Virus record (IMG/VR): IMGVR_UViG_3300009488_000012
Coordinates: 1-39,240 of that record
Origin: a virus
Length of the DNA stretch: 39,240 bases
Direction: 5' to 3' (one strand)
Positions 1 through 39,240 of the stretch are shown piece after piece; position 1 is the stretch's first letter; the number at the start of each line of letters is the position of its first letter. The notes below the pieces were generated by a model that was not told the origin of the DNA, searched no databases, and was given only the letters and a program-made list of their open reading frames with translations. The translations under genes and the position numbers were made by a program.

Positions 1-123
1 CACAAGGAGCTCTTGATTTGTTGCTGAGTGGTGACCCACAAAAAGTTTCACAAGGTGTCTCACTTCTTCCTCAGAATATGCAAGTTGAATACATTAAAAA
101 CATGCGTCGACAACAACAGCAAC
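1..123. repeat. Exact terminal overlap with 39118-39240
   Basis: The first 123 bases are identical to the last 123 bases. The repeat lies inside a coding gene whose reading frame continues without interruption across the join. This is what a circular contig overlap from an assembler looks like, and it implies a circular or circularly permuted genome of about 39,117 bp. A true short terminal repeat of packaged DNA is possible but usually lies between genes. Confidence 0.95.
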
Positions 124-965
124 AAGCTTTAAGTCAACTTCTTGGAGGAGGTGTGCCGCCAGAACCAGGAGCTCCAGTAGAAGGTGCACCTGGAGGAGTT
201 GTTCCAGGGCAACCAGGAGCACCAACAGGGGGAGTTATGCCAGGAGTAGGTGCTCCTGCAGGGCCAGGAGTTCCGCCGCAACAACAAGGCCTTGTGGATG
301 CTTTTGGGGGGGCAGATATCCCACTTCAACAGCAAGTTCAATTGGCGGGGATGGCACAACAAAAGGAGTTGGCAGAGAAAAAGCTTGTACAGCAAAGGGA
401 GTTAGCAGGAGAAAAAATTTCTGCAAGGGAACAAGAGCAGATAGATAAGGAAACACTTAAAGCATATGAAAGTTATTCTACTGCGGCAGAAGATGCCCGG
501 AACAAGATTCCTCTGGTTAAAGAATTTATAAATATAAGCCTGCAAGGTGATCCAGGAAGTCCAGCTAGTAACACTATGCGTGAAGTATTAGGAAATTTTG
601 CATTTGGAAAAGATGTTCCTAAAGATTGGCTATATACAGATAATGCAACAATTCAGAGAAAACTAAGCGCTCAATTAGTTAAGCTTACACTTGAGAAAAT
701 GGAGGGAAGAAAAAGCGTTGAAGTTTTAAAGGCGATTCAGCGAACATTTCCTAATGTTTATCAAAATAGAGGAGCGCAGCTCGCAATCGCAAAAACACTT
801 CTATATGAATACAATATGAATGATCTTAAGGATCGACTTCAGGACAGAATAATAGAAGAAAACAATGGAAGAAGGCCACGAAACCTGAAGTCTTTAGTTG
901 AAAAATTAGCCAGAAGACTTGAACCTTCAATGGCTAAAAAATATCTTCCTAATATTGGGGGTTAA
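1..965 (+). CDS. Ejection-like internal virion protein, 3' part (gene starts at 38973)
   Basis: This is the downstream part of a gene that begins at 38973 and crosses the circular join. The full product is about 369 residues. In order it has a Gly/Leu-rich N-terminus, a Gln-rich stretch, a low-complexity Pro/Gly/Val/Ala linker (about bases 150-300), a charged coiled segment and a mostly helical C-terminal half. It sits between a Gly-rich hydrophobic protein (38391) and a 519-residue protein with hydrophobic helices (969). Podoviruses keep DNA-ejection proteins in this position, after the tail hub gene. I do not recognise a specific family, so the ejection role is inferred from position and composition. 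Position 18 is only the first ATG inside this end of the window, not the true start. Confidence 0.8.
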   Translation, partial: QGALDLLLSGDPQKVSQGVSLLPQNMQVEYIKNMRRQQQQQALSQLLGGGVPPEPGAPVEGAPGGVVPGQPGAPTGGVMPGVGAPAGPGVPPQQQGLVDAFGGADIPLQQQVQLAGMAQQKELAEKKLVQQRELAGEKISAREQEQIDKETLKAYESYSTAAEDARNKIPLVKEFINISLQGDPGSPASNTMREVLGNFAFGKDVPKDWLYTDNATIQRKLSAQLVKLTLEKMEGRKSVEVLKAIQRTFPNVYQNRGAQLAIAKTLLYEYNMNDLKDRLQDRIIEENNGRRPRNLKSLVEKLARRLEPSMAKKYLPNIGG

Positions 966-968
966 TCC

Positions 969-2528
969 ATGAAAAAGGGCGATCTTGATATCAATTCTCT
1001 AGATATCGATTCAATTCTAAGTAGTGTCTCTCCAGAAATTGTTGATGAACAACAAATACCAGAAGAGACTTCACCAGTTCAACTGTCGGCTCCAACTTCT
1101 CCGGGCAGAAGAAAAATCCAGGAGTTTGATGAGGAAGCCTTATTGGGTAGCATTTTGCCTGACTTTAAGGATGAGATGCCTCAAGGTTATGATTTACCTC
1201 CTCAAGAGCCAGAATCTCTTATGGGTACTATAGGAAGAAATATTGCTGGTGTCGGACAGAGTATAGTATCTGTATTGGCAGGTCTTCCAGGGAGTATTCT
1301 TTCTTTGCCTGGCAATATTGCCGAGTCTATAGCTGAAAAAATAGGATTTCCGTTGCGCGAACCAGAAAAGTTTGATGCTGAAAAATGGGGAGTCCCACAG
1401 GAGAAATATCTTGAAGCCCTGCGTCAGTATAAGGAAGCTCTGCCTCCAGGAATTCCTGGGCTTAAAGAATCTTTATTAGATCCAGGCTTATCAGATGTTC
1501 CAGGAATAAAAAAAGGAATAGCAGAGATTGGAGAAACTGCTTTTGGAATTTCTCCAGAATTCTGGGATCCAAAAACAGCAACAGAAGAAAAAGGGAGAGA
1601 GTACGTAGAAAGAGTTACGGGGCTTTTACACCCTGCTACATGGCCAGTCAGTTTAGGGAAAGCATTGATTTCTCCTATGATTGGTTTTGGTGGAAAGAAG
1701 GCTGCTAAGGCGCTTGGTCTAGGAGATTTTTGGCAAGAAGTTGTTGGTAGTGTAGGAGAAATGGCTTTTCTTGGGTGGAAACCGAAGCAATTTAAAGAAA
1801 AGATGGATTCAGCTTTTGATAAAGCAAGAGAGATTCTCAGAGATCCAAAAGCAATTATAACCGCTGTTAATATAAAGCCGATTACAGATCTTGTATTTAA
1901 TCCAAAAAAGTTTGTTAGAAACATATCTGATCCAACGAAAGCAGAACAATGGATCATAGATAGAATGAATGGAATAGCCGACTCGCTTAAGGGGCAAAAG
2001 ATAGAAATTGAAGACTTATGGGAGCTAAAAAAAAGTTTTGGGAAACATGCTTCAGAGTTTAAAGGAAACTTCAAAGACATTAGTCGTTTTGTAAAGAAAA
2101 CAAATGATACTTTTGAGGAAATGATCCAGGGATTTGGAAAAAAGTACAACCCTAAATTTTTGAAAGCATACAACGAAGCTAATAATGCTTTTAAGGGTTT
2201 TCAAAATATGCCGAAGTATCTCAAGACTATAAATAAGGCAGTAGAGAAACGTGGAGACTTAATAACTCTTGGAATAGCCGCCGGAGCATTAAGCTTTGGA
2301 ATGCTAGGAAAGGGTCTTGTTGTATTAAAGTTAGCTAAAAATGCAGCTGAAGCATTTAATCTACTAAAAAATAGTGCCTCTATACGAAATTACTATGTAA
2401 AGGGAATAGCAGCAGCATCAAAACAGAATATCAAGTCTGCTACTAAATATTTTGAAAAAGCCGATGCAGCCTTAGAAAAGAAGTTTCCCGGCATTACTGA
2501 AAAAGTAAATACCATGCGAACTGCTTAG
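969..2528 (+). CDS. Large ejection-like virion protein with hydrophobic segments
   Basis: The product is 519 residues. The first 85 residues are acidic and proline-rich. A hydrophobic Gly/Ile/Val stretch follows at about 90-125, and a second at about 428-450 (LGIAAGALSFGMLGKGLVVL). The region between them is Lys/Phe-rich and helical. The gene starts 3 bases after the stop of the previous gene, with GGGGG upstream as a weak ribosome site, so the two are probably translated together. Hydrophobic helices in a soluble virion protein are typical of proteins that leave the capsid and enter the host envelope during DNA injection. I see no lysozyme or transglycosylase motif. Function is inferred. Confidence 0.75.
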   Translation: MKKGDLDINSLDIDSILSSVSPEIVDEQQIPEETSPVQLSAPTSPGRRKIQEFDEEALLGSILPDFKDEMPQGYDLPPQEPESLMGTIGRNIAGVGQSIVSVLAGLPGSILSLPGNIAESIAEKIGFPLREPEKFDAEKWGVPQEKYLEALRQYKEALPPGIPGLKESLLDPGLSDVPGIKKGIAEIGETAFGISPEFWDPKTATEEKGREYVERVTGLLHPATWPVSLGKALISPMIGFGGKKAAKALGLGDFWQEVVGSVGEMAFLGWKPKQFKEKMDSAFDKAREILRDPKAIITAVNIKPITDLVFNPKKFVRNISDPTKAEQWIIDRMNGIADSLKGQKIEIEDLWELKKSFGKHASEFKGNFKDISRFVKKTNDTFEEMIQGFGKKYNPKFLKAYNEANNAFKGFQNMPKYLKTINKAVEKRGDLITLGIAAGALSFGMLGKGLVVLKLAKNAAEAFNLLKNSASIRNYYVKGIAAASKQNIKSATKYFEKADAALEKKFPGITEKVNTMRTA

Positions 2529-2617
2529 AATTGTTCTTCTGTATTTTTTTCTAGAAACCACCAGAAGAAAATTAGACTAAATACAATAGCTATAAATCCC
2601 ATAAAGCCTTTGTTGAG

Positions 2618-2806
2618 TTAATCAAGCTCAGTTTTTATATCGTACAATTGCTCTGCTTCTTTTGTTATTTCTTTTATAAGCGCTCTAATAACCAACTTTG
2701 TTATTGTGCAGTTTCTTTCGCCAGCAAGTCTTCTTATATCCATATAGACCTCTTTGGGAATATCTACGGACAGTCTTTTGCGTCCACTTCTATTATAGTC
2801 GCTCAT
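2618..2806 (-). CDS. Small ribbon-helix-helix regulator (Arc/CopG type)
   Basis: The product is 62 residues. The N-terminal segment RKRLSVDIPKEVYMDIRRLA followed by a polar turn and a second helix (TITKLVIRALIKEITKE) is the ribbon-helix-helix pattern: a short beta strand for DNA contact and two helices for dimerisation. The start is supported by AAAGGA seven bases upstream. The gene points left while the fibre block points right from 2930. The 123-base gap between them holds a 7+7 inverted repeat (2829-2844) that could be its operator. It may repress itself and the fibre block. The target genes are inference; the fold is fairly clear. Confidence 0.8.
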   Translation of the reverse strand: MSDYNRSGRKRLSVDIPKEVYMDIRRLAGERNCTITKLVIRALIKEITKEAEQLYDIKTELD

Positions 2807-2828
2807 ATACAGTTCCTTTATTCTATGC

Positions 2829-2844
2829 GTGTTAATTTTAACAC
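2829..2844. promoter_or_regulatory. Inverted repeat, operator candidate
   Basis: GTGTTAA and TTAACAC form perfect 7-base arms around a TT spacer. The site lies 23 bases upstream of the ribbon-helix-helix gene start and 86 bases upstream of the first fibre gene, which diverge here. Arc-type dimers bind such short palindromes. I could not place a convincing sigma70 promoter in the gap, only weak hexamers. Confidence 0.5.
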
Positions 2845-2929
2845 AAACATGCAGAAAATGGTATCTCTTATTCTTTAGATTTTGGTTGTATGTGAAAGTA
2901 CATCTAGTTTTTAAATTAAGGAGAAGTAA

Positions 2930-4213
2930 ATGGCTGTTTCGCGGAGACGCAAAAATATTGCATATGGCATAGGAAATCCGTTACAGTTTTTGTCGCCTCA
3001 ACCAATAATTTCTGCTGCTACCTCACCTAAAACTTCTGATACAGCTGAGCTTGGCACCATTTGGGTTAATAAAACAACTAAGGGTGCTTGGGTTTTGGCG
3101 TCGGTTGCTGCTAATAGTGCAACATGGACACCTATGTCGGTGAATGCTGGTGCAATTATTGCGTCTGGCAATCTTCAAGTGGTTCTTGGAGACATTATTG
3201 TTGATGCTGGTGATATTGACGTAACATTGGGCGACATCGTTGTTGCAGCAGGTGATATAACTGCAACTCTTGGAGCAATAGAGGCTGGCACGACCCTGAC
3301 GACAGGCACGGGACTGGTTGTAACGACCGGCGGGGCTCTCATCTCGGCTGGAGACATCGATGTAACGCTAGGAAACGTCAATGTTGATGCTGGAAATATA
3401 ACTGCGACCCTTGGATCTGTTGAAGCTGGAACGACGCTGACGATAGGCACGGGACTGGTTGTGACCACCGGCGGGGCTCTTATCTCGGCTGGAGATATTG
3501 ATGTAACACTAGGAAACGTCAATGTTGATGCTGGAAATATAACTGCGACCCTTGGCTCACTTGAGGCTGGCACGACAATAACCTCAGGAACTGGGGTCAC
3601 GGTAACGGCTGGAGGAATTCTTGTCTCGGCCGACGACATCGATGTAACGCTGGGAAACGTCAACGTTGATGCTGGGAATATAACTGCGACCCTTGGATCT
3701 ATTGAGGCTGGAACGACGCTGACGACAGGCACGGGACTGGTTGTGACCACCGGCGGGGCTCTTATATCAGCTGGAGACATCGATGTAACACTGGGAAATA
3801 TTAATGCTGACGCTGGTAACATAACTGCAACTCTTGGATCTGTTGAAGCTGGTACGACCGTCACGGGGGGCACCGGTGTGTCAGCGACGACGGGCAATGT
3901 CTCTAGTGATGCTGGAGACGTTGTAGCTGAAGTAAATCTGACAGCCACAACTGGAAATATTGTTTGTACAGCAGGAACGATTGATGCGGCCGTTGATGTT
4001 ATTGCTGGCCGATCTTTGCTTCTGGGAGGTGATGACGGCACAGGCACTCTCCTTTTCACAACGCTCACCAATGTAGTCGATACAACGCTAAGTACTGGTG
4101 CTGGAAAAGTACTGATGAAAACCGGTAACCCTGGTGACAGTTCAGGATGGATGAAGATATACGTAGGTACTGATGTGAGATACATTCCTTTCTGGACAAC
4201 TTTGTCTCCATAA
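2930..4213 (+). CDS. Repetitive tail fibre protein
   Basis: The product is 427 residues. Residues 1-72 form an N-terminal module ending in the motif GTIWVNKTTKGAWVL...ATWTP, which recurs in phage fibre proteins and also in the genes at 10212 and 20026. Residues from about 75 to 355 are a regular array of Gly/Thr/Asp/Val-rich repeats (DIDVTLGNVNVDAGNITATL), in phase with a 141-base DNA repeat. Such alternating beta sequences suggest an elongated beta-structured shaft. The C-terminus (LSTGAGKVLMKTGNPGDSS...VRYIPFW) is non-repetitive and may be the tip or trimerisation end. AAGGAG precedes the ATG. It opens the fibre block. Receptor specificity cannot be told. Confidence 0.85.
   Translation: MAVSRRRKNIAYGIGNPLQFLSPQPIISAATSPKTSDTAELGTIWVNKTTKGAWVLASVAANSATWTPMSVNAGAIIASGNLQVVLGDIIVDAGDIDVTLGDIVVAAGDITATLGAIEAGTTLTTGTGLVVTTGGALISAGDIDVTLGNVNVDAGNITATLGSVEAGTTLTIGTGLVVTTGGALISAGDIDVTLGNVNVDAGNITATLGSLEAGTTITSGTGVTVTAGGILVSADDIDVTLGNVNVDAGNITATLGSIEAGTTLTTGTGLVVTTGGALISAGDIDVTLGNINADAGNITATLGSVEAGTTVTGGTGVSATTGNVSSDAGDVVAEVNLTATTGNIVCTAGTIDAAVDVIAGRSLLLGGDDGTGTLLFTTLTNVVDTTLSTGAGKVLMKTGNPGDSSGWMKIYVGTDVRYIPFWTTLSP
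3287..3991 (+). repeat. Five tandem 141-bp coding repeats
   Basis: Five units of 141 bp (47 codons) begin at 3287, 3428, 3569, 3710 and 3851. The landmark CACGGGACTGG or its diverged form recurs at 3307, 3448, 3589, 3730 and 3871. The third and fifth units are most diverged. A partial, older unit precedes the array from about 3166. The period is a multiple of three, so unit gain or loss would keep the reading frame. Confidence 0.9.
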
Positions 4214-4228
4214 TTTCATGTAGAACGA

Positions 4229-4259
4229 GGCCCTCCTGTTTGTCCTTGCGTGGAGGGCC
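4229..4259. other. Intergenic hairpin without a T tract
   Basis: GGCCCTCC and GGAGGGCC form an 8-bp perfect stem just after the first fibre gene. No T run follows on either strand, so it is more likely an RNA processing or stability element than an intrinsic terminator. A similar GC-rich hairpin follows the next gene (about 4611-4631). Confidence 0.55.
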
Positions 4260-4317
4260 CTGTAAAGATACGCTTGCTCCAGTAGTAATATATGTTCCAA
4301 ATTAAAAGGATTGATGG

Positions 4318-4596
4318 ATGACAAATAACATGACACCTCCCAAAACAGTTCAAAAAATCGCTACTACATTTGAGAGTAAAAAAGGCGACAAGACATATAT
4401 TTTTACTATGCCTTATGGTGCTCCACTTGGAGAGGCATATGATGCAGTACACGATATTCTTTTAGACCTTGTTGCAATGTCTCATAGATATGCTGAGCAG
4501 GTAAAACAAGCAAAGAAAGAAGAAGTAGAAAAAGAGGAAGCAAAGAAAAAGGAAGCTCAACCTGAGGTAGTAAAAGCTGCTCCGGAAAAGGAGTAA
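4318..4596 (+). CDS. Conserved-looking small protein with charged tail
   Basis: The product is 92 residues. The first half contains TYIFTMPYGAPLGEAYDAVHD, a short beta-plus-helix segment of a type I remember from small proteins beside phage fibre genes. The second half is a Lys/Glu/Ala-rich helix, likely a coiled coil. AAAGG lies upstream. An earlier ATG at 4314 opens only a four-codon frame (MDDK), so 4318 is the better start. A role in fibre assembly or attachment would fit the position but is not shown. Confidence 0.7.
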   Translation: MTNNMTPPKTVQKIATTFESKKGDKTYIFTMPYGAPLGEAYDAVHDILLDLVAMSHRYAEQVKQAKKEEVEKEEAKKKEAQPEVVKAAPEKE

Positions 4597-4647
4597 GATT
4601 CGAAGTAAAAAGGGGTCCTCTTTTGAGGGCCTCGATTTGGAGATGGT

Positions 4648-4989
4648 ATGGCAATTTCACAATACTTACATGAAACCTTACGCACTTTAGCGTTTGGATC
4701 AATTACCACATCTTTTGTTGCGGTCGGCTCTGCAATGGAGCATTCAATTTTGAAGTACAAACTTATCAATGGAACAGATGAGGCGTTAACGATATCGTTT
4801 GATGGCATTAACGACCACGAGCGAATTTTGTCAAATACGGCATATGTTGAAGATGTGGCACTTGAGTCTATTTCAACCGTCGAGCTTCCTAAGGGAACAA
4901 CAATATATGTAAAGCATGATGCTGGATCTGGTCCGACTGTTGGAAATGTATATGTGTCAGTCACATATAGTAGTAATTATTCTGCGTAA
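4648..4989 (+). CDS. Small beta-rich virion-type protein
   Basis: The product is 113 residues with mainly beta-strand character: alternating hydrophobic and polar residues, a GTDEALTISFDG segment and a Tyr/Ser/Thr-rich end. It has no signal peptide or membrane helix. GGAG lies upstream of the ATG, in the loop side of an intergenic hairpin. It lies inside the fibre block and is probably a minor tail or fibre-associated protein. I do not recognise the family. Confidence 0.7.
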   Translation: MAISQYLHETLRTLAFGSITTSFVAVGSAMEHSILKYKLINGTDEALTISFDGINDHERILSNTAYVEDVALESISTVELPKGTTIYVKHDAGSGPTVGNVYVSVTYSSNYSA

Positions 4990-5011
4990 GTGACCGAAGA
5001 TAGGGGAGTAG

Positions 5012-5614
5012 ATGTCACAGATTACAATTTTTGGTGTAACCGGCGGTATTCCGACTCCTGTGTCAGTTCCTAACGGCGGGACAGGTGTAAGCTCGATTAC
5101 GGATGGAGCATTAATCGTCGGCTCTGGGGTTAATCCGATTACTGTTTTAGCTGCTGCTGCAAATGGAGAGATCCCAATAGGCAGTGTTGGGGCAGACCCT
5201 GTTATAGCAACTATTACGGCTGGTCCGGGTATAAATATTGCCAACGCGGCAGGCTCAATAACTATTTCAAACTCTGGTGGAAGTGTTGTTGCCTGGACGG
5301 AGGTTACTACAACTTCAGTGGCGATGGCGGCAGACAACGGATATATTCTCAATAATGCGGCGCTAGTAACAGCAACAATGCCTGCTACTTCTTCAATTGG
5401 AGATATTCTTTCCATTGTTGGCAAAGGAGCGGGTGGCTTTTTAATTGCACAAAACGCTGGTCAAACAATTCATTTTATTTCATCTGACACAACAACAGGC
5501 GCTGGAGGATCTCTTGCTTCTACGGTCAGATATGATTGTGTTGATATGGTATGTGTGACGGCGGATACAGATTTTGTTGTGCGCTCGTCATGTGGCAACA
5601 TAACTGTTGTTTAA
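5012..5614 (+). CDS. Short tail fibre protein (adaptor plus C-terminal module)
   Basis: The product is 200 residues in two modules. Residues about 15-95 carry the fibre adaptor pattern NGGTGVSSITDGALIVGSG...NGEIPIGS...ATITAG, which is shared with the next gene and, more loosely, with 8007 and 8931. Residues about 95-200 carry the end module WTEVTTTSVAMAADNGYILN...GAGGFLIAQNAGQ, also at the C-terminus of the next gene. This gene therefore looks like a short form of its 632-residue neighbour lacking the central receptor-type region. It could be an alternative short fibre or a collar spacer. Confidence 0.8.
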   Translation: MSQITIFGVTGGIPTPVSVPNGGTGVSSITDGALIVGSGVNPITVLAAAANGEIPIGSVGADPVIATITAGPGINIANAAGSITISNSGGSVVAWTEVTTTSVAMAADNGYILNNAALVTATMPATSSIGDILSIVGKGAGGFLIAQNAGQTIHFISSDTTTGAGGSLASTVRYDCVDMVCVTADTDFVVRSSCGNITVV

Positions 5615-5623
5615 GGAGGTAGT

Positions 5624-7522
5624 GTGGCAACACAAAATTCAATAGATACAAATAAGCCGATCGAGGTTTCAAAGGGCGGCTCTGGTGCGTCCAGCTTGAC
5701 TGATCACGGTTTACTACTCGGCTCTGGAACCGGAGCAATAACTGCTCTAGCAGAGGCAGCTGATGGACAAATTCCGATTGGGTCAACAGGAAATGATTGT
5801 GTTCTGGCTACTATCACTGCTGGCGCAAATATTGGAATTACGAATGCTGCGGGTTCGATAACTGCCGATGTGAATGGAACAACTGATCATGCAATTCAGA
5901 TTGGTAATGCTGCTGGTTCACTTACATCGTTGGGCGTGGCTACTGATGGACAGCTCTTAATCGGATCAACAGCAGCCGACATGGTTCCTGCATCACTGAC
6001 ATCCACAAGTGGAACAATTTCATATACAGCTGGAGCTGGAACACTTGATTTGTCGGCTGGGGATGCACTCTTAACGCCTAGTGGATTTGAATCATGGGGG
6101 GGCGCAGGAAATTATTATGACGATACTACCATTGGTCAATTTACTGTTTTGCGGCCTGGGACTGGATACATCAAGGGCGTGCCGATATCATGGGCTGGCT
6201 CACAAACTGAAACAGGCCTTACAACTGGAAATACGTATTTCATTTACATAGACTCTGCTGGCACAATTGGAAAAGCAACTACATATAACAAGGCGTTAGT
6301 TGGTGACAATATTGTTTTGTTTGAAGTGTTACGTGATTCAACAGCTGTGACAAATGTACAGATAACAGTAAAAGAAAATCATCCATTTCAGTTCCCATGG
6401 TGTTCGTCTGTTTGGGCTCATGACACCATTGGTACTGTTATTTCAGGTATCACAGGTGGTGCAAATATAACGCTTAATGGTACTCAGAAAATAGAAATCT
6501 CTGGTGCTGACGAGCTTGAAGATCACGGTCTTGAGACAGACATACCTGACTCTGGTGGCACGGCAGAGGTGTTTGAGCAGTACTTTACGCTTGGATCTGG
6601 TAAATGGGCAAGAGATGCTCAATCAGATACGTTTGATGGAACATATAATAATGGTGGTGTGGCTACAGCTCTTGGGGCAAACAAATTTTCTGTTAACAGG
6701 CTTTATGTATCTAAAGATGATATAACAAGTCCTACGCCGAGATATTTCTCTGTAATGGGTGATGCTCAGTACAACAACTTAGTAGCAGCACAGACGGCAA
6801 TTGCAGATGGTTCTATACCAACTGCTACTGCTGAGCTAGCAAAGCTTGAGATGGCGCAGCTAGGTTATATTATTTTTGAACAGTCTTCGGTTTCTATTGT
6901 TCAAGTTATCATCTCAAAGGAGACAGCTCGAACAAGCTTTTCTGGCGCAACAGCAACTACAGCCTCTTTGGTCCTTACTGACACAACTAATTTTGATGGA
7001 ATATTAAGCGGTGCTGATACCACATCTCAGTCTGCGTTTGAGACGATTGATGATTGGGGTAAGACGGCATCTCGTTCGTTTTTGACCGACTCAGGCACAG
7101 CAATACCGGCTTTGGAGCAGATAACGATTTCTGGAGCGGGGACCATTCTGACTGCTGGTTCTGGTTCAACCGTAACAATCTCTGGTGGTGGAGTTACGTG
7201 GACTGAAGTAACGGGTACTTCTCAGGCGATGGCTATTAACACTGGCTACATTGCAAATAATGCTGCCTTGGTGACAGCGACTCTTCCTGCAACAGCAGCT
7301 GTTGGCAGTACTATACGTATTATTGGACTTGGTGCTGGCGGATTTAAAATTGCCCAGAATGCATCTCAATACATAAGATGGGACGAAAGTACTGTCACTA
7401 CCACAGGCGTAGGAGGTTCAATTGATTCCACAGATGACCACGATGCTATTGAATTAATTTGTACGGTGGTTGATGATGGGTGGGGAATTTTAAGCAGTAA
7501 GGGCAATCTTAGCATCACTTAG
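5624..7522 (+). CDS. Long tail fibre protein
   Basis: The product is 632 residues and starts with GTG after a perfect AAGGAGGT site. Residues 1-100 are the adaptor (VSKGGSGASSLTDHGLLLGSG...GQIPIGSTGNDCVLATITAG). The centre, about 140-500, is a Gly/Thr/Ser-rich beta region with no repeat array and is probably the receptor-binding part. The last 110 residues repeat the module at the end of the previous gene (WTEVTGTSQAMAINTGYIAN...GAGGFKIAQNASQ). It is followed 8 bases later by an HNH endonuclease gene. Receptor and enzymatic activity cannot be inferred. Confidence 0.85.
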   Translation: MATQNSIDTNKPIEVSKGGSGASSLTDHGLLLGSGTGAITALAEAADGQIPIGSTGNDCVLATITAGANIGITNAAGSITADVNGTTDHAIQIGNAAGSLTSLGVATDGQLLIGSTAADMVPASLTSTSGTISYTAGAGTLDLSAGDALLTPSGFESWGGAGNYYDDTTIGQFTVLRPGTGYIKGVPISWAGSQTETGLTTGNTYFIYIDSAGTIGKATTYNKALVGDNIVLFEVLRDSTAVTNVQITVKENHPFQFPWCSSVWAHDTIGTVISGITGGANITLNGTQKIEISGADELEDHGLETDIPDSGGTAEVFEQYFTLGSGKWARDAQSDTFDGTYNNGGVATALGANKFSVNRLYVSKDDITSPTPRYFSVMGDAQYNNLVAAQTAIADGSIPTATAELAKLEMAQLGYIIFEQSSVSIVQVIISKETARTSFSGATATTASLVLTDTTNFDGILSGADTTSQSAFETIDDWGKTASRSFLTDSGTAIPALEQITISGAGTILTAGSGSTVTISGGGVTWTEVTGTSQAMAINTGYIANNAALVTATLPATAAVGSTIRIIGLGAGGFKIAQNASQYIRWDESTVTTTGVGGSIDSTDDHDAIELICTVVDDGWGILSSKGNLSIT

Positions 7523-7530
7523 GAGCCGCA

Positions 7531-8007
7531 GTGTTAAACAGAAGAGAAATTAGACAAAAGCCACTCACATTACCACATGTTCAATACTGTAAAAAATGTT
7601 ACACGGTAAAATGTCTCAATGAATTTGAAAGGTGTGCTAGTTGCAACAGTGGATATAGGTATCGCTGCAAGGAATGTCGCCGTGGAAGCTACGTAAAAAA
7701 AGGAAAACCAACCAATAATCCTTCTTGGTTCAAGAAAGGAAAAGATCATCCTTACTTTGTTGATGGTAAATGGCGAGATAGATCTTTGATTGGAAAAAAC
7801 AAGAGGTTTCAGGCGATAAGAAAAAAAGTTCTTGAGCGTGACAAATTTTGCTGTTTTGATTGTGGGTCAAGAGAAAGACTTCATGTGCATCATGTCATTC
7901 CTATAAGAGATGACGCTTCTTTAGCATATGATATAGATAACCTTGTTGTTTTATGTCCAAAGTGCCATGTAAAATGTGAGGGACTTAAAAAAAGAGGAAG
8001 TGTTTAG
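7531..8007 (+). CDS. Free-standing HNH endonuclease
   Basis: The product is 158 residues with a GTG start. An N-terminal zinc-ribbon-like region has Cys pairs at about 20/23, 35/38 and 46/49. The C-terminal HNH nuclease has Cys108/Cys111, the LHVHHVIP motif with His120/His121, Asn137 in DNLVVLCPKCH and Cys142/Cys145. The metal-binding HNH core cuts DNA. Enzymes of this type in fibre regions usually act as homing endonucleases. It lies between two fibre gene families and its stop overlaps the next fibre's GTG by one base (TAGTG), so it is integrated into the operon rather than interrupting a gene. Its codon and Cys/Lys-rich character differ from the fibre neighbours. Confidence 0.92.
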   Translation: MLNRREIRQKPLTLPHVQYCKKCYTVKCLNEFERCASCNSGYRYRCKECRRGSYVKKGKPTNNPSWFKKGKDHPYFVDGKWRDRSLIGKNKRFQAIRKKVLERDKFCCFDCGSRERLHVHHVIPIRDDASLAYDIDNLVVLCPKCHVKCEGLKKRGSV

Positions 8008-8921
8008 TGGCTACAAAAAATGCAATTAATAGCAATATTCCTATAGAAGTTTCTAAGGGCGGCACTGGAAATGCAACGCTGTTGGATAATGGCGTGTTGG
8101 TTGGCAGTGGTACAGCTGCAATCACTCCACTTGCAGTAGGTTCTACGGGAGAATTGCTTGTTGGAGCTAGTGCGGCAGATCCAGCATTTGGTACATCAGC
8201 GACTGGAGACTTTACATTTACAAGTTCCACAGCAAGTCAAACTCGAATTCTAACAGTTTCAAATACGGATAATACTGGAGCTGCTACGTCAGCTGCACGT
8301 CTTGATTTAACTGTTGGAGGTGCAAACGTTGCTGATCCTCAGACGTCGTATATCGTCACGGGCCAGACAACGTGGTCAGCTGGTATAGATAATAGTGATT
8401 CAGATAAGTATAAGCTTTCAGCAAGTGCGGCTCTTGGAACCACGGATGTTTTCGTGGCGACAACAGCAGGCGAAGTTACGATGCCGCTACAACCAGCTTT
8501 TTTGGCTATTAGAAGTACGCAAGTTGCAGATGTAACAGGTAATGGAGCGACATATACAGTTATTTGCAACTCTGTGATATTTGATCAGAATAGCGACTAT
8601 GCCAATGGAACAGGCATTTTCACCGCGCCCGTGACAGGTCGGTACGCACTTCAAGGTAGAGCATATTTGTCTGACTGTGCAACGGCAGCCCTTATACAAG
8701 TTCAGATAGTGACTAGCAATGCGACATATAGAACCTTTCAGAATAGAGCTGGATCTGCTCAAGATATTGCCCATGAAATTTCTGTTTTTGCGGATATGGA
8801 TGCCTCCGATACGGCAACACTTACAGTAAGAGTTACGGGAGAAGCTGGTAATACGCTAGATCTTGAGGGAACAAGCGGGTCAGATGAATTAACTACGTTT
8901 AGTGGCTCTCTTATTTGTTAG
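8007..8921 (+). CDS. Tail fibre with C1q-like C-terminal domain
   Basis: The product is 304 residues with a GTG start overlapping the HNH stop. Residues 1-60 are the adaptor (IEVSKGGTGNATLLDNGVLV). A central region follows that is nearly identical to the next gene. The last 140 residues resemble a C1q/TNF-type jelly roll: QPAFLAIRS, then VIFDQNSDY, then FTAPVTGRYALQ, then a beta-rich end. In such proteins this domain forms a trimeric knob. Here it probably makes the receptor-binding tip. The C1q assignment rests on the FDQ...DY...FTAP.TGRY pattern only. Confidence 0.85.
   Translation: MATKNAINSNIPIEVSKGGTGNATLLDNGVLVGSGTAAITPLAVGSTGELLVGASAADPAFGTSATGDFTFTSSTASQTRILTVSNTDNTGAATSAARLDLTVGGANVADPQTSYIVTGQTTWSAGIDNSDSDKYKLSASAALGTTDVFVATTAGEVTMPLQPAFLAIRSTQVADVTGNGATYTVICNSVIFDQNSDYANGTGIFTAPVTGRYALQGRAYLSDCATAALIQVQIVTSNATYRTFQNRAGSAQDIAHEISVFADMDASDTATLTVRVTGEAGNTLDLEGTSGSDELTTFSGSLIC
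8211..8412 (+). repeat. Duplicated segment shared with 9135-9336
   Basis: About 200 bases of the two adjacent C1q-type fibre genes are nearly identical at an offset of 924 bases. Many differences are silent third-position changes. The flanking adaptor and C-terminal knob regions are much more diverged. This marks a tandem gene duplication with one region held similar by selection or gene conversion. Confidence 0.9.
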
Positions 8922-8930
8922 GAAAACAAT

Positions 8931-9836
8931 ATGGCTACTAAAAATGCAATAAATTCTAATATTCCAATAGTGATTGCGGAGGGTGGAACCGACGCTGTTA
9001 CTTTATTGGACAATGGTGTTTTGGTTGGGAATGGTGCTTCTACTATTACATCCTTGGCAGTTGGTTCTACGGGAGAATTGCTTACTGGAGTTACTGCGTC
9101 TGATCCAGCATTTGATACATCATTGACTGCAGATTTTACATTTACAAGTTCCACAGCAAGCCAGACTCGCATTCTAACGGTTTCCAATACGGATAACACT
9201 GGAGCTGCTACGTCAGCCGCTCGTCTTGATTTAACTGTTGGAGGTGCTAATGTCGCTGATCCACAAGTGTCGTATATCGTTACAGGCCAGACAACGTGGT
9301 CGACCGGAATAGACAATAGCGACTCAGATAAATATAAAATTTCACCGAATGCGGCTCTTGCAACAACACCTACAACAATTTCAGATACTGACGGAATAAC
9401 TTTAAAGCCTTTGCAGCCAGCATTTCTTGCTTATATGACAATTTCTACAGGTGCGGTGACCGGAGACGGAACAATTTTCTCATATATATGCGAAACACAG
9501 GTGTTTGATCAAACTTCAGATTACGATACTGGAACTGGCCAATTCACCGCGCCCATCAGTGGTCGATATTTTTTCGTTGCAAGTATCAGAAGTACTGCTG
9601 GAACCCCTACACAATGCACATGCTATATAAATACAAGCAACAGAAGATACGGCAATGTGATCAAGCGCGGAACCAAGACGGGAGATTTTGAGATACAGTG
9701 TGTGACCATTGCAGATATGGATGCCAGCGATGTTGCCTATCCTCAGTTTATGGCAGATGGAGCAGGGGGTGTGACTGTGCAAGGTCTTGGAAATGCAACA
9801 TTTATTAGCTATTTTGCAGGTTATTTAATTTGTTGA
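8931..9836 (+). CDS. Tail fibre with C1q-like C-terminal domain (paralogue)
   Basis: The product is 301 residues and is a tandem paralogue of the gene at 8007. It shares the adaptor (IVIAEGGTDAVTLLDNGVLV), the near-identical centre and the C1q-like signature (QPAFLAYMT, VFDQTSDYDTGTGQFTAPISGRYFF). The knob surfaces differ strongly, for example in the stretch after GRYFF, where this copy has PTQCTCYINTSNRRYG. That pattern fits two knobs of different binding specificity on a common stalk. Whether both are made in one virion is not visible. Confidence 0.85.
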   Translation: MATKNAINSNIPIVIAEGGTDAVTLLDNGVLVGNGASTITSLAVGSTGELLTGVTASDPAFDTSLTADFTFTSSTASQTRILTVSNTDNTGAATSAARLDLTVGGANVADPQVSYIVTGQTTWSTGIDNSDSDKYKISPNAALATTPTTISDTDGITLKPLQPAFLAYMTISTGAVTGDGTIFSYICETQVFDQTSDYDTGTGQFTAPISGRYFFVASIRSTAGTPTQCTCYINTSNRRYGNVIKRGTKTGDFEIQCVTIADMDASDVAYPQFMADGAGGVTVQGLGNATFISYFAGYLIC

Positions 9837-9846
9837 AGGAGGAACA

Positions 9847-10182
9847 ATGTCATTTACCACTGATGATATTGATAACGCACTCACAGAAGTACAAAAAAAT
9901 GTTATTAAAGAATGTATATCGTCGATAATTTTTGATAGCGATATGATTGCTCGCTTGCAGTGGGCATATGATGATAGTTATACAGATGTACTAATGGATA
10001 AATATAATAATTGTTTTAAGCGAATGAAAAAAAAGTGGGAGCCGGTATTGATAGCGGATGGAGTTGAGCCAATACCAACAGATGAGGCAGAGTTTGCGGC
10101 TCTTGTGCTTGCGCATCAAGATTACAAGGATCGTGCAGATCGTGATGAAGAATCGCGTTTAGCATTGGAGGCATTAGATTAA
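9847..10182 (+). CDS. Small helical acidic protein between fibre genes
   Basis: The product is 111 residues, helical and acidic, with aromatic residues in the middle (LQWAYDDSYTDVLMDKYNNCF). A strong GGAGG site precedes the ATG and the gap to the upstream fibre is short. It has no beta-repeat character, unlike its neighbours. A fibre assembly chaperone is one reasonable guess from position. I do not recognise the family. Confidence 0.65.
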   Translation: MSFTTDDIDNALTEVQKNVIKECISSIIFDSDMIARLQWAYDDSYTDVLMDKYNNCFKRMKKKWEPVLIADGVEPIPTDEAEFAALVLAHQDYKDRADRDEESRLALEALD

Positions 10183-10211
10183 GGAGTTTTATAACTTAAA
10201 TAGGATAAGTA

Positions 10212-11780
10212 ATGGCAGTACGTGATTGGAGGTTAAACGGTACAAATCCATTGGCATATATGGGAGTTAATGCCGGTTCACCGCCAAATATAAAAGAATA
10301 TGATCGAAATCCTACAACAGATGACAGTAAAAACGTTATCATTGGTGATTTTTGGTTTAATACGACCTCTTCGCCACAGGAGCTCTGGATATTGGCAAGT
10401 TTGGAGCTTCGTATAGCAACATGGATTTCATTGGGTTCTGGATTATGTGCAGATTCATTTCCAACCGATTCTGGCACTGCAATCCCTTTAGCAGGCGTTC
10501 TCAATATATTATCTGGTACAGGAACGCTGACGAGTGGATCTGGAAATACAGTTACGGTGTATGCAGATGGAGACGTGGCCACAACTTACAACGCAGACAC
10601 GGGGAATGCAAAAGCGACGGTTAATATTTTAAACGTTCTTGGGGGTACCGGCATAGATACCACAGGAGCTGCTGCCACGCTTACAATAGACGCAGATGCT
10701 TCTGTAGCAACAAGTTATGACACAGACGCAGGGACGGCAGTAGCGGCACTGAACGTTCTGACCGTGGCCGGAGGAACAAATTGCAGCACCTCTGGGGCTG
10801 GCTCAACCGTAACGATTGATGTAACAGCAGGTGGGCTTATAAATGCTGGTGAAAATTTAAATGAAGCTCCTGCTGGCACAATTAATCTTAATGAAACAAT
10901 TCATTGGCCAAACACGAATGCAGCAGGAACAACTGGTGTTATTTATCTTGGTGGTGCGGGAGGAACTGGCGGCATAAGATTTATGCACAATTACGGCGGA
11001 ACTGAAAGCACTTTTGTGGGAGAGCGTGCTGGAAATTTTACAACAACGGGAATAACTAACACCGGATTTGGTGAGGGGGTTCTTGATGATTTAACAACAG
11101 GGTCCAATAATACTGGATGTGGTCAAGGCTCACTTGCAGATTGCAATACTGGATTTGCTAATGCTGGATTTGGAAATGGTGCCAATTTTAGAGTTACTAC
11201 AGGAGACCAGAATACAGCACTTGGAACTGCTGCACTCGATCATGTTACAACTGGAAGTGACAATATAGGAATCGGATGGAAGGGTGGAGAGGAATACACA
11301 CTAGGTGACTCTAACAATATAGCAATTGGCCATAAAGGATTGACTGCAGAGAATAATACAATACGTGTAGGTACTCATGGAGCTGGAGCGGCCCAGCAAA
11401 ACAAGTGTTTTCTTGCGGGAACAAGAGGAATCACTACAGGTGTTGCAGATGCCATACCAGTTCTTATTGATTCGGCACACCAATTAGGAACTGCATCATC
11501 TTCTAGAAGATATAAGCAAAACATCCAAGACATGGACACAGAGAGCGATGATTTGATGAAGCTTCGTCCGGTAACATTCGAATACAAAAAACATCCTGGC
11601 AACAGGCAATATGGACTCATAGCAGAAGAAGTTGAAGAAGTTATGCCTCGGCTTGTTGTTAAAGATGAAGAGGGGATCCCTGAAACGGTTAAATACCATG
11701 TATTGCAGTCAATTTTGCTGCATGCTATACAAAAGCTCGTCGCTCGAGTTGATGATCTTGAGAAAAAGTTATTAGCATAG
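10212..11780 (+). CDS. Tail fibre/spike with S74 self-cleaving chaperone
   Basis: The product is 522 residues. The N-terminus carries GDFWFNTTS..ELWILA...ATWISL, the same fibre motif as in the 2930 gene. The middle has ladder repeats of the NTGFGEGVLDDLTTGSNNTG type found in phage fibres and bacterial adhesins. The last 93 residues (about 430-522) are an intramolecular chaperone of the Peptidase S74/endosialidase type: SSRRYKQNI at the start, LRPVTFEYK, then YGLIAEEVEEVMPRLV and a final coiled coil. In this family the domain trimerises the fibre and then cuts itself off at the Ser of the SxRRxK motif. The mature fibre would lack it. It is the last gene before a terminator. Confidence 0.93.
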   Translation: MAVRDWRLNGTNPLAYMGVNAGSPPNIKEYDRNPTTDDSKNVIIGDFWFNTTSSPQELWILASLELRIATWISLGSGLCADSFPTDSGTAIPLAGVLNILSGTGTLTSGSGNTVTVYADGDVATTYNADTGNAKATVNILNVLGGTGIDTTGAAATLTIDADASVATSYDTDAGTAVAALNVLTVAGGTNCSTSGAGSTVTIDVTAGGLINAGENLNEAPAGTINLNETIHWPNTNAAGTTGVIYLGGAGGTGGIRFMHNYGGTESTFVGERAGNFTTTGITNTGFGEGVLDDLTTGSNNTGCGQGSLADCNTGFANAGFGNGANFRVTTGDQNTALGTAALDHVTTGSDNIGIGWKGGEEYTLGDSNNIAIGHKGLTAENNTIRVGTHGAGAAQQNKCFLAGTRGITTGVADAIPVLIDSAHQLGTASSSRRYKQNIQDMDTESDDLMKLRPVTFEYKKHPGNRQYGLIAEEVEEVMPRLVVKDEEGIPETVKYHVLQSILLHAIQKLVARVDDLEKKLLA

Positions 11781-11812
11781 AAATTCACTGCTTCATTACT
11801 ACTCTTCTAGAT

Positions 11813-11854
11813 AGCCGCGATAGGTTCTAACCAATCTATCGCGGTTCCCTTTTT
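11813..11854 (+). terminator. Intrinsic terminator of the fibre block
   Basis: CCGCGATAG (11815-11823) pairs with CTATCGCGG (11836-11844), extended by A-T and G-T pairs, and is followed by TTCCCTTTTT. It ends the rightward late transcript before the convergent leftward operon. Confidence 0.85.
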
Positions 11855-11883
11855 AACATGACCCCATCAAGGAGAGAGGGGCC

Positions 11884-11961
11884 ATGAAGACGCAGTATCT
11901 AATTGATCTGTTCAAAAAGCTTAATGCATTCTTGCAGAGAGATATCAAATTTTTTATCTAA
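11884..11961 (+). CDS. Possible 25-residue peptide, antisense to the end of the leftward operon
   Basis: ATG at 11884 opens 25 codons (MKTQYLIDLFKKLNAFLQRD...). AAGGAG and GAGGGG lie upstream. It is downstream of the terminator and overlaps the 3' end of the opposite gene, so it may be chance. The peptide is amphipathic. An imperfect inverted repeat (11857-11865 with 11878-11886) overlaps its start codon. Confidence 0.25.
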   Translation: MKTQYLIDLFKKLNAFLQRDIKFFI

Positions 11962-12162
11962 TGTTTCTTCTTCTGCGAGTTTTTGGTTGAGGGCTATCTC
12001 TACTAGATCTTTCAAGAGCATCCATTTCGGATGTTTTTCGTCTTTAGACATTTGTATGTAGTATGACGTTTCTTCTTCGTCGATTATAACTCTACATACG
12101 GAGGTATAGGGGGCGGTTTCCTTGTTGGTTGGTTTTTGATATCGTGTGCAAAGTGTGTACAT
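11899..12162 (-). CDS. Hypothetical protein, last gene of the leftward operon
   Basis: The product is 87 residues, soluble, mixed beta then helix, with a Lys/Glu-rich second half. AGGAGA lies just upstream of the ATG. It is separated from the ERF gene by about 130 bases that hold an inverted repeat and a tiny rightward ORF, so it may have its own promoter. I do not recognise it. Confidence 0.7.
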   Translation of the reverse strand: MYTLCTRYQKPTNKETAPYTSVCRVIIDEEETSYYIQMSKDEKHPKWMLLKDLVEIALNQKLAEEETLDKKFDISLQECIKLFEQIN

Positions 12163-12179
12163 AAGTCTCCTATTTTAAG

Positions 12180-12196
12180 AAGTCACTTTGTGACTT
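12180..12196. promoter_or_regulatory. Inverted repeat, operator candidate
   Basis: AAGTCAC and GTGACTT form a perfect 7-base inverted repeat with a TTT spacer. It lies 17 bases before the leftward 87-residue gene and 14 bases before the rightward 30-residue gene, exactly between divergent starts. This is the second short palindrome in the window placed between divergent genes, with a different sequence from the one at 2829. Confidence 0.45.
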
Positions 12197-12210
12197 TATA
12201 AAGGAATAAA

Positions 12211-12303
12211 ATGGAAGTTTCTCAAAATATTCTCATTGGAGTCATTATAGTACTTTCGATCCTTTCCACCTTAGGACTTCTCAGGAGTATTTATGTTATC
12301 TGA
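12211..12303 (+). CDS. 30-residue single-span membrane peptide
   Basis: ATG at 12211 opens 30 codons: MEVSQNILIGVIIVLSILST, then LGLLRSIYVI. The sequence is almost entirely one hydrophobic helix. AAAGGA sits five bases upstream, an ideal spacing. Its last 13 bases overlap the 3' end of the ERF gene on the other strand. Small phage membrane peptides of this kind act as holins, antiholins or host membrane modulators; which applies here is unknown. Confidence 0.6.
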   Translation: MEVSQNILIGVIIVLSILSTLGLLRSIYVI

Positions 12304-13025
12304 TTTTTATGCAGTTCAATTGCGTTCTTTATAGAGAAATAGTGGGAGTCAAGCAGGTCTTTTATTTCAGTCACATTATACTTTTTAAGCATTCGTTCTT
12401 TAACGTCTGGCAAGCCTATAAGGAGTTTCTCTATAACCCCTGCACGGAATGACGACAGTGTTGTTGTTGCGGTTTTAGTGCTTAAGAAGGTGCTGTCTTT
12501 TGAGTCATTGCCTTCTGAAGATGGAATACCCAAGAGTGTACGTGCGGCGTATCGCAGGTGGCATGTTTGTGATGCAGCAAACTCTTTTTCGCCTTTAATT
12601 GTATCTATATACTCTTTCTCTTCTTTAGTTTCATCTATTTCTTCTTCTATTCTTCGAGGTGACGGGATTCTTATCTGTGATGCTATCCATTGGTCACTGG
12701 AGTGAGTTATTGATGTATGGATGATTGTATAGTCACCGTCGACAGAAGTGCCTTGATGTAGTAGGAGGCCATGTCTTTCTAGCGCTGGCTCTACAGCATC
12801 AAGAATGGTCTCGAACGTTGCATACTTTATTTTTATGCCTGCCTTGACTTCTTCTCTGTCGCCATACTCAAGCTTTGCTTTTCCGAGGGCAACAACAAGT
12901 TTTCCTATCTCTTTGGATCTATTTCTGTACATAGGCGCTGAATCGAGAGCCGCTTCAAGATTGCGCTCTATTCCATAGAGTTTAATTTCAAGCTCAGTTA
13001 TTCTTTCTGTAAGCTTTTCGCTCAT
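12291..13025 (-). CDS. erf: ERF-family single-strand annealing protein
   Basis: The product is 244 residues. A leading helix (residues 1-40) is followed by the family signature: KIKYATFETILDAVEPALERHGLLLHQ at about 65-92, then a beta segment (YTIIHTSITHSSDQWIAS), then an acidic lysine-rich loop and the conserved CHLRYAARTLLGIPSSEGNDSKDS segment. ERF proteins bind single-stranded DNA and anneal complementary strands during phage recombination and genome circularisation. AGGGA precedes the ATG. It is the fifth gene of the leftward operon. It normally works with a 5' exonuclease; none is recognisable, though the first gene (14126) may relate to one. Confidence 0.88.
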   Translation of the reverse strand: MSEKLTERITELEIKLYGIERNLEAALDSAPMYRNRSKEIGKLVVALGKAKLEYGDREEVKAGIKIKYATFETILDAVEPALERHGLLLHQGTSVDGDYTIIHTSITHSSDQWIASQIRIPSPRRIEEEIDETKEEKEYIDTIKGEKEFAASQTCHLRYAARTLLGIPSSEGNDSKDSTFLSTKTATTTLSSFRAGVIEKLLIGLPDVKERMLKKYNVTEIKDLLDSHYFSIKNAIELHKNQIT

Positions 13026-13034
13026 GAGTTTTCC

Positions 13035-13223
13035 CTAACAGCGTATAAAGTTGTTAAAAATTAATAAGTTGATTATTGCAAGTGATATGGTTAGACAGCT
13101 TATTGTTACAAGTGGCGGCCCCAGCTTTGTCCTTGCAGGTAAGACCAGGATTGCGATCCACATAAGGATCTGTGTCATACTCAAAATAACAAGTATCAAA
13201 TCAAGAGATGTTAATACAATCAT
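13035..13223 (-). CDS. Two-span small membrane protein
   Basis: The product is 62 residues. Two hydrophobic helices at about 3-28 and 36-57 are separated by a short PARTKLGPP loop. Its start overlaps the stop of the upstream gene by four bases (ATGA), so translation is coupled. A class II-like holin or other membrane effector fits the topology but its location in a recombination operon, not beside a lysin, argues for caution. Confidence 0.7.
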   Translation of the reverse strand: MIVLTSLDLILVILSMTQILMWIAILVLPARTKLGPPLVTISCLTISLAIINLLIFNNFIRC

Positions 13224-13660
13224 TTGAGTTTCTTTTTATTGTTTTGACGTACAGGATCGGGGTTCATCAATGCAATGTTTTCTTTTTTTAGTTCCTTGTT
13301 TTCTTCTTCCAGGTATTTGTTTCTTTCTTCGAGGCATTCAATTTCAATTTCTAGTTCATCTATGCGATTAATCATGGTTTTCTTCCTTTGTCTTGGCCAG
13401 TCGTTTGCCATTTTAACGAGCCCATAAAGCTTTTTGAAGTCGCTTTCAAGTTCTTCATGTTCAAGCTCTTGCTTTTTATATAAGACGCTGCCGTGACACA
13501 CCTCATCTTTCCAGTCTTCAAATTCTAGATTAGAGGTAGGTTTTTCATTGTGATCATCAATAATGCTTTGTGTTACTTCCATGTGTTTGGAAAGATCAAT
13601 GATTTTTTTTTCAGTTTCTTTAATTTTATTGTTTAAAATTTTGAAAACTTCCTTGTTCAT
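13220..13660 (-). CDS. Coiled-coil protein of the leftward operon
   Basis: The product is 146 residues. The chosen ATG (13660) forms a TAATG overlap with the stop of the gene before it; a longer frame upstream simply runs back through that gene. Most of the sequence is charged helix, and the C-terminal part (RIDELEIEIECLEERNKYLE...) is a strong coiled coil with a leucine every seventh residue. It ends in a basic tail. Function unknown; oligomerisation is likely. Confidence 0.75.
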   Translation of the reverse strand: MNKEVFKILNNKIKETEKKIIDLSKHMEVTQSIIDDHNEKPTSNLEFEDWKDEVCHGSVLYKKQELEHEELESDFKKLYGLVKMANDWPRQRKKTMINRIDELEIEIECLEERNKYLEEENKELKKENIALMNPDPVRQNNKKKLK

Positions 13661-14079
13661 TAGCAGTCCCCGAAAAAGGTGCGTTTTGACTGGATATATT
13701 CTTTGTATTTTTCGATGAATTTTGGGAAGAAGGGAACGTATTGAGCCATATCTGATCTCATTGAAGTTAGTGCTCGATCTGAAGTTATGATTCCCTCGTG
13801 CCGTGTGACTATATAGAATTTGAGTTTTCTTCCTCCTGAACGACCTGGCAGACAAGCTTTTGGTTTTCTGCGCCAATGCATTTCAACATCTTCATGGGTG
13901 CCTGTTTTTAGGTTCAATAGGCCTTTGTCGATGATGTAATGGAAAGGTGTTCTGAGTTTGTTGGAAGCAAGCGTTCTCTCAAATTCCATTATATCTGTTG
14001 CTGTTTTTTCTACGGAGCCAATAATGTTTTCATGCTCTTCGTACAATTCTTCCAATAATTTTTCGTCTACAAATTTCAT
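13660..14079 (-). CDS. Hypothetical protein, second gene of the leftward operon
   Basis: The product is 139 residues. The first 45 residues are an acidic helix. The rest is basic and mixed, with a GRSGGRKLKFYIVTRHEG segment that could contact nucleic acid. AAAAGGA precedes the ATG. A 10-bp stem-loop (14099-14129) lies between it and the first gene. The position before ERF suggests a recombination or replication role, which is inference. Confidence 0.65.
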   Translation of the reverse strand: MKFVDEKLLEELYEEHENIIGSVEKTATDIMEFERTLASNKLRTPFHYIIDKGLLNLKTGTHEDVEMHWRRKPKACLPGRSGGRKLKFYIVTRHEGIITSDRALTSMRSDMAQYVPFFPKFIEKYKEYIQSKRTFFGDC

Positions 14080-14125
14080 TTTGTTCCTTTTCGTTTTATT
14101 GAGTTGTCTACAAACTGTCGACGAC

Positions 14126-14437
14126 TCAAACTTTAGTTAGCTTCCACATTGGCACAGATATCTTACGATATGGTTCTAGGTCCACCCCCACTAACTCCTT
14201 CACCTTTGCGTATTCCACACTTCCCTTGCGCAAGAAGCAGGTGAACGCAAAATCGCCCCCCTTGGCGTTTTTATCTTTAGATAATGCTTTTAGGCTGGCC
14301 TGTAACTCTCCTTCCTTTTTAAGAAGCTCTTTGCGCACCTGCTTAATATTGTAGAGCTCCTGTGCGGTTGTTATCCAATTAGATCTACGCGTGGTGTGAT
14401 CATCGAGTAAAGATATGGTTACGGTCTTTTCGTTCAT
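14126..14437 (-). CDS. Small protein resembling the tail segment of YqaJ-type recombination nucleases
   Basis: The product is 103 residues from the ATG at 14437, which has AAGGAG five bases upstream. The longer frame beginning at 14512 would start inside the promoter and lacks such a site. Residues 1-60 are a helix with Lys/Glu. The end, FLRKGSVEYAKVKELVGVDL followed by EPYRKISVPMWKLT, resembles a C-terminal motif (GSVDY..VPEL.GVDLE.YRK...W.L) that I remember beyond the catalytic part of YqaJ-like exonucleases. No catalytic residues of an exonuclease are present. It is the first gene of the leftward operon that includes ERF. Confidence 0.7.
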   Translation of the reverse strand: MNEKTVTISLLDDHTTRRSNWITTAQELYNIKQVRKELLKKEGELQASLKALSKDKNAKGGDFAFTCFLRKGSVEYAKVKELVGVDLEPYRKISVPMWKLTKV

Positions 14438-14481
14438 AAGAACTCCTTGATAAAATAGATGAGATAATACTGCTAATGAAC

Positions 14482-14509
14482 ATCCTACAGGTGAATCAAC
14501 AAATGTCAA
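14482..14509 (-). promoter_or_regulatory. Leftward early promoter
   Basis: On the minus strand TTGACA (14509-14504) is followed by a 16-base spacer and TAGGAT (14487-14482). The -35 box is perfect and the -10 matches four of six. Transcription would start near 14475, about 38 bases before the first leftward gene. A direct repeat, TCAACAAA at 14496 and 14506, spaced ten bases, overlaps the -35 box and could be a regulator site. Confidence 0.65.
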
Positions 14510-14523
14510 CAAAAGTGAAAGAA

Positions 14524-14552
14524 TTGCAATAACGTTTAATTATGGGTATGTT
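14524..14552 (+). promoter_or_regulatory. Rightward early promoter candidate
   Basis: TTGCAA, a 17-base spacer and TATGTT match the sigma70 pattern at four of six positions each. It lies about 42 bases upstream of the HTH gene and back to back with the leftward promoter. Confidence 0.4.
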
Positions 14553-14593
14553 TATATTGAATAGATTTTGGTTTAAAAAGAGGGAAGGTTTAG

Positions 14594-14848
14594 ATGGGAA
14601 AAATGGTTAAGGAGGTTTGGGAATGGGAGAATGTCAGGTATAAGTTGTTGGATCATATGATCTATGCGGAGGTGGATACGAAAAAGATGGCATCTTTTAT
14701 TGGGATTTCCATTAATACGTTAAGGGATTTTTTATCTATGAAGAGGGTGCCTATGGTTAAAACGTTGTCAAAGATTATCAATTATCTTAATGATAAGACT
14801 CGGCATCCGTTAACAACAAAAGTAAAAAAGGATGATGTTGTTGCATAA
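14594..14848 (+). CDS. Small HTH protein, Cro-like regulator candidate
   Basis: The product is 84 residues. The segment VDTKKMASFIGISINTLRDF followed by LSMKRVPMVKTLSKIINYLN has the spacing of a phage-repressor type helix-turn-helix: helix, Gly-containing turn, recognition helix and a packing helix. The N-terminus is rich in Trp and Glu and the tail is Lys/Asp. It is the first rightward gene after the divergent promoters, the usual place of a Cro-type switch protein. GAGGGAAGG lies upstream. No integrase or second repressor is seen, so it may control early timing rather than lysogeny. Confidence 0.7.
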   Translation: MGKMVKEVWEWENVRYKLLDHMIYAEVDTKKMASFIGISINTLRDFLSMKRVPMVKTLSKIINYLNDKTRHPLTTKVKKDDVVA

Positions 14849-14863
14849 CATAAGGAGTGATTG

Positions 14864-15157
14864 ATGTATAAAAAGGTGTTGTTGGTGGGGTTACTGCTGG
14901 GGAGCGTTGGTAGTTCGAGGTGTGCCTCGTCGGATATGCGTTATATCAACAGGGCGCTAATTACTTGTAAGTATCAGCTTATGTGGGGGGCTGAGGATTG
15001 CGGCTACAGGCTGGGTTCTATGGCACGTAGTATGGGCAATGTAGTCTTCAGCATTTGCATGTGGATGAAGGGATTTTTGACGCGCTTGATCGAGGACCTT
15101 TGTTCTATGCCGGCTGTGGCATTGAGAGAGTGTGGTTACTTGTTGTCGGGATATTGA
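14864..15157 (+). CDS. Secreted or membrane-anchored small protein
   Basis: The product is about 97 residues from ATG 14864, which has AAGGAG six bases upstream (a TTG three bases earlier is less likely). The N-terminus MYKKVLLVGLLLGSVGSSRC is a signal peptide. The Cys does not follow a proper lipobox, so a plain secreted protein is more likely than a lipoprotein. The remaining sequence has four more Cys and an amphipathic stretch (GNVVFSICMWMKGFLTRLIE). An early exported phage protein could act in the periplasm, for example in superinfection exclusion. Function not shown. Confidence 0.7.
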   Translation: MYKKVLLVGLLLGSVGSSRCASSDMRYINRALITCKYQLMWGAEDCGYRLGSMARSMGNVVFSICMWMKGFLTRLIEDLCSMPAVALRECGYLLSGY

Positions 15158-15176
15158 GAAAGGAGGATAAAGAGAA

Positions 15177-15506
15177 ATGATCTTAATAATTTTAATGAAT
15201 CTTTTTTCTTTTTGTGTGGGAATTTCTGGGCTGATTTTCATCTGTGCCGGCACTACTCTTTTGCTGCTTTATGGGGATAAATGCTTAGATGAGTCTTGTG
15301 GCTTTACTAACAATTTATATAAAAAACATAGGCGTAAGCTGACAATTATAACGTTTGTTTCTGGTGTGGCGATGCTTTTGTTTCATGGTGCCAATCAGTT
15401 TGTATATTTTAAGTTTGATCGAGAAGCAGCTATTTACAATTGGATTGGAGAGGATTATATGAAGGCAAAGGCATTGGCCACGTTTGTTAAAGAACGTGAA
15501 GGATAA
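15177..15506 (+). CDS. Small membrane protein, paralogue of the one at 22106
   Basis: The product is 109 residues with two or three membrane helices: about 2-35 and 53-75. The soluble tail FKFDREAAIYNWIGEDYMKA then KALATFVKE matches the tail of the 22106 product (FYFDEKAAPYHVLGDRYIKS then KGVATLVEK). GGAGG lies upstream. It is in the first early block while the paralogue lies 7 kb away in the small-gene chain. Function unknown. Confidence 0.75.
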   Translation: MILIILMNLFSFCVGISGLIFICAGTTLLLLYGDKCLDESCGFTNNLYKKHRRKLTIITFVSGVAMLLFHGANQFVYFKFDREAAIYNWIGEDYMKAKALATFVKEREG

Positions 15507-15509
15507 AAA

Positions 15510-15947
15510 ATGACGGATAAAGAGATAGAAAAGCTTGAAAAAGAGATAAATGAGAACTATGAGTTGGTGGTTGCGAACGAAAAAAAAATCATTCACGTAT
15601 ATATTTCTCTTGAAGAAATAGATGAGAGAAAAGAGAAAATATCAAAGGAGGAAATAGAGTTGTTTCTTCGTTATGTTCTCGATGATTTTGATGTTAAATC
15701 AGTATATGAAAGCTTGGTGGAACAACAGGAGATATGTAATCAACAGTATAAAAAGATTAGGGATGTTAAGCATAATGGAATGGTGAGTAGTGTTAAGAGG
15801 GGATGCGAGCTGCTTGCGACTCTTAATGTGCATCACTACAAGTTTTCTAAAATTTTTGAGATGAGCGACAAAGCTGTTGAGTACAAGAAAAGTATTGTGA
15901 AGTATCTGGAGTCTCTTGAAAGGGAAAACATCCAAGGAGAAAGATGA
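15510..15947 (+). CDS. Hypothetical helical protein
   Basis: The product is 145 residues, almost all charged helix, with a leading coiled coil (EIEKLEKEINENYELVVANE). It starts three bases after the previous stop and its own stop overlaps the next start. No motif is recognised. It is a co-translated member of the first early block. Confidence 0.7.
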   Translation: MTDKEIEKLEKEINENYELVVANEKKIIHVYISLEEIDERKEKISKEEIELFLRYVLDDFDVKSVYESLVEQQEICNQQYKKIRDVKHNGMVSSVKRGCELLATLNVHHYKFSKIFEMSDKAVEYKKSIVKYLESLERENIQGER

Positions 15948-16222
15948 AAGAAAAGCAACATGAGATTGGTGATATATGGGTGAGTATGGAGGGCTTTGAG
16001 CTCCCTGAGAATGTTTCTTGGGACATGATTGATATGACGCCATTCCCCAAGTGGATATACAAAGAGGATGGGTGGGAACAAGTTGATAAGGGCGATCCTG
16101 AAGGTATTAAAGCGGTACAAGCGCACTGGGACAAATTTACGGTGCTTCACCCGAATGCATTTGATGGGATTAAACTTGTTAGAAAGGAAAATTATAAAAA
16201 GGAACTTGATAAAAAAGAGTAG
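15944..16222 (+). CDS. Hypothetical small acidic protein
   Basis: The product is 92 residues with six Trp. It starts in a four-base ATGA overlap with the previous gene after CAAGGAG. Residues such as PFPKWIYKEDGWEQVDKGDP suggest a compact beta fold. Not recognised. It ends the first early block. The 272 bases that follow hold only very small frames and mark the start of the C-rich block. Confidence 0.7.
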   Translation: MKEKQHEIGDIWVSMEGFELPENVSWDMIDMTPFPKWIYKEDGWEQVDKGDPEGIKAVQAHWDKFTVLHPNAFDGIKLVRKENYKKELDKKE

Positions 16223-16295
16223 ATGAGACATTCTTTATTGAAAATATTGTCTGAGCGTTTAAGACAAAACAAGTACTAAAAAAAAGGGCCCACCG

Positions 16296-16406
16296 ATGAA
16301 GGAAAGACCAATTTTTTCCCATCTTGCGATACAGAGACAAAGATTAAGAGGCCCTGAAAACGACAAAATAGATTTAAAGACATACATTTTACTCAAACCA
16401 AGATGA
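16296..16406 (+). CDS. Possible 36-residue peptide in the 16.22-16.49 kb gap
   Basis: ATG at 16296 opens MKERPIFSHLAIQRQRLRGP and ends at 16406. AAAGGG lies about eight bases upstream. The peptide is basic. A second frame, 16413-16508, encodes 31 basic residues and overlaps the start of the next gene, but has no ribosome site. I see no other features in this gap. Either frame could be chance. Confidence 0.35.
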   Translation: MKERPIFSHLAIQRQRLRGPENDKIDLKTYILLKPR

Positions 16407-16494
16407 ACCACCATGATGATAGAGAATGTCAACAAACACCAATCGAATCAGGTAAGAAAGAGAACCCACCACCGAAAGGACGGAAGTTGCATAT

Positions 16495-17562
16495 ATGTCA
16501 AATCCTAAAAATTTCAATCATGTAACCCATGATGACACCACTCTCGCTAAAGGTCAAGTAGAATCTAAAAAGAATAAGTTTGACAGGTCGCCCAAGAGTG
16601 TTGAAAAGTTCTACGATGAATCTCTCATTCCAACGTATAAATTTACGGGTGCGCCCGAAGAGTATTGTAAGAAGTTAACGTATAGTGAGTTGCGTGCCCT
16701 AAAATGGTTCATCGACTTTTTCGCAAACAACGAAAAAATGGAATGCAGTCATCAATATCTCGCAAATGCTTGGGGAATCTCTACAGGCCATGCTAAAAGA
16801 ATTCTCGATAGGTTCAAAAAGGAGGGCATTATCGCCTCCTTCTATAGACATAAAAAAACCTCCCTTTATAAACTGTCCCCCGCTCTCAATTCATGGTCCA
16901 TTCGTAAGGCAATCCAACATTTATTCCCTGTCCTTGCATGCTTGGCAGTATTCACTTTTTCTGCAGCAGGTCATTTCCAAAAAGAATATGTGCTAGAAAC
17001 TACTAAATATGTAAATAAAAGAGCTTTATATAGAAACAATAAACGAATGTCTTCCTCCGAAACGTTCCAATTTTCACTTAAAAGTGAGGTTGGGGGAAGA
17101 AGAGCTCTCAGTTCAACGCCCGAAGTGTGTCCAGAGATGATCGCTTGGATGCGAGACAGCTCGCACCACGAGGCGTTGTGTCTTGAACATAAGAAGACTT
17201 ACAACATTCCAGAGGATCCTTTTTATGTAGCGTTCAGAAAGAGAACGAAAGAGAAGATCCCTGCAAAGGTGAATAAAGTGAAGGAAGAAAGAAAGGGATG
17301 GACAGAGATCGTGTATGGCACACAAACGGGGCCACAAAGCAGATGGGTACGAGATCAATCTGACACAGGTCCTCTTAGATTTAGAGATATCTGCAAGCAG
17401 GGACCGATTGATGAACAGGATCGGCTTTTAGATAAACAACGTTGGAAGAACTGGGCTCAGCAAGGCAGAGTCACATCAGAGAATCTTGATAGAGTTCCAA
17501 GTAGCTACGAACGCTACGGCTTGCTAAACGCTCTTATGGCCCATAAAAGGAAAAAAGATTAG
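16495..17562 (+). CDS. Winged-helix DNA-binding protein, replication initiator candidate
   Basis: The product is 355 residues. Residues about 60-135 form a winged helix: LTYSELRALKWFIDFFANNE, then CSHQYLANAWGISTGHAKRI as the helix-turn-helix, then LDRFKKEGIIASFYRHKKTS as the wing. A short hydrophobic stretch at about 146-160 (PVLACLAVFTFSAAGH) may pack in the core. The C-terminal 150 residues are basic and polar. Position upstream of a resolvase, and the winged-helix plus long basic tail, suit a phage replication initiator, but no ATPase or primase motif is present. It ends KRKKD with the stop in TAG at 17560, at the same register as the overlap cassettes downstream. Confidence 0.75.
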   Translation: MSNPKNFNHVTHDDTTLAKGQVESKKNKFDRSPKSVEKFYDESLIPTYKFTGAPEEYCKKLTYSELRALKWFIDFFANNEKMECSHQYLANAWGISTGHAKRILDRFKKEGIIASFYRHKKTSLYKLSPALNSWSIRKAIQHLFPVLACLAVFTFSAAGHFQKEYVLETTKYVNKRALYRNNKRMSSSETFQFSLKSEVGGRRALSSTPEVCPEMIAWMRDSSHHEALCLEHKKTYNIPEDPFYVAFRKRTKEKIPAKVNKVKEERKGWTEIVYGTQTGPQSRWVRDQSDTGPLRFRDICKQGPIDEQDRLLDKQRWKNWAQQGRVTSENLDRVPSSYERYGLLNALMAHKRKKD

Positions 17563-18211
17563 CGATCAAAACCTTTTTGAAACATCAAACCTTAGGTCCT
17601 TTCTTGATGAGATTCTTCAACGTACCATCTCTACAGAAGAGCTTGCTTCTATCAAGCGCAAGAGTGCTCTTATAACACCTCTCAACAGACGAATATGCAT
17701 CGGGCTGGGGTTTACAAAAGCCGCTTCCATTGCAAACATCATTTTTCCTGATGAAGCTCTTAGCCACGCTGCAAACACCTTTGACAGAACAACACAAGGA
17801 GAACTCAAGTATGCGGAGTTCAATTCCATCGCTTTCACATACTGTAACGACCATGGAATAGACGTAGATCTTACTCTCCATCCCAAACTTATTACCCTTT
17901 TTGAGGTTCCTAAACATTCCAGAATGGTGAAGATCAATTACGAGCCGCTCCTTCCGTACCGTCCCCCCTACGCCAAGGCTACGGAGGACAGGCAGTCGGG
18001 CCCGAAGAAACCTGCCAGGCAATCCACACCCTCCAATAACTCCTGCAAAAGGGGAATGGTGTATAATAAAAAGAGCGCCTCCCAGGATTTCCGATTTTCC
18101 GATCCCCTAGACAAATCGGAAATCGGAAATAAGAAAAAAGCACAAAGCGTACTTACTCCCGCTGAGATACGCATGATTAAATATGGAACCAAAAAAAAGG
18201 ACCACCAATGA
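17558..18211 (+). CDS. Hidden gene with an apparent ATT start
   Basis: This frame is open from 17528 to the stop at 18211 yet has no ATG, GTG or TTG until 17924. At 17558 an ATT codon lies six bases after AAGGA and overlaps the upstream stop (ATTAG). This is the exact register where an ATG sits in the overlap cassettes of the 19.6-24.9 kb genes. From ATT the product is 217 residues. It begins (M)SDQNLFETSNLRSFLDEIL if the ATT codes formyl-Met. A helical region follows, then an in-frame palindromic insert (17951-18019), then a basic tail ending KKKDHQ. If position 17560 were G the start would be ATG. Alternatives are a +1 frameshift from the previous gene or an assembly error. Without this gene, 17563-17923 would be empty. 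No family recognised. Confidence 0.6.
   Translation: MSDQNLFETSNLRSFLDEILQRTISTEELASIKRKSALITPLNRRICIGLGFTKAASIANIIFPDEALSHAANTFDRTTQGELKYAEFNSIAFTYCNDHGIDVDLTLHPKLITLFEVPKHSRMVKINYEPLLPYRPPYAKATEDRQSGPKKPARQSTPSNNSCKRGMVYNKKSASQDFRFSDPLDKSEIGNKKKAQSVLTPAEIRMIKYGTKKKDHQ
17951..18019. repeat. In-frame palindromic insert encoding PPYAKATEDRQ
   Basis: The segment is dense in inverted repeats: CTTCCGTA (17951) with TACGGAGG (17980) including one G-T pair, the perfect palindrome TCGGGCCCGA (17996-18005), GGCAG with CTGCC, and CCTGCCAGG. It is GC-rich in an AT-rich gene. It encodes PPYAKATEDRQSGPKKPARQ in frame. I remember the YAKATED peptide from many unrelated proteins of uncultured reduced-genome bacteria, where it marks a mobile palindromic repeat. 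That recollection is unverified. Confidence 0.55.
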
Positions 18212-18618
18212 AAACATATACCATTTCAGGTAAGCCAATCTCTCTTCTAAGGCCCCATCTCTCCACCACCTATAGGCCCCATGTCTACGACCCCCAAAAA
18301 GATCTCAAAGAAGAAGCTCAACTTGAACTGTCACTCCAGCATAAAAAGCTTGAACTCATAGAGGGGCCAATGCACCTCGATGTTACATTTTTTATGCAAA
18401 TCCCAGCCTCTTATAGACAGACACAAAAAGACTCGCTCCACTTAGAAAAACACTCAAAACGCCCCGACCTCTCAAACCTTATTAAATACGCCGAGGATGT
18501 TGCCCAGGGAATCATATTCCACGACGACGCAAAAATTCAAAAAATTACCGCACAGAAGATATACTCCAAACAACCTAGAACCGAATTTACCATCACAGAG
18601 ATATCCAATGAAGAATGA
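18208..18618 (+). CDS. rusA: RusA-family Holliday junction resolvase
   Basis: The product is 136 residues, the usual length. The N-terminal ISGKPISLLRP is the first strand. The catalytic region KRPDLSNLIKYAEDVAQGI then IFHDDAKI carries Asp87, Lys93, Asp97 and Asp106/107, matching the family pattern PDLDNL.K...D...G....DD..I. RusA cuts four-way DNA junctions made during recombination and replication, here before packaging. It starts in a four-base ATGA overlap with the hidden gene, after AAGGA. With ERF it gives the phage an annealing plus resolution route. Confidence 0.92.
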   Translation: MKTYTISGKPISLLRPHLSTTYRPHVYDPQKDLKEEAQLELSLQHKKLELIEGPMHLDVTFFMQIPASYRQTQKDSLHLEKHSKRPDLSNLIKYAEDVAQGIIFHDDAKIQKITAQKIYSKQPRTEFTITEISNEE

Positions 18619-18886
18619 CAGACGAATACCGTATGCAACTATTAAACTAATACAGCTAAAAACTACGAAGCCTGACACTTCACAAGAAATCACGTTTGCC
18701 CATGAGATACCCGATGAAAATCTCTATAAAAATGTTAAAAAAATAACCCATTCCAAAGAAGAATTCATAAATGTGCTTAAAAAGGAATGGATTGATCTCA
18801 AAGGAATTGTTTTCGAGAAGCAAGAGTATTTTGAAGAATGTAAACCGTTCCTCGAAAAACTACGTGACATGGAAATAACCTTTTGA
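18608..18886 (+). CDS. Hypothetical small protein after the resolvase
   Basis: The product is 92 residues from ATG 18608, inside an 11-base overlap with rusA. An earlier ATG at 18497 lies deep in rusA and is a shadow. The sequence is Lys/Glu-rich with a beta N-terminus and helical end. It is not recognised. Base composition is C-rich like its neighbours. Confidence 0.65.
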   Translation: MKNDRRIPYATIKLIQLKTTKPDTSQEITFAHEIPDENLYKNVKKITHSKEEFINVLKKEWIDLKGIVFEKQEYFEECKPFLEKLRDMEITF

Positions 18887-18894
18887 GGACGAAA

Positions 18895-19098
18895 ATGAAA
18901 AACCCCAAAACCCCTAAACCTACAATAGCCGCCACCGCAACCATTTATTTAAAAAACGAAGCCGACCTTGTTTCATTTTTAGAGTGCCTGGACGATGGAA
19001 ACGGTAGGCTGAGATGGCATGTAGCACTTAATGTCGATCCTAAGAAAATCAACGAGGATTCCGTTTATGAAAAATTCCAAACCAAGAACAACGCCTAA
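18895..19098 (+). CDS. Hypothetical small protein
   Basis: The product is 67 residues. ATG at 18895 has GAGGA five bases upstream; a TTG at 18883 is possible but less likely. The sequence has a Pro/Lys/Thr-rich N-terminus then a beta-helix segment (ATIYLKNEADLVSFLECLDD) and RLRWHVALNVD. Its 3' end overlaps the next gene by 32 bases in another frame. Not recognised. Confidence 0.6.
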   Translation: MKNPKTPKPTIAATATIYLKNEADLVSFLECLDDGNGRLRWHVALNVDPKKINEDSVYEKFQTKNNA

Positions 19099-19648
19099 AA
19101 TCCCTAAACCTAACACGGACCCCAATACTGAGCGTGCTTTTGTCCTACAAGACTACCTGGACGCATCCAATGCTCGTAAAAGCAAAGAAATGAAACAAAA
19201 GATCGAGTTCTTTGCCGAGAAACTACTCGACTGGGCTCTCCATGATGATACCGCTCTCATGCTCAGAGAATTCTTTGTAGTCAACGGTATATCACCAGGA
19301 TCTGTACTACGATGGAGCAAGCGTAGCAAGCTCTTCAAAGCCGCATATGAAATGGCCAAGACAGCTATCGGTATACGACGCGAAAAAGGCGTTATGTTTC
19401 GTAAGTTTCCTGAAACCTCTACCATTAGATCTCTCCCACTTTATAGCGTATCCTGGACCGAAGGCGAAGACTGGAAGCTTTTGGAGGAGTGGCGCGCGTC
19501 ATTGAAGAATATCGAAGAAGAGAAAAAACCAACCGTCTTTAACATCACCGTTCCATCATTTTCAACACCAAAACCAAAGAAGAAAAGAAAACAACCAAAA
19601 AAGAAAGCTAAACCAAAACAACGCAAGAAGGAGAAGAAAGATGACTAA
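19067..19648 (+). CDS. Probable terminase small subunit
   Basis: The product is 193 residues from ATG 19067 with GAGG upstream. Residues about 45-90 (LREFFVVNGISPGSVLRWSK then SKLFKAAYEMAKTAIGIRRE) form a helix-turn-helix of the kind that lets phage small terminases bind the packaging site. A conserved-looking segment follows (FPETSTIRSLPLYSVSWTEG then EDWKLLEEWRASL). The C-terminus is a Pro/Lys-rich tail that ends EKKDD. I remember similar layouts in small terminase subunits of other podoviruses. It lies 5.2 kb before the large subunit, which is unusual. It closes the C-rich block and its stop opens the first 8-base overlap cassette. Confidence 0.7.
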   Translation: MKNSKPRTTPKIPKPNTDPNTERAFVLQDYLDASNARKSKEMKQKIEFFAEKLLDWALHDDTALMLREFFVVNGISPGSVLRWSKRSKLFKAAYEMAKTAIGIRREKGVMFRKFPETSTIRSLPLYSVSWTEGEDWKLLEEWRASLKNIEEEKKPTVFNITVPSFSTPKPKKKRKQPKKKAKPKQRKKEKKDD

Positions 19649-20033
19649 GCAGCAACTCTGCGGGTTTCTGAATACCCTTAATGAGAAAACTATCTATTTA
19701 AGGAACATGCTCGTTGATGATCCTGGAGGTACTAATACACCAAGGAAGAAGCTAGGTGAGATAGCGATAAGGGATACTCTTGAGGGGGTCCACTTTATTT
19801 TGTTAGCGATCAAGGAGATGGATAGAGTTCTTGAGGAAATAAAGCATCCATTGGTAAGACTTGATTCTTCTTCTTCCGAGTGTTCATACGCTGACATGAT
19901 TCATCATCTTGAGGTTCTTAAAACGCTCCCGCCAACAAATGGGATAAATGAGATGCGAACAGAGATAGAGCTTGTTCGTGAACAGGCTATGAAGACTCTA
20001 ATGAGACGAGGGAAGGACAGGAAAGATGGATGA
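19641..20033 (+). CDS. Hypothetical helical protein, first gene of the overlap chain
   Basis: The product is 130 residues, mainly helical, with an acidic-basic mix. The start lies in an 8-base overlap with the terminase small subunit (ATGACTAA), with AAGGAG upstream inside that gene. The end RRGKDRKDG again encodes the next ribosome site. No motif recognised. Confidence 0.7.
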   Translation: MTKQQLCGFLNTLNEKTIYLRNMLVDDPGGTNTPRKKLGEIAIRDTLEGVHFILLAIKEMDRVLEEIKHPLVRLDSSSSECSYADMIHHLEVLKTLPPTNGINEMRTEIELVREQAMKTLMRRGKDRKDG

Positions 20034-20361
20034 TGACGGCATAGAGGTTTGTATTTGCTCTGAATGCCTCTCGACGCCCGCAGTCAGTGAAGAAGAGATA
20101 GAGAGGCTGTGCGTTGAGCGTGGTTGCTCTGAAGATGTAGGAGATCCTCTTGCTTTTGTGGGTTCACCTATGTCGCCGGCGATGATTTGGATTGAAGAGA
20201 GAGACCCCACCAAAGAAGATCTTGTAGATGGTGATGGAGACAGATTTGAAATTGGGGGTACATGGATTAATAAGAAAACGCATACAGTATGGATGTTGAA
20301 GTGCATAAAGAATAAAGAGGCTTCTTGGTTGCGTCTTACCATAAAGGAAAAACATGGGTAA
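20026..20361 (+). CDS. Small protein with a fibre-type motif and Cys-rich start
   Basis: The product is 111 residues. The N-terminus has CICSEC, a possible metal site with Cys at 9, 11 and 14. The C-terminal part GTWINKKTHTVWMLKCIKNK then EASWLRL matches the motif in the fibre proteins at 2930 (GTIWVNKTTKGAWVL...SATW) and 10212. Eight-base overlaps join it to both neighbours. A fibre-type fold in an early small-gene chain is unexpected; it may be a captured fibre domain. Confidence 0.7.
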   Translation: MDDDGIEVCICSECLSTPAVSEEEIERLCVERGCSEDVGDPLAFVGSPMSPAMIWIEERDPTKEDLVDGDGDRFEIGGTWINKKTHTVWMLKCIKNKEASWLRLTIKEKHG

Positions 20362-20608
20362 GAAGAAAAAAGAATTCAGCGATATGAGCCCATTTGAAGT
20401 CGCTATATCTATGTCTAATGTGTTGTATGAAGTCCGCACGCATACTGATCCTGAAATTCTTAAAGAGGTAGAAGCAGAGCGTGCCCAGGAAGAGAAAGAG
20501 GACGCCGAACTTCTTAAAAAGGGAATTGTGCGTTCAAGGCTATGTGACCCATTTGATGTGATGAGAATCGCAAAAAAGATTAAAGAAAAAGAGAAGAAAG
20601 ATGGATAA
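20354..20608 (+). CDS. Hypothetical small charged protein
   Basis: The product is 84 residues, Lys/Glu-rich and helical, beginning MGKKKKEF and ending KEKEKKDG. Both ends lie in 8-base overlaps. The middle DPEILKEVEAERAQEEKEDA is a likely coiled coil. Not recognised. Confidence 0.65.
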   Translation: MGKKKKEFSDMSPFEVAISMSNVLYEVRTHTDPEILKEVEAERAQEEKEDAELLKKGIVRSRLCDPFDVMRIAKKIKEKEKKDG

Positions 20609-21146
20609 GAAGAAGAAATATGAACCAATGTGCTTAGGTGACAAAATTAAGAACCTGAGCCGTACAGAAAAAGAAGCTTACGTAGACTATTTGAACTCTG
20701 ATAAATTTGCATCCGTTTGGTATGGCGATAAGCCGGCACCTCGCAGTAGCCGTTGGGAAGTAGTTGGAGGAGGCATAGGCATAAGACCACTTCCAAAAAC
20801 AACACTTCAAGAAGAGGTTGATGCTGTTGATATGAAGAGTGAGAAAATGCAGCTAGCCAAGCGTGACTATTTAGCGTTTAGCGCGATGCGTGAAGAGCTG
20901 GCTGAAAAGCATGATGCTACGTGTCCTCATTGTGGTACTCCTGATATGGTTGATTTTGAAGTACCTCCCGAACTTGAGGAGGTGCTTGCAAGGGCTGTTG
21001 AACCACTTTCTAAGGTTGAAAAAGAAGCGTTGGAGATGGATATATTTAAGGATCTCTTTATTGTGCGGGAGCAATGTTTTATTTGGTCAAGCGCATTGAG
21101 TAAGAACAAAAAAGAGAAGAAAAATGAGCAAGACAATAGCCACTAG
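20601..21146 (+). CDS. Hypothetical protein with a CxxC pair
   Basis: The product is 181 residues. It begins MDKKKKYEPMCLGDKIKNLS. A single CPHCG pair at about 110-114 could bind metal with Cys or His from another chain. The rest is helical and charged. The end reads KEKKNEQDNSH, so the cassette is present but the stop is displaced and the overlap with the methyltransferase is 23 bases. Function unknown. Confidence 0.65.
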   Translation: MDKKKKYEPMCLGDKIKNLSRTEKEAYVDYLNSDKFASVWYGDKPAPRSSRWEVVGGGIGIRPLPKTTLQEEVDAVDMKSEKMQLAKRDYLAFSAMREELAEKHDATCPHCGTPDMVDFEVPPELEEVLARAVEPLSKVEKEALEMDIFKDLFIVREQCFIWSSALSKNKKEKKNEQDNSH

Positions 21147-21579
21147 AGGCTTTTGTGGCATTGGATTAGACAACCCGAAGTCCATGCTAAACATTGGAAG
21201 TGCAATGCGAGCCTGTGGGGTGTACGGAGCACATTTCTTGGCGCTCAGTGGGGTGCGCTATAGAAAAGCTCGGACTGATGCAATGAAGCACCATAGGCAT
21301 CTTCCAGTGTTCCAAGTAGATGACCTGCGTGATATTGTTCCGTTTGATTGCGTACCAGTAGCAGTTGATATTATAGACGGAGCTATACCATTACCTAGGT
21401 ATGTTCATCCCGAGCGTGCATTTTATATTTTTGGAGCCGAGGATGCGACGTTAGATCTGAGTGTAACGTCTTGGTGTAGAGATATCGTTTATATACCAAC
21501 TGATAGATGCATGAATTTGGCAGCGACGGTGAATGTGGTTTTATATGACAGGTTGAGCAAGGAGAAAAAAAATGGATAA
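21124..21579 (+). CDS. SpoU/TrmH-family RNA 2'-O-methyltransferase
   Basis: The product is 151 residues, the size of the minimal TrmL-like enzymes. Motif 1 is NIGSAMRACGVYGAHFLAL (about 23-41), motif 2 YIFGAEDATL (101-110) and motif 3 CMNLAATVNVVLYD (129-142), which together make the SAM-binding trefoil knot. The family methylates ribose in tRNA or rRNA using S-adenosylmethionine. Related copies occur in other phages. A phage copy may modify host tRNA to protect it or to tune translation. The target cannot be read from sequence. Confidence 0.9.
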   Translation: MSKTIATRGFCGIGLDNPKSMLNIGSAMRACGVYGAHFLALSGVRYRKARTDAMKHHRHLPVFQVDDLRDIVPFDCVPVAVDIIDGAIPLPRYVHPERAFYIFGAEDATLDLSVTSWCRDIVYIPTDRCMNLAATVNVVLYDRLSKEKKNG

Positions 21580-21931
21580 GAAAGAGATGACAATTAAAGT
21601 GATAACAGACGACAAGATTGTTTTTAGTAACGGCACAGAGATGATCTGGGAACACGAAGAATGTTGTTGCGAAGAAGTCTATCCTGATTTTAAAAGCGTG
21701 AAAGATCTTCCTGGTATTGAATACCACAATTTTCCGGCGGACATACAAATTGAGGTCGTGAAAGACTTCGGTTTTAGGTTTGGTGGAGAGAACCAGTGGT
21801 ATTTCGTGCCTTGTTATAGCAAGCAGAATGGCTACTACGGTACAGATCTGTACATAATAATTACTTATCCTGACAAGACAACAAAGAAAATAGATGTAGA
21901 GACCGGAGTGCAAGAGTTTCATGAATATTGA
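21572..21931 (+). CDS. Small beta protein, DUF7448-like candidate
   Basis: The product is 119 residues. It has KIVFSNGTEMIWEHEECCCE then GFRFGGENQWYFVPCYSKQN then GYYGTDLYI, a pattern I associate with a conserved phage family of unknown role whose members have a Cys-Cys pair after a His. It begins in an 8-base overlap after AAGGAG and ends QEFHEY in an 11-base overlap without the usual cassette. Family assignment is tentative. Confidence 0.65.
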   Translation: MDKKEMTIKVITDDKIVFSNGTEMIWEHEECCCEEVYPDFKSVKDLPGIEYHNFPADIQIEVVKDFGFRFGGENQWYFVPCYSKQNGYYGTDLYIIITYPDKTTKKIDVETGVQEFHEY

Positions 21932-22109
21932 TGCTGAAAAGGTGGACGATAAAGATAAAGAGTTAAGCGAGGATGTGCTTGCGTTTAAGAAAAAGATGCT
22001 TGAGATATTGGACCGGCAAGAAGATGAGATGATAAAGCTGCAATTAAAGCAACTAAATGAGGTGAGGTGGGCATATTCATTTGTTGATCAGAAAGAGGAT
22101 AAGGAATGA
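21921..22109 (+). CDS. Hypothetical 62-residue helical protein
   Basis: The product is a charged helix (DVLAFKKKMLEILDRQEDEM) with an acidic start. It overlaps the previous gene by 11 bases and the next by four. It is one of the two junctions in the chain that lack the EKKDG cassette. Not recognised. Confidence 0.6.
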   Translation: MNIDAEKVDDKDKELSEDVLAFKKKMLEILDRQEDEMIKLQLKQLNEVRWAYSFVDQKEDKE

Positions 22110-22498
22110 CAGTAAGCTTCATTATTTTAATGACGGTTTTAAAGTGGTGGTTTTGGGGGTTTTTTATGCTTGGTGTTCTATCAATTATTCAGTTTTGTAT
22201 GACAGCTATAATGTCAAGTGAGGACGATAGCGAGGAAGAAAGAGCTGAGGCGTTTACTATGGGTAAACGTATAGTCAAAGTGTTTTTTCTGTGTTTTGCC
22301 ATGTGTTTTGTTTCGGATGGGCTTTATAATTCGTGTCTTTTTTACTTCGACGAAAAAGCAGCCCCTTACCATGTACTTGGCGATCGGTACATAAAATCTA
22401 AGGGCGTAGCTACTCTTGTTGAGAAACTTGAGACCACAGACATTTCTGCTTTGCTGAAGACGCTTGCAGGTGTCGAGAAGGAGAAGAAGGATGGATGA
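22106..22498 (+). CDS. Small membrane protein, paralogue of the one at 15177
   Basis: The product is 130 residues. Membrane helices lie at about 5-33 and 56-75. The soluble tail FYFDEKAAPYHVLGDRYIKS then KGVATLVEK is homologous to the tail of the 15177 product. The C-terminus continues for 30 more residues and ends in EKEKKDG, an extension probably added when the gene joined the overlap chain. Function unknown. Confidence 0.75.
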   Translation: MTVSFIILMTVLKWWFWGFFMLGVLSIIQFCMTAIMSSEDDSEEERAEAFTMGKRIVKVFFLCFAMCFVSDGLYNSCLFYFDEKAAPYHVLGDRYIKSKGVATLVEKLETTDISALLKTLAGVEKEKKDG

Positions 22499-22532
22499 GA
22501 ACCCGGAACCAATTGGAGGAGATGATGAATAA
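22491..22532 (+). CDS. 13-codon mini-cistron in the overlap chain
   Basis: The cassette ATG at 22491 opens MDENPEPIGGDDE and stops at 22532. It overlaps the gene before by eight bases (ATGGATGA) and the gene after by eight (ATGAATAA), the same geometry as the full genes. It contains the GGAGGA ribosome site of the next gene. It may simply relay ribosomes, or be the remnant of a deleted gene. Confidence 0.45.
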   Translation: MDENPEPIGGDDE

Positions 22533-22773
22533 AGATAAGGGTTATAAGGTAAGGTACCTTAAGTATGGTCATATAGAAGTTGAAGGTGTAAGGATTTACC
22601 CTCCGAAAAATCATTTGCCTGTTTGGGGAACTTGTATGGACGAAGATGGAAACGTGTTTACTTCTCTAACTTTTACGTATCAGGAACCATACACCACAAA
22701 GTTCAGGTATACGGATCCGGATGGCAAAGTTCACGAGACGGTTGAGAAGGAGAAGAAAGATGAAAACCTTTAA
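22525..22773 (+). CDS. Hypothetical small beta protein
   Basis: The product is 82 residues from ATG 22525, with GGAGGA four bases upstream. A start at 22495 would add ten residues and is the main alternative. The sequence YKVRYLKYGHIEVEGVRIYP then TSLTFTYQEPYTTKFRYTDP is beta-rich. It ends VEKEKKDENL, so the cassette is present with a 14-base overlap. Not recognised. Confidence 0.65.
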   Translation: MNKDKGYKVRYLKYGHIEVEGVRIYPPKNHLPVWGTCMDEDGNVFTSLTFTYQEPYTTKFRYTDPDGKVHETVEKEKKDENL

Positions 22774-23263
22774 TTGCACACATGGCGAAAACGGCGATTC
22801 TCCCACTGAGCTCGCAAGATGTGATATAGACGATATTACGAGGTATCTTCTAAACAAGAGACCAAAAAAGGAAGTAGTATATGGGGTAAATCCAATAGAA
22901 GAGCGCCTTTTTGGATTGTGTCCACCAGAACTAGAAGAAGATATAAAACACTTTATCACCTTTGTGCTTCCTGAGGAGTACTATTCTATCGATGAAGTGC
23001 TAAGAGAGAATGAAATTGGGCGCATTGACTCAATAACATTTTTTCTTATGCCTTCTTCAAACAAAAAAGATTCTATGTTGGGAGCAAGCGCGTACTGCAT
23101 ACCAATTGTTTGCATGCTGCCAGACACAAAGAACTATAAAAAGTTCATCCGGCCAGACACAAAGGAGTATAAAAAGTTCATCAAGGACTTGAAGGTTGAT
23201 AAATCTATGAACGCAGTCCATTTGTATGCTACTCGGTTCCAGAAGGGGAAGAAAGATGATTGA
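22760..23263 (+). CDS. Hypothetical protein with a duplicated 11-residue segment
   Basis: The product is 167 residues from ATG 22760, placed by the cassette ribosome site; an ATG at 22721 lies inside the gene before. It begins MKTFNCTHGENGDSPTELAR. Near the end PDTKNYKKFIR is followed directly by PDTKEYKKFIK, from a 33-base tandem duplication. It ends QKGKKDD in an 8-base overlap. No family recognised. Confidence 0.65.
   Translation: MKTFNCTHGENGDSPTELARCDIDDITRYLLNKRPKKEVVYGVNPIEERLFGLCPPELEEDIKHFITFVLPEEYYSIDEVLRENEIGRIDSITFFLMPSSNKKDSMLGASAYCIPIVCMLPDTKNYKKFIRPDTKEYKKFIKDLKVDKSMNAVHLYATRFQKGKKDD
23120..23185 (+). repeat. Tandem 33-bp duplication inside a gene
   Basis: Two 33-base units beginning CCAGACACAAAG at 23120 and 23153 differ at a few positions. 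The length is a multiple of three and keeps the frame open. Confidence 0.85.
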
Positions 23264-23555
23264 AAATTATAACTTTGAGACACTTAAAGACCCTGATCGT
23301 AGAAAGTTTGCAATCGAAGCATTTCGTTTAGGGATGTGTGATGCATTATGCCATTTGCAGCGTGCTGGACAACGCTCCTGGGAAAGTTACGGAATGAATT
23401 ATTTACTGAAAACTGAGTACGGTTTGGATAAAGTTTTCACTGAGCATGGTGAAGAATCTCTTAATGACGTATATCTCGAGATTAGAGCTCTAGAAGAAAA
23501 GGTAATGAAGATCCTGTTGTGTACATCAGACTACAAGGAGAAGAAGGATGAGTGA
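23256..23555 (+). CDS. Hypothetical small protein
   Basis: The product is 99 residues from ATG 23256, in an 8-base overlap (ATGATTGA) after AAGGGG. It contains FRLGMCDALCHLQRAGQRSW, an amphipathic segment with two Cys. It ends SDYKEKKDE. Not recognised. Confidence 0.65.
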   Translation: MIENYNFETLKDPDRRKFAIEAFRLGMCDALCHLQRAGQRSWESYGMNYLLKTEYGLDKVFTEHGEESLNDVYLEIRALEEKVMKILLCTSDYKEKKDE

Positions 23556-23859
23556 GAAGAGTCCAGAGGAAATCATTAAAGAGCAAGTAGATATCAAAAC
23601 AGCGGACATAGAGAAAAGAGTTGGAACAATTGAAGCTATCAATGAAAAAATTCAAAAAGATGTAGATAAAAAGCTGGAAGAAATTAAAGAAAATAAGGAT
23701 CGGATAGAGCAAATAAAGAGAGAGATGGACTCTATGAGATCGATTTTCAAGGACGCAATGGGGTTTGAAGAAACGGAAGAGATTATCGATCGATCTATGC
23801 ATCGGCCCCAACGAACAGTTGTTGCGTTTACGCTCAAAAAGGACAAGAAAGATGAGTAA
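23548..23859 (+). CDS. Coiled-coil small protein
   Basis: The product is 103 residues. Residues 5-75 are a continuous charged coiled coil (KRVGTIEAINEKIQKDVDKK). The end is RPQRTVVAFTLKKDKKDE. Both ends lie in 8-base overlaps. Function unknown. Confidence 0.7.
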   Translation: MSEKSPEEIIKEQVDIKTADIEKRVGTIEAINEKIQKDVDKKLEEIKENKDRIEQIKREMDSMRSIFKDAMGFEETEEIIDRSMHRPQRTVVAFTLKKDKKDE

Positions 23860-24139
23860 GAAGAGCCCAGGCTATATGAAAAGATTAAGAACTTTGTTCT
23901 CTGATGATAAACCCGAACCAATGTATGGAAAGCTTCAGGTTGGTATGAGAATACCGGCAATGGATTCTTGTCGTGAGCACCGCTTTCTAAGTTGCTGTGA
24001 TTGTGGAAATTTTGTTGCAAGGACACTTAAAGAGTTGAACTGTCCTACTTTTCAGTGTTGTAATGAATGTAAAAAAGAAAAAGGGAAAGAGAATGGTGGA
24101 TCCCGAAGTAAGACGACTAGAGGAGGAGTTAATAAGTAG
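23852..24139 (+). CDS. Small zinc-finger-like protein
   Basis: The product is 95 residues from ATG 23852; an upstream ATG at 23765 runs through the gene before. Cys residues cluster: CREHRFLSCCDCGNF, then NCPTFQCCNECKKE. This gives two CxxC-type knuckles about 22 residues apart, the spacing of a small zinc ribbon. Zinc ribbons in small phage proteins often contact nucleic acid or RNA polymerase. The tail is basic. The gene overlaps the next by 47 bases. Confidence 0.7.
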   Translation: MSKKSPGYMKRLRTLFSDDKPEPMYGKLQVGMRIPAMDSCREHRFLSCCDCGNFVARTLKELNCPTFQCCNECKKEKGKENGGSRSKTTRGGVNK

Positions 24140-24530
24140 TTTTTTCGTTCCTAAAAAGAGTGTAGAGAGGCTTCTTTTCTTTTCTAAAAAATATACCAAC
24201 AAGCCCTTTTTTTGTGATAGAGAGCGTCTCAAGATCTGCCCTGACCTTGTTGAGGTGTGCAGAATTCTTTTTACTGACCATGGATTTGTTCAGCTTGAAG
24301 AAAGGTTGCTGAAAGTGGCAGCTAAACTTCGCAAATTCCCAGACAGAAAGGCGAAATTATATTTGCCGCCATATTCTTATCTTAGAACTCTAGACAAGCT
24401 TCACTGTTTTTATGATTTTCACAAAGATATCTCGCCGGAGTCTAAAGACAGGCGCGTAGAACTTTTTTTAAAACTTAAGCGTGAAATTATACAGACCGTA
24501 TATTTTTTACGCAAAAAAATTATATCTTGA
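24093..24530 (+). CDS. Hypothetical basic protein
   Basis: The product is 145 residues from ATG 24093, inside the zinc-finger gene, with AAGGGAAAGAG upstream. It is helical, rich in Lys, Arg, Phe and Leu. It ends without the cassette, and a short gap with GAGGGAGAG follows. Not recognised. Confidence 0.65.
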   Translation: MVDPEVRRLEEELISSFFVPKKSVERLLFFSKKYTNKPFFCDRERLKICPDLVEVCRILFTDHGFVQLEERLLKVAAKLRKFPDRKAKLYLPPYSYLRTLDKLHCFYDFHKDISPESKDRRVELFLKLKREIIQTVYFLRKKIIS

Positions 24531-24570
24531 GGTGTCGTTAATCGTTAACTGTTTATTTGAGGGAGAGTGC

Positions 24571-24873
24571 ATGGTTTTGTTTCTTGTAGGTGCCTTATTT
24601 ATAGTTTGTTGTTTTGCTATTGCTCTATGTTTTTCAATGAAAGAGGCGAACTCTCTCAATGAAAGGTGTGACGATAATTTTGATAAATTAAGAAAGCTAG
24701 GGTTTCGCATGCAGACAATGATGGAGCAAATTTCTAGTTTGAATGCGCGTTTTAACGATCTTGCAGAGGCCTGTCGAAGGAAAAAGGAGAAAGATGCGGC
24801 TTTAGATAAGACGTTGAAGCAAAAACAAAAATCTCCTCTTAAATTCAGAGATAAAAATAAAAAAGATGGGTAA
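24571..24873 (+). CDS. Membrane-anchored coiled-coil protein, spanin-like candidate
   Basis: The product is 100 residues from ATG 24571 with GGGAGAG upstream; the ATG at 24481 is inside the previous gene. Residues 1-22 (MVLFLVGALFIVCCFAIALC) are a membrane anchor. Residues 25-80 form a coiled coil, then a basic tail ending NKKDG. An N-terminal anchor followed by a periplasmic coiled coil is the layout of inner-membrane spanins, but no partner lipoprotein or lysin lies nearby, so this is only a candidate. Its stop overlaps the terminase start by one base (TAATG). Confidence 0.65.
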   Translation: MVLFLVGALFIVCCFAIALCFSMKEANSLNERCDDNFDKLRKLGFRMQTMMEQISSLNARFNDLAEACRRKKEKDAALDKTLKQKQKSPLKFRDKNKKDG

Positions 24874-26225
24874 TGGGTTCGCCTGTTGAGTCAAATGTAG
24901 ACCTTAGCAAATTTGTTCCTCGTGAATATCAGCGATGTATCTTTGAGGCTATTGAGGACAAGAGATATAAGCGTGTGATGGCTATTTGGCCACGACGAGC
25001 AGGAAAGGATTTAACGAGTTGGAATCTTTGTATTCGAGAGCTTGTTAGGTCTACAAAGGCCATCTATTATATCTTTCCTACATTTGCTGCTGGCAGAAGA
25101 ATTCTATGGGATGCGATAGACAATGACGGGTTTCGCATTCTAGATTATCTTCCAGAAGACTTAATTGAATCTCGGCATGAGCAGTACATGCGCATCAAGT
25201 TAAAAAATGGTTCCCTTTTTCAGATAATTGGTTCGGATTCTTATGACAATACGCTTGTTGGAACAAATCCACAGGGTGTTGTTTTTTCTGAGTTCGCTAT
25301 GAGTGATCCAATGAGTTACAAGCTAATTCGTCCGATCCTGAGTGCAAACGATGGATGGGTTTTACTGGTGAGCACGCCGCGAGGTAAGAATTTCATGTGG
25401 GAAATGTATCGAACTGCGTTGGAATATCCAAAGTCTTGGTTCTTAACGAAGCTTACCGTTGACGACACGAAGCATATTCCCATGAAAAAGATTATGGAAG
25501 AACGTGAGCAAGGAGAGATGTCCGAAGATCTTCAAATGCAAGAATATTGGACCTCTTTCGATTTAGGTGTTGAGGGTGCATACTACGTTCGTTATATTGA
25601 CCAGCTTCATTTAAATGGACAGATTGGCGAAGTTCCATGGGATCCACAGCATCCTGTTCACACAGCTTGGGATTTGGGTGTAGATGACATGACGGCAATT
25701 ATCTTTTTTCAAGTGATTGGAAAAGCAATTCATGTAATAGATTTTTACCAGAAGAATAAAGAAGGTCTGGAGCATTACATAAATGTTATTAAGGGTAAGC
25801 CATATACTTATGGTACTCATATTGGCCCACATGACATTCGCGTTCGAGAGTTTTCTAGTGGCACTACTAGATGGGAAAAAGCACGGCAACTGTGTGTTAT
25901 TTTTGAGGTAGCAGATGGACTGTCAGTTGTGGATGGAATTGAGGCGGTTCGTACTACTCTTCCACGAACTTGGATTGATGAGAAAAAGTGTAAAGAACTT
26001 ATCAGGTCGCTTGAGAATTATCGTCAGGAATATGACTCCAAGAAAGAGGTCTACAGAAAGATTCCGTTACACGATAAATTTAGTCACGCGAGTGATGCTT
26101 TTAGATATTTAGCGATATATTTGCCGTATCTCAGTTCTGACATGACTCCTGATGATATTGCTCGTTTGCGGCAAGAGGTTCAAGGTGGAGTGGTAAACTC
26201 TCACCTTCCAAGGATTTTTCAGTAG
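24873..26225 (+). CDS. terL: Terminase large subunit
   Basis: The product is 450 residues. The ATPase half has Walker A WPRRAGKDLT (about 39-48), Walker B GVVFSEF (135-141) and the coupling motif STPRGKN (167-173). The nuclease half has AWDLGVDD (265-272) with Asp267 and Asp271 or 272, and HDKFSHASDAFRY (400-412) with the last catalytic Asp. It packages DNA into the prohead by ATP hydrolysis and cuts it. The start at 24873 follows a dead-end cassette ATG at 24866. It ends the overlap chain and is followed by a hairpin. Assignment is secure. Confidence 0.97.
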   Translation: MGSPVESNVDLSKFVPREYQRCIFEAIEDKRYKRVMAIWPRRAGKDLTSWNLCIRELVRSTKAIYYIFPTFAAGRRILWDAIDNDGFRILDYLPEDLIESRHEQYMRIKLKNGSLFQIIGSDSYDNTLVGTNPQGVVFSEFAMSDPMSYKLIRPILSANDGWVLLVSTPRGKNFMWEMYRTALEYPKSWFLTKLTVDDTKHIPMKKIMEEREQGEMSEDLQMQEYWTSFDLGVEGAYYVRYIDQLHLNGQIGEVPWDPQHPVHTAWDLGVDDMTAIIFFQVIGKAIHVIDFYQKNKEGLEHYINVIKGKPYTYGTHIGPHDIRVREFSSGTTRWEKARQLCVIFEVADGLSVVDGIEAVRTTLPRTWIDEKKCKELIRSLENYRQEYDSKKEVYRKIPLHDKFSHASDAFRYLAIYLPYLSSDMTPDDIARLRQEVQGGVVNSHLPRIFQ

Positions 26226-26249
26226 ATAGATATTCTCTTTCTTGGTTGG

Positions 26250-26291
26250 AGCGCAGGGATGTGGACATCAAACCCCCTTCATCCCTGCGCT
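26250..26291 (+). terminator. Strong hairpin after the terminase, weak T tail
   Basis: AGCGCAGGGATG pairs with CATCCCTGCGCT over 12 bases with an 18-base loop. TTGTTAGTTG follows, so termination may be partial. It lies 25 bases after the terminase stop. Confidence 0.6.
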
Positions 26292-26377
26292 TTGTTAGTT
26301 GTAAAATATTTCTAGCATTGATCATTTTTATTGTTATATTGTTTTGGTGTAATCGGTAGTTATTTAAGGAGGATATG

Positions 26378-26461
26378 ATGACTGATCTTATGATGTATAG
26401 CATTATCGGAGTGTCTGTTCTGGCTGTAGGTGGACTGGTTTGGTATCTCGTCAAGATGTAA
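26378..26461 (+). CDS. 27-residue single-span membrane peptide
   Basis: ATG 26378 follows AAGGAGG by five bases, one of the best ribosome sites in the genome. The peptide is MTDLMMYSIIGVSVLAVGGL then VWYLVKM, a single membrane helix with a short acidic start and Lys near the end. It stands alone between two hairpins, after terminase and before portal. With no recognisable lysis genes elsewhere, it is a holin or lysis-regulator candidate, or a host membrane effector. Confidence 0.7.
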   Translation: MTDLMMYSIIGVSVLAVGGLVWYLVKM

Positions 26462-26522
26462 GGTTGTATAACAAATTTTAAAAGCATGAGGCTTTTTCCT
26501 TTTTAGCCGATGTTGTGTTTGG

Positions 26523-26554
26523 CGGGAGAGAATTAAATCTCTCCCGTTTTTTTT
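26523..26554 (+). terminator. Intrinsic terminator between early and structural genes
   Basis: CGGGAGAGA (26523-26531) and TCTCTCCCG (26538-26546) form a perfect 9-bp stem with a six-base loop, followed by eight T. This is a textbook Rho-independent terminator for the rightward early and packaging transcript. The 90 bases before the portal gene probably hold a late promoter, but I could not identify one convincingly. Confidence 0.94.
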
Positions 26555-26644
26555 ACCGTGTCTTCTCGCCCTTTTGGTAGTATGGCCAGCGAGAGACAAA
26601 ACTGACAAATATTTGAAATGATTAATGAGTAAAAGGGACTGACT

Positions 26645-28687
26645 ATGAGGCTTTTCCCGAAAAGTGGTGAGCAGTATTTTAGTACGGATGATATAGGTAT
26701 CCAGCAAAGAATGGATAACTTCTATAGAGAATCTATATCTAATAACCAGGCTTTTTGGGGTGAGGCTGACATAGATACTCGGTTTGAGTCTGGAGACCAA
26801 CAGGTTTTTACAGATCTTTATGGAGCAGTCCCGCTCAGTAGACGAAAAAACTTCACCTTCAACCGCATTCGTCGTGTTGTGAATATGATTTCTGGATATC
26901 AGCGTCGGAACCGCAAGTCTACGGTTGTTATTCCTGTAGAAAATGCAGATGAGCAAACTGCGGATCAGTTCTCTAAAATTCTTTCTTGGTGTAATCAACA
27001 AGAAGGAGTATTAAACACCGTCTCCGAATCATTTCATGGCGCAATAGTTACGGGCATGAATTTAATGCAGGTTTGGATGGACTATCGAAGTGATCCTGTA
27101 AGTGGAAATATACGTGTAGATAACTGCAATTATAACTCATTCCTTATAGATCCATTTTTTAGGAAAGCTGACTTGTCTGACTGTAAGGGACTTTGGAAGC
27201 GATCATATCTAACAAAAAGAGAAGTAGCCTCCCTTCTTCCGGATTATAAAAACGAGTTGCAATCGTTGACGGGTGGAACTGTAAAAGACGGAAAGTTTCA
27301 ATTTCTTCCTGAAAACTATGTATTAAATCGCAAAGATCTTCTTTCGTATGATGAGTTTTATTATCGTGATTATCGTTCTCAGCGAATGCTTGCTGACATG
27401 GAAACTGGTGAGACTCTCGAGTGGAGAGGACAAGATGAAGATGCTCTGCGTCGCTACTTACAGATATATCCACAGATTACAGTTCTTGAGCAAGAGATTC
27501 CGACAGTAAAGATGGCGATTGTTGTGGAGGGAAAAGTTTTTTTTGACGACCTAAATCCTTTGGGGACTGATCTATTCCCATTTGTTCCTGTTTTTGGTTA
27601 TTACACACCGCAACTACCTGACTATTCTACTCGTATTCAAGGGGTAGTTCGGGGAATGAGGGATCCTCAATATCTTTATAATCGTCGTAAGATTATTGAG
27701 TGTGACGTTGCAGAATCTAAAGCCACAACTGGATGGATAGCGAAAGCGAATGCAGCAGTTGATCCGAAAGATCTTCTCAAGACTGGTCAGGGGCGTACAA
27801 TTTTCCTTAAGCAAACAGCGCAAATGACTGATATTGCTCCTATTCCAACGCAAGATGTACCTCCTGGATTTTTTACATTGTCACGTGATATGGCAAAAGA
27901 AATAGATGACGATGCAGGGGCTACTGAAGAGCTTTTAGGATCTTCAACGGAGAATGTATCTGGCCTTTTAGCCATGCTTCGTCAGGGACGAGGACTTACT
28001 ACCTTGCAGCCTCTTTTCGATCAACTAGATCAGTCTCAAAAGCTTTTAGGTAAATTGATGATTGATGTCATCCAATCCAATTTTGCGCCTGGAAAAGTAA
28101 AAAGAATTATTGAAGAAGAGCCTTCTCCTCAATTTTATAATAAGGCATTTGGAAAATATGATGCTGCAATTGAGGAAGGTCTTAATACAACTACACAACG
28201 GCAAAATCAGTTTGCACAGCTCTTACATCTTAAGGAGACTGGAATTCCAATTCCTGATGATGTAATTATCAACGCTGCCACTATTCAAAATAAAAAAGAA
28301 CTTACGGATGCTATTAAGCAATCTAATGAGAAAAAAGCAGAAGCAGAGCAAATGCAGATGCAAATTGCGCTTAAAGAGCAAGAGGCACGAACGAATTTGG
28401 CAAACAAGCGTGCGTTTGCAGATGAAAGTCTGGGTGTTGAGCGACTGAGTCGCGTTGAAGAGAATAAAGAATTTGTTGTTGAGCGGCATGCAGAGGCACA
28501 GAAAGATAGAACACAGGCATTCCTTAATCTGGTGAAAGCGTTTCAAGAAATTGACACTCGAGACGTAGATTATATAGAGAGGTTATTACGTCTTTCTGAT
28601 ATTGCGGATCCGCATAAAACGCAGCATGAATTACCGCAACCAGGTCAACCAGGACAAACAGGATTGAGTGCATTGCAAGGGATGTAG
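26645..28687 (+). CDS. Portal protein (P22-type)
   Basis: The product is 680 residues. The N-terminal region NFTFNRIRRVVNMISGYQRR followed by NRKSTVVIP is characteristic of P22-like portals, as are the Asp/Tyr-rich DPFFRKADLSDCKGLWKRSY and the central PVFGYYTPQLPDYSTRIQGV then VRGMRDPQYLYNRRK. The last 150 residues are a long Gln/Glu/Lys helix (EKKAEAEQMQMQIALKEQEA), as expected for the portal barrel. Twelve copies form the DNA entry ring and dock the terminase. AAAGGGA lies upstream. It opens the structural block. Confidence 0.93.
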   Translation: MRLFPKSGEQYFSTDDIGIQQRMDNFYRESISNNQAFWGEADIDTRFESGDQQVFTDLYGAVPLSRRKNFTFNRIRRVVNMISGYQRRNRKSTVVIPVENADEQTADQFSKILSWCNQQEGVLNTVSESFHGAIVTGMNLMQVWMDYRSDPVSGNIRVDNCNYNSFLIDPFFRKADLSDCKGLWKRSYLTKREVASLLPDYKNELQSLTGGTVKDGKFQFLPENYVLNRKDLLSYDEFYYRDYRSQRMLADMETGETLEWRGQDEDALRRYLQIYPQITVLEQEIPTVKMAIVVEGKVFFDDLNPLGTDLFPFVPVFGYYTPQLPDYSTRIQGVVRGMRDPQYLYNRRKIIECDVAESKATTGWIAKANAAVDPKDLLKTGQGRTIFLKQTAQMTDIAPIPTQDVPPGFFTLSRDMAKEIDDDAGATEELLGSSTENVSGLLAMLRQGRGLTTLQPLFDQLDQSQKLLGKLMIDVIQSNFAPGKVKRIIEEEPSPQFYNKAFGKYDAAIEEGLNTTTQRQNQFAQLLHLKETGIPIPDDVIINAATIQNKKELTDAIKQSNEKKAEAEQMQMQIALKEQEARTNLANKRAFADESLGVERLSRVEENKEFVVERHAEAQKDRTQAFLNLVKAFQEIDTRDVDYIERLLRLSDIADPHKTQHELPQPGQPGQTGLSALQGM

Positions 28688-28708
28688 TTAGAGGAATCTT
28701 ATTAACCT

Positions 28709-28733
28709 TGTAGTTCATAGCGAACTACATTTT
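28709..28733 (+). terminator. Intercistronic hairpin with short T run
   Basis: TGTAGTTC and GAACTACA form a perfect 8-bp stem with a five-base loop and TTTT after it. It lies between portal and the next small gene and may reduce or process readthrough. Confidence 0.5.
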
Positions 28734-28748
28734 CTACAAGGAGTTATA

Positions 28749-28985
28749 ATGGCAAAGAAGCGCTATTATATGAGCAAGTCAAAGGGCGCGAAGAAAGCAT
28801 CAACGATGATGCCATCTTCGGACGGATCCTTTGCAAGGATGTTTCAGGGATCATTCATGAAGACTGTTCCTAAATGTCCCTACATAACAACTAGTATGTA
28901 TCCTAGTCCATTGAGCATAATAGACAGCGAGAATGCTAAGTTCGTTGCTAAAGCGCAAAAGAACGCTGCTAAGACTAAGTTTTAG
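28749..28985 (+). CDS. Small basic protein after the portal
   Basis: The product is 78 residues, basic at both ends (MAKKRYYMSKSKGAKKA and KAQKNAAKTKF) with a Pro/Ser/Met-rich centre. AAGGAG precedes the ATG. It is the first of three small Lys-rich proteins between portal and scaffold. It may be packaged or help assembly. Not recognised. Confidence 0.7.
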   Translation: MAKKRYYMSKSKGAKKASTMMPSSDGSFARMFQGSFMKTVPKCPYITTSMYPSPLSIIDSENAKFVAKAQKNAAKTKF

Positions 28986-28987
28986 TT

Positions 28988-29131
28988 GTGCCTACAATGC
29001 CACGGCCTAAAGGTCGAGCTACTAGGATCGCAGAGGCAATTCTTGGAGTTTTTTCAGAGAAAAGAAGATACAAGAGAAAGAAGAAGCCAATAGCTACGCC
29101 TGCTGATCGCTTTAAGGGGAATCTTCGATAA
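28988..29131 (+). CDS. Short Arg/Lys-rich protein
   Basis: GTG at 28988 starts two bases after the previous stop and gives 47 residues (VPTMPRPKGRATRIAEAILG...). The ATG at 28997 is an alternative. There is no ribosome site, so reinitiation after the previous gene is assumed. The centre KRRYKRKKKP is strongly basic. It is too short and too basic to assign, but composition matches its two neighbours. Confidence 0.55.
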   Translation: MPTMPRPKGRATRIAEAILGVFSEKRRYKRKKKPIATPADRFKGNLR

Positions 29132-29141
29132 GGAACCTGTG

Positions 29142-29169
29142 TTGTGGGGAATCATGAGGTTCTCCACAA
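29142..29169. other. Intercistronic stem-loop
   Basis: TTGTGGGGAA pairs with TTCTCCACAA over ten bases, one pair being G-T, with an eight-base loop. There is no T run, so RNA stability or processing is more likely than termination. Confidence 0.5.
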
Positions 29170-29191
29170 TGACTCAAGATAGGAAAGTTTT

Positions 29192-29401
29192 ATGAAGAAA
29201 AAACATATAAAGAAGAAAGCAAAGAAAAAGAAGACTGCTGCACAAAAGAAGATTTCCACGGTGATGAAAGAATATAAAGCTGGAAAGCTCAATATTGGTA
29301 AAAGTAAGAAAAAGGTAAAGAAGCGCTCCCAGGCCATTGCGATTGCTCTGAGTGAGTCTCGCAGAGTAGCTAAGACCAAGAAGAGGAAAAAATCTAAATA
29401 A
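29192..29401 (+). CDS. Lys-rich DUF6496-like protein
   Basis: The product is 69 residues, about 40% Lys or Arg. The segment QKKISTVMKEYKAGKLNIGK then SKKKVKKRSQAIAIALSESR matches the pattern I know as DUF6496 (K.MREFK.GKL..GSKKGP.VK.RKQAIAIALSEA). Members are small basic proteins in phages and bacteria of unknown function, probably DNA-binding. GGAAAG lies upstream. Between portal and scaffold it could be a packaged DNA-condensing protein. Confidence 0.8.
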   Translation: MKKKHIKKKAKKKKTAAQKKISTVMKEYKAGKLNIGKSKKKVKKRSQAIAIALSESRRVAKTKKRKKSK

Positions 29402-29415
29402 TCTAGGGATGACTG

Positions 29416-29625
29416 ATGCGTAGAACGAATTTTCTCACTGCTCTTTTCCTTTTAATGTCGCCCCATATGATTAACGCCACTGTAGGTGAACTTAATGCAG
29501 AGATGTCTGATCAAGAGGTAGATATTCTTATTATCTCTAACGATGAGTATGAGGAGATGATTGATTCTATTTTTGACTATGAAGACACTGTGGATTTTAT
29601 GAGGACGTTTAAAGAAAATGATTAA
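29416..29625 (+). CDS. Small exported acidic protein
   Basis: The product is 69 residues. MRRTNFLTALFLLMSPHMIN is a signal peptide with likely cleavage after INA. The mature part is very acidic (DQEVDILIISNDEYEEMIDS). An exported protein in a structural block is unusual; it may act in the envelope during lysis or exclusion. It overlaps the next gene by eight bases in the same ATGATTAA geometry as the early chain. Confidence 0.65.
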   Translation: MRRTNFLTALFLLMSPHMINATVGELNAEMSDQEVDILIISNDEYEEMIDSIFDYEDTVDFMRTFKEND

Positions 29626-30148
29626 AAAAACAGTTGGTCAGAAGGTCAATGAGATTCGTGAGAAGGGCTTTCAATCAATTAATCTGCGTGAGACCTCCCA
29701 TGCGATGGGAGAGAAGCATCAAAAAGACTTAATGGAAACGTTTGATCTTGGACAGGCTCAATATTCAGGAAGCTTTTTTATTGAAGTCATATTCAAAAAA
29801 GAAAAGTTTTTCGACGAGATGGTAAGAAATTATATGGTTGTTAAGGAGGCATGTCCGCGTCCAATAGTTAATCAATCTCTTTATCATTTTGATCACCAAA
29901 AAGGTGAGTTAGAGCTATGGTGGCATCTCCCTCCTGTTGCTGTTGCAATTACTTTATGGACTCATCCAGAGTTTTGTGGGTTTGATAAAGCTTCTATAGA
30001 AAGATTAAAAACTGTCCAGGCTTTTTATGGTGGTGATCTGATTAGAAAATCACATGAATATAACTGTAAAATCGTTGATACGACTCTTCGGCCCTCTTTT
30101 GACAGAGACGAATATGACAAAAAGAAGGGCAAGATAATTTTGGCGTAA
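29618..30148 (+). CDS. Hypothetical protein between portal and scaffold
   Basis: The product is 176 residues, soluble, mixed alpha/beta, with LYHFDHQKGELELWWHLPPV and FCGFDKASIERLKTVQAFYG. It begins inside the previous gene. It has no catalytic motif I can name. Its place before the scaffold suggests an assembly role, which is inference. Confidence 0.7.
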   Translation: MIKKTVGQKVNEIREKGFQSINLRETSHAMGEKHQKDLMETFDLGQAQYSGSFFIEVIFKKEKFFDEMVRNYMVVKEACPRPIVNQSLYHFDHQKGELELWWHLPPVAVAITLWTHPEFCGFDKASIERLKTVQAFYGGDLIRKSHEYNCKIVDTTLRPSFDRDEYDKKKGKIILA

Positions 30149-30174
30149 AACAATCAATCTATTAAAGGACACGA

Positions 30175-30897
30175 ATGGAAGAACAAGTAGAGAAAGATAA
30201 TGCAGCATTGGAAGCGACGTTAGCTACGGCTGAAACGGAGCCCGTACAACAAGAAGTTCCTGTTCAACAAAAAGATGAAAGAGAGCAACCTCTTCGCTTT
30301 CAGACTCTTCGTGAAGCACGAGAGAGAGCGGAACGGGAAAGGGACCTCTATAAGCGACAACTTGAAATTGCTCAATCGAACCAAAGGCCACAAGCGCCCC
30401 CTAAACAACCAGAAACATATTCTATAGCCCCAGATGATCTTGTTGAAGGCAGGCATTTAGCTAAATATGATCAAGAAATTAAGAAGTTGAGACAAGAACT
30501 TGTTAATTATCAGGCGATGTCAGTTGAGACGAGACTTAAGTCGCAGTACAGGGATTTTTCGTCGGTAGTAAATGAAGAAAACATAGCAATGTTACGTACC
30601 GCAGAACCGGAACTCGCAGAAGCGATTAAATCATCTCCTGATCTTTATAATAAGGCAGTAGCTGCATATACGATGATTAAAAAGCTTGGAATTGTTCCAG
30701 ATGCTACCCAAAACAGTCAACAAACTCTGGCTCAAGAGAATGCTGCAAAGCCTCGTCCTGTTGTGAGTGCAAATTCGCAGCCCGGTAATACTTCTCCTTT
30801 AAGTAATGTAAATTTGCTTACACAGCGCGGTTTCTCGAAAGCACAACAACAAGAGAAATATAGAGAAATGATGGAGGCAAAAAGAAACAGAAGATAG
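30175..30897 (+). CDS. Probable capsid scaffolding protein
   Basis: The product is 240 residues, rich in Glu, Gln and Ala. Residues 35-65 (REARERAERERDLYKRQLEI) and 85-115 are coiled coil, the middle is Gln/Pro-rich, and the C-terminus is a basic helix (QQEKYREMMEAKRNRR), the usual capsid-contact end of scaffolds. It lies directly before the capsid gene, as scaffolds do. Assignment is by composition and position, not sequence family. Confidence 0.8.
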   Translation: MEEQVEKDNAALEATLATAETEPVQQEVPVQQKDEREQPLRFQTLREARERAERERDLYKRQLEIAQSNQRPQAPPKQPETYSIAPDDLVEGRHLAKYDQEIKKLRQELVNYQAMSVETRLKSQYRDFSSVVNEENIAMLRTAEPELAEAIKSSPDLYNKAVAAYTMIKKLGIVPDATQNSQQTLAQENAAKPRPVVSANSQPGNTSPLSNVNLLTQRGFSKAQQQEKYREMMEAKRNRR

Positions 30898-30900
30898 TTT

Positions 30901-30930
30901 TTGCTTCTATTTTTAGAATTATATTATAGT
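30901..30930 (+). promoter_or_regulatory. Candidate capsid promoter
   Basis: TTGCTT (30901-30906), an 18-base spacer and TATAGT (30925-30930). The -10 matches five of six, the -35 three of six. The predicted start, near 30937, falls exactly where the hairpin array begins. Confidence 0.4.
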
Positions 30931-30937
30931 GAATATG

Positions 30938-31065
30938 CGTACATCGAGTTTCGCAAACTCAGCGTAAATCGGGTCTCGCAAGCCCAGCGTATTTTTTAGC
31001 CTCGCAAGCTGTCGGCGTATAATGAGAGTCGCCTTCTCAGCGTATATCGGGTCTCGCAAGCCTAT
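30938..31065 (+). repeat. Five tandem 25-bp hairpin repeats in the capsid leader
   Basis: Five units start with CGTA at 30938, 30963, 30988, 31016 and 31041; four are 25 bases and the third 28. Each has the core TCGCAAGC or a variant inside an inverted repeat. The first is perfect: GAGTTT-CGC-AAACTC. The others keep partly paired arms (GGGTCT-CGC-AAGCCC, AGCCT-CGC-AAGCT, GAGAG-TCGCC-TTCTC). There are no spacers. The period is not a multiple of three, so it is not a coding repeat. TTTTTT follows the second unit (30992-30997). This explains the 219-base gap before the capsid gene. Confidence 0.85.
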
Positions 31066-31110
31066 GAACAATTCTTGTTCATCTTAAGTAGTCATTTTTT
31101 CACTTAAGGA
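31064..31110 (+). promoter_or_regulatory. Two further leader hairpins, the second covering the capsid ribosome site
   Basis: ATGAACAA-TTC-TTGTTCAT (31064-31082) is a perfect stem. CTTAAGT (31083-31089) pairs with ACTTAAG (31102-31108), whose last bases form part of TAAGGA, the ribosome site of the capsid gene. The second stem would partly hide the site and could tune capsid translation. Confidence 0.6.
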
Positions 31111-31116
31111 TATATG

Positions 31117-32058
31117 ATGCCTATTACTACAACATCAACTTTATCGGCTCAGGTGCAACAACACTTTAATGAAGCGTTGTTGTCTACTCCTCAGCCGACC
31201 TATATTCATAAGAGACCGGCAGAGCTGTTTATGCTTCCTCAGGGAGCAAAGACGCTTCTCTTTACTCGATATAATCGACTTCCAACTGCCACAGCTCCTC
31301 TAGGGAATACCGGTGTTACGCCTCCAGCAACACTAATGGATGCGGTAAACATCAGTGCAGATATTAATTATTATGGCCAATACATTGAGACTAACGAGCA
31401 AGTAACTCTACAAAGATCTGATCCTGTATTAAATGCAGAAGCAGAACGTCTTGGTGACGCACTTCGTGCAACAGAGGATGAGCTCACTCGAGATATGATG
31501 GCTTCTACAGCAGCATCAGTTAACTGCGTCGGTGGAACGAATGGCGATAATCCAACTGAAATAACTGCATCAGACATTGATGAAATTGTTCAAGCGCTTA
31601 TTGGTGCAGATGGACGGACTTTTCTTGAGAAGATCCCCGGCGAAAATCGGTTCGGAACAGGTCCGATTCCCAATGCATATTTTGCATTAGCGCACACAGA
31701 CCTTACATCTAACCTGCGCACTGTTACAGGATTTATTCATTCTTCGCAATATCCAAACCCTAATGGTCCAGTTGATGCTGAGTGGGGTTCTGTAGCCAAC
31801 CTTAGATTCCTTGTATCTTCAGTTGGTTCCAAAACACTAACATCCTCAAATCTTGGGGCAGATGTACTTAATGTCTTTTGTTGTGCCCAACAGGCTATTG
31901 GTTGCATAGATCAGGATGGATATACAGCTGAATTTATGTATAACGGGCCAGAACTCAATGGTCCATTGCGTTTAAATAGCACACTAGGTTGGAAGATGGC
32001 GGAAGTTCCGCGGATCTTGAATGATTCATGGCTTATTAATCTAAAATGCACACTATAA
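31117..32058 (+). CDS. Major capsid protein (N4-gp56 family)
   Basis: The product is 313 residues from ATG 31117, six bases after TAAGGA; the ATG three bases earlier is too close to that site. The region DAVNISADINYYGQYIETNE then QVTLQRSDPVLNAEAERLGD then ALRATEDELTRDMMAS is the family signature for HK97-fold capsid proteins related to gp56 of phage N4. The C-terminus LNGPLRLNSTLGWKMAEVPR then ILNDSWLINLKC also fits. Hundreds of copies form the shell. Its long structured leader and the terminator after the next gene suggest separately controlled high expression. Confidence 0.93.
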   Translation: MPITTTSTLSAQVQQHFNEALLSTPQPTYIHKRPAELFMLPQGAKTLLFTRYNRLPTATAPLGNTGVTPPATLMDAVNISADINYYGQYIETNEQVTLQRSDPVLNAEAERLGDALRATEDELTRDMMASTAASVNCVGGTNGDNPTEITASDIDEIVQALIGADGRTFLEKIPGENRFGTGPIPNAYFALAHTDLTSNLRTVTGFIHSSQYPNPNGPVDAEWGSVANLRFLVSSVGSKTLTSSNLGADVLNVFCCAQQAIGCIDQDGYTAEFMYNGPELNGPLRLNSTLGWKMAEVPRILNDSWLINLKCTL

Positions 32059-32070
32059 GAAAGGGTAATT

Positions 32071-33036
32071 ATGGCTGATAATACAATTATCCAGCAAGGT
32101 AGATTTACAGCTGATGGATCTCCTGAGATCATCAAGTTGCGTGGTGGTGTTGACTGGATGAAAGTCTGGAATACAACAACTATTGCAGCTGGTGGCGCTG
32201 GAACTGGCGTCATTTTTGAATGGCAAAGGGGTCTAGCGAACGATTATGCAATTGAGTATCAAAAGCTCGCTGCTGATGAGTCCATGGTTCCTGTAATTGC
32301 TACAACTGGTGGTTTTACTTATGTCGATACTACTACAGATAATCCACTTGGAGCTATCAATGCAACGATAAGTGCTATCTCTGCGGCAGCTATTCCAATT
32401 GTTTCTGCTGCTTCTACAGCCACATTAATAAACGGCGATATTGTACAGTTCGTTAATGTGACTGGAGCACAGCAATTTGGTGGCGTTCACTTTGAGATTG
32501 ATACAGTTGTTACAAATACATCGTTTAGATTGGTGTACGCTCCTCAGATTGTTGCAGGAACGTCAGGTTCTTTCTATCCGGTTAATGTTCCTCCTGCTTT
32601 CTATCCAACTAAGCGGTTCATTTCTTCTATTACAGCAGCAAATCCGGCTGTTGTTGAAACAACCGTTTCTCATGGATATACAGTTGGTCAAATGATTCGT
32701 TTGAGAGTCCCTGCTGATTATGACATGACTCAAATGGATGGATTGCTTGCAACAGTTACTGCGGTAAGTGCAGCAACATTTACGACAGACATTGATGCAT
32801 CCGCATTTACGGCATTTGCATGGCCTCTAACGGCAGATGTGCCATTCACCCCTGCGATAGCAGTTCCGATAGGTGATTCAAGTACTGATACATATATCAA
32901 CTCGCTTGCGGGTGCTACAGACGATCAAGGATACATAGGTATGTACCTTGCTACTGGTACTGATAGTCCAGCTGGTGTAACAAATGATGTTATTTATTGG
33001 CAGGCTGGGAAGTCTTTCAGTGTAGATAACGAGTAA
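32071..33036 (+). CDS. Structural protein with FCCH-like domains, capsid decoration candidate
   Basis: The product is 321 residues, beta-rich. Residues about 185-250 (ITAANPAVVETTVSHGYTVG then QMIRLRVPADYDMTQMDGLL) match the small beta domain usually annotated in phages as the FCCH domain of ubiquitin-activating E1; a weaker copy precedes it (GDIVQFVNVTGAQQFGGVHF). Despite the name it has no role in ubiquitin here. Position right after the capsid gene and before a terminator suggests a capsid cement or head protein. AAAGGG lies upstream. Confidence 0.8.
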   Translation: MADNTIIQQGRFTADGSPEIIKLRGGVDWMKVWNTTTIAAGGAGTGVIFEWQRGLANDYAIEYQKLAADESMVPVIATTGGFTYVDTTTDNPLGAINATISAISAAAIPIVSAASTATLINGDIVQFVNVTGAQQFGGVHFEIDTVVTNTSFRLVYAPQIVAGTSGSFYPVNVPPAFYPTKRFISSITAANPAVVETTVSHGYTVGQMIRLRVPADYDMTQMDGLLATVTAVSAATFTTDIDASAFTAFAWPLTADVPFTPAIAVPIGDSSTDTYINSLAGATDDQGYIGMYLATGTDSPAGVTNDVIYWQAGKSFSVDNE

Positions 33037-33046
33037 TATTTATTGT

Positions 33047-33072
33047 AAGGGGAGGGGTTTCTCTCCCCTTTT
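33047..33072 (+). terminator. Terminator or attenuator after the capsid pair
   Basis: AAGGGGAG (33047-33054) and CTCCCCTT (33063-33070) form an 8-bp stem, with TTTT at its 3' edge. It would let the capsid and decoration genes be expressed more than the downstream tail genes. Confidence 0.65.
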
Positions 33073-33088
33073 ACTAAAAGGACACAGG

Positions 33089-33622
33089 ATGCCAACGAAG
33101 AAGATTGCTCCTGAGACGAAGCAGAAAATTGTAGAAAAAAATGAGATCACTCTAAAGAAAGAAGTTTCTAAGGAAGAGGTTCCAACAAAAGTAGAGATTA
33201 ATATTTTAGATGAGTTGCTGGCTCTTAAAAATGAGATACGGCTGCTTAAAGAAAGGCCAGTTAGGCTTGAGACTGTTGATGAGAAGCAAGAACAATTTCT
33301 AGCAAGACAAAGAGAAATAATTGAAGCGGAGAGAATAGAGGGCAATATAAAAGTTTGGGGAACATTTCAATTTGATGAGATTCGGGGTGGGCGCATATCG
33401 TTTCCATTTAGAGCGTTTCCTGGTGATCCAATAATCGGCTATACGTTGGTGGATGGAGAGGAATATGAGCTTCCTCAGTGCCTTGTAGATCATTTGAATA
33501 AGAATGTTAAGTATAAGGTTAATAAGAACTGTGTAGATGATCGGGGAAGGCCAATTATAAAGACTGCTAAACATGTTCAGAGAGCAAGTTTCTCCAATAA
33601 AGATTTTAAGCGTTCTAGGTAG
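33089..33622 (+). CDS. Charged helical structural-region protein
   Basis: The product is 177 residues. The first 85 are Lys/Glu-rich helix and coiled coil (LALKNEIRLLKERPVRLETV). The rest is mixed, with FQFDEIRGGRISFPFRAFPG then ITYELPQ-like strands and a basic end. Coiled coil plus a small beta domain suits a head completion or head-tail connector accessory. AAAAGGA lies upstream. Not recognised. Confidence 0.7.
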   Translation: MPTKKIAPETKQKIVEKNEITLKKEVSKEEVPTKVEINILDELLALKNEIRLLKERPVRLETVDEKQEQFLARQREIIEAERIEGNIKVWGTFQFDEIRGGRISFPFRAFPGDPIIGYTLVDGEEYELPQCLVDHLNKNVKYKVNKNCVDDRGRPIIKTAKHVQRASFSNKDFKRSR

Positions 33623-33644
33623 TTGATTAAAAGGGGAAGGTAAG

Positions 33645-34625
33645 ATGGCAGATTCAACGCTTGCAGCGATTATAAAAAAGGTACGACGTTTAACTCGAAG
33701 TCCGTCCGTGGAACAAATAACAGAAGCTGAAATCAAAGAGTATATAAATACGTTTATTCAGTATGATTTTCCTCAAGAGCTTCGTCTTTTTTCATTCAGA
33801 AAAACGTTTACTTTTTATACGTCTGCTGGCGTGGATTTATATACAACTGATGCTACAGCAGCGGACCCTCTTACCAACTTCAGAAATATTTATAACGCAG
33901 TCTACAATCCAATATATGTGGATGGCGTTCAGGCGATGCTTGTTCAATCAGAACAAGAGCTTTTTGCGAGATATCCCTTTGTAAATACGATAGCAGATGA
34001 GGCTACGGGAGATGGAGCAACTGTTGCATTTACAGGAACATTGGCTGCTGTTCCTGTTGCGAAGAATCATGTTTTGTTTGCGGCGACAAATGTAAATGGG
34101 GTTGGAATTCGGTTGACTGACGATGGGGCAGCCGGAGCTACTGGAGCACTAGAGGGAGATGGCACAGGAACTATAAACTATGAAACTGGGGCGTATACTT
34201 TAACGTTTAATACGGCTCCAGCAAATGGCGAGAAAGTTCGAAGTCATACTGTTTTCTATTCAGCTGGTAGGCCAGATACCGTTCTTTTTTTCAATAATAA
34301 TTTTACAGTCCGCCCCATTCCTGATCAGGTATACCCAATACAGATCAATGTAGATGCACGTCCGACTGAGCTGATTAATAGTGGCGATGTGCCTGAATTA
34401 GAACAATGGTGGCAATATATCGCGTATGGTGCTGCAAAAAAAAGATTTGAGGATCAATCAGACGCTGAGAGTATTCAAGAAATAATGCCAGAGTTTAAGA
34501 ATCAAGAAGCTTTGGTTTTGTATAGAACAATCGTCATTGGACAAAAAGAGAGGTCTCAGACTATTTACTCTGATGGTTTATGGATTGGATATGGGTCTAG
34601 ATGGGGGCGAAGTAGATATAATTAA
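33645..34625 (+). CDS. Head-tail adaptor protein
   Basis: The product is 326 residues. The N-terminal helix region (IIKKVRRLTRSPSVEQITEA then EIKEYINTFIQYDFPQELRL) and C-terminal helices (ELEQWWQYIAYGAAKKRFED then QSDAESIQEIMPEF) frame a central beta insertion with GDGATVAFTGTL. This helix-insertion-helix layout, and the gene order before a gp10-like protein, match adaptor proteins under the portal in podoviruses. GGGGAAGG lies upstream. Confidence 0.82.
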   Translation: MADSTLAAIIKKVRRLTRSPSVEQITEAEIKEYINTFIQYDFPQELRLFSFRKTFTFYTSAGVDLYTTDATAADPLTNFRNIYNAVYNPIYVDGVQAMLVQSEQELFARYPFVNTIADEATGDGATVAFTGTLAAVPVAKNHVLFAATNVNGVGIRLTDDGAAGATGALEGDGTGTINYETGAYTLTFNTAPANGEKVRSHTVFYSAGRPDTVLFFNNNFTVRPIPDQVYPIQINVDARPTELINSGDVPELEQWWQYIAYGAAKKRFEDQSDAESIQEIMPEFKNQEALVLYRTIVIGQKERSQTIYSDGLWIGYGSRWGRSRYN

Positions 34626-34636
34626 AGGAGAGAAAA

Positions 34637-35233
34637 GTGCCATATAATAATGCAGTTCCAAAGGCAACTGACAGAATAAGCGACACACAGCTTCCAATAA
34701 AAAACAACTTTGCAGCTATAGAAACAGTTGTTTCTGTTAACCATGTGAAGTTTGATGATGCGAGTGGTAATCAGGGAAAGCATAAGTGGGCGAGTTTTCC
34801 AGAGCAGGTCGCAGCACCATCAACTGCCGCAAATGAGATGGCAATTTATTCAATGTTTTCTACTTTGAGTGCGCAAACAGAGCTTTTTGTTAGAAAAGAG
34901 GGAGATACTGCATCTTATGAATTCACATCTTCTCTCGCAGGTAACGAGGGATGGACTCGTCTTCCATCGGGAATTCTTTTGAAGTGGGCATCTGGAAATA
35001 TTACTAATGCTTCAGGAATTACAACGTTTTCATGGGCGGTAGCTGCAACAATCCCAGTCTTTTCTAGTGTTTTTGATGTGCATGTAACAACAAACAATAG
35101 TGTTGCTGTTGCGACCGATAAAATTGTTACTATGACTGGACTCTCTACAACAACTGTAAGCCTTTATGGGACAAGAAGAATAACCAATGCTGCTTTGGCG
35201 GTAAACTATAATGTCTTTGCTATAGGGATTTAA
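34637..35233 (+). CDS. Tail or fibre-attachment protein
   Basis: The product is 198 residues with a GTG start six bases after AAAGGAG. The N-terminal part (NNAVPKATDRISDTQLPIKN then NFAAIETVVSVNHVKF) recurs in phage proteins near the tail hub. The C-terminal half (LPSGILLKWASGNI...FSWA) is a beta domain of the kind at the tips of small fibres. It may be the fibre anchor or a short appendage. Assignment moderate. Confidence 0.72.
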   Translation: MPYNNAVPKATDRISDTQLPIKNNFAAIETVVSVNHVKFDDASGNQGKHKWASFPEQVAAPSTAANEMAIYSMFSTLSAQTELFVRKEGDTASYEFTSSLAGNEGWTRLPSGILLKWASGNITNASGITTFSWAVAATIPVFSSVFDVHVTTNNSVAVATDKIVTMTGLSTTTVSLYGTRRITNAALAVNYNVFAIGI

Positions 35234-35234
35234 C

Positions 35235-37754
35235 GTGGCATTAGATCAATTTTTAATTGCTCCGATGACTGAAGGTCTGAGAACGGACGTTGAGCCTTGG
35301 TTAATCCCCGAAGAAGCATTTGCAGAGCTTAAAAACGCATATGTGTGGCGTGGAAGATTAAGAAAGCGGTTCGGAACTCAACTTATACCAACAACTACGC
35401 TTGGTGATGGATACGAACAACTTTCGTCTCGTTTGCGTGCACCTATGAGTAATCAAGTAGCGCTTGCTGGTGGTTCTGGTGTGGGCACAACTGACGGTGT
35501 TGGGGACGCAACTGGAACTGCTCCTGGAGCAACATTCTTCATTGGTCAAAAGTTTTTAATTAATACAACTGTTTTTACTATTGTGACTCTTACTCCTGCG
35601 GGACCAGCCGCTGCAATGGCTCAAAATGGTCCAGCAGCTACAACTGCAACATTTGATACTTCTACTGGGGACTATGCTTTTACCGGTGCCACAATAAATA
35701 CACAGATCTATTTCTATGACTTTATAACTGCTGCAACTACAGATGGTGCTGGTGCTGCAACTGGCCTTGTTCCTGGAAATGTATTTGAAGTAGGACAGTC
35801 TTTTTCTATATATAAGGCTGCTCCTGCTGTCGGAGAAGTAACGAATGAAATCCTTACTGCTGTTACTACAGGCGCTACACAAGCGATGCTGGCAACTTCA
35901 GCTCCTGGTGGAACCACAGCAGCAACTTTCAGTACTACAACTGGTGAATATGTAATAACTGGGGCTGCTATAAACGCAGTGTTGCATTTTTATCCTTCGC
36001 AACCAGTTATGGGTTTTTTAAACTATGAAGATTCTCCAATAAATCTTGAGCCTACGTATGCCTTTGATACTCAGTTTGCATATCACTTTGCAACTGGTGG
36101 ATGGGAACGGCTAGGAAATGCGGTATGGACTGGAACAGATTCACAATTCTTTTGGGGGCATAATTACCGTGGTGCAAATTCATTCGATACGCTTCTTTTT
36201 GTAACAAATAATAATAATGACGATCATCTTCGTTATTGGAGTGGAGCAGCATGGACTACGATCCAACCTCAATACACAACAACAGCTGGTGATCGAGTAG
36301 AGGGGTGTCGAATAGTTGTCGCCTTTAAAGATCGACTTTTGTTGTTAAATACAGTTGAGCGTGTAAATGCAACGGGAGTTACCTCTAATCACCCTAATCG
36401 TTGTCGTTTTTCACAAAATGGTTCTCCTGTTGAAAGTGATGCATGGTATCAACCTACTGAGACAATTGGAAAAGGTGGATGGATTGATGCTCCGACTAAA
36501 GAAGCGATTATTTCAGCAAAAACATTACGCGATAGACTTGTAGTCTTTTTTGAAAGAAGTACGTGGGAACTTGCTTACACAGGCAACAGAATTCTTCCAT
36601 TTGTTTGGCAAAGAATAAATTCAGAGCTTGGTGCTGAGTCTACATTTTCAACCGTGCTGTTTGATAAAGTATTGCTCGGTGTTGGTAATGTTGGTATTCA
36701 TGCCTGTAATGGAGCAAATGTTGAGCGAATAGATAATAAAATACCCGAGGCTGTATTCAAAATTCACAATGGATCAGATGGGGTTGAGCGTGTATATGGC
36801 ATAAGAGATTATTTTGCAGAGACGGTGTATTGGACTCTTCCTGCTCATACTAATGATCCTACATATCCAACACGGGTTTTAGTTTATAACTATATAAATA
36901 AGACATGGGCATTAAATGATGATTCGATTACCTGTTTTGGGTATATCCAGAATTTGAACGATGAAACATGGAACATTGCTCATGAAGAGTGGCAGTCTCG
37001 TCTAGATACCTGGGATAGTGGTGTAGAGCAATCAGGCTTTAGAAAAGTCATTGGTGGCAATCAGCAGGGCTATACATTTATTGTAGATATTGATGAGCCG
37101 AGAAATGCGCCAGTTCTTCAGATAACTCAAATGGCCAATGCCTCCGGAGCCGTTACCATTACAGCAATAAATCATAATATGCAGCCGGGAGATTATGTAC
37201 TTATAGAAAATGTACAGGGTACTTCAGGTGTGGATGGTATTTATGAGATTCAATCTATTGCTGCTGGACCACCAACAACATTTGTTATTAATGAACCCGC
37301 TTTTACTGGCGCTTATACAGGGGGTGGTACCGTCGCTCGTGTCAGCAAGATTGATATAAAAACAAAAGCGTATAACTTTTATCAAAAATCAGGCAAGAAT
37401 TTACTTATCCCAAAGATTGCGTTTTATGTTGGCAGGACTTCAGCTGGGAAGATCTCGGTTGATTATTTTGCTTCATCATCGAACAGGTCATTGGTTACAG
37501 ATGGCATTACGAGTGGGGCTATTCTTGGAACAAGTGTTCTTGAGACTATGCCTTATGGGGATGTACCATTTGAGAGCTCGCAGGATCGTTTTTGGCATGT
37601 CCTTTATCCGCAGGCGGAGGGTGAATCTATACAATTCCGTCTATATTTTAGTGATGCACAGATGGAAGTTAAAGATGCGGCGAAAAATGTTACGCTTCTT
37701 GATTTTCAGCTTAATGCTATGAATATTTACGCGCGTCAGGTCCACCGCTACTAG
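35235..37754 (+). CDS. Large tail stabilisation/hub protein (gp10-like)
   Basis: The product is 839 residues with a GTG start two bases after the previous stop. The central region with WTGTDSQFFWGHNYRGANSF, NRCRFSQNGSPVESDAWYQP, IISAKTLRDRLVVFFERSTW then ELAYTGN, and GVGNVGIHACNGANVERIDN is typical of the protein that seals the podovirus head-tail channel in phages with N4-gp56 capsids. Residues about 85-161 and 168-253 are two copies of one inserted domain (TDG.G.ATG..PG..F..GQ.F...). An FCCH-like beta domain lies at about 625-700. It forms part of the tail tube or nozzle. Confidence 0.88.
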   Translation: MALDQFLIAPMTEGLRTDVEPWLIPEEAFAELKNAYVWRGRLRKRFGTQLIPTTTLGDGYEQLSSRLRAPMSNQVALAGGSGVGTTDGVGDATGTAPGATFFIGQKFLINTTVFTIVTLTPAGPAAAMAQNGPAATTATFDTSTGDYAFTGATINTQIYFYDFITAATTDGAGAATGLVPGNVFEVGQSFSIYKAAPAVGEVTNEILTAVTTGATQAMLATSAPGGTTAATFSTTTGEYVITGAAINAVLHFYPSQPVMGFLNYEDSPINLEPTYAFDTQFAYHFATGGWERLGNAVWTGTDSQFFWGHNYRGANSFDTLLFVTNNNNDDHLRYWSGAAWTTIQPQYTTTAGDRVEGCRIVVAFKDRLLLLNTVERVNATGVTSNHPNRCRFSQNGSPVESDAWYQPTETIGKGGWIDAPTKEAIISAKTLRDRLVVFFERSTWELAYTGNRILPFVWQRINSELGAESTFSTVLFDKVLLGVGNVGIHACNGANVERIDNKIPEAVFKIHNGSDGVERVYGIRDYFAETVYWTLPAHTNDPTYPTRVLVYNYINKTWALNDDSITCFGYIQNLNDETWNIAHEEWQSRLDTWDSGVEQSGFRKVIGGNQQGYTFIVDIDEPRNAPVLQITQMANASGAVTITAINHNMQPGDYVLIENVQGTSGVDGIYEIQSIAAGPPTTFVINEPAFTGAYTGGGTVARVSKIDIKTKAYNFYQKSGKNLLIPKIAFYVGRTSAGKISVDYFASSSNRSLVTDGITSGAILGTSVLETMPYGDVPFESSQDRFWHVLYPQAEGESIQFRLYFSDAQMEVKDAAKNVTLLDFQLNAMNIYARQVHRY

Positions 37755-38282
37755 TTATTGTTTGATGTATTCCAGGATCACATCGCAGTCATTATAGGCT
37801 GAATAGTCTGTTCCGCCTGTCGTTATTATCACTTGTGTCGCTGTAGCACGTACGCTCAAGGCAGATGAAGTGGTTATTGTTATGCCTGCAAACGTAGTCG
37901 TATTTGTAGCTGTTGCATATACTCTTTTCCATCTTGTATTTGTATCTGTTGTAATGTTGTGGTTTACAGGTTTAGATCCAGCAGCTGGCAATGCACCAAA
38001 AGGAATAACTTTTCGAAATACCGGTCGATGTTCAGGGGCCTGTGCGGTGGTTGAGCTGAGAGTTGTGTTTTCGTACCAAAGTTGGCCGTTTAAAATTTCT
38101 GTTCTGACGTAGTATCCAACGTCTCTAATATTAACTGCTTCAGAGATATTGTTTGTTGTTTGATAGAGCTTTACTAGAAAGTCTTTAAAGTCTGGGCTTT
38201 TGATGTCGATTGCATCGACAAGAGAGCGATCAAACGTATCAGTAGTGGGAAGATTAAATCCATATTCTGTATCTGTAGCCAT
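37755..38282 (-). CDS. Structural-type protein encoded against the block
   Basis: The product is 175 residues and its stop abuts the hub gene's stop with no gap. AAGGGG precedes the ATG on the minus strand. The N-terminus (EYGFNLPTTDTFDRSLVDAI) and the beta-rich remainder (WKRVYATATNTTTFAGITIT) look like a phage virion or fibre component. It must use its own leftward promoter in the 38.28-38.39 kb gap, or be transcribed late by a separate signal. Orientation opposite to all other virion genes is odd. Confidence 0.78.
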   Translation of the reverse strand: MATDTEYGFNLPTTDTFDRSLVDAIDIKSPDFKDFLVKLYQTTNNISEAVNIRDVGYYVRTEILNGQLWYENTTLSSTTAQAPEHRPVFRKVIPFGALPAAGSKPVNHNITTDTNTRWKRVYATATNTTTFAGITITTSSALSVRATATQVIITTGGTDYSAYNDCDVILEYIKQ

Positions 38283-38390
38283 GAAGACCCCTTCTTTTTA
38301 TTTTAAGTAAATTGCTACCTATGGTTGATGATAGAAAAAAGGTTATGATTTTGGGGAAGTCCTCTTAAGATATTTTTACAAGGAGATAGT

Positions 38391-38963
38391 ATGGCTAATT
38401 TTTGGACCGGATCACCAGAAGCGATTGAGCGGACGCCAAGGTTTGATCCTCAGCGGATGGCTGGTTTTGATCAGATTTTGCAACAAGCGCTTTCTGGATT
38501 GTCTCAAGGCGGAGGCGGTTTTGGTCCTATAGAGCAGCGTGAGACTCAAAGATTTCAACAAGAAACAGTTCCTGGTATTGCTGAAAGATTTACTTCTATG
38601 GGGGCTGGAGCTCAAGGATCGAGTGGGTTTGCAGAGGCTTTAGGAGGTGCAGGAGCACAACTTGGCACAGGTCTTGGTGCTTTGAGGTCTCAGCATGAGC
38701 TAGGAAGACAAAGTCAACTTATGTCGCTCCTTGGTATGGGTCTTACTCCACAAGAAGAGATTACTCATTTTCAACAAGAGCCTGGATTTTTAGGTACTGC
38801 AGGAAGTGGCTTAGCTCAGGGCCTTGGCTATGGTATCCCTATTGCACTTGGAGCTATGACTGGTGGAACATCGACAGCGGCAGCAGCAGCTGTTCCATTA
38901 TTAATAAAGATACTTGGGATGCTTGGAGGTGGTGGTCAATCTGGTGGTTCAGTTTCAGTATAA
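38391..38963 (+). CDS. Gly-rich hydrophobic ejection-like protein
   Basis: The product is 190 residues. It is Gly/Gln-rich, with a hydrophobic C-terminus (GLGYGIPIALGAMTGGTSTA then AAAAVPLLIKILGML). AAGGAG precedes the ATG. Small membrane-active proteins of this type, followed by two larger ones, form the DNA-ejection set in podoviruses (compare T7 gp14-gp16 in organisation, not in sequence). Role inferred. Confidence 0.75.
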   Translation: MANFWTGSPEAIERTPRFDPQRMAGFDQILQQALSGLSQGGGGFGPIEQRETQRFQQETVPGIAERFTSMGAGAQGSSGFAEALGGAGAQLGTGLGALRSQHELGRQSQLMSLLGMGLTPQEEITHFQQEPGFLGTAGSGLAQGLGYGIPIALGAMTGGTSTAAAAAVPLLIKILGMLGGGGQSGGSVSV

Positions 38964-38972
38964 AAGGAGGTT

Positions 38973-39240
38973 ATGATGGCAATACAAAGTCTTAGGCGAG
39001 GGCAATCGCTGGGCCAGCTTTTAGGAACGGGTCTTGGATCTGGACTATCAGGAGGTTTACAGCTTCTTGCAAAACAAAAATTAGGTCAACTAGCAGAAAG
39101 ACAGCAAACGCAACGAACACAAGGAGCTCTTGATTTGTTGCTGAGTGGTGACCCACAAAAAGTTTCACAAGGTGTCTCACTTCTTCCTCAGAATATGCAA
39201 GTTGAATACATTAAAAACATGCGTCGACAACAACAGCAAC
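38973..39240 (+). CDS. Ejection-like internal virion protein, 5' part (continues at position 1)
   Basis: The ATG at 38973 (or 38976) follows AAGGAGG closely, starting ten bases after the previous stop. The visible part encodes MMAIQSLRRGQSLGQLLGTG then LGSGLSGGLQLLAKQKL and a Gln-rich stretch. The frame runs off the window end and, through the 123-base overlap, continues exactly in frame to the stop at 965. See the entry at 1-965 for the whole protein. Confidence 0.85.
   Translation, partial: MMAIQSLRRGQSLGQLLGTGLGSGLSGGLQLLAKQKLGQLAERQQTQRTQGALDLLLSGDPQKVSQGVSLLPQNMQVEYIKNMRRQQQQ

Follow-up and report, generated by a model that had tools for sequence, protein, structure and literature searches.

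The window analysed here, meaning the whole stretch of DNA at its full length, is an IMG/VR virus record of 39,240 bases from an uncultured phage. An intergenic gap of 216 bases precedes the major capsid protein gene, and a PHROG match confirms the identity that a sequence-only reading of this DNA had given to that gene (Table 1). The capsid gene starts at 31114, or at 31117 by comparison with relatives. The upstream neighbour, at 30175–30897, is a 240-codon gene of unassigned family and a candidate for the scaffold gene. Within the gap, a sigma-70-like promoter (TTGCTT-N18-TATAGT) is followed by five abutting units, an 8-bp hairpin, and a hairpin that holds part of the Shine-Dalgarno sequence. 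Elsewhere in the window, a 141-base unit is repeated in 4.3 copies at 3255–3858, inside an open reading frame (2930–4213) common to several relatives. The window holds no tRNA genes; in relatives, such genes occur in L046 (13573–13644 and 6070–6141) and L081 (1578–1649), and one of those in L046 lies directly upstream of the capsid leader.

Table 1. Features of the capsid leader and capsid gene, in positions of the window
Feature	Position	Strand	Basis or remark
Candidate sigma-70 promoter, TTGCTT (30901–30906), 18-nt spacer, TATAGT (30925–30930)	30901–30930	+	Sequence
Predicted pseudoknot unit 1, TGCG/tacatc/GAGT/tt/CGCA/a/ACTC	30936–30960	+	Descriptor scan; covariation in relatives
Predicted pseudoknot unit 2, GCG/taaatc/GGGT/ct/CGC/aa/GCCC	30962–30985	+	Descriptor scan; covariation
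Predicted pseudoknot unit 3 (weakest), GCG/tattttt/TAGC/ct/CGC/aa/GCTG	30987–31011	+	Descriptor scan; holds T6 run
Predicted pseudoknot unit 4 (strongest), GGCG/tataa/TGAGA/gt/CGCC/t/TCTCA	31014–31039	+	Descriptor scan
Predicted pseudoknot unit 5, GCG/tatatc/GGG/tct/CGC/aag/CCT	31040–31063	+	Descriptor scan
8-bp hairpin, ATGAACAA-ttc-TTGTTCAT	31064–31082	+	Between array and ribosome-site hairpin
Hairpin CTTAAGT (31083–31089)/ACTTAAG (31102–31108)	31083–31108	+	Pairs AAG of Shine-Dalgarno
Shine-Dalgarno AAGGA	31106–31110	+	Partly inside CTTAAGT/ACTTAAG hairpin
Major capsid protein gene	31114–32058	+	PHROG 1357, E 6e-25; capsid alignment A1

The array of five units spans 30936–31063. The units start at 30937, 30962, 30987, 31015, and 31040, with a pitch of 25, 25, 28, and 25. 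The stack of roughly 25-bp units described in the sequence-only reading is thus real, with units that abut directly and are unique in the record: a 22-nt unit consensus with at most three mismatches matches in this array only (shuffles expect 0), and TCTCGCAAGC has no occurrence in the rest of the record. The same reading saw each unit as an imperfect palindrome around TCGCAA. The core TCGC is indeed present in all five units, whereas the full TCGCAA is found in four, unit 4 having TCGCCT. Similarly, the palindrome (GAG TTTCGCAAA CTC and the like) exists, yet it is only half of the structure, as the GCG that opens each unit pairs with CGC in the loop. The best model for each unit is a small H-type pseudoknot, in which the TCGC "loop" would pair with the opening GCG and the second stem would be formed by GRG and CYC. 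A pseudoknot lies outside what nested RNA folding can represent, and accordingly the window leader did not stand out when folded in this way (z = −0.55 and +0.69).

The first relative, L003, whose capsid protein is 73% identical over the matched part, carries five units at the same place, and its stems differ from those of the window by matched changes, such as GGG/CCC against GAG/CTC. Two smaller suggestions found no support. A T6 run had been proposed as an attenuator after unit two; the run in fact belongs to unit 3 (in GCGTATTTTTTAGCC), it is missing from L003, and the window leader shows no terminator-like site, that is, no G+C-rich hairpin followed by a T run. Two tiny reading frames in the array have no ribosome sites, and the ATG at 30935 is CTG in L003.

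Relatives were collected through the portal protein (80) and through the capsid alignment (80 more), and 107 unique capsid leaders were used. In these leaders the letters vary while the order s1, L1, s2, L2, s1', L3, s2' is kept, as in GCG/uauauc/GGG/ccu/CGC/aaa/CCC, GACG/uaa/GGG/auu/CGUC/aa/CCC, GGC/uguac/GGG/aauc/GCC/aa/CCC, and GAGC/uguac/GGG/cauc/GCUC/a/CCC, or, with longer stems, GGACG/uauaauc/AAGC/acu/CGUCC/a/GCUU. Stems 1 and 2 each comprise about 4 bp, and the loops comprise 4–5 nt (L1), about 3 nt (L2), and about 1 nt (L3). A short L3 combined with a longer L2 is unusual for an H-type pseudoknot. The stems are variable, and a core of CG-UA...U-CG is invariant across units.

A pseudoknot descriptor found 302 units in the 107 leaders, against 203 in five shuffle sets together (approximately 41 each); the reverse complement gave 29 and the reversed sequence 72. 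When the 3' halves were swapped between phages at the TCG anchor, matches at a score of at least 18 fell from 304 to 43–56; the units had been picked after inspection of the leaders, and the swap controls hold that choice constant. The descriptor itself relies on pairing, and the test was repeated with the sequence-only anchors CGYA ... TCG, which yielded 225 units; the two innermost pairs of stem 1 are fixed by these anchors and carry no information. Among the sequence-anchored units, the third stem-1 pair was Watson-Crick in 88% against 42% when shuffled (105 GC, 87 AT, and 6 TA) and the fourth in 73% against 42%. A 3-bp stem 2 was present in 188 of the 225 units (swapped mean 78, maximum 93) and a 5-bp stem 2 in 59 (swapped mean 9.6), although the sequences share ancestry and such unit counts are not independent events. 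Furthermore, both stems covary strongly on the sequence-anchored alignments. When 58 and 41 units were aligned with MAFFT, paired cells made up 79% and 82% of the total, compared with 30–47% for slid partners, and covariation reached 0.37 and 0.46, respectively, against 0.17 and 0.20 when shuffled, values that none of 500 shuffles attained in either case. A different arrangement, in which the loop pairs with the next unit, was rejected on the basis of mixed arrays: in L021, GCCAA, GCTCA, and GCC each fit their own upstream strand. Collectively, the array is almost certainly a cis-acting structured RNA of the capsid mRNA leader, and the comparison shows the predicted fold to be two interleaved stems, repeated in tandem and specific to capsid leaders; the mini-hairpins of the sequence-only reading give way, by covariation, to pseudoknots.

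Arrays are present in about 100 related capsid leaders. Chains of at least two units were detected in 98 of the 107 leaders, namely three units in 61, two in 25, four in 10, five in 1, and six in 1; these are undercounts, and the descriptor scan itself gives five units in the window. At least about 95% of the 107 leaders retain the array. L104 has two units in its true leader, which is situated further upstream, and L153, L155, and L176 have, by eye only, what seem to be variant units in which GACC/GGTC stems replace the CG core. Across the fetched loci (1.53 Mb, partly redundant), 125 clusters of at least two units lie in capsid leaders, including 4 that the start-finder had missed in addition to the 121 that it reached. 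The other hits are scattered, mostly on GC-rich unrelated contigs, and look like chance. Strong clusters are almost exclusively on the capsid coding strand in capsid leaders, and each of ten nearly whole array-bearing genomes (including the window and G167) has one cluster, at the capsid leader only. Moreover, a second capsid clade, reached through a Chlamydiota MAG contig and matching the first profile at E 5e-42, is also array-bearing, with a + strand cluster in 15 of 34 loci, nearly all directly before ATG-TC(A/T/G)-AT(T/C)-AC. Across IMG/VR, the exact unit pattern gave chance matches in unrelated sequence only, and a looser pattern gave the contig of L003, other capsid contigs, and unrelated contigs.

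The array is nevertheless dispensable, because the capsid gene is intact but the array absent in L098 (a Simkaniaceae MAG contig) and L015. The sequence-only reading had taken such relatives as evidence against its proposal; these two are clear cases, and the array is kept in most of the others. L102 is likewise without an array, but there the capsid gene is fragmented. In all three, the capsid gene lies close behind the upstream gene and no leader is seen. Similarly, the named phages with about 25% capsid identity (Page, API480, StenR_269, Y3, and MW202713) have no such leader, and their gaps of 4–90 nt leave no room for a multi-unit array; H17, which is without annotation, was left out of this comparison.

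At the upstream end, consensus matching places the best −10-like hexamer 3–8 nt ahead of the first unit in 58 of 98 leaders. This spacing strongly suggests that transcription begins at the first pseudoknot, and it supports, as a prediction, the earlier proposal of a start at the first unit, which in the window would be at about 30937. A general promoter scan of the region found sites no more numerous than in shuffles. The distance from promoter to first unit looks tighter than that from last unit to start codon.

At the downstream end, the median distance from the end of the last unit to the start codon is 44.5 nt. In 33 of 94 leaders, the Shine-Dalgarno region falls within a helix that scores at least 16, compared with 7–10 when the ends were swapped, which strongly suggests that the ribosome site lies in a hairpin in many leaders. 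The 5' strand of this helix overlaps stem 2 of the last unit by 2–5 nt in 44 of the 94 leaders (L042 and L056 are examples); in many phages, therefore, formation of the ribosome-site hairpin should preclude the last pseudoknot, and vice versa. Last units are also distinct in sequence: CTT occurs in stem 2 of 43 of 98 last units, 6 of 88 middle units, and 25 of 98 first units. About half of the relatives, and the window itself, show no such overlap. The leaders of the window, L003, L019, and L022 instead have an extra hairpin between the last unit and the ribosome-site hairpin; in the three relatives, the hairpin at the position of the window's 8-bp hairpin has another sequence.

Based on these observations, the best explanation in our view, to which we give an even chance, is a tandem-pseudoknot leader acting as a multivalent operator of capsid translation. 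An array of small units, alike in their core and variable in their stems, would suit a single protein that binds repeatedly. This protein, either that of the capsid or another one of the phage, would recognise the CG-UA...U-CG core of every pseudoknot, and the array would set the amount of capsid protein translated. Binding or unfolding of the array, relayed via the last unit and the ribosome-site hairpin, would then open or close the ribosome site. Such a relay is visible in about half of the relatives, in which the 3' strand of the last pseudoknot could also pair with the Shine-Dalgarno region; for the window, with its intervening hairpin, we only infer it. Translation is the natural output of an array linked to the ribosome site, and we judge the question of whether translation, rather than mRNA decay or transcription, is what the array controls to be about evenly balanced. 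The capsid protein is the obvious first candidate ligand, and the specific proposal that it is the ligand itself is doubtful. A comparison of the genes in array-bearing and array-less genomes gave no convincing RNA-binding candidate. Two genes (19031–19648, and 37755–38282 on the minus strand) are common to all array-bearing genomes and absent from the array-less ones; both are unconvincing because they look packaging- and tail-like, by sequence only, and because the array-less genomes are more distant.

The main rival, which we regard as somewhat unlikely, is that the array mainly stabilises the 5' end of the mRNA. A first pseudoknot at or next to +1 would bury the 5' end and block pyrophosphohydrolase and 5'-end-dependent RNases, the further copies would be spare road-blocks, and the ribosome-site hairpin would be a separate feature. 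The position of the −10-like hexamer, which would place the mRNA start within 1–2 bases of the stem, and the tighter spacing at the promoter end fit this explanation at least as well as they fit an operator. Its other support comes from the location of the array only before the gene expected to yield the most abundant late mRNA, from a copy number that ranges from 2 to 6, and from the array-less cases, which are also without a leader. However, protection would need only one terminal structure, whereas the arrays retain several units whose CG..UA..UCG core is invariant. The last unit is, moreover, specialised, with CTT in its stem 2, and in many phages it overlaps the hairpin at the ribosome site.

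The remaining alternatives have less in their favour. Nascent pseudoknots might modify RNA polymerase so that late-operon terminators are read through, as with HK022 put or EAR. Known antitermination RNAs are structured leader RNAs, and the array lies at the predicted 5' end of the late transcript; in contrast, put RNAs are hairpins rather than tandem pseudoknots, and the overlap of the last unit with the ribosome site would be left unexplained, so that we find this reading improbable. We hold a small-molecule riboswitch, in which tandem tiny pseudoknot aptamers would give a steep metabolite response in late infection, to be quite improbable: small pseudoknot aptamers and tandem riboswitches exist, and the invariant core nucleotides would be in keeping with one, as would the strand that many leaders have in common with the ribosome-site helix, but pseudoknot aptamers are not known to be as small as a unit of approximately 25 nt, and the array is confined to the region before a capsid gene and has no association with metabolic genes. 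Small DNA hairpins serve as promoters of the N4 virion RNA polymerase, and the authors of the STAXI study considered single-stranded DNA for their tandem pseudoknots (PMC2864571). A DNA-level element of this kind, be it a set of phage RNA polymerase promoter hairpins, a replication origin, or the packaging or replication site of the sequence-only reading, is nonetheless most improbable here, as the clusters lie on the capsid coding strand, 3' of the promoter and 5' of the ribosome site, and precede no gene but the capsid gene, and a strand common to the array and the ribosome site is meaningful only in RNA.

Among known RNA elements, the coat-protein operator of MS2-type phages is likewise a structured RNA tied to a capsid gene, with possible capsid feedback; in contrast, it is a single hairpin at the replicase start of a single-stranded RNA phage, with no pseudoknot and no array. 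Tandem exoribonuclease-resistant RNAs are pseudoknots in series in the untranslated regions of eukaryotic RNA viruses and, by general description only, are alike in their serial arrangement and in that they could protect RNA, but they are much larger than the units described here. At the gathering cut-off, none of the 4227 families of Rfam 15 matched the window or nine relatives, and a permissive scan of the window leader returned three matches only, with E values of about 0.6 or more, far below cut-offs. We found no published description of such a capsid leader in a literature search covering mostly open-access journals. The earlier proposal of a structured leader of undescribed form is thus supported, by covariation as regards its structure and by the family scans as regards its absence from Rfam.

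The nearest description is STAXI RNA (Rfam RF01728; Weinberg 2010), which has tandem pseudoknots, usually three, with UUCG frequent and no assigned function (PMC2864571). Both elements consist of tandem pseudoknot repeats, two to three in STAXI and 2–6 in the 98 leaders here (three in 61). However, STAXI occurs in Enterobacteriales near ssb, topoisomerase, antirestriction, and integrase/XerDC genes, and the present array occurs in the leader of the major capsid gene. The STAXI covariance model scored none of 20 records of the group above its gathering score of 40.5, with no match in the window and 18 others and, in the twentieth record, a single match (16 positions, 6.8 bits) that lay outside the capsid leader fetched from it. 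The array is thus set apart from STAXI by covariance model, taxa, and neighbour genes, not by a comparison of geometry. The nearest working analogue is the gene 32 leader of T4, T2, and RB69, in which a pseudoknot likewise precedes the ribosome site and start codon of a phage mRNA; it lies 67 nt upstream of the start codon and controls translation of the downstream gene (PMC3014915). In that system, a single pseudoknot serves a protein that binds single-stranded DNA and also spreads along A+U-rich RNA (PMC3014915), whereas here 2–6 units precede a capsid gene and a ribosome-site hairpin is present. A 2010 review described T4 gene 32 as perhaps the only viral pseudoknot known in translational autoregulation (PMC3014915). 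We would therefore call the present element leader pseudoknots, a known kind, and a member of neither the STAXI nor the gene 32 family.

The window has no DNA similarity to phage genomes, and no capsid relative in the phage collection exceeds 26% identity. Close capsid relatives were present in 8 of 234 Chlamydiota genomes, several on contigs of 35–41 kb; the 274 gammaproteobacterial genomes held one close match, on a 4.4-kb contig, and two weaker ones. Three of the seven hits in a species-genome scan were Chlamydiota. The Chlamydiota MAG contigs with close relatives are L098, L101, L103, L197, L199, and L202. These results suggest, from MAG contigs and co-binning evidence only, that the group includes tailed DNA phages of environmental chlamydiae.

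Two further observations concern the capsid genes of this group. In many relatives, the capsid gene is split into 2–5 pieces by intron-like inserts, for example in L003 (approximately 4227–4990), L030, L035, L104, G024:C95, G025:C388, G147:C19, and G167:C2; the inserts of L003, L104, and L246 matched no Rfam family. In addition, small proteins with diverged fragments of the major capsid protein are encoded away from the capsid gene, at 22721–23263 (+) in the window and, elsewhere, in L219 (7723–8295), L055 (933–1409), L030 (1544–2068), L021 (5549–6175), and L080 (3708–4241). The copy in the window reads FNCTHGENGDSPTELARCDIDDI where the capsid has VNCVGGTNGDNPTEITASDIDEI, and it begins with an arginine-rich stretch, MAKFTRRLRRRRKMK. 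These proteins are possibly capsid-derived regulators; in the genomes compared, they showed no correlation with the presence of the array.

The amount of capsid protein made by tailed phages is mostly explained by promoters and ribosome sites, and here there is a conserved, testable RNA element. The presence of the array in about 100 relatives, with matched-pair changes, points to an undescribed RNA control of the most heavily made phage protein. The fuller proposal, in which a virion protein recognises the array, a shared strand leads to the ribosome site, and capsid synthesis in tailed DNA phages is placed under feedback, is a tentative one. Similar elements may be widespread and have been missed, because ordinary folding and Rfam-type scans, to which this one is invisible, overlook such pseudoknots. 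If the proposal is true, the array would represent a new class of viral translational operator, with quantitative feedback on capsid synthesis.
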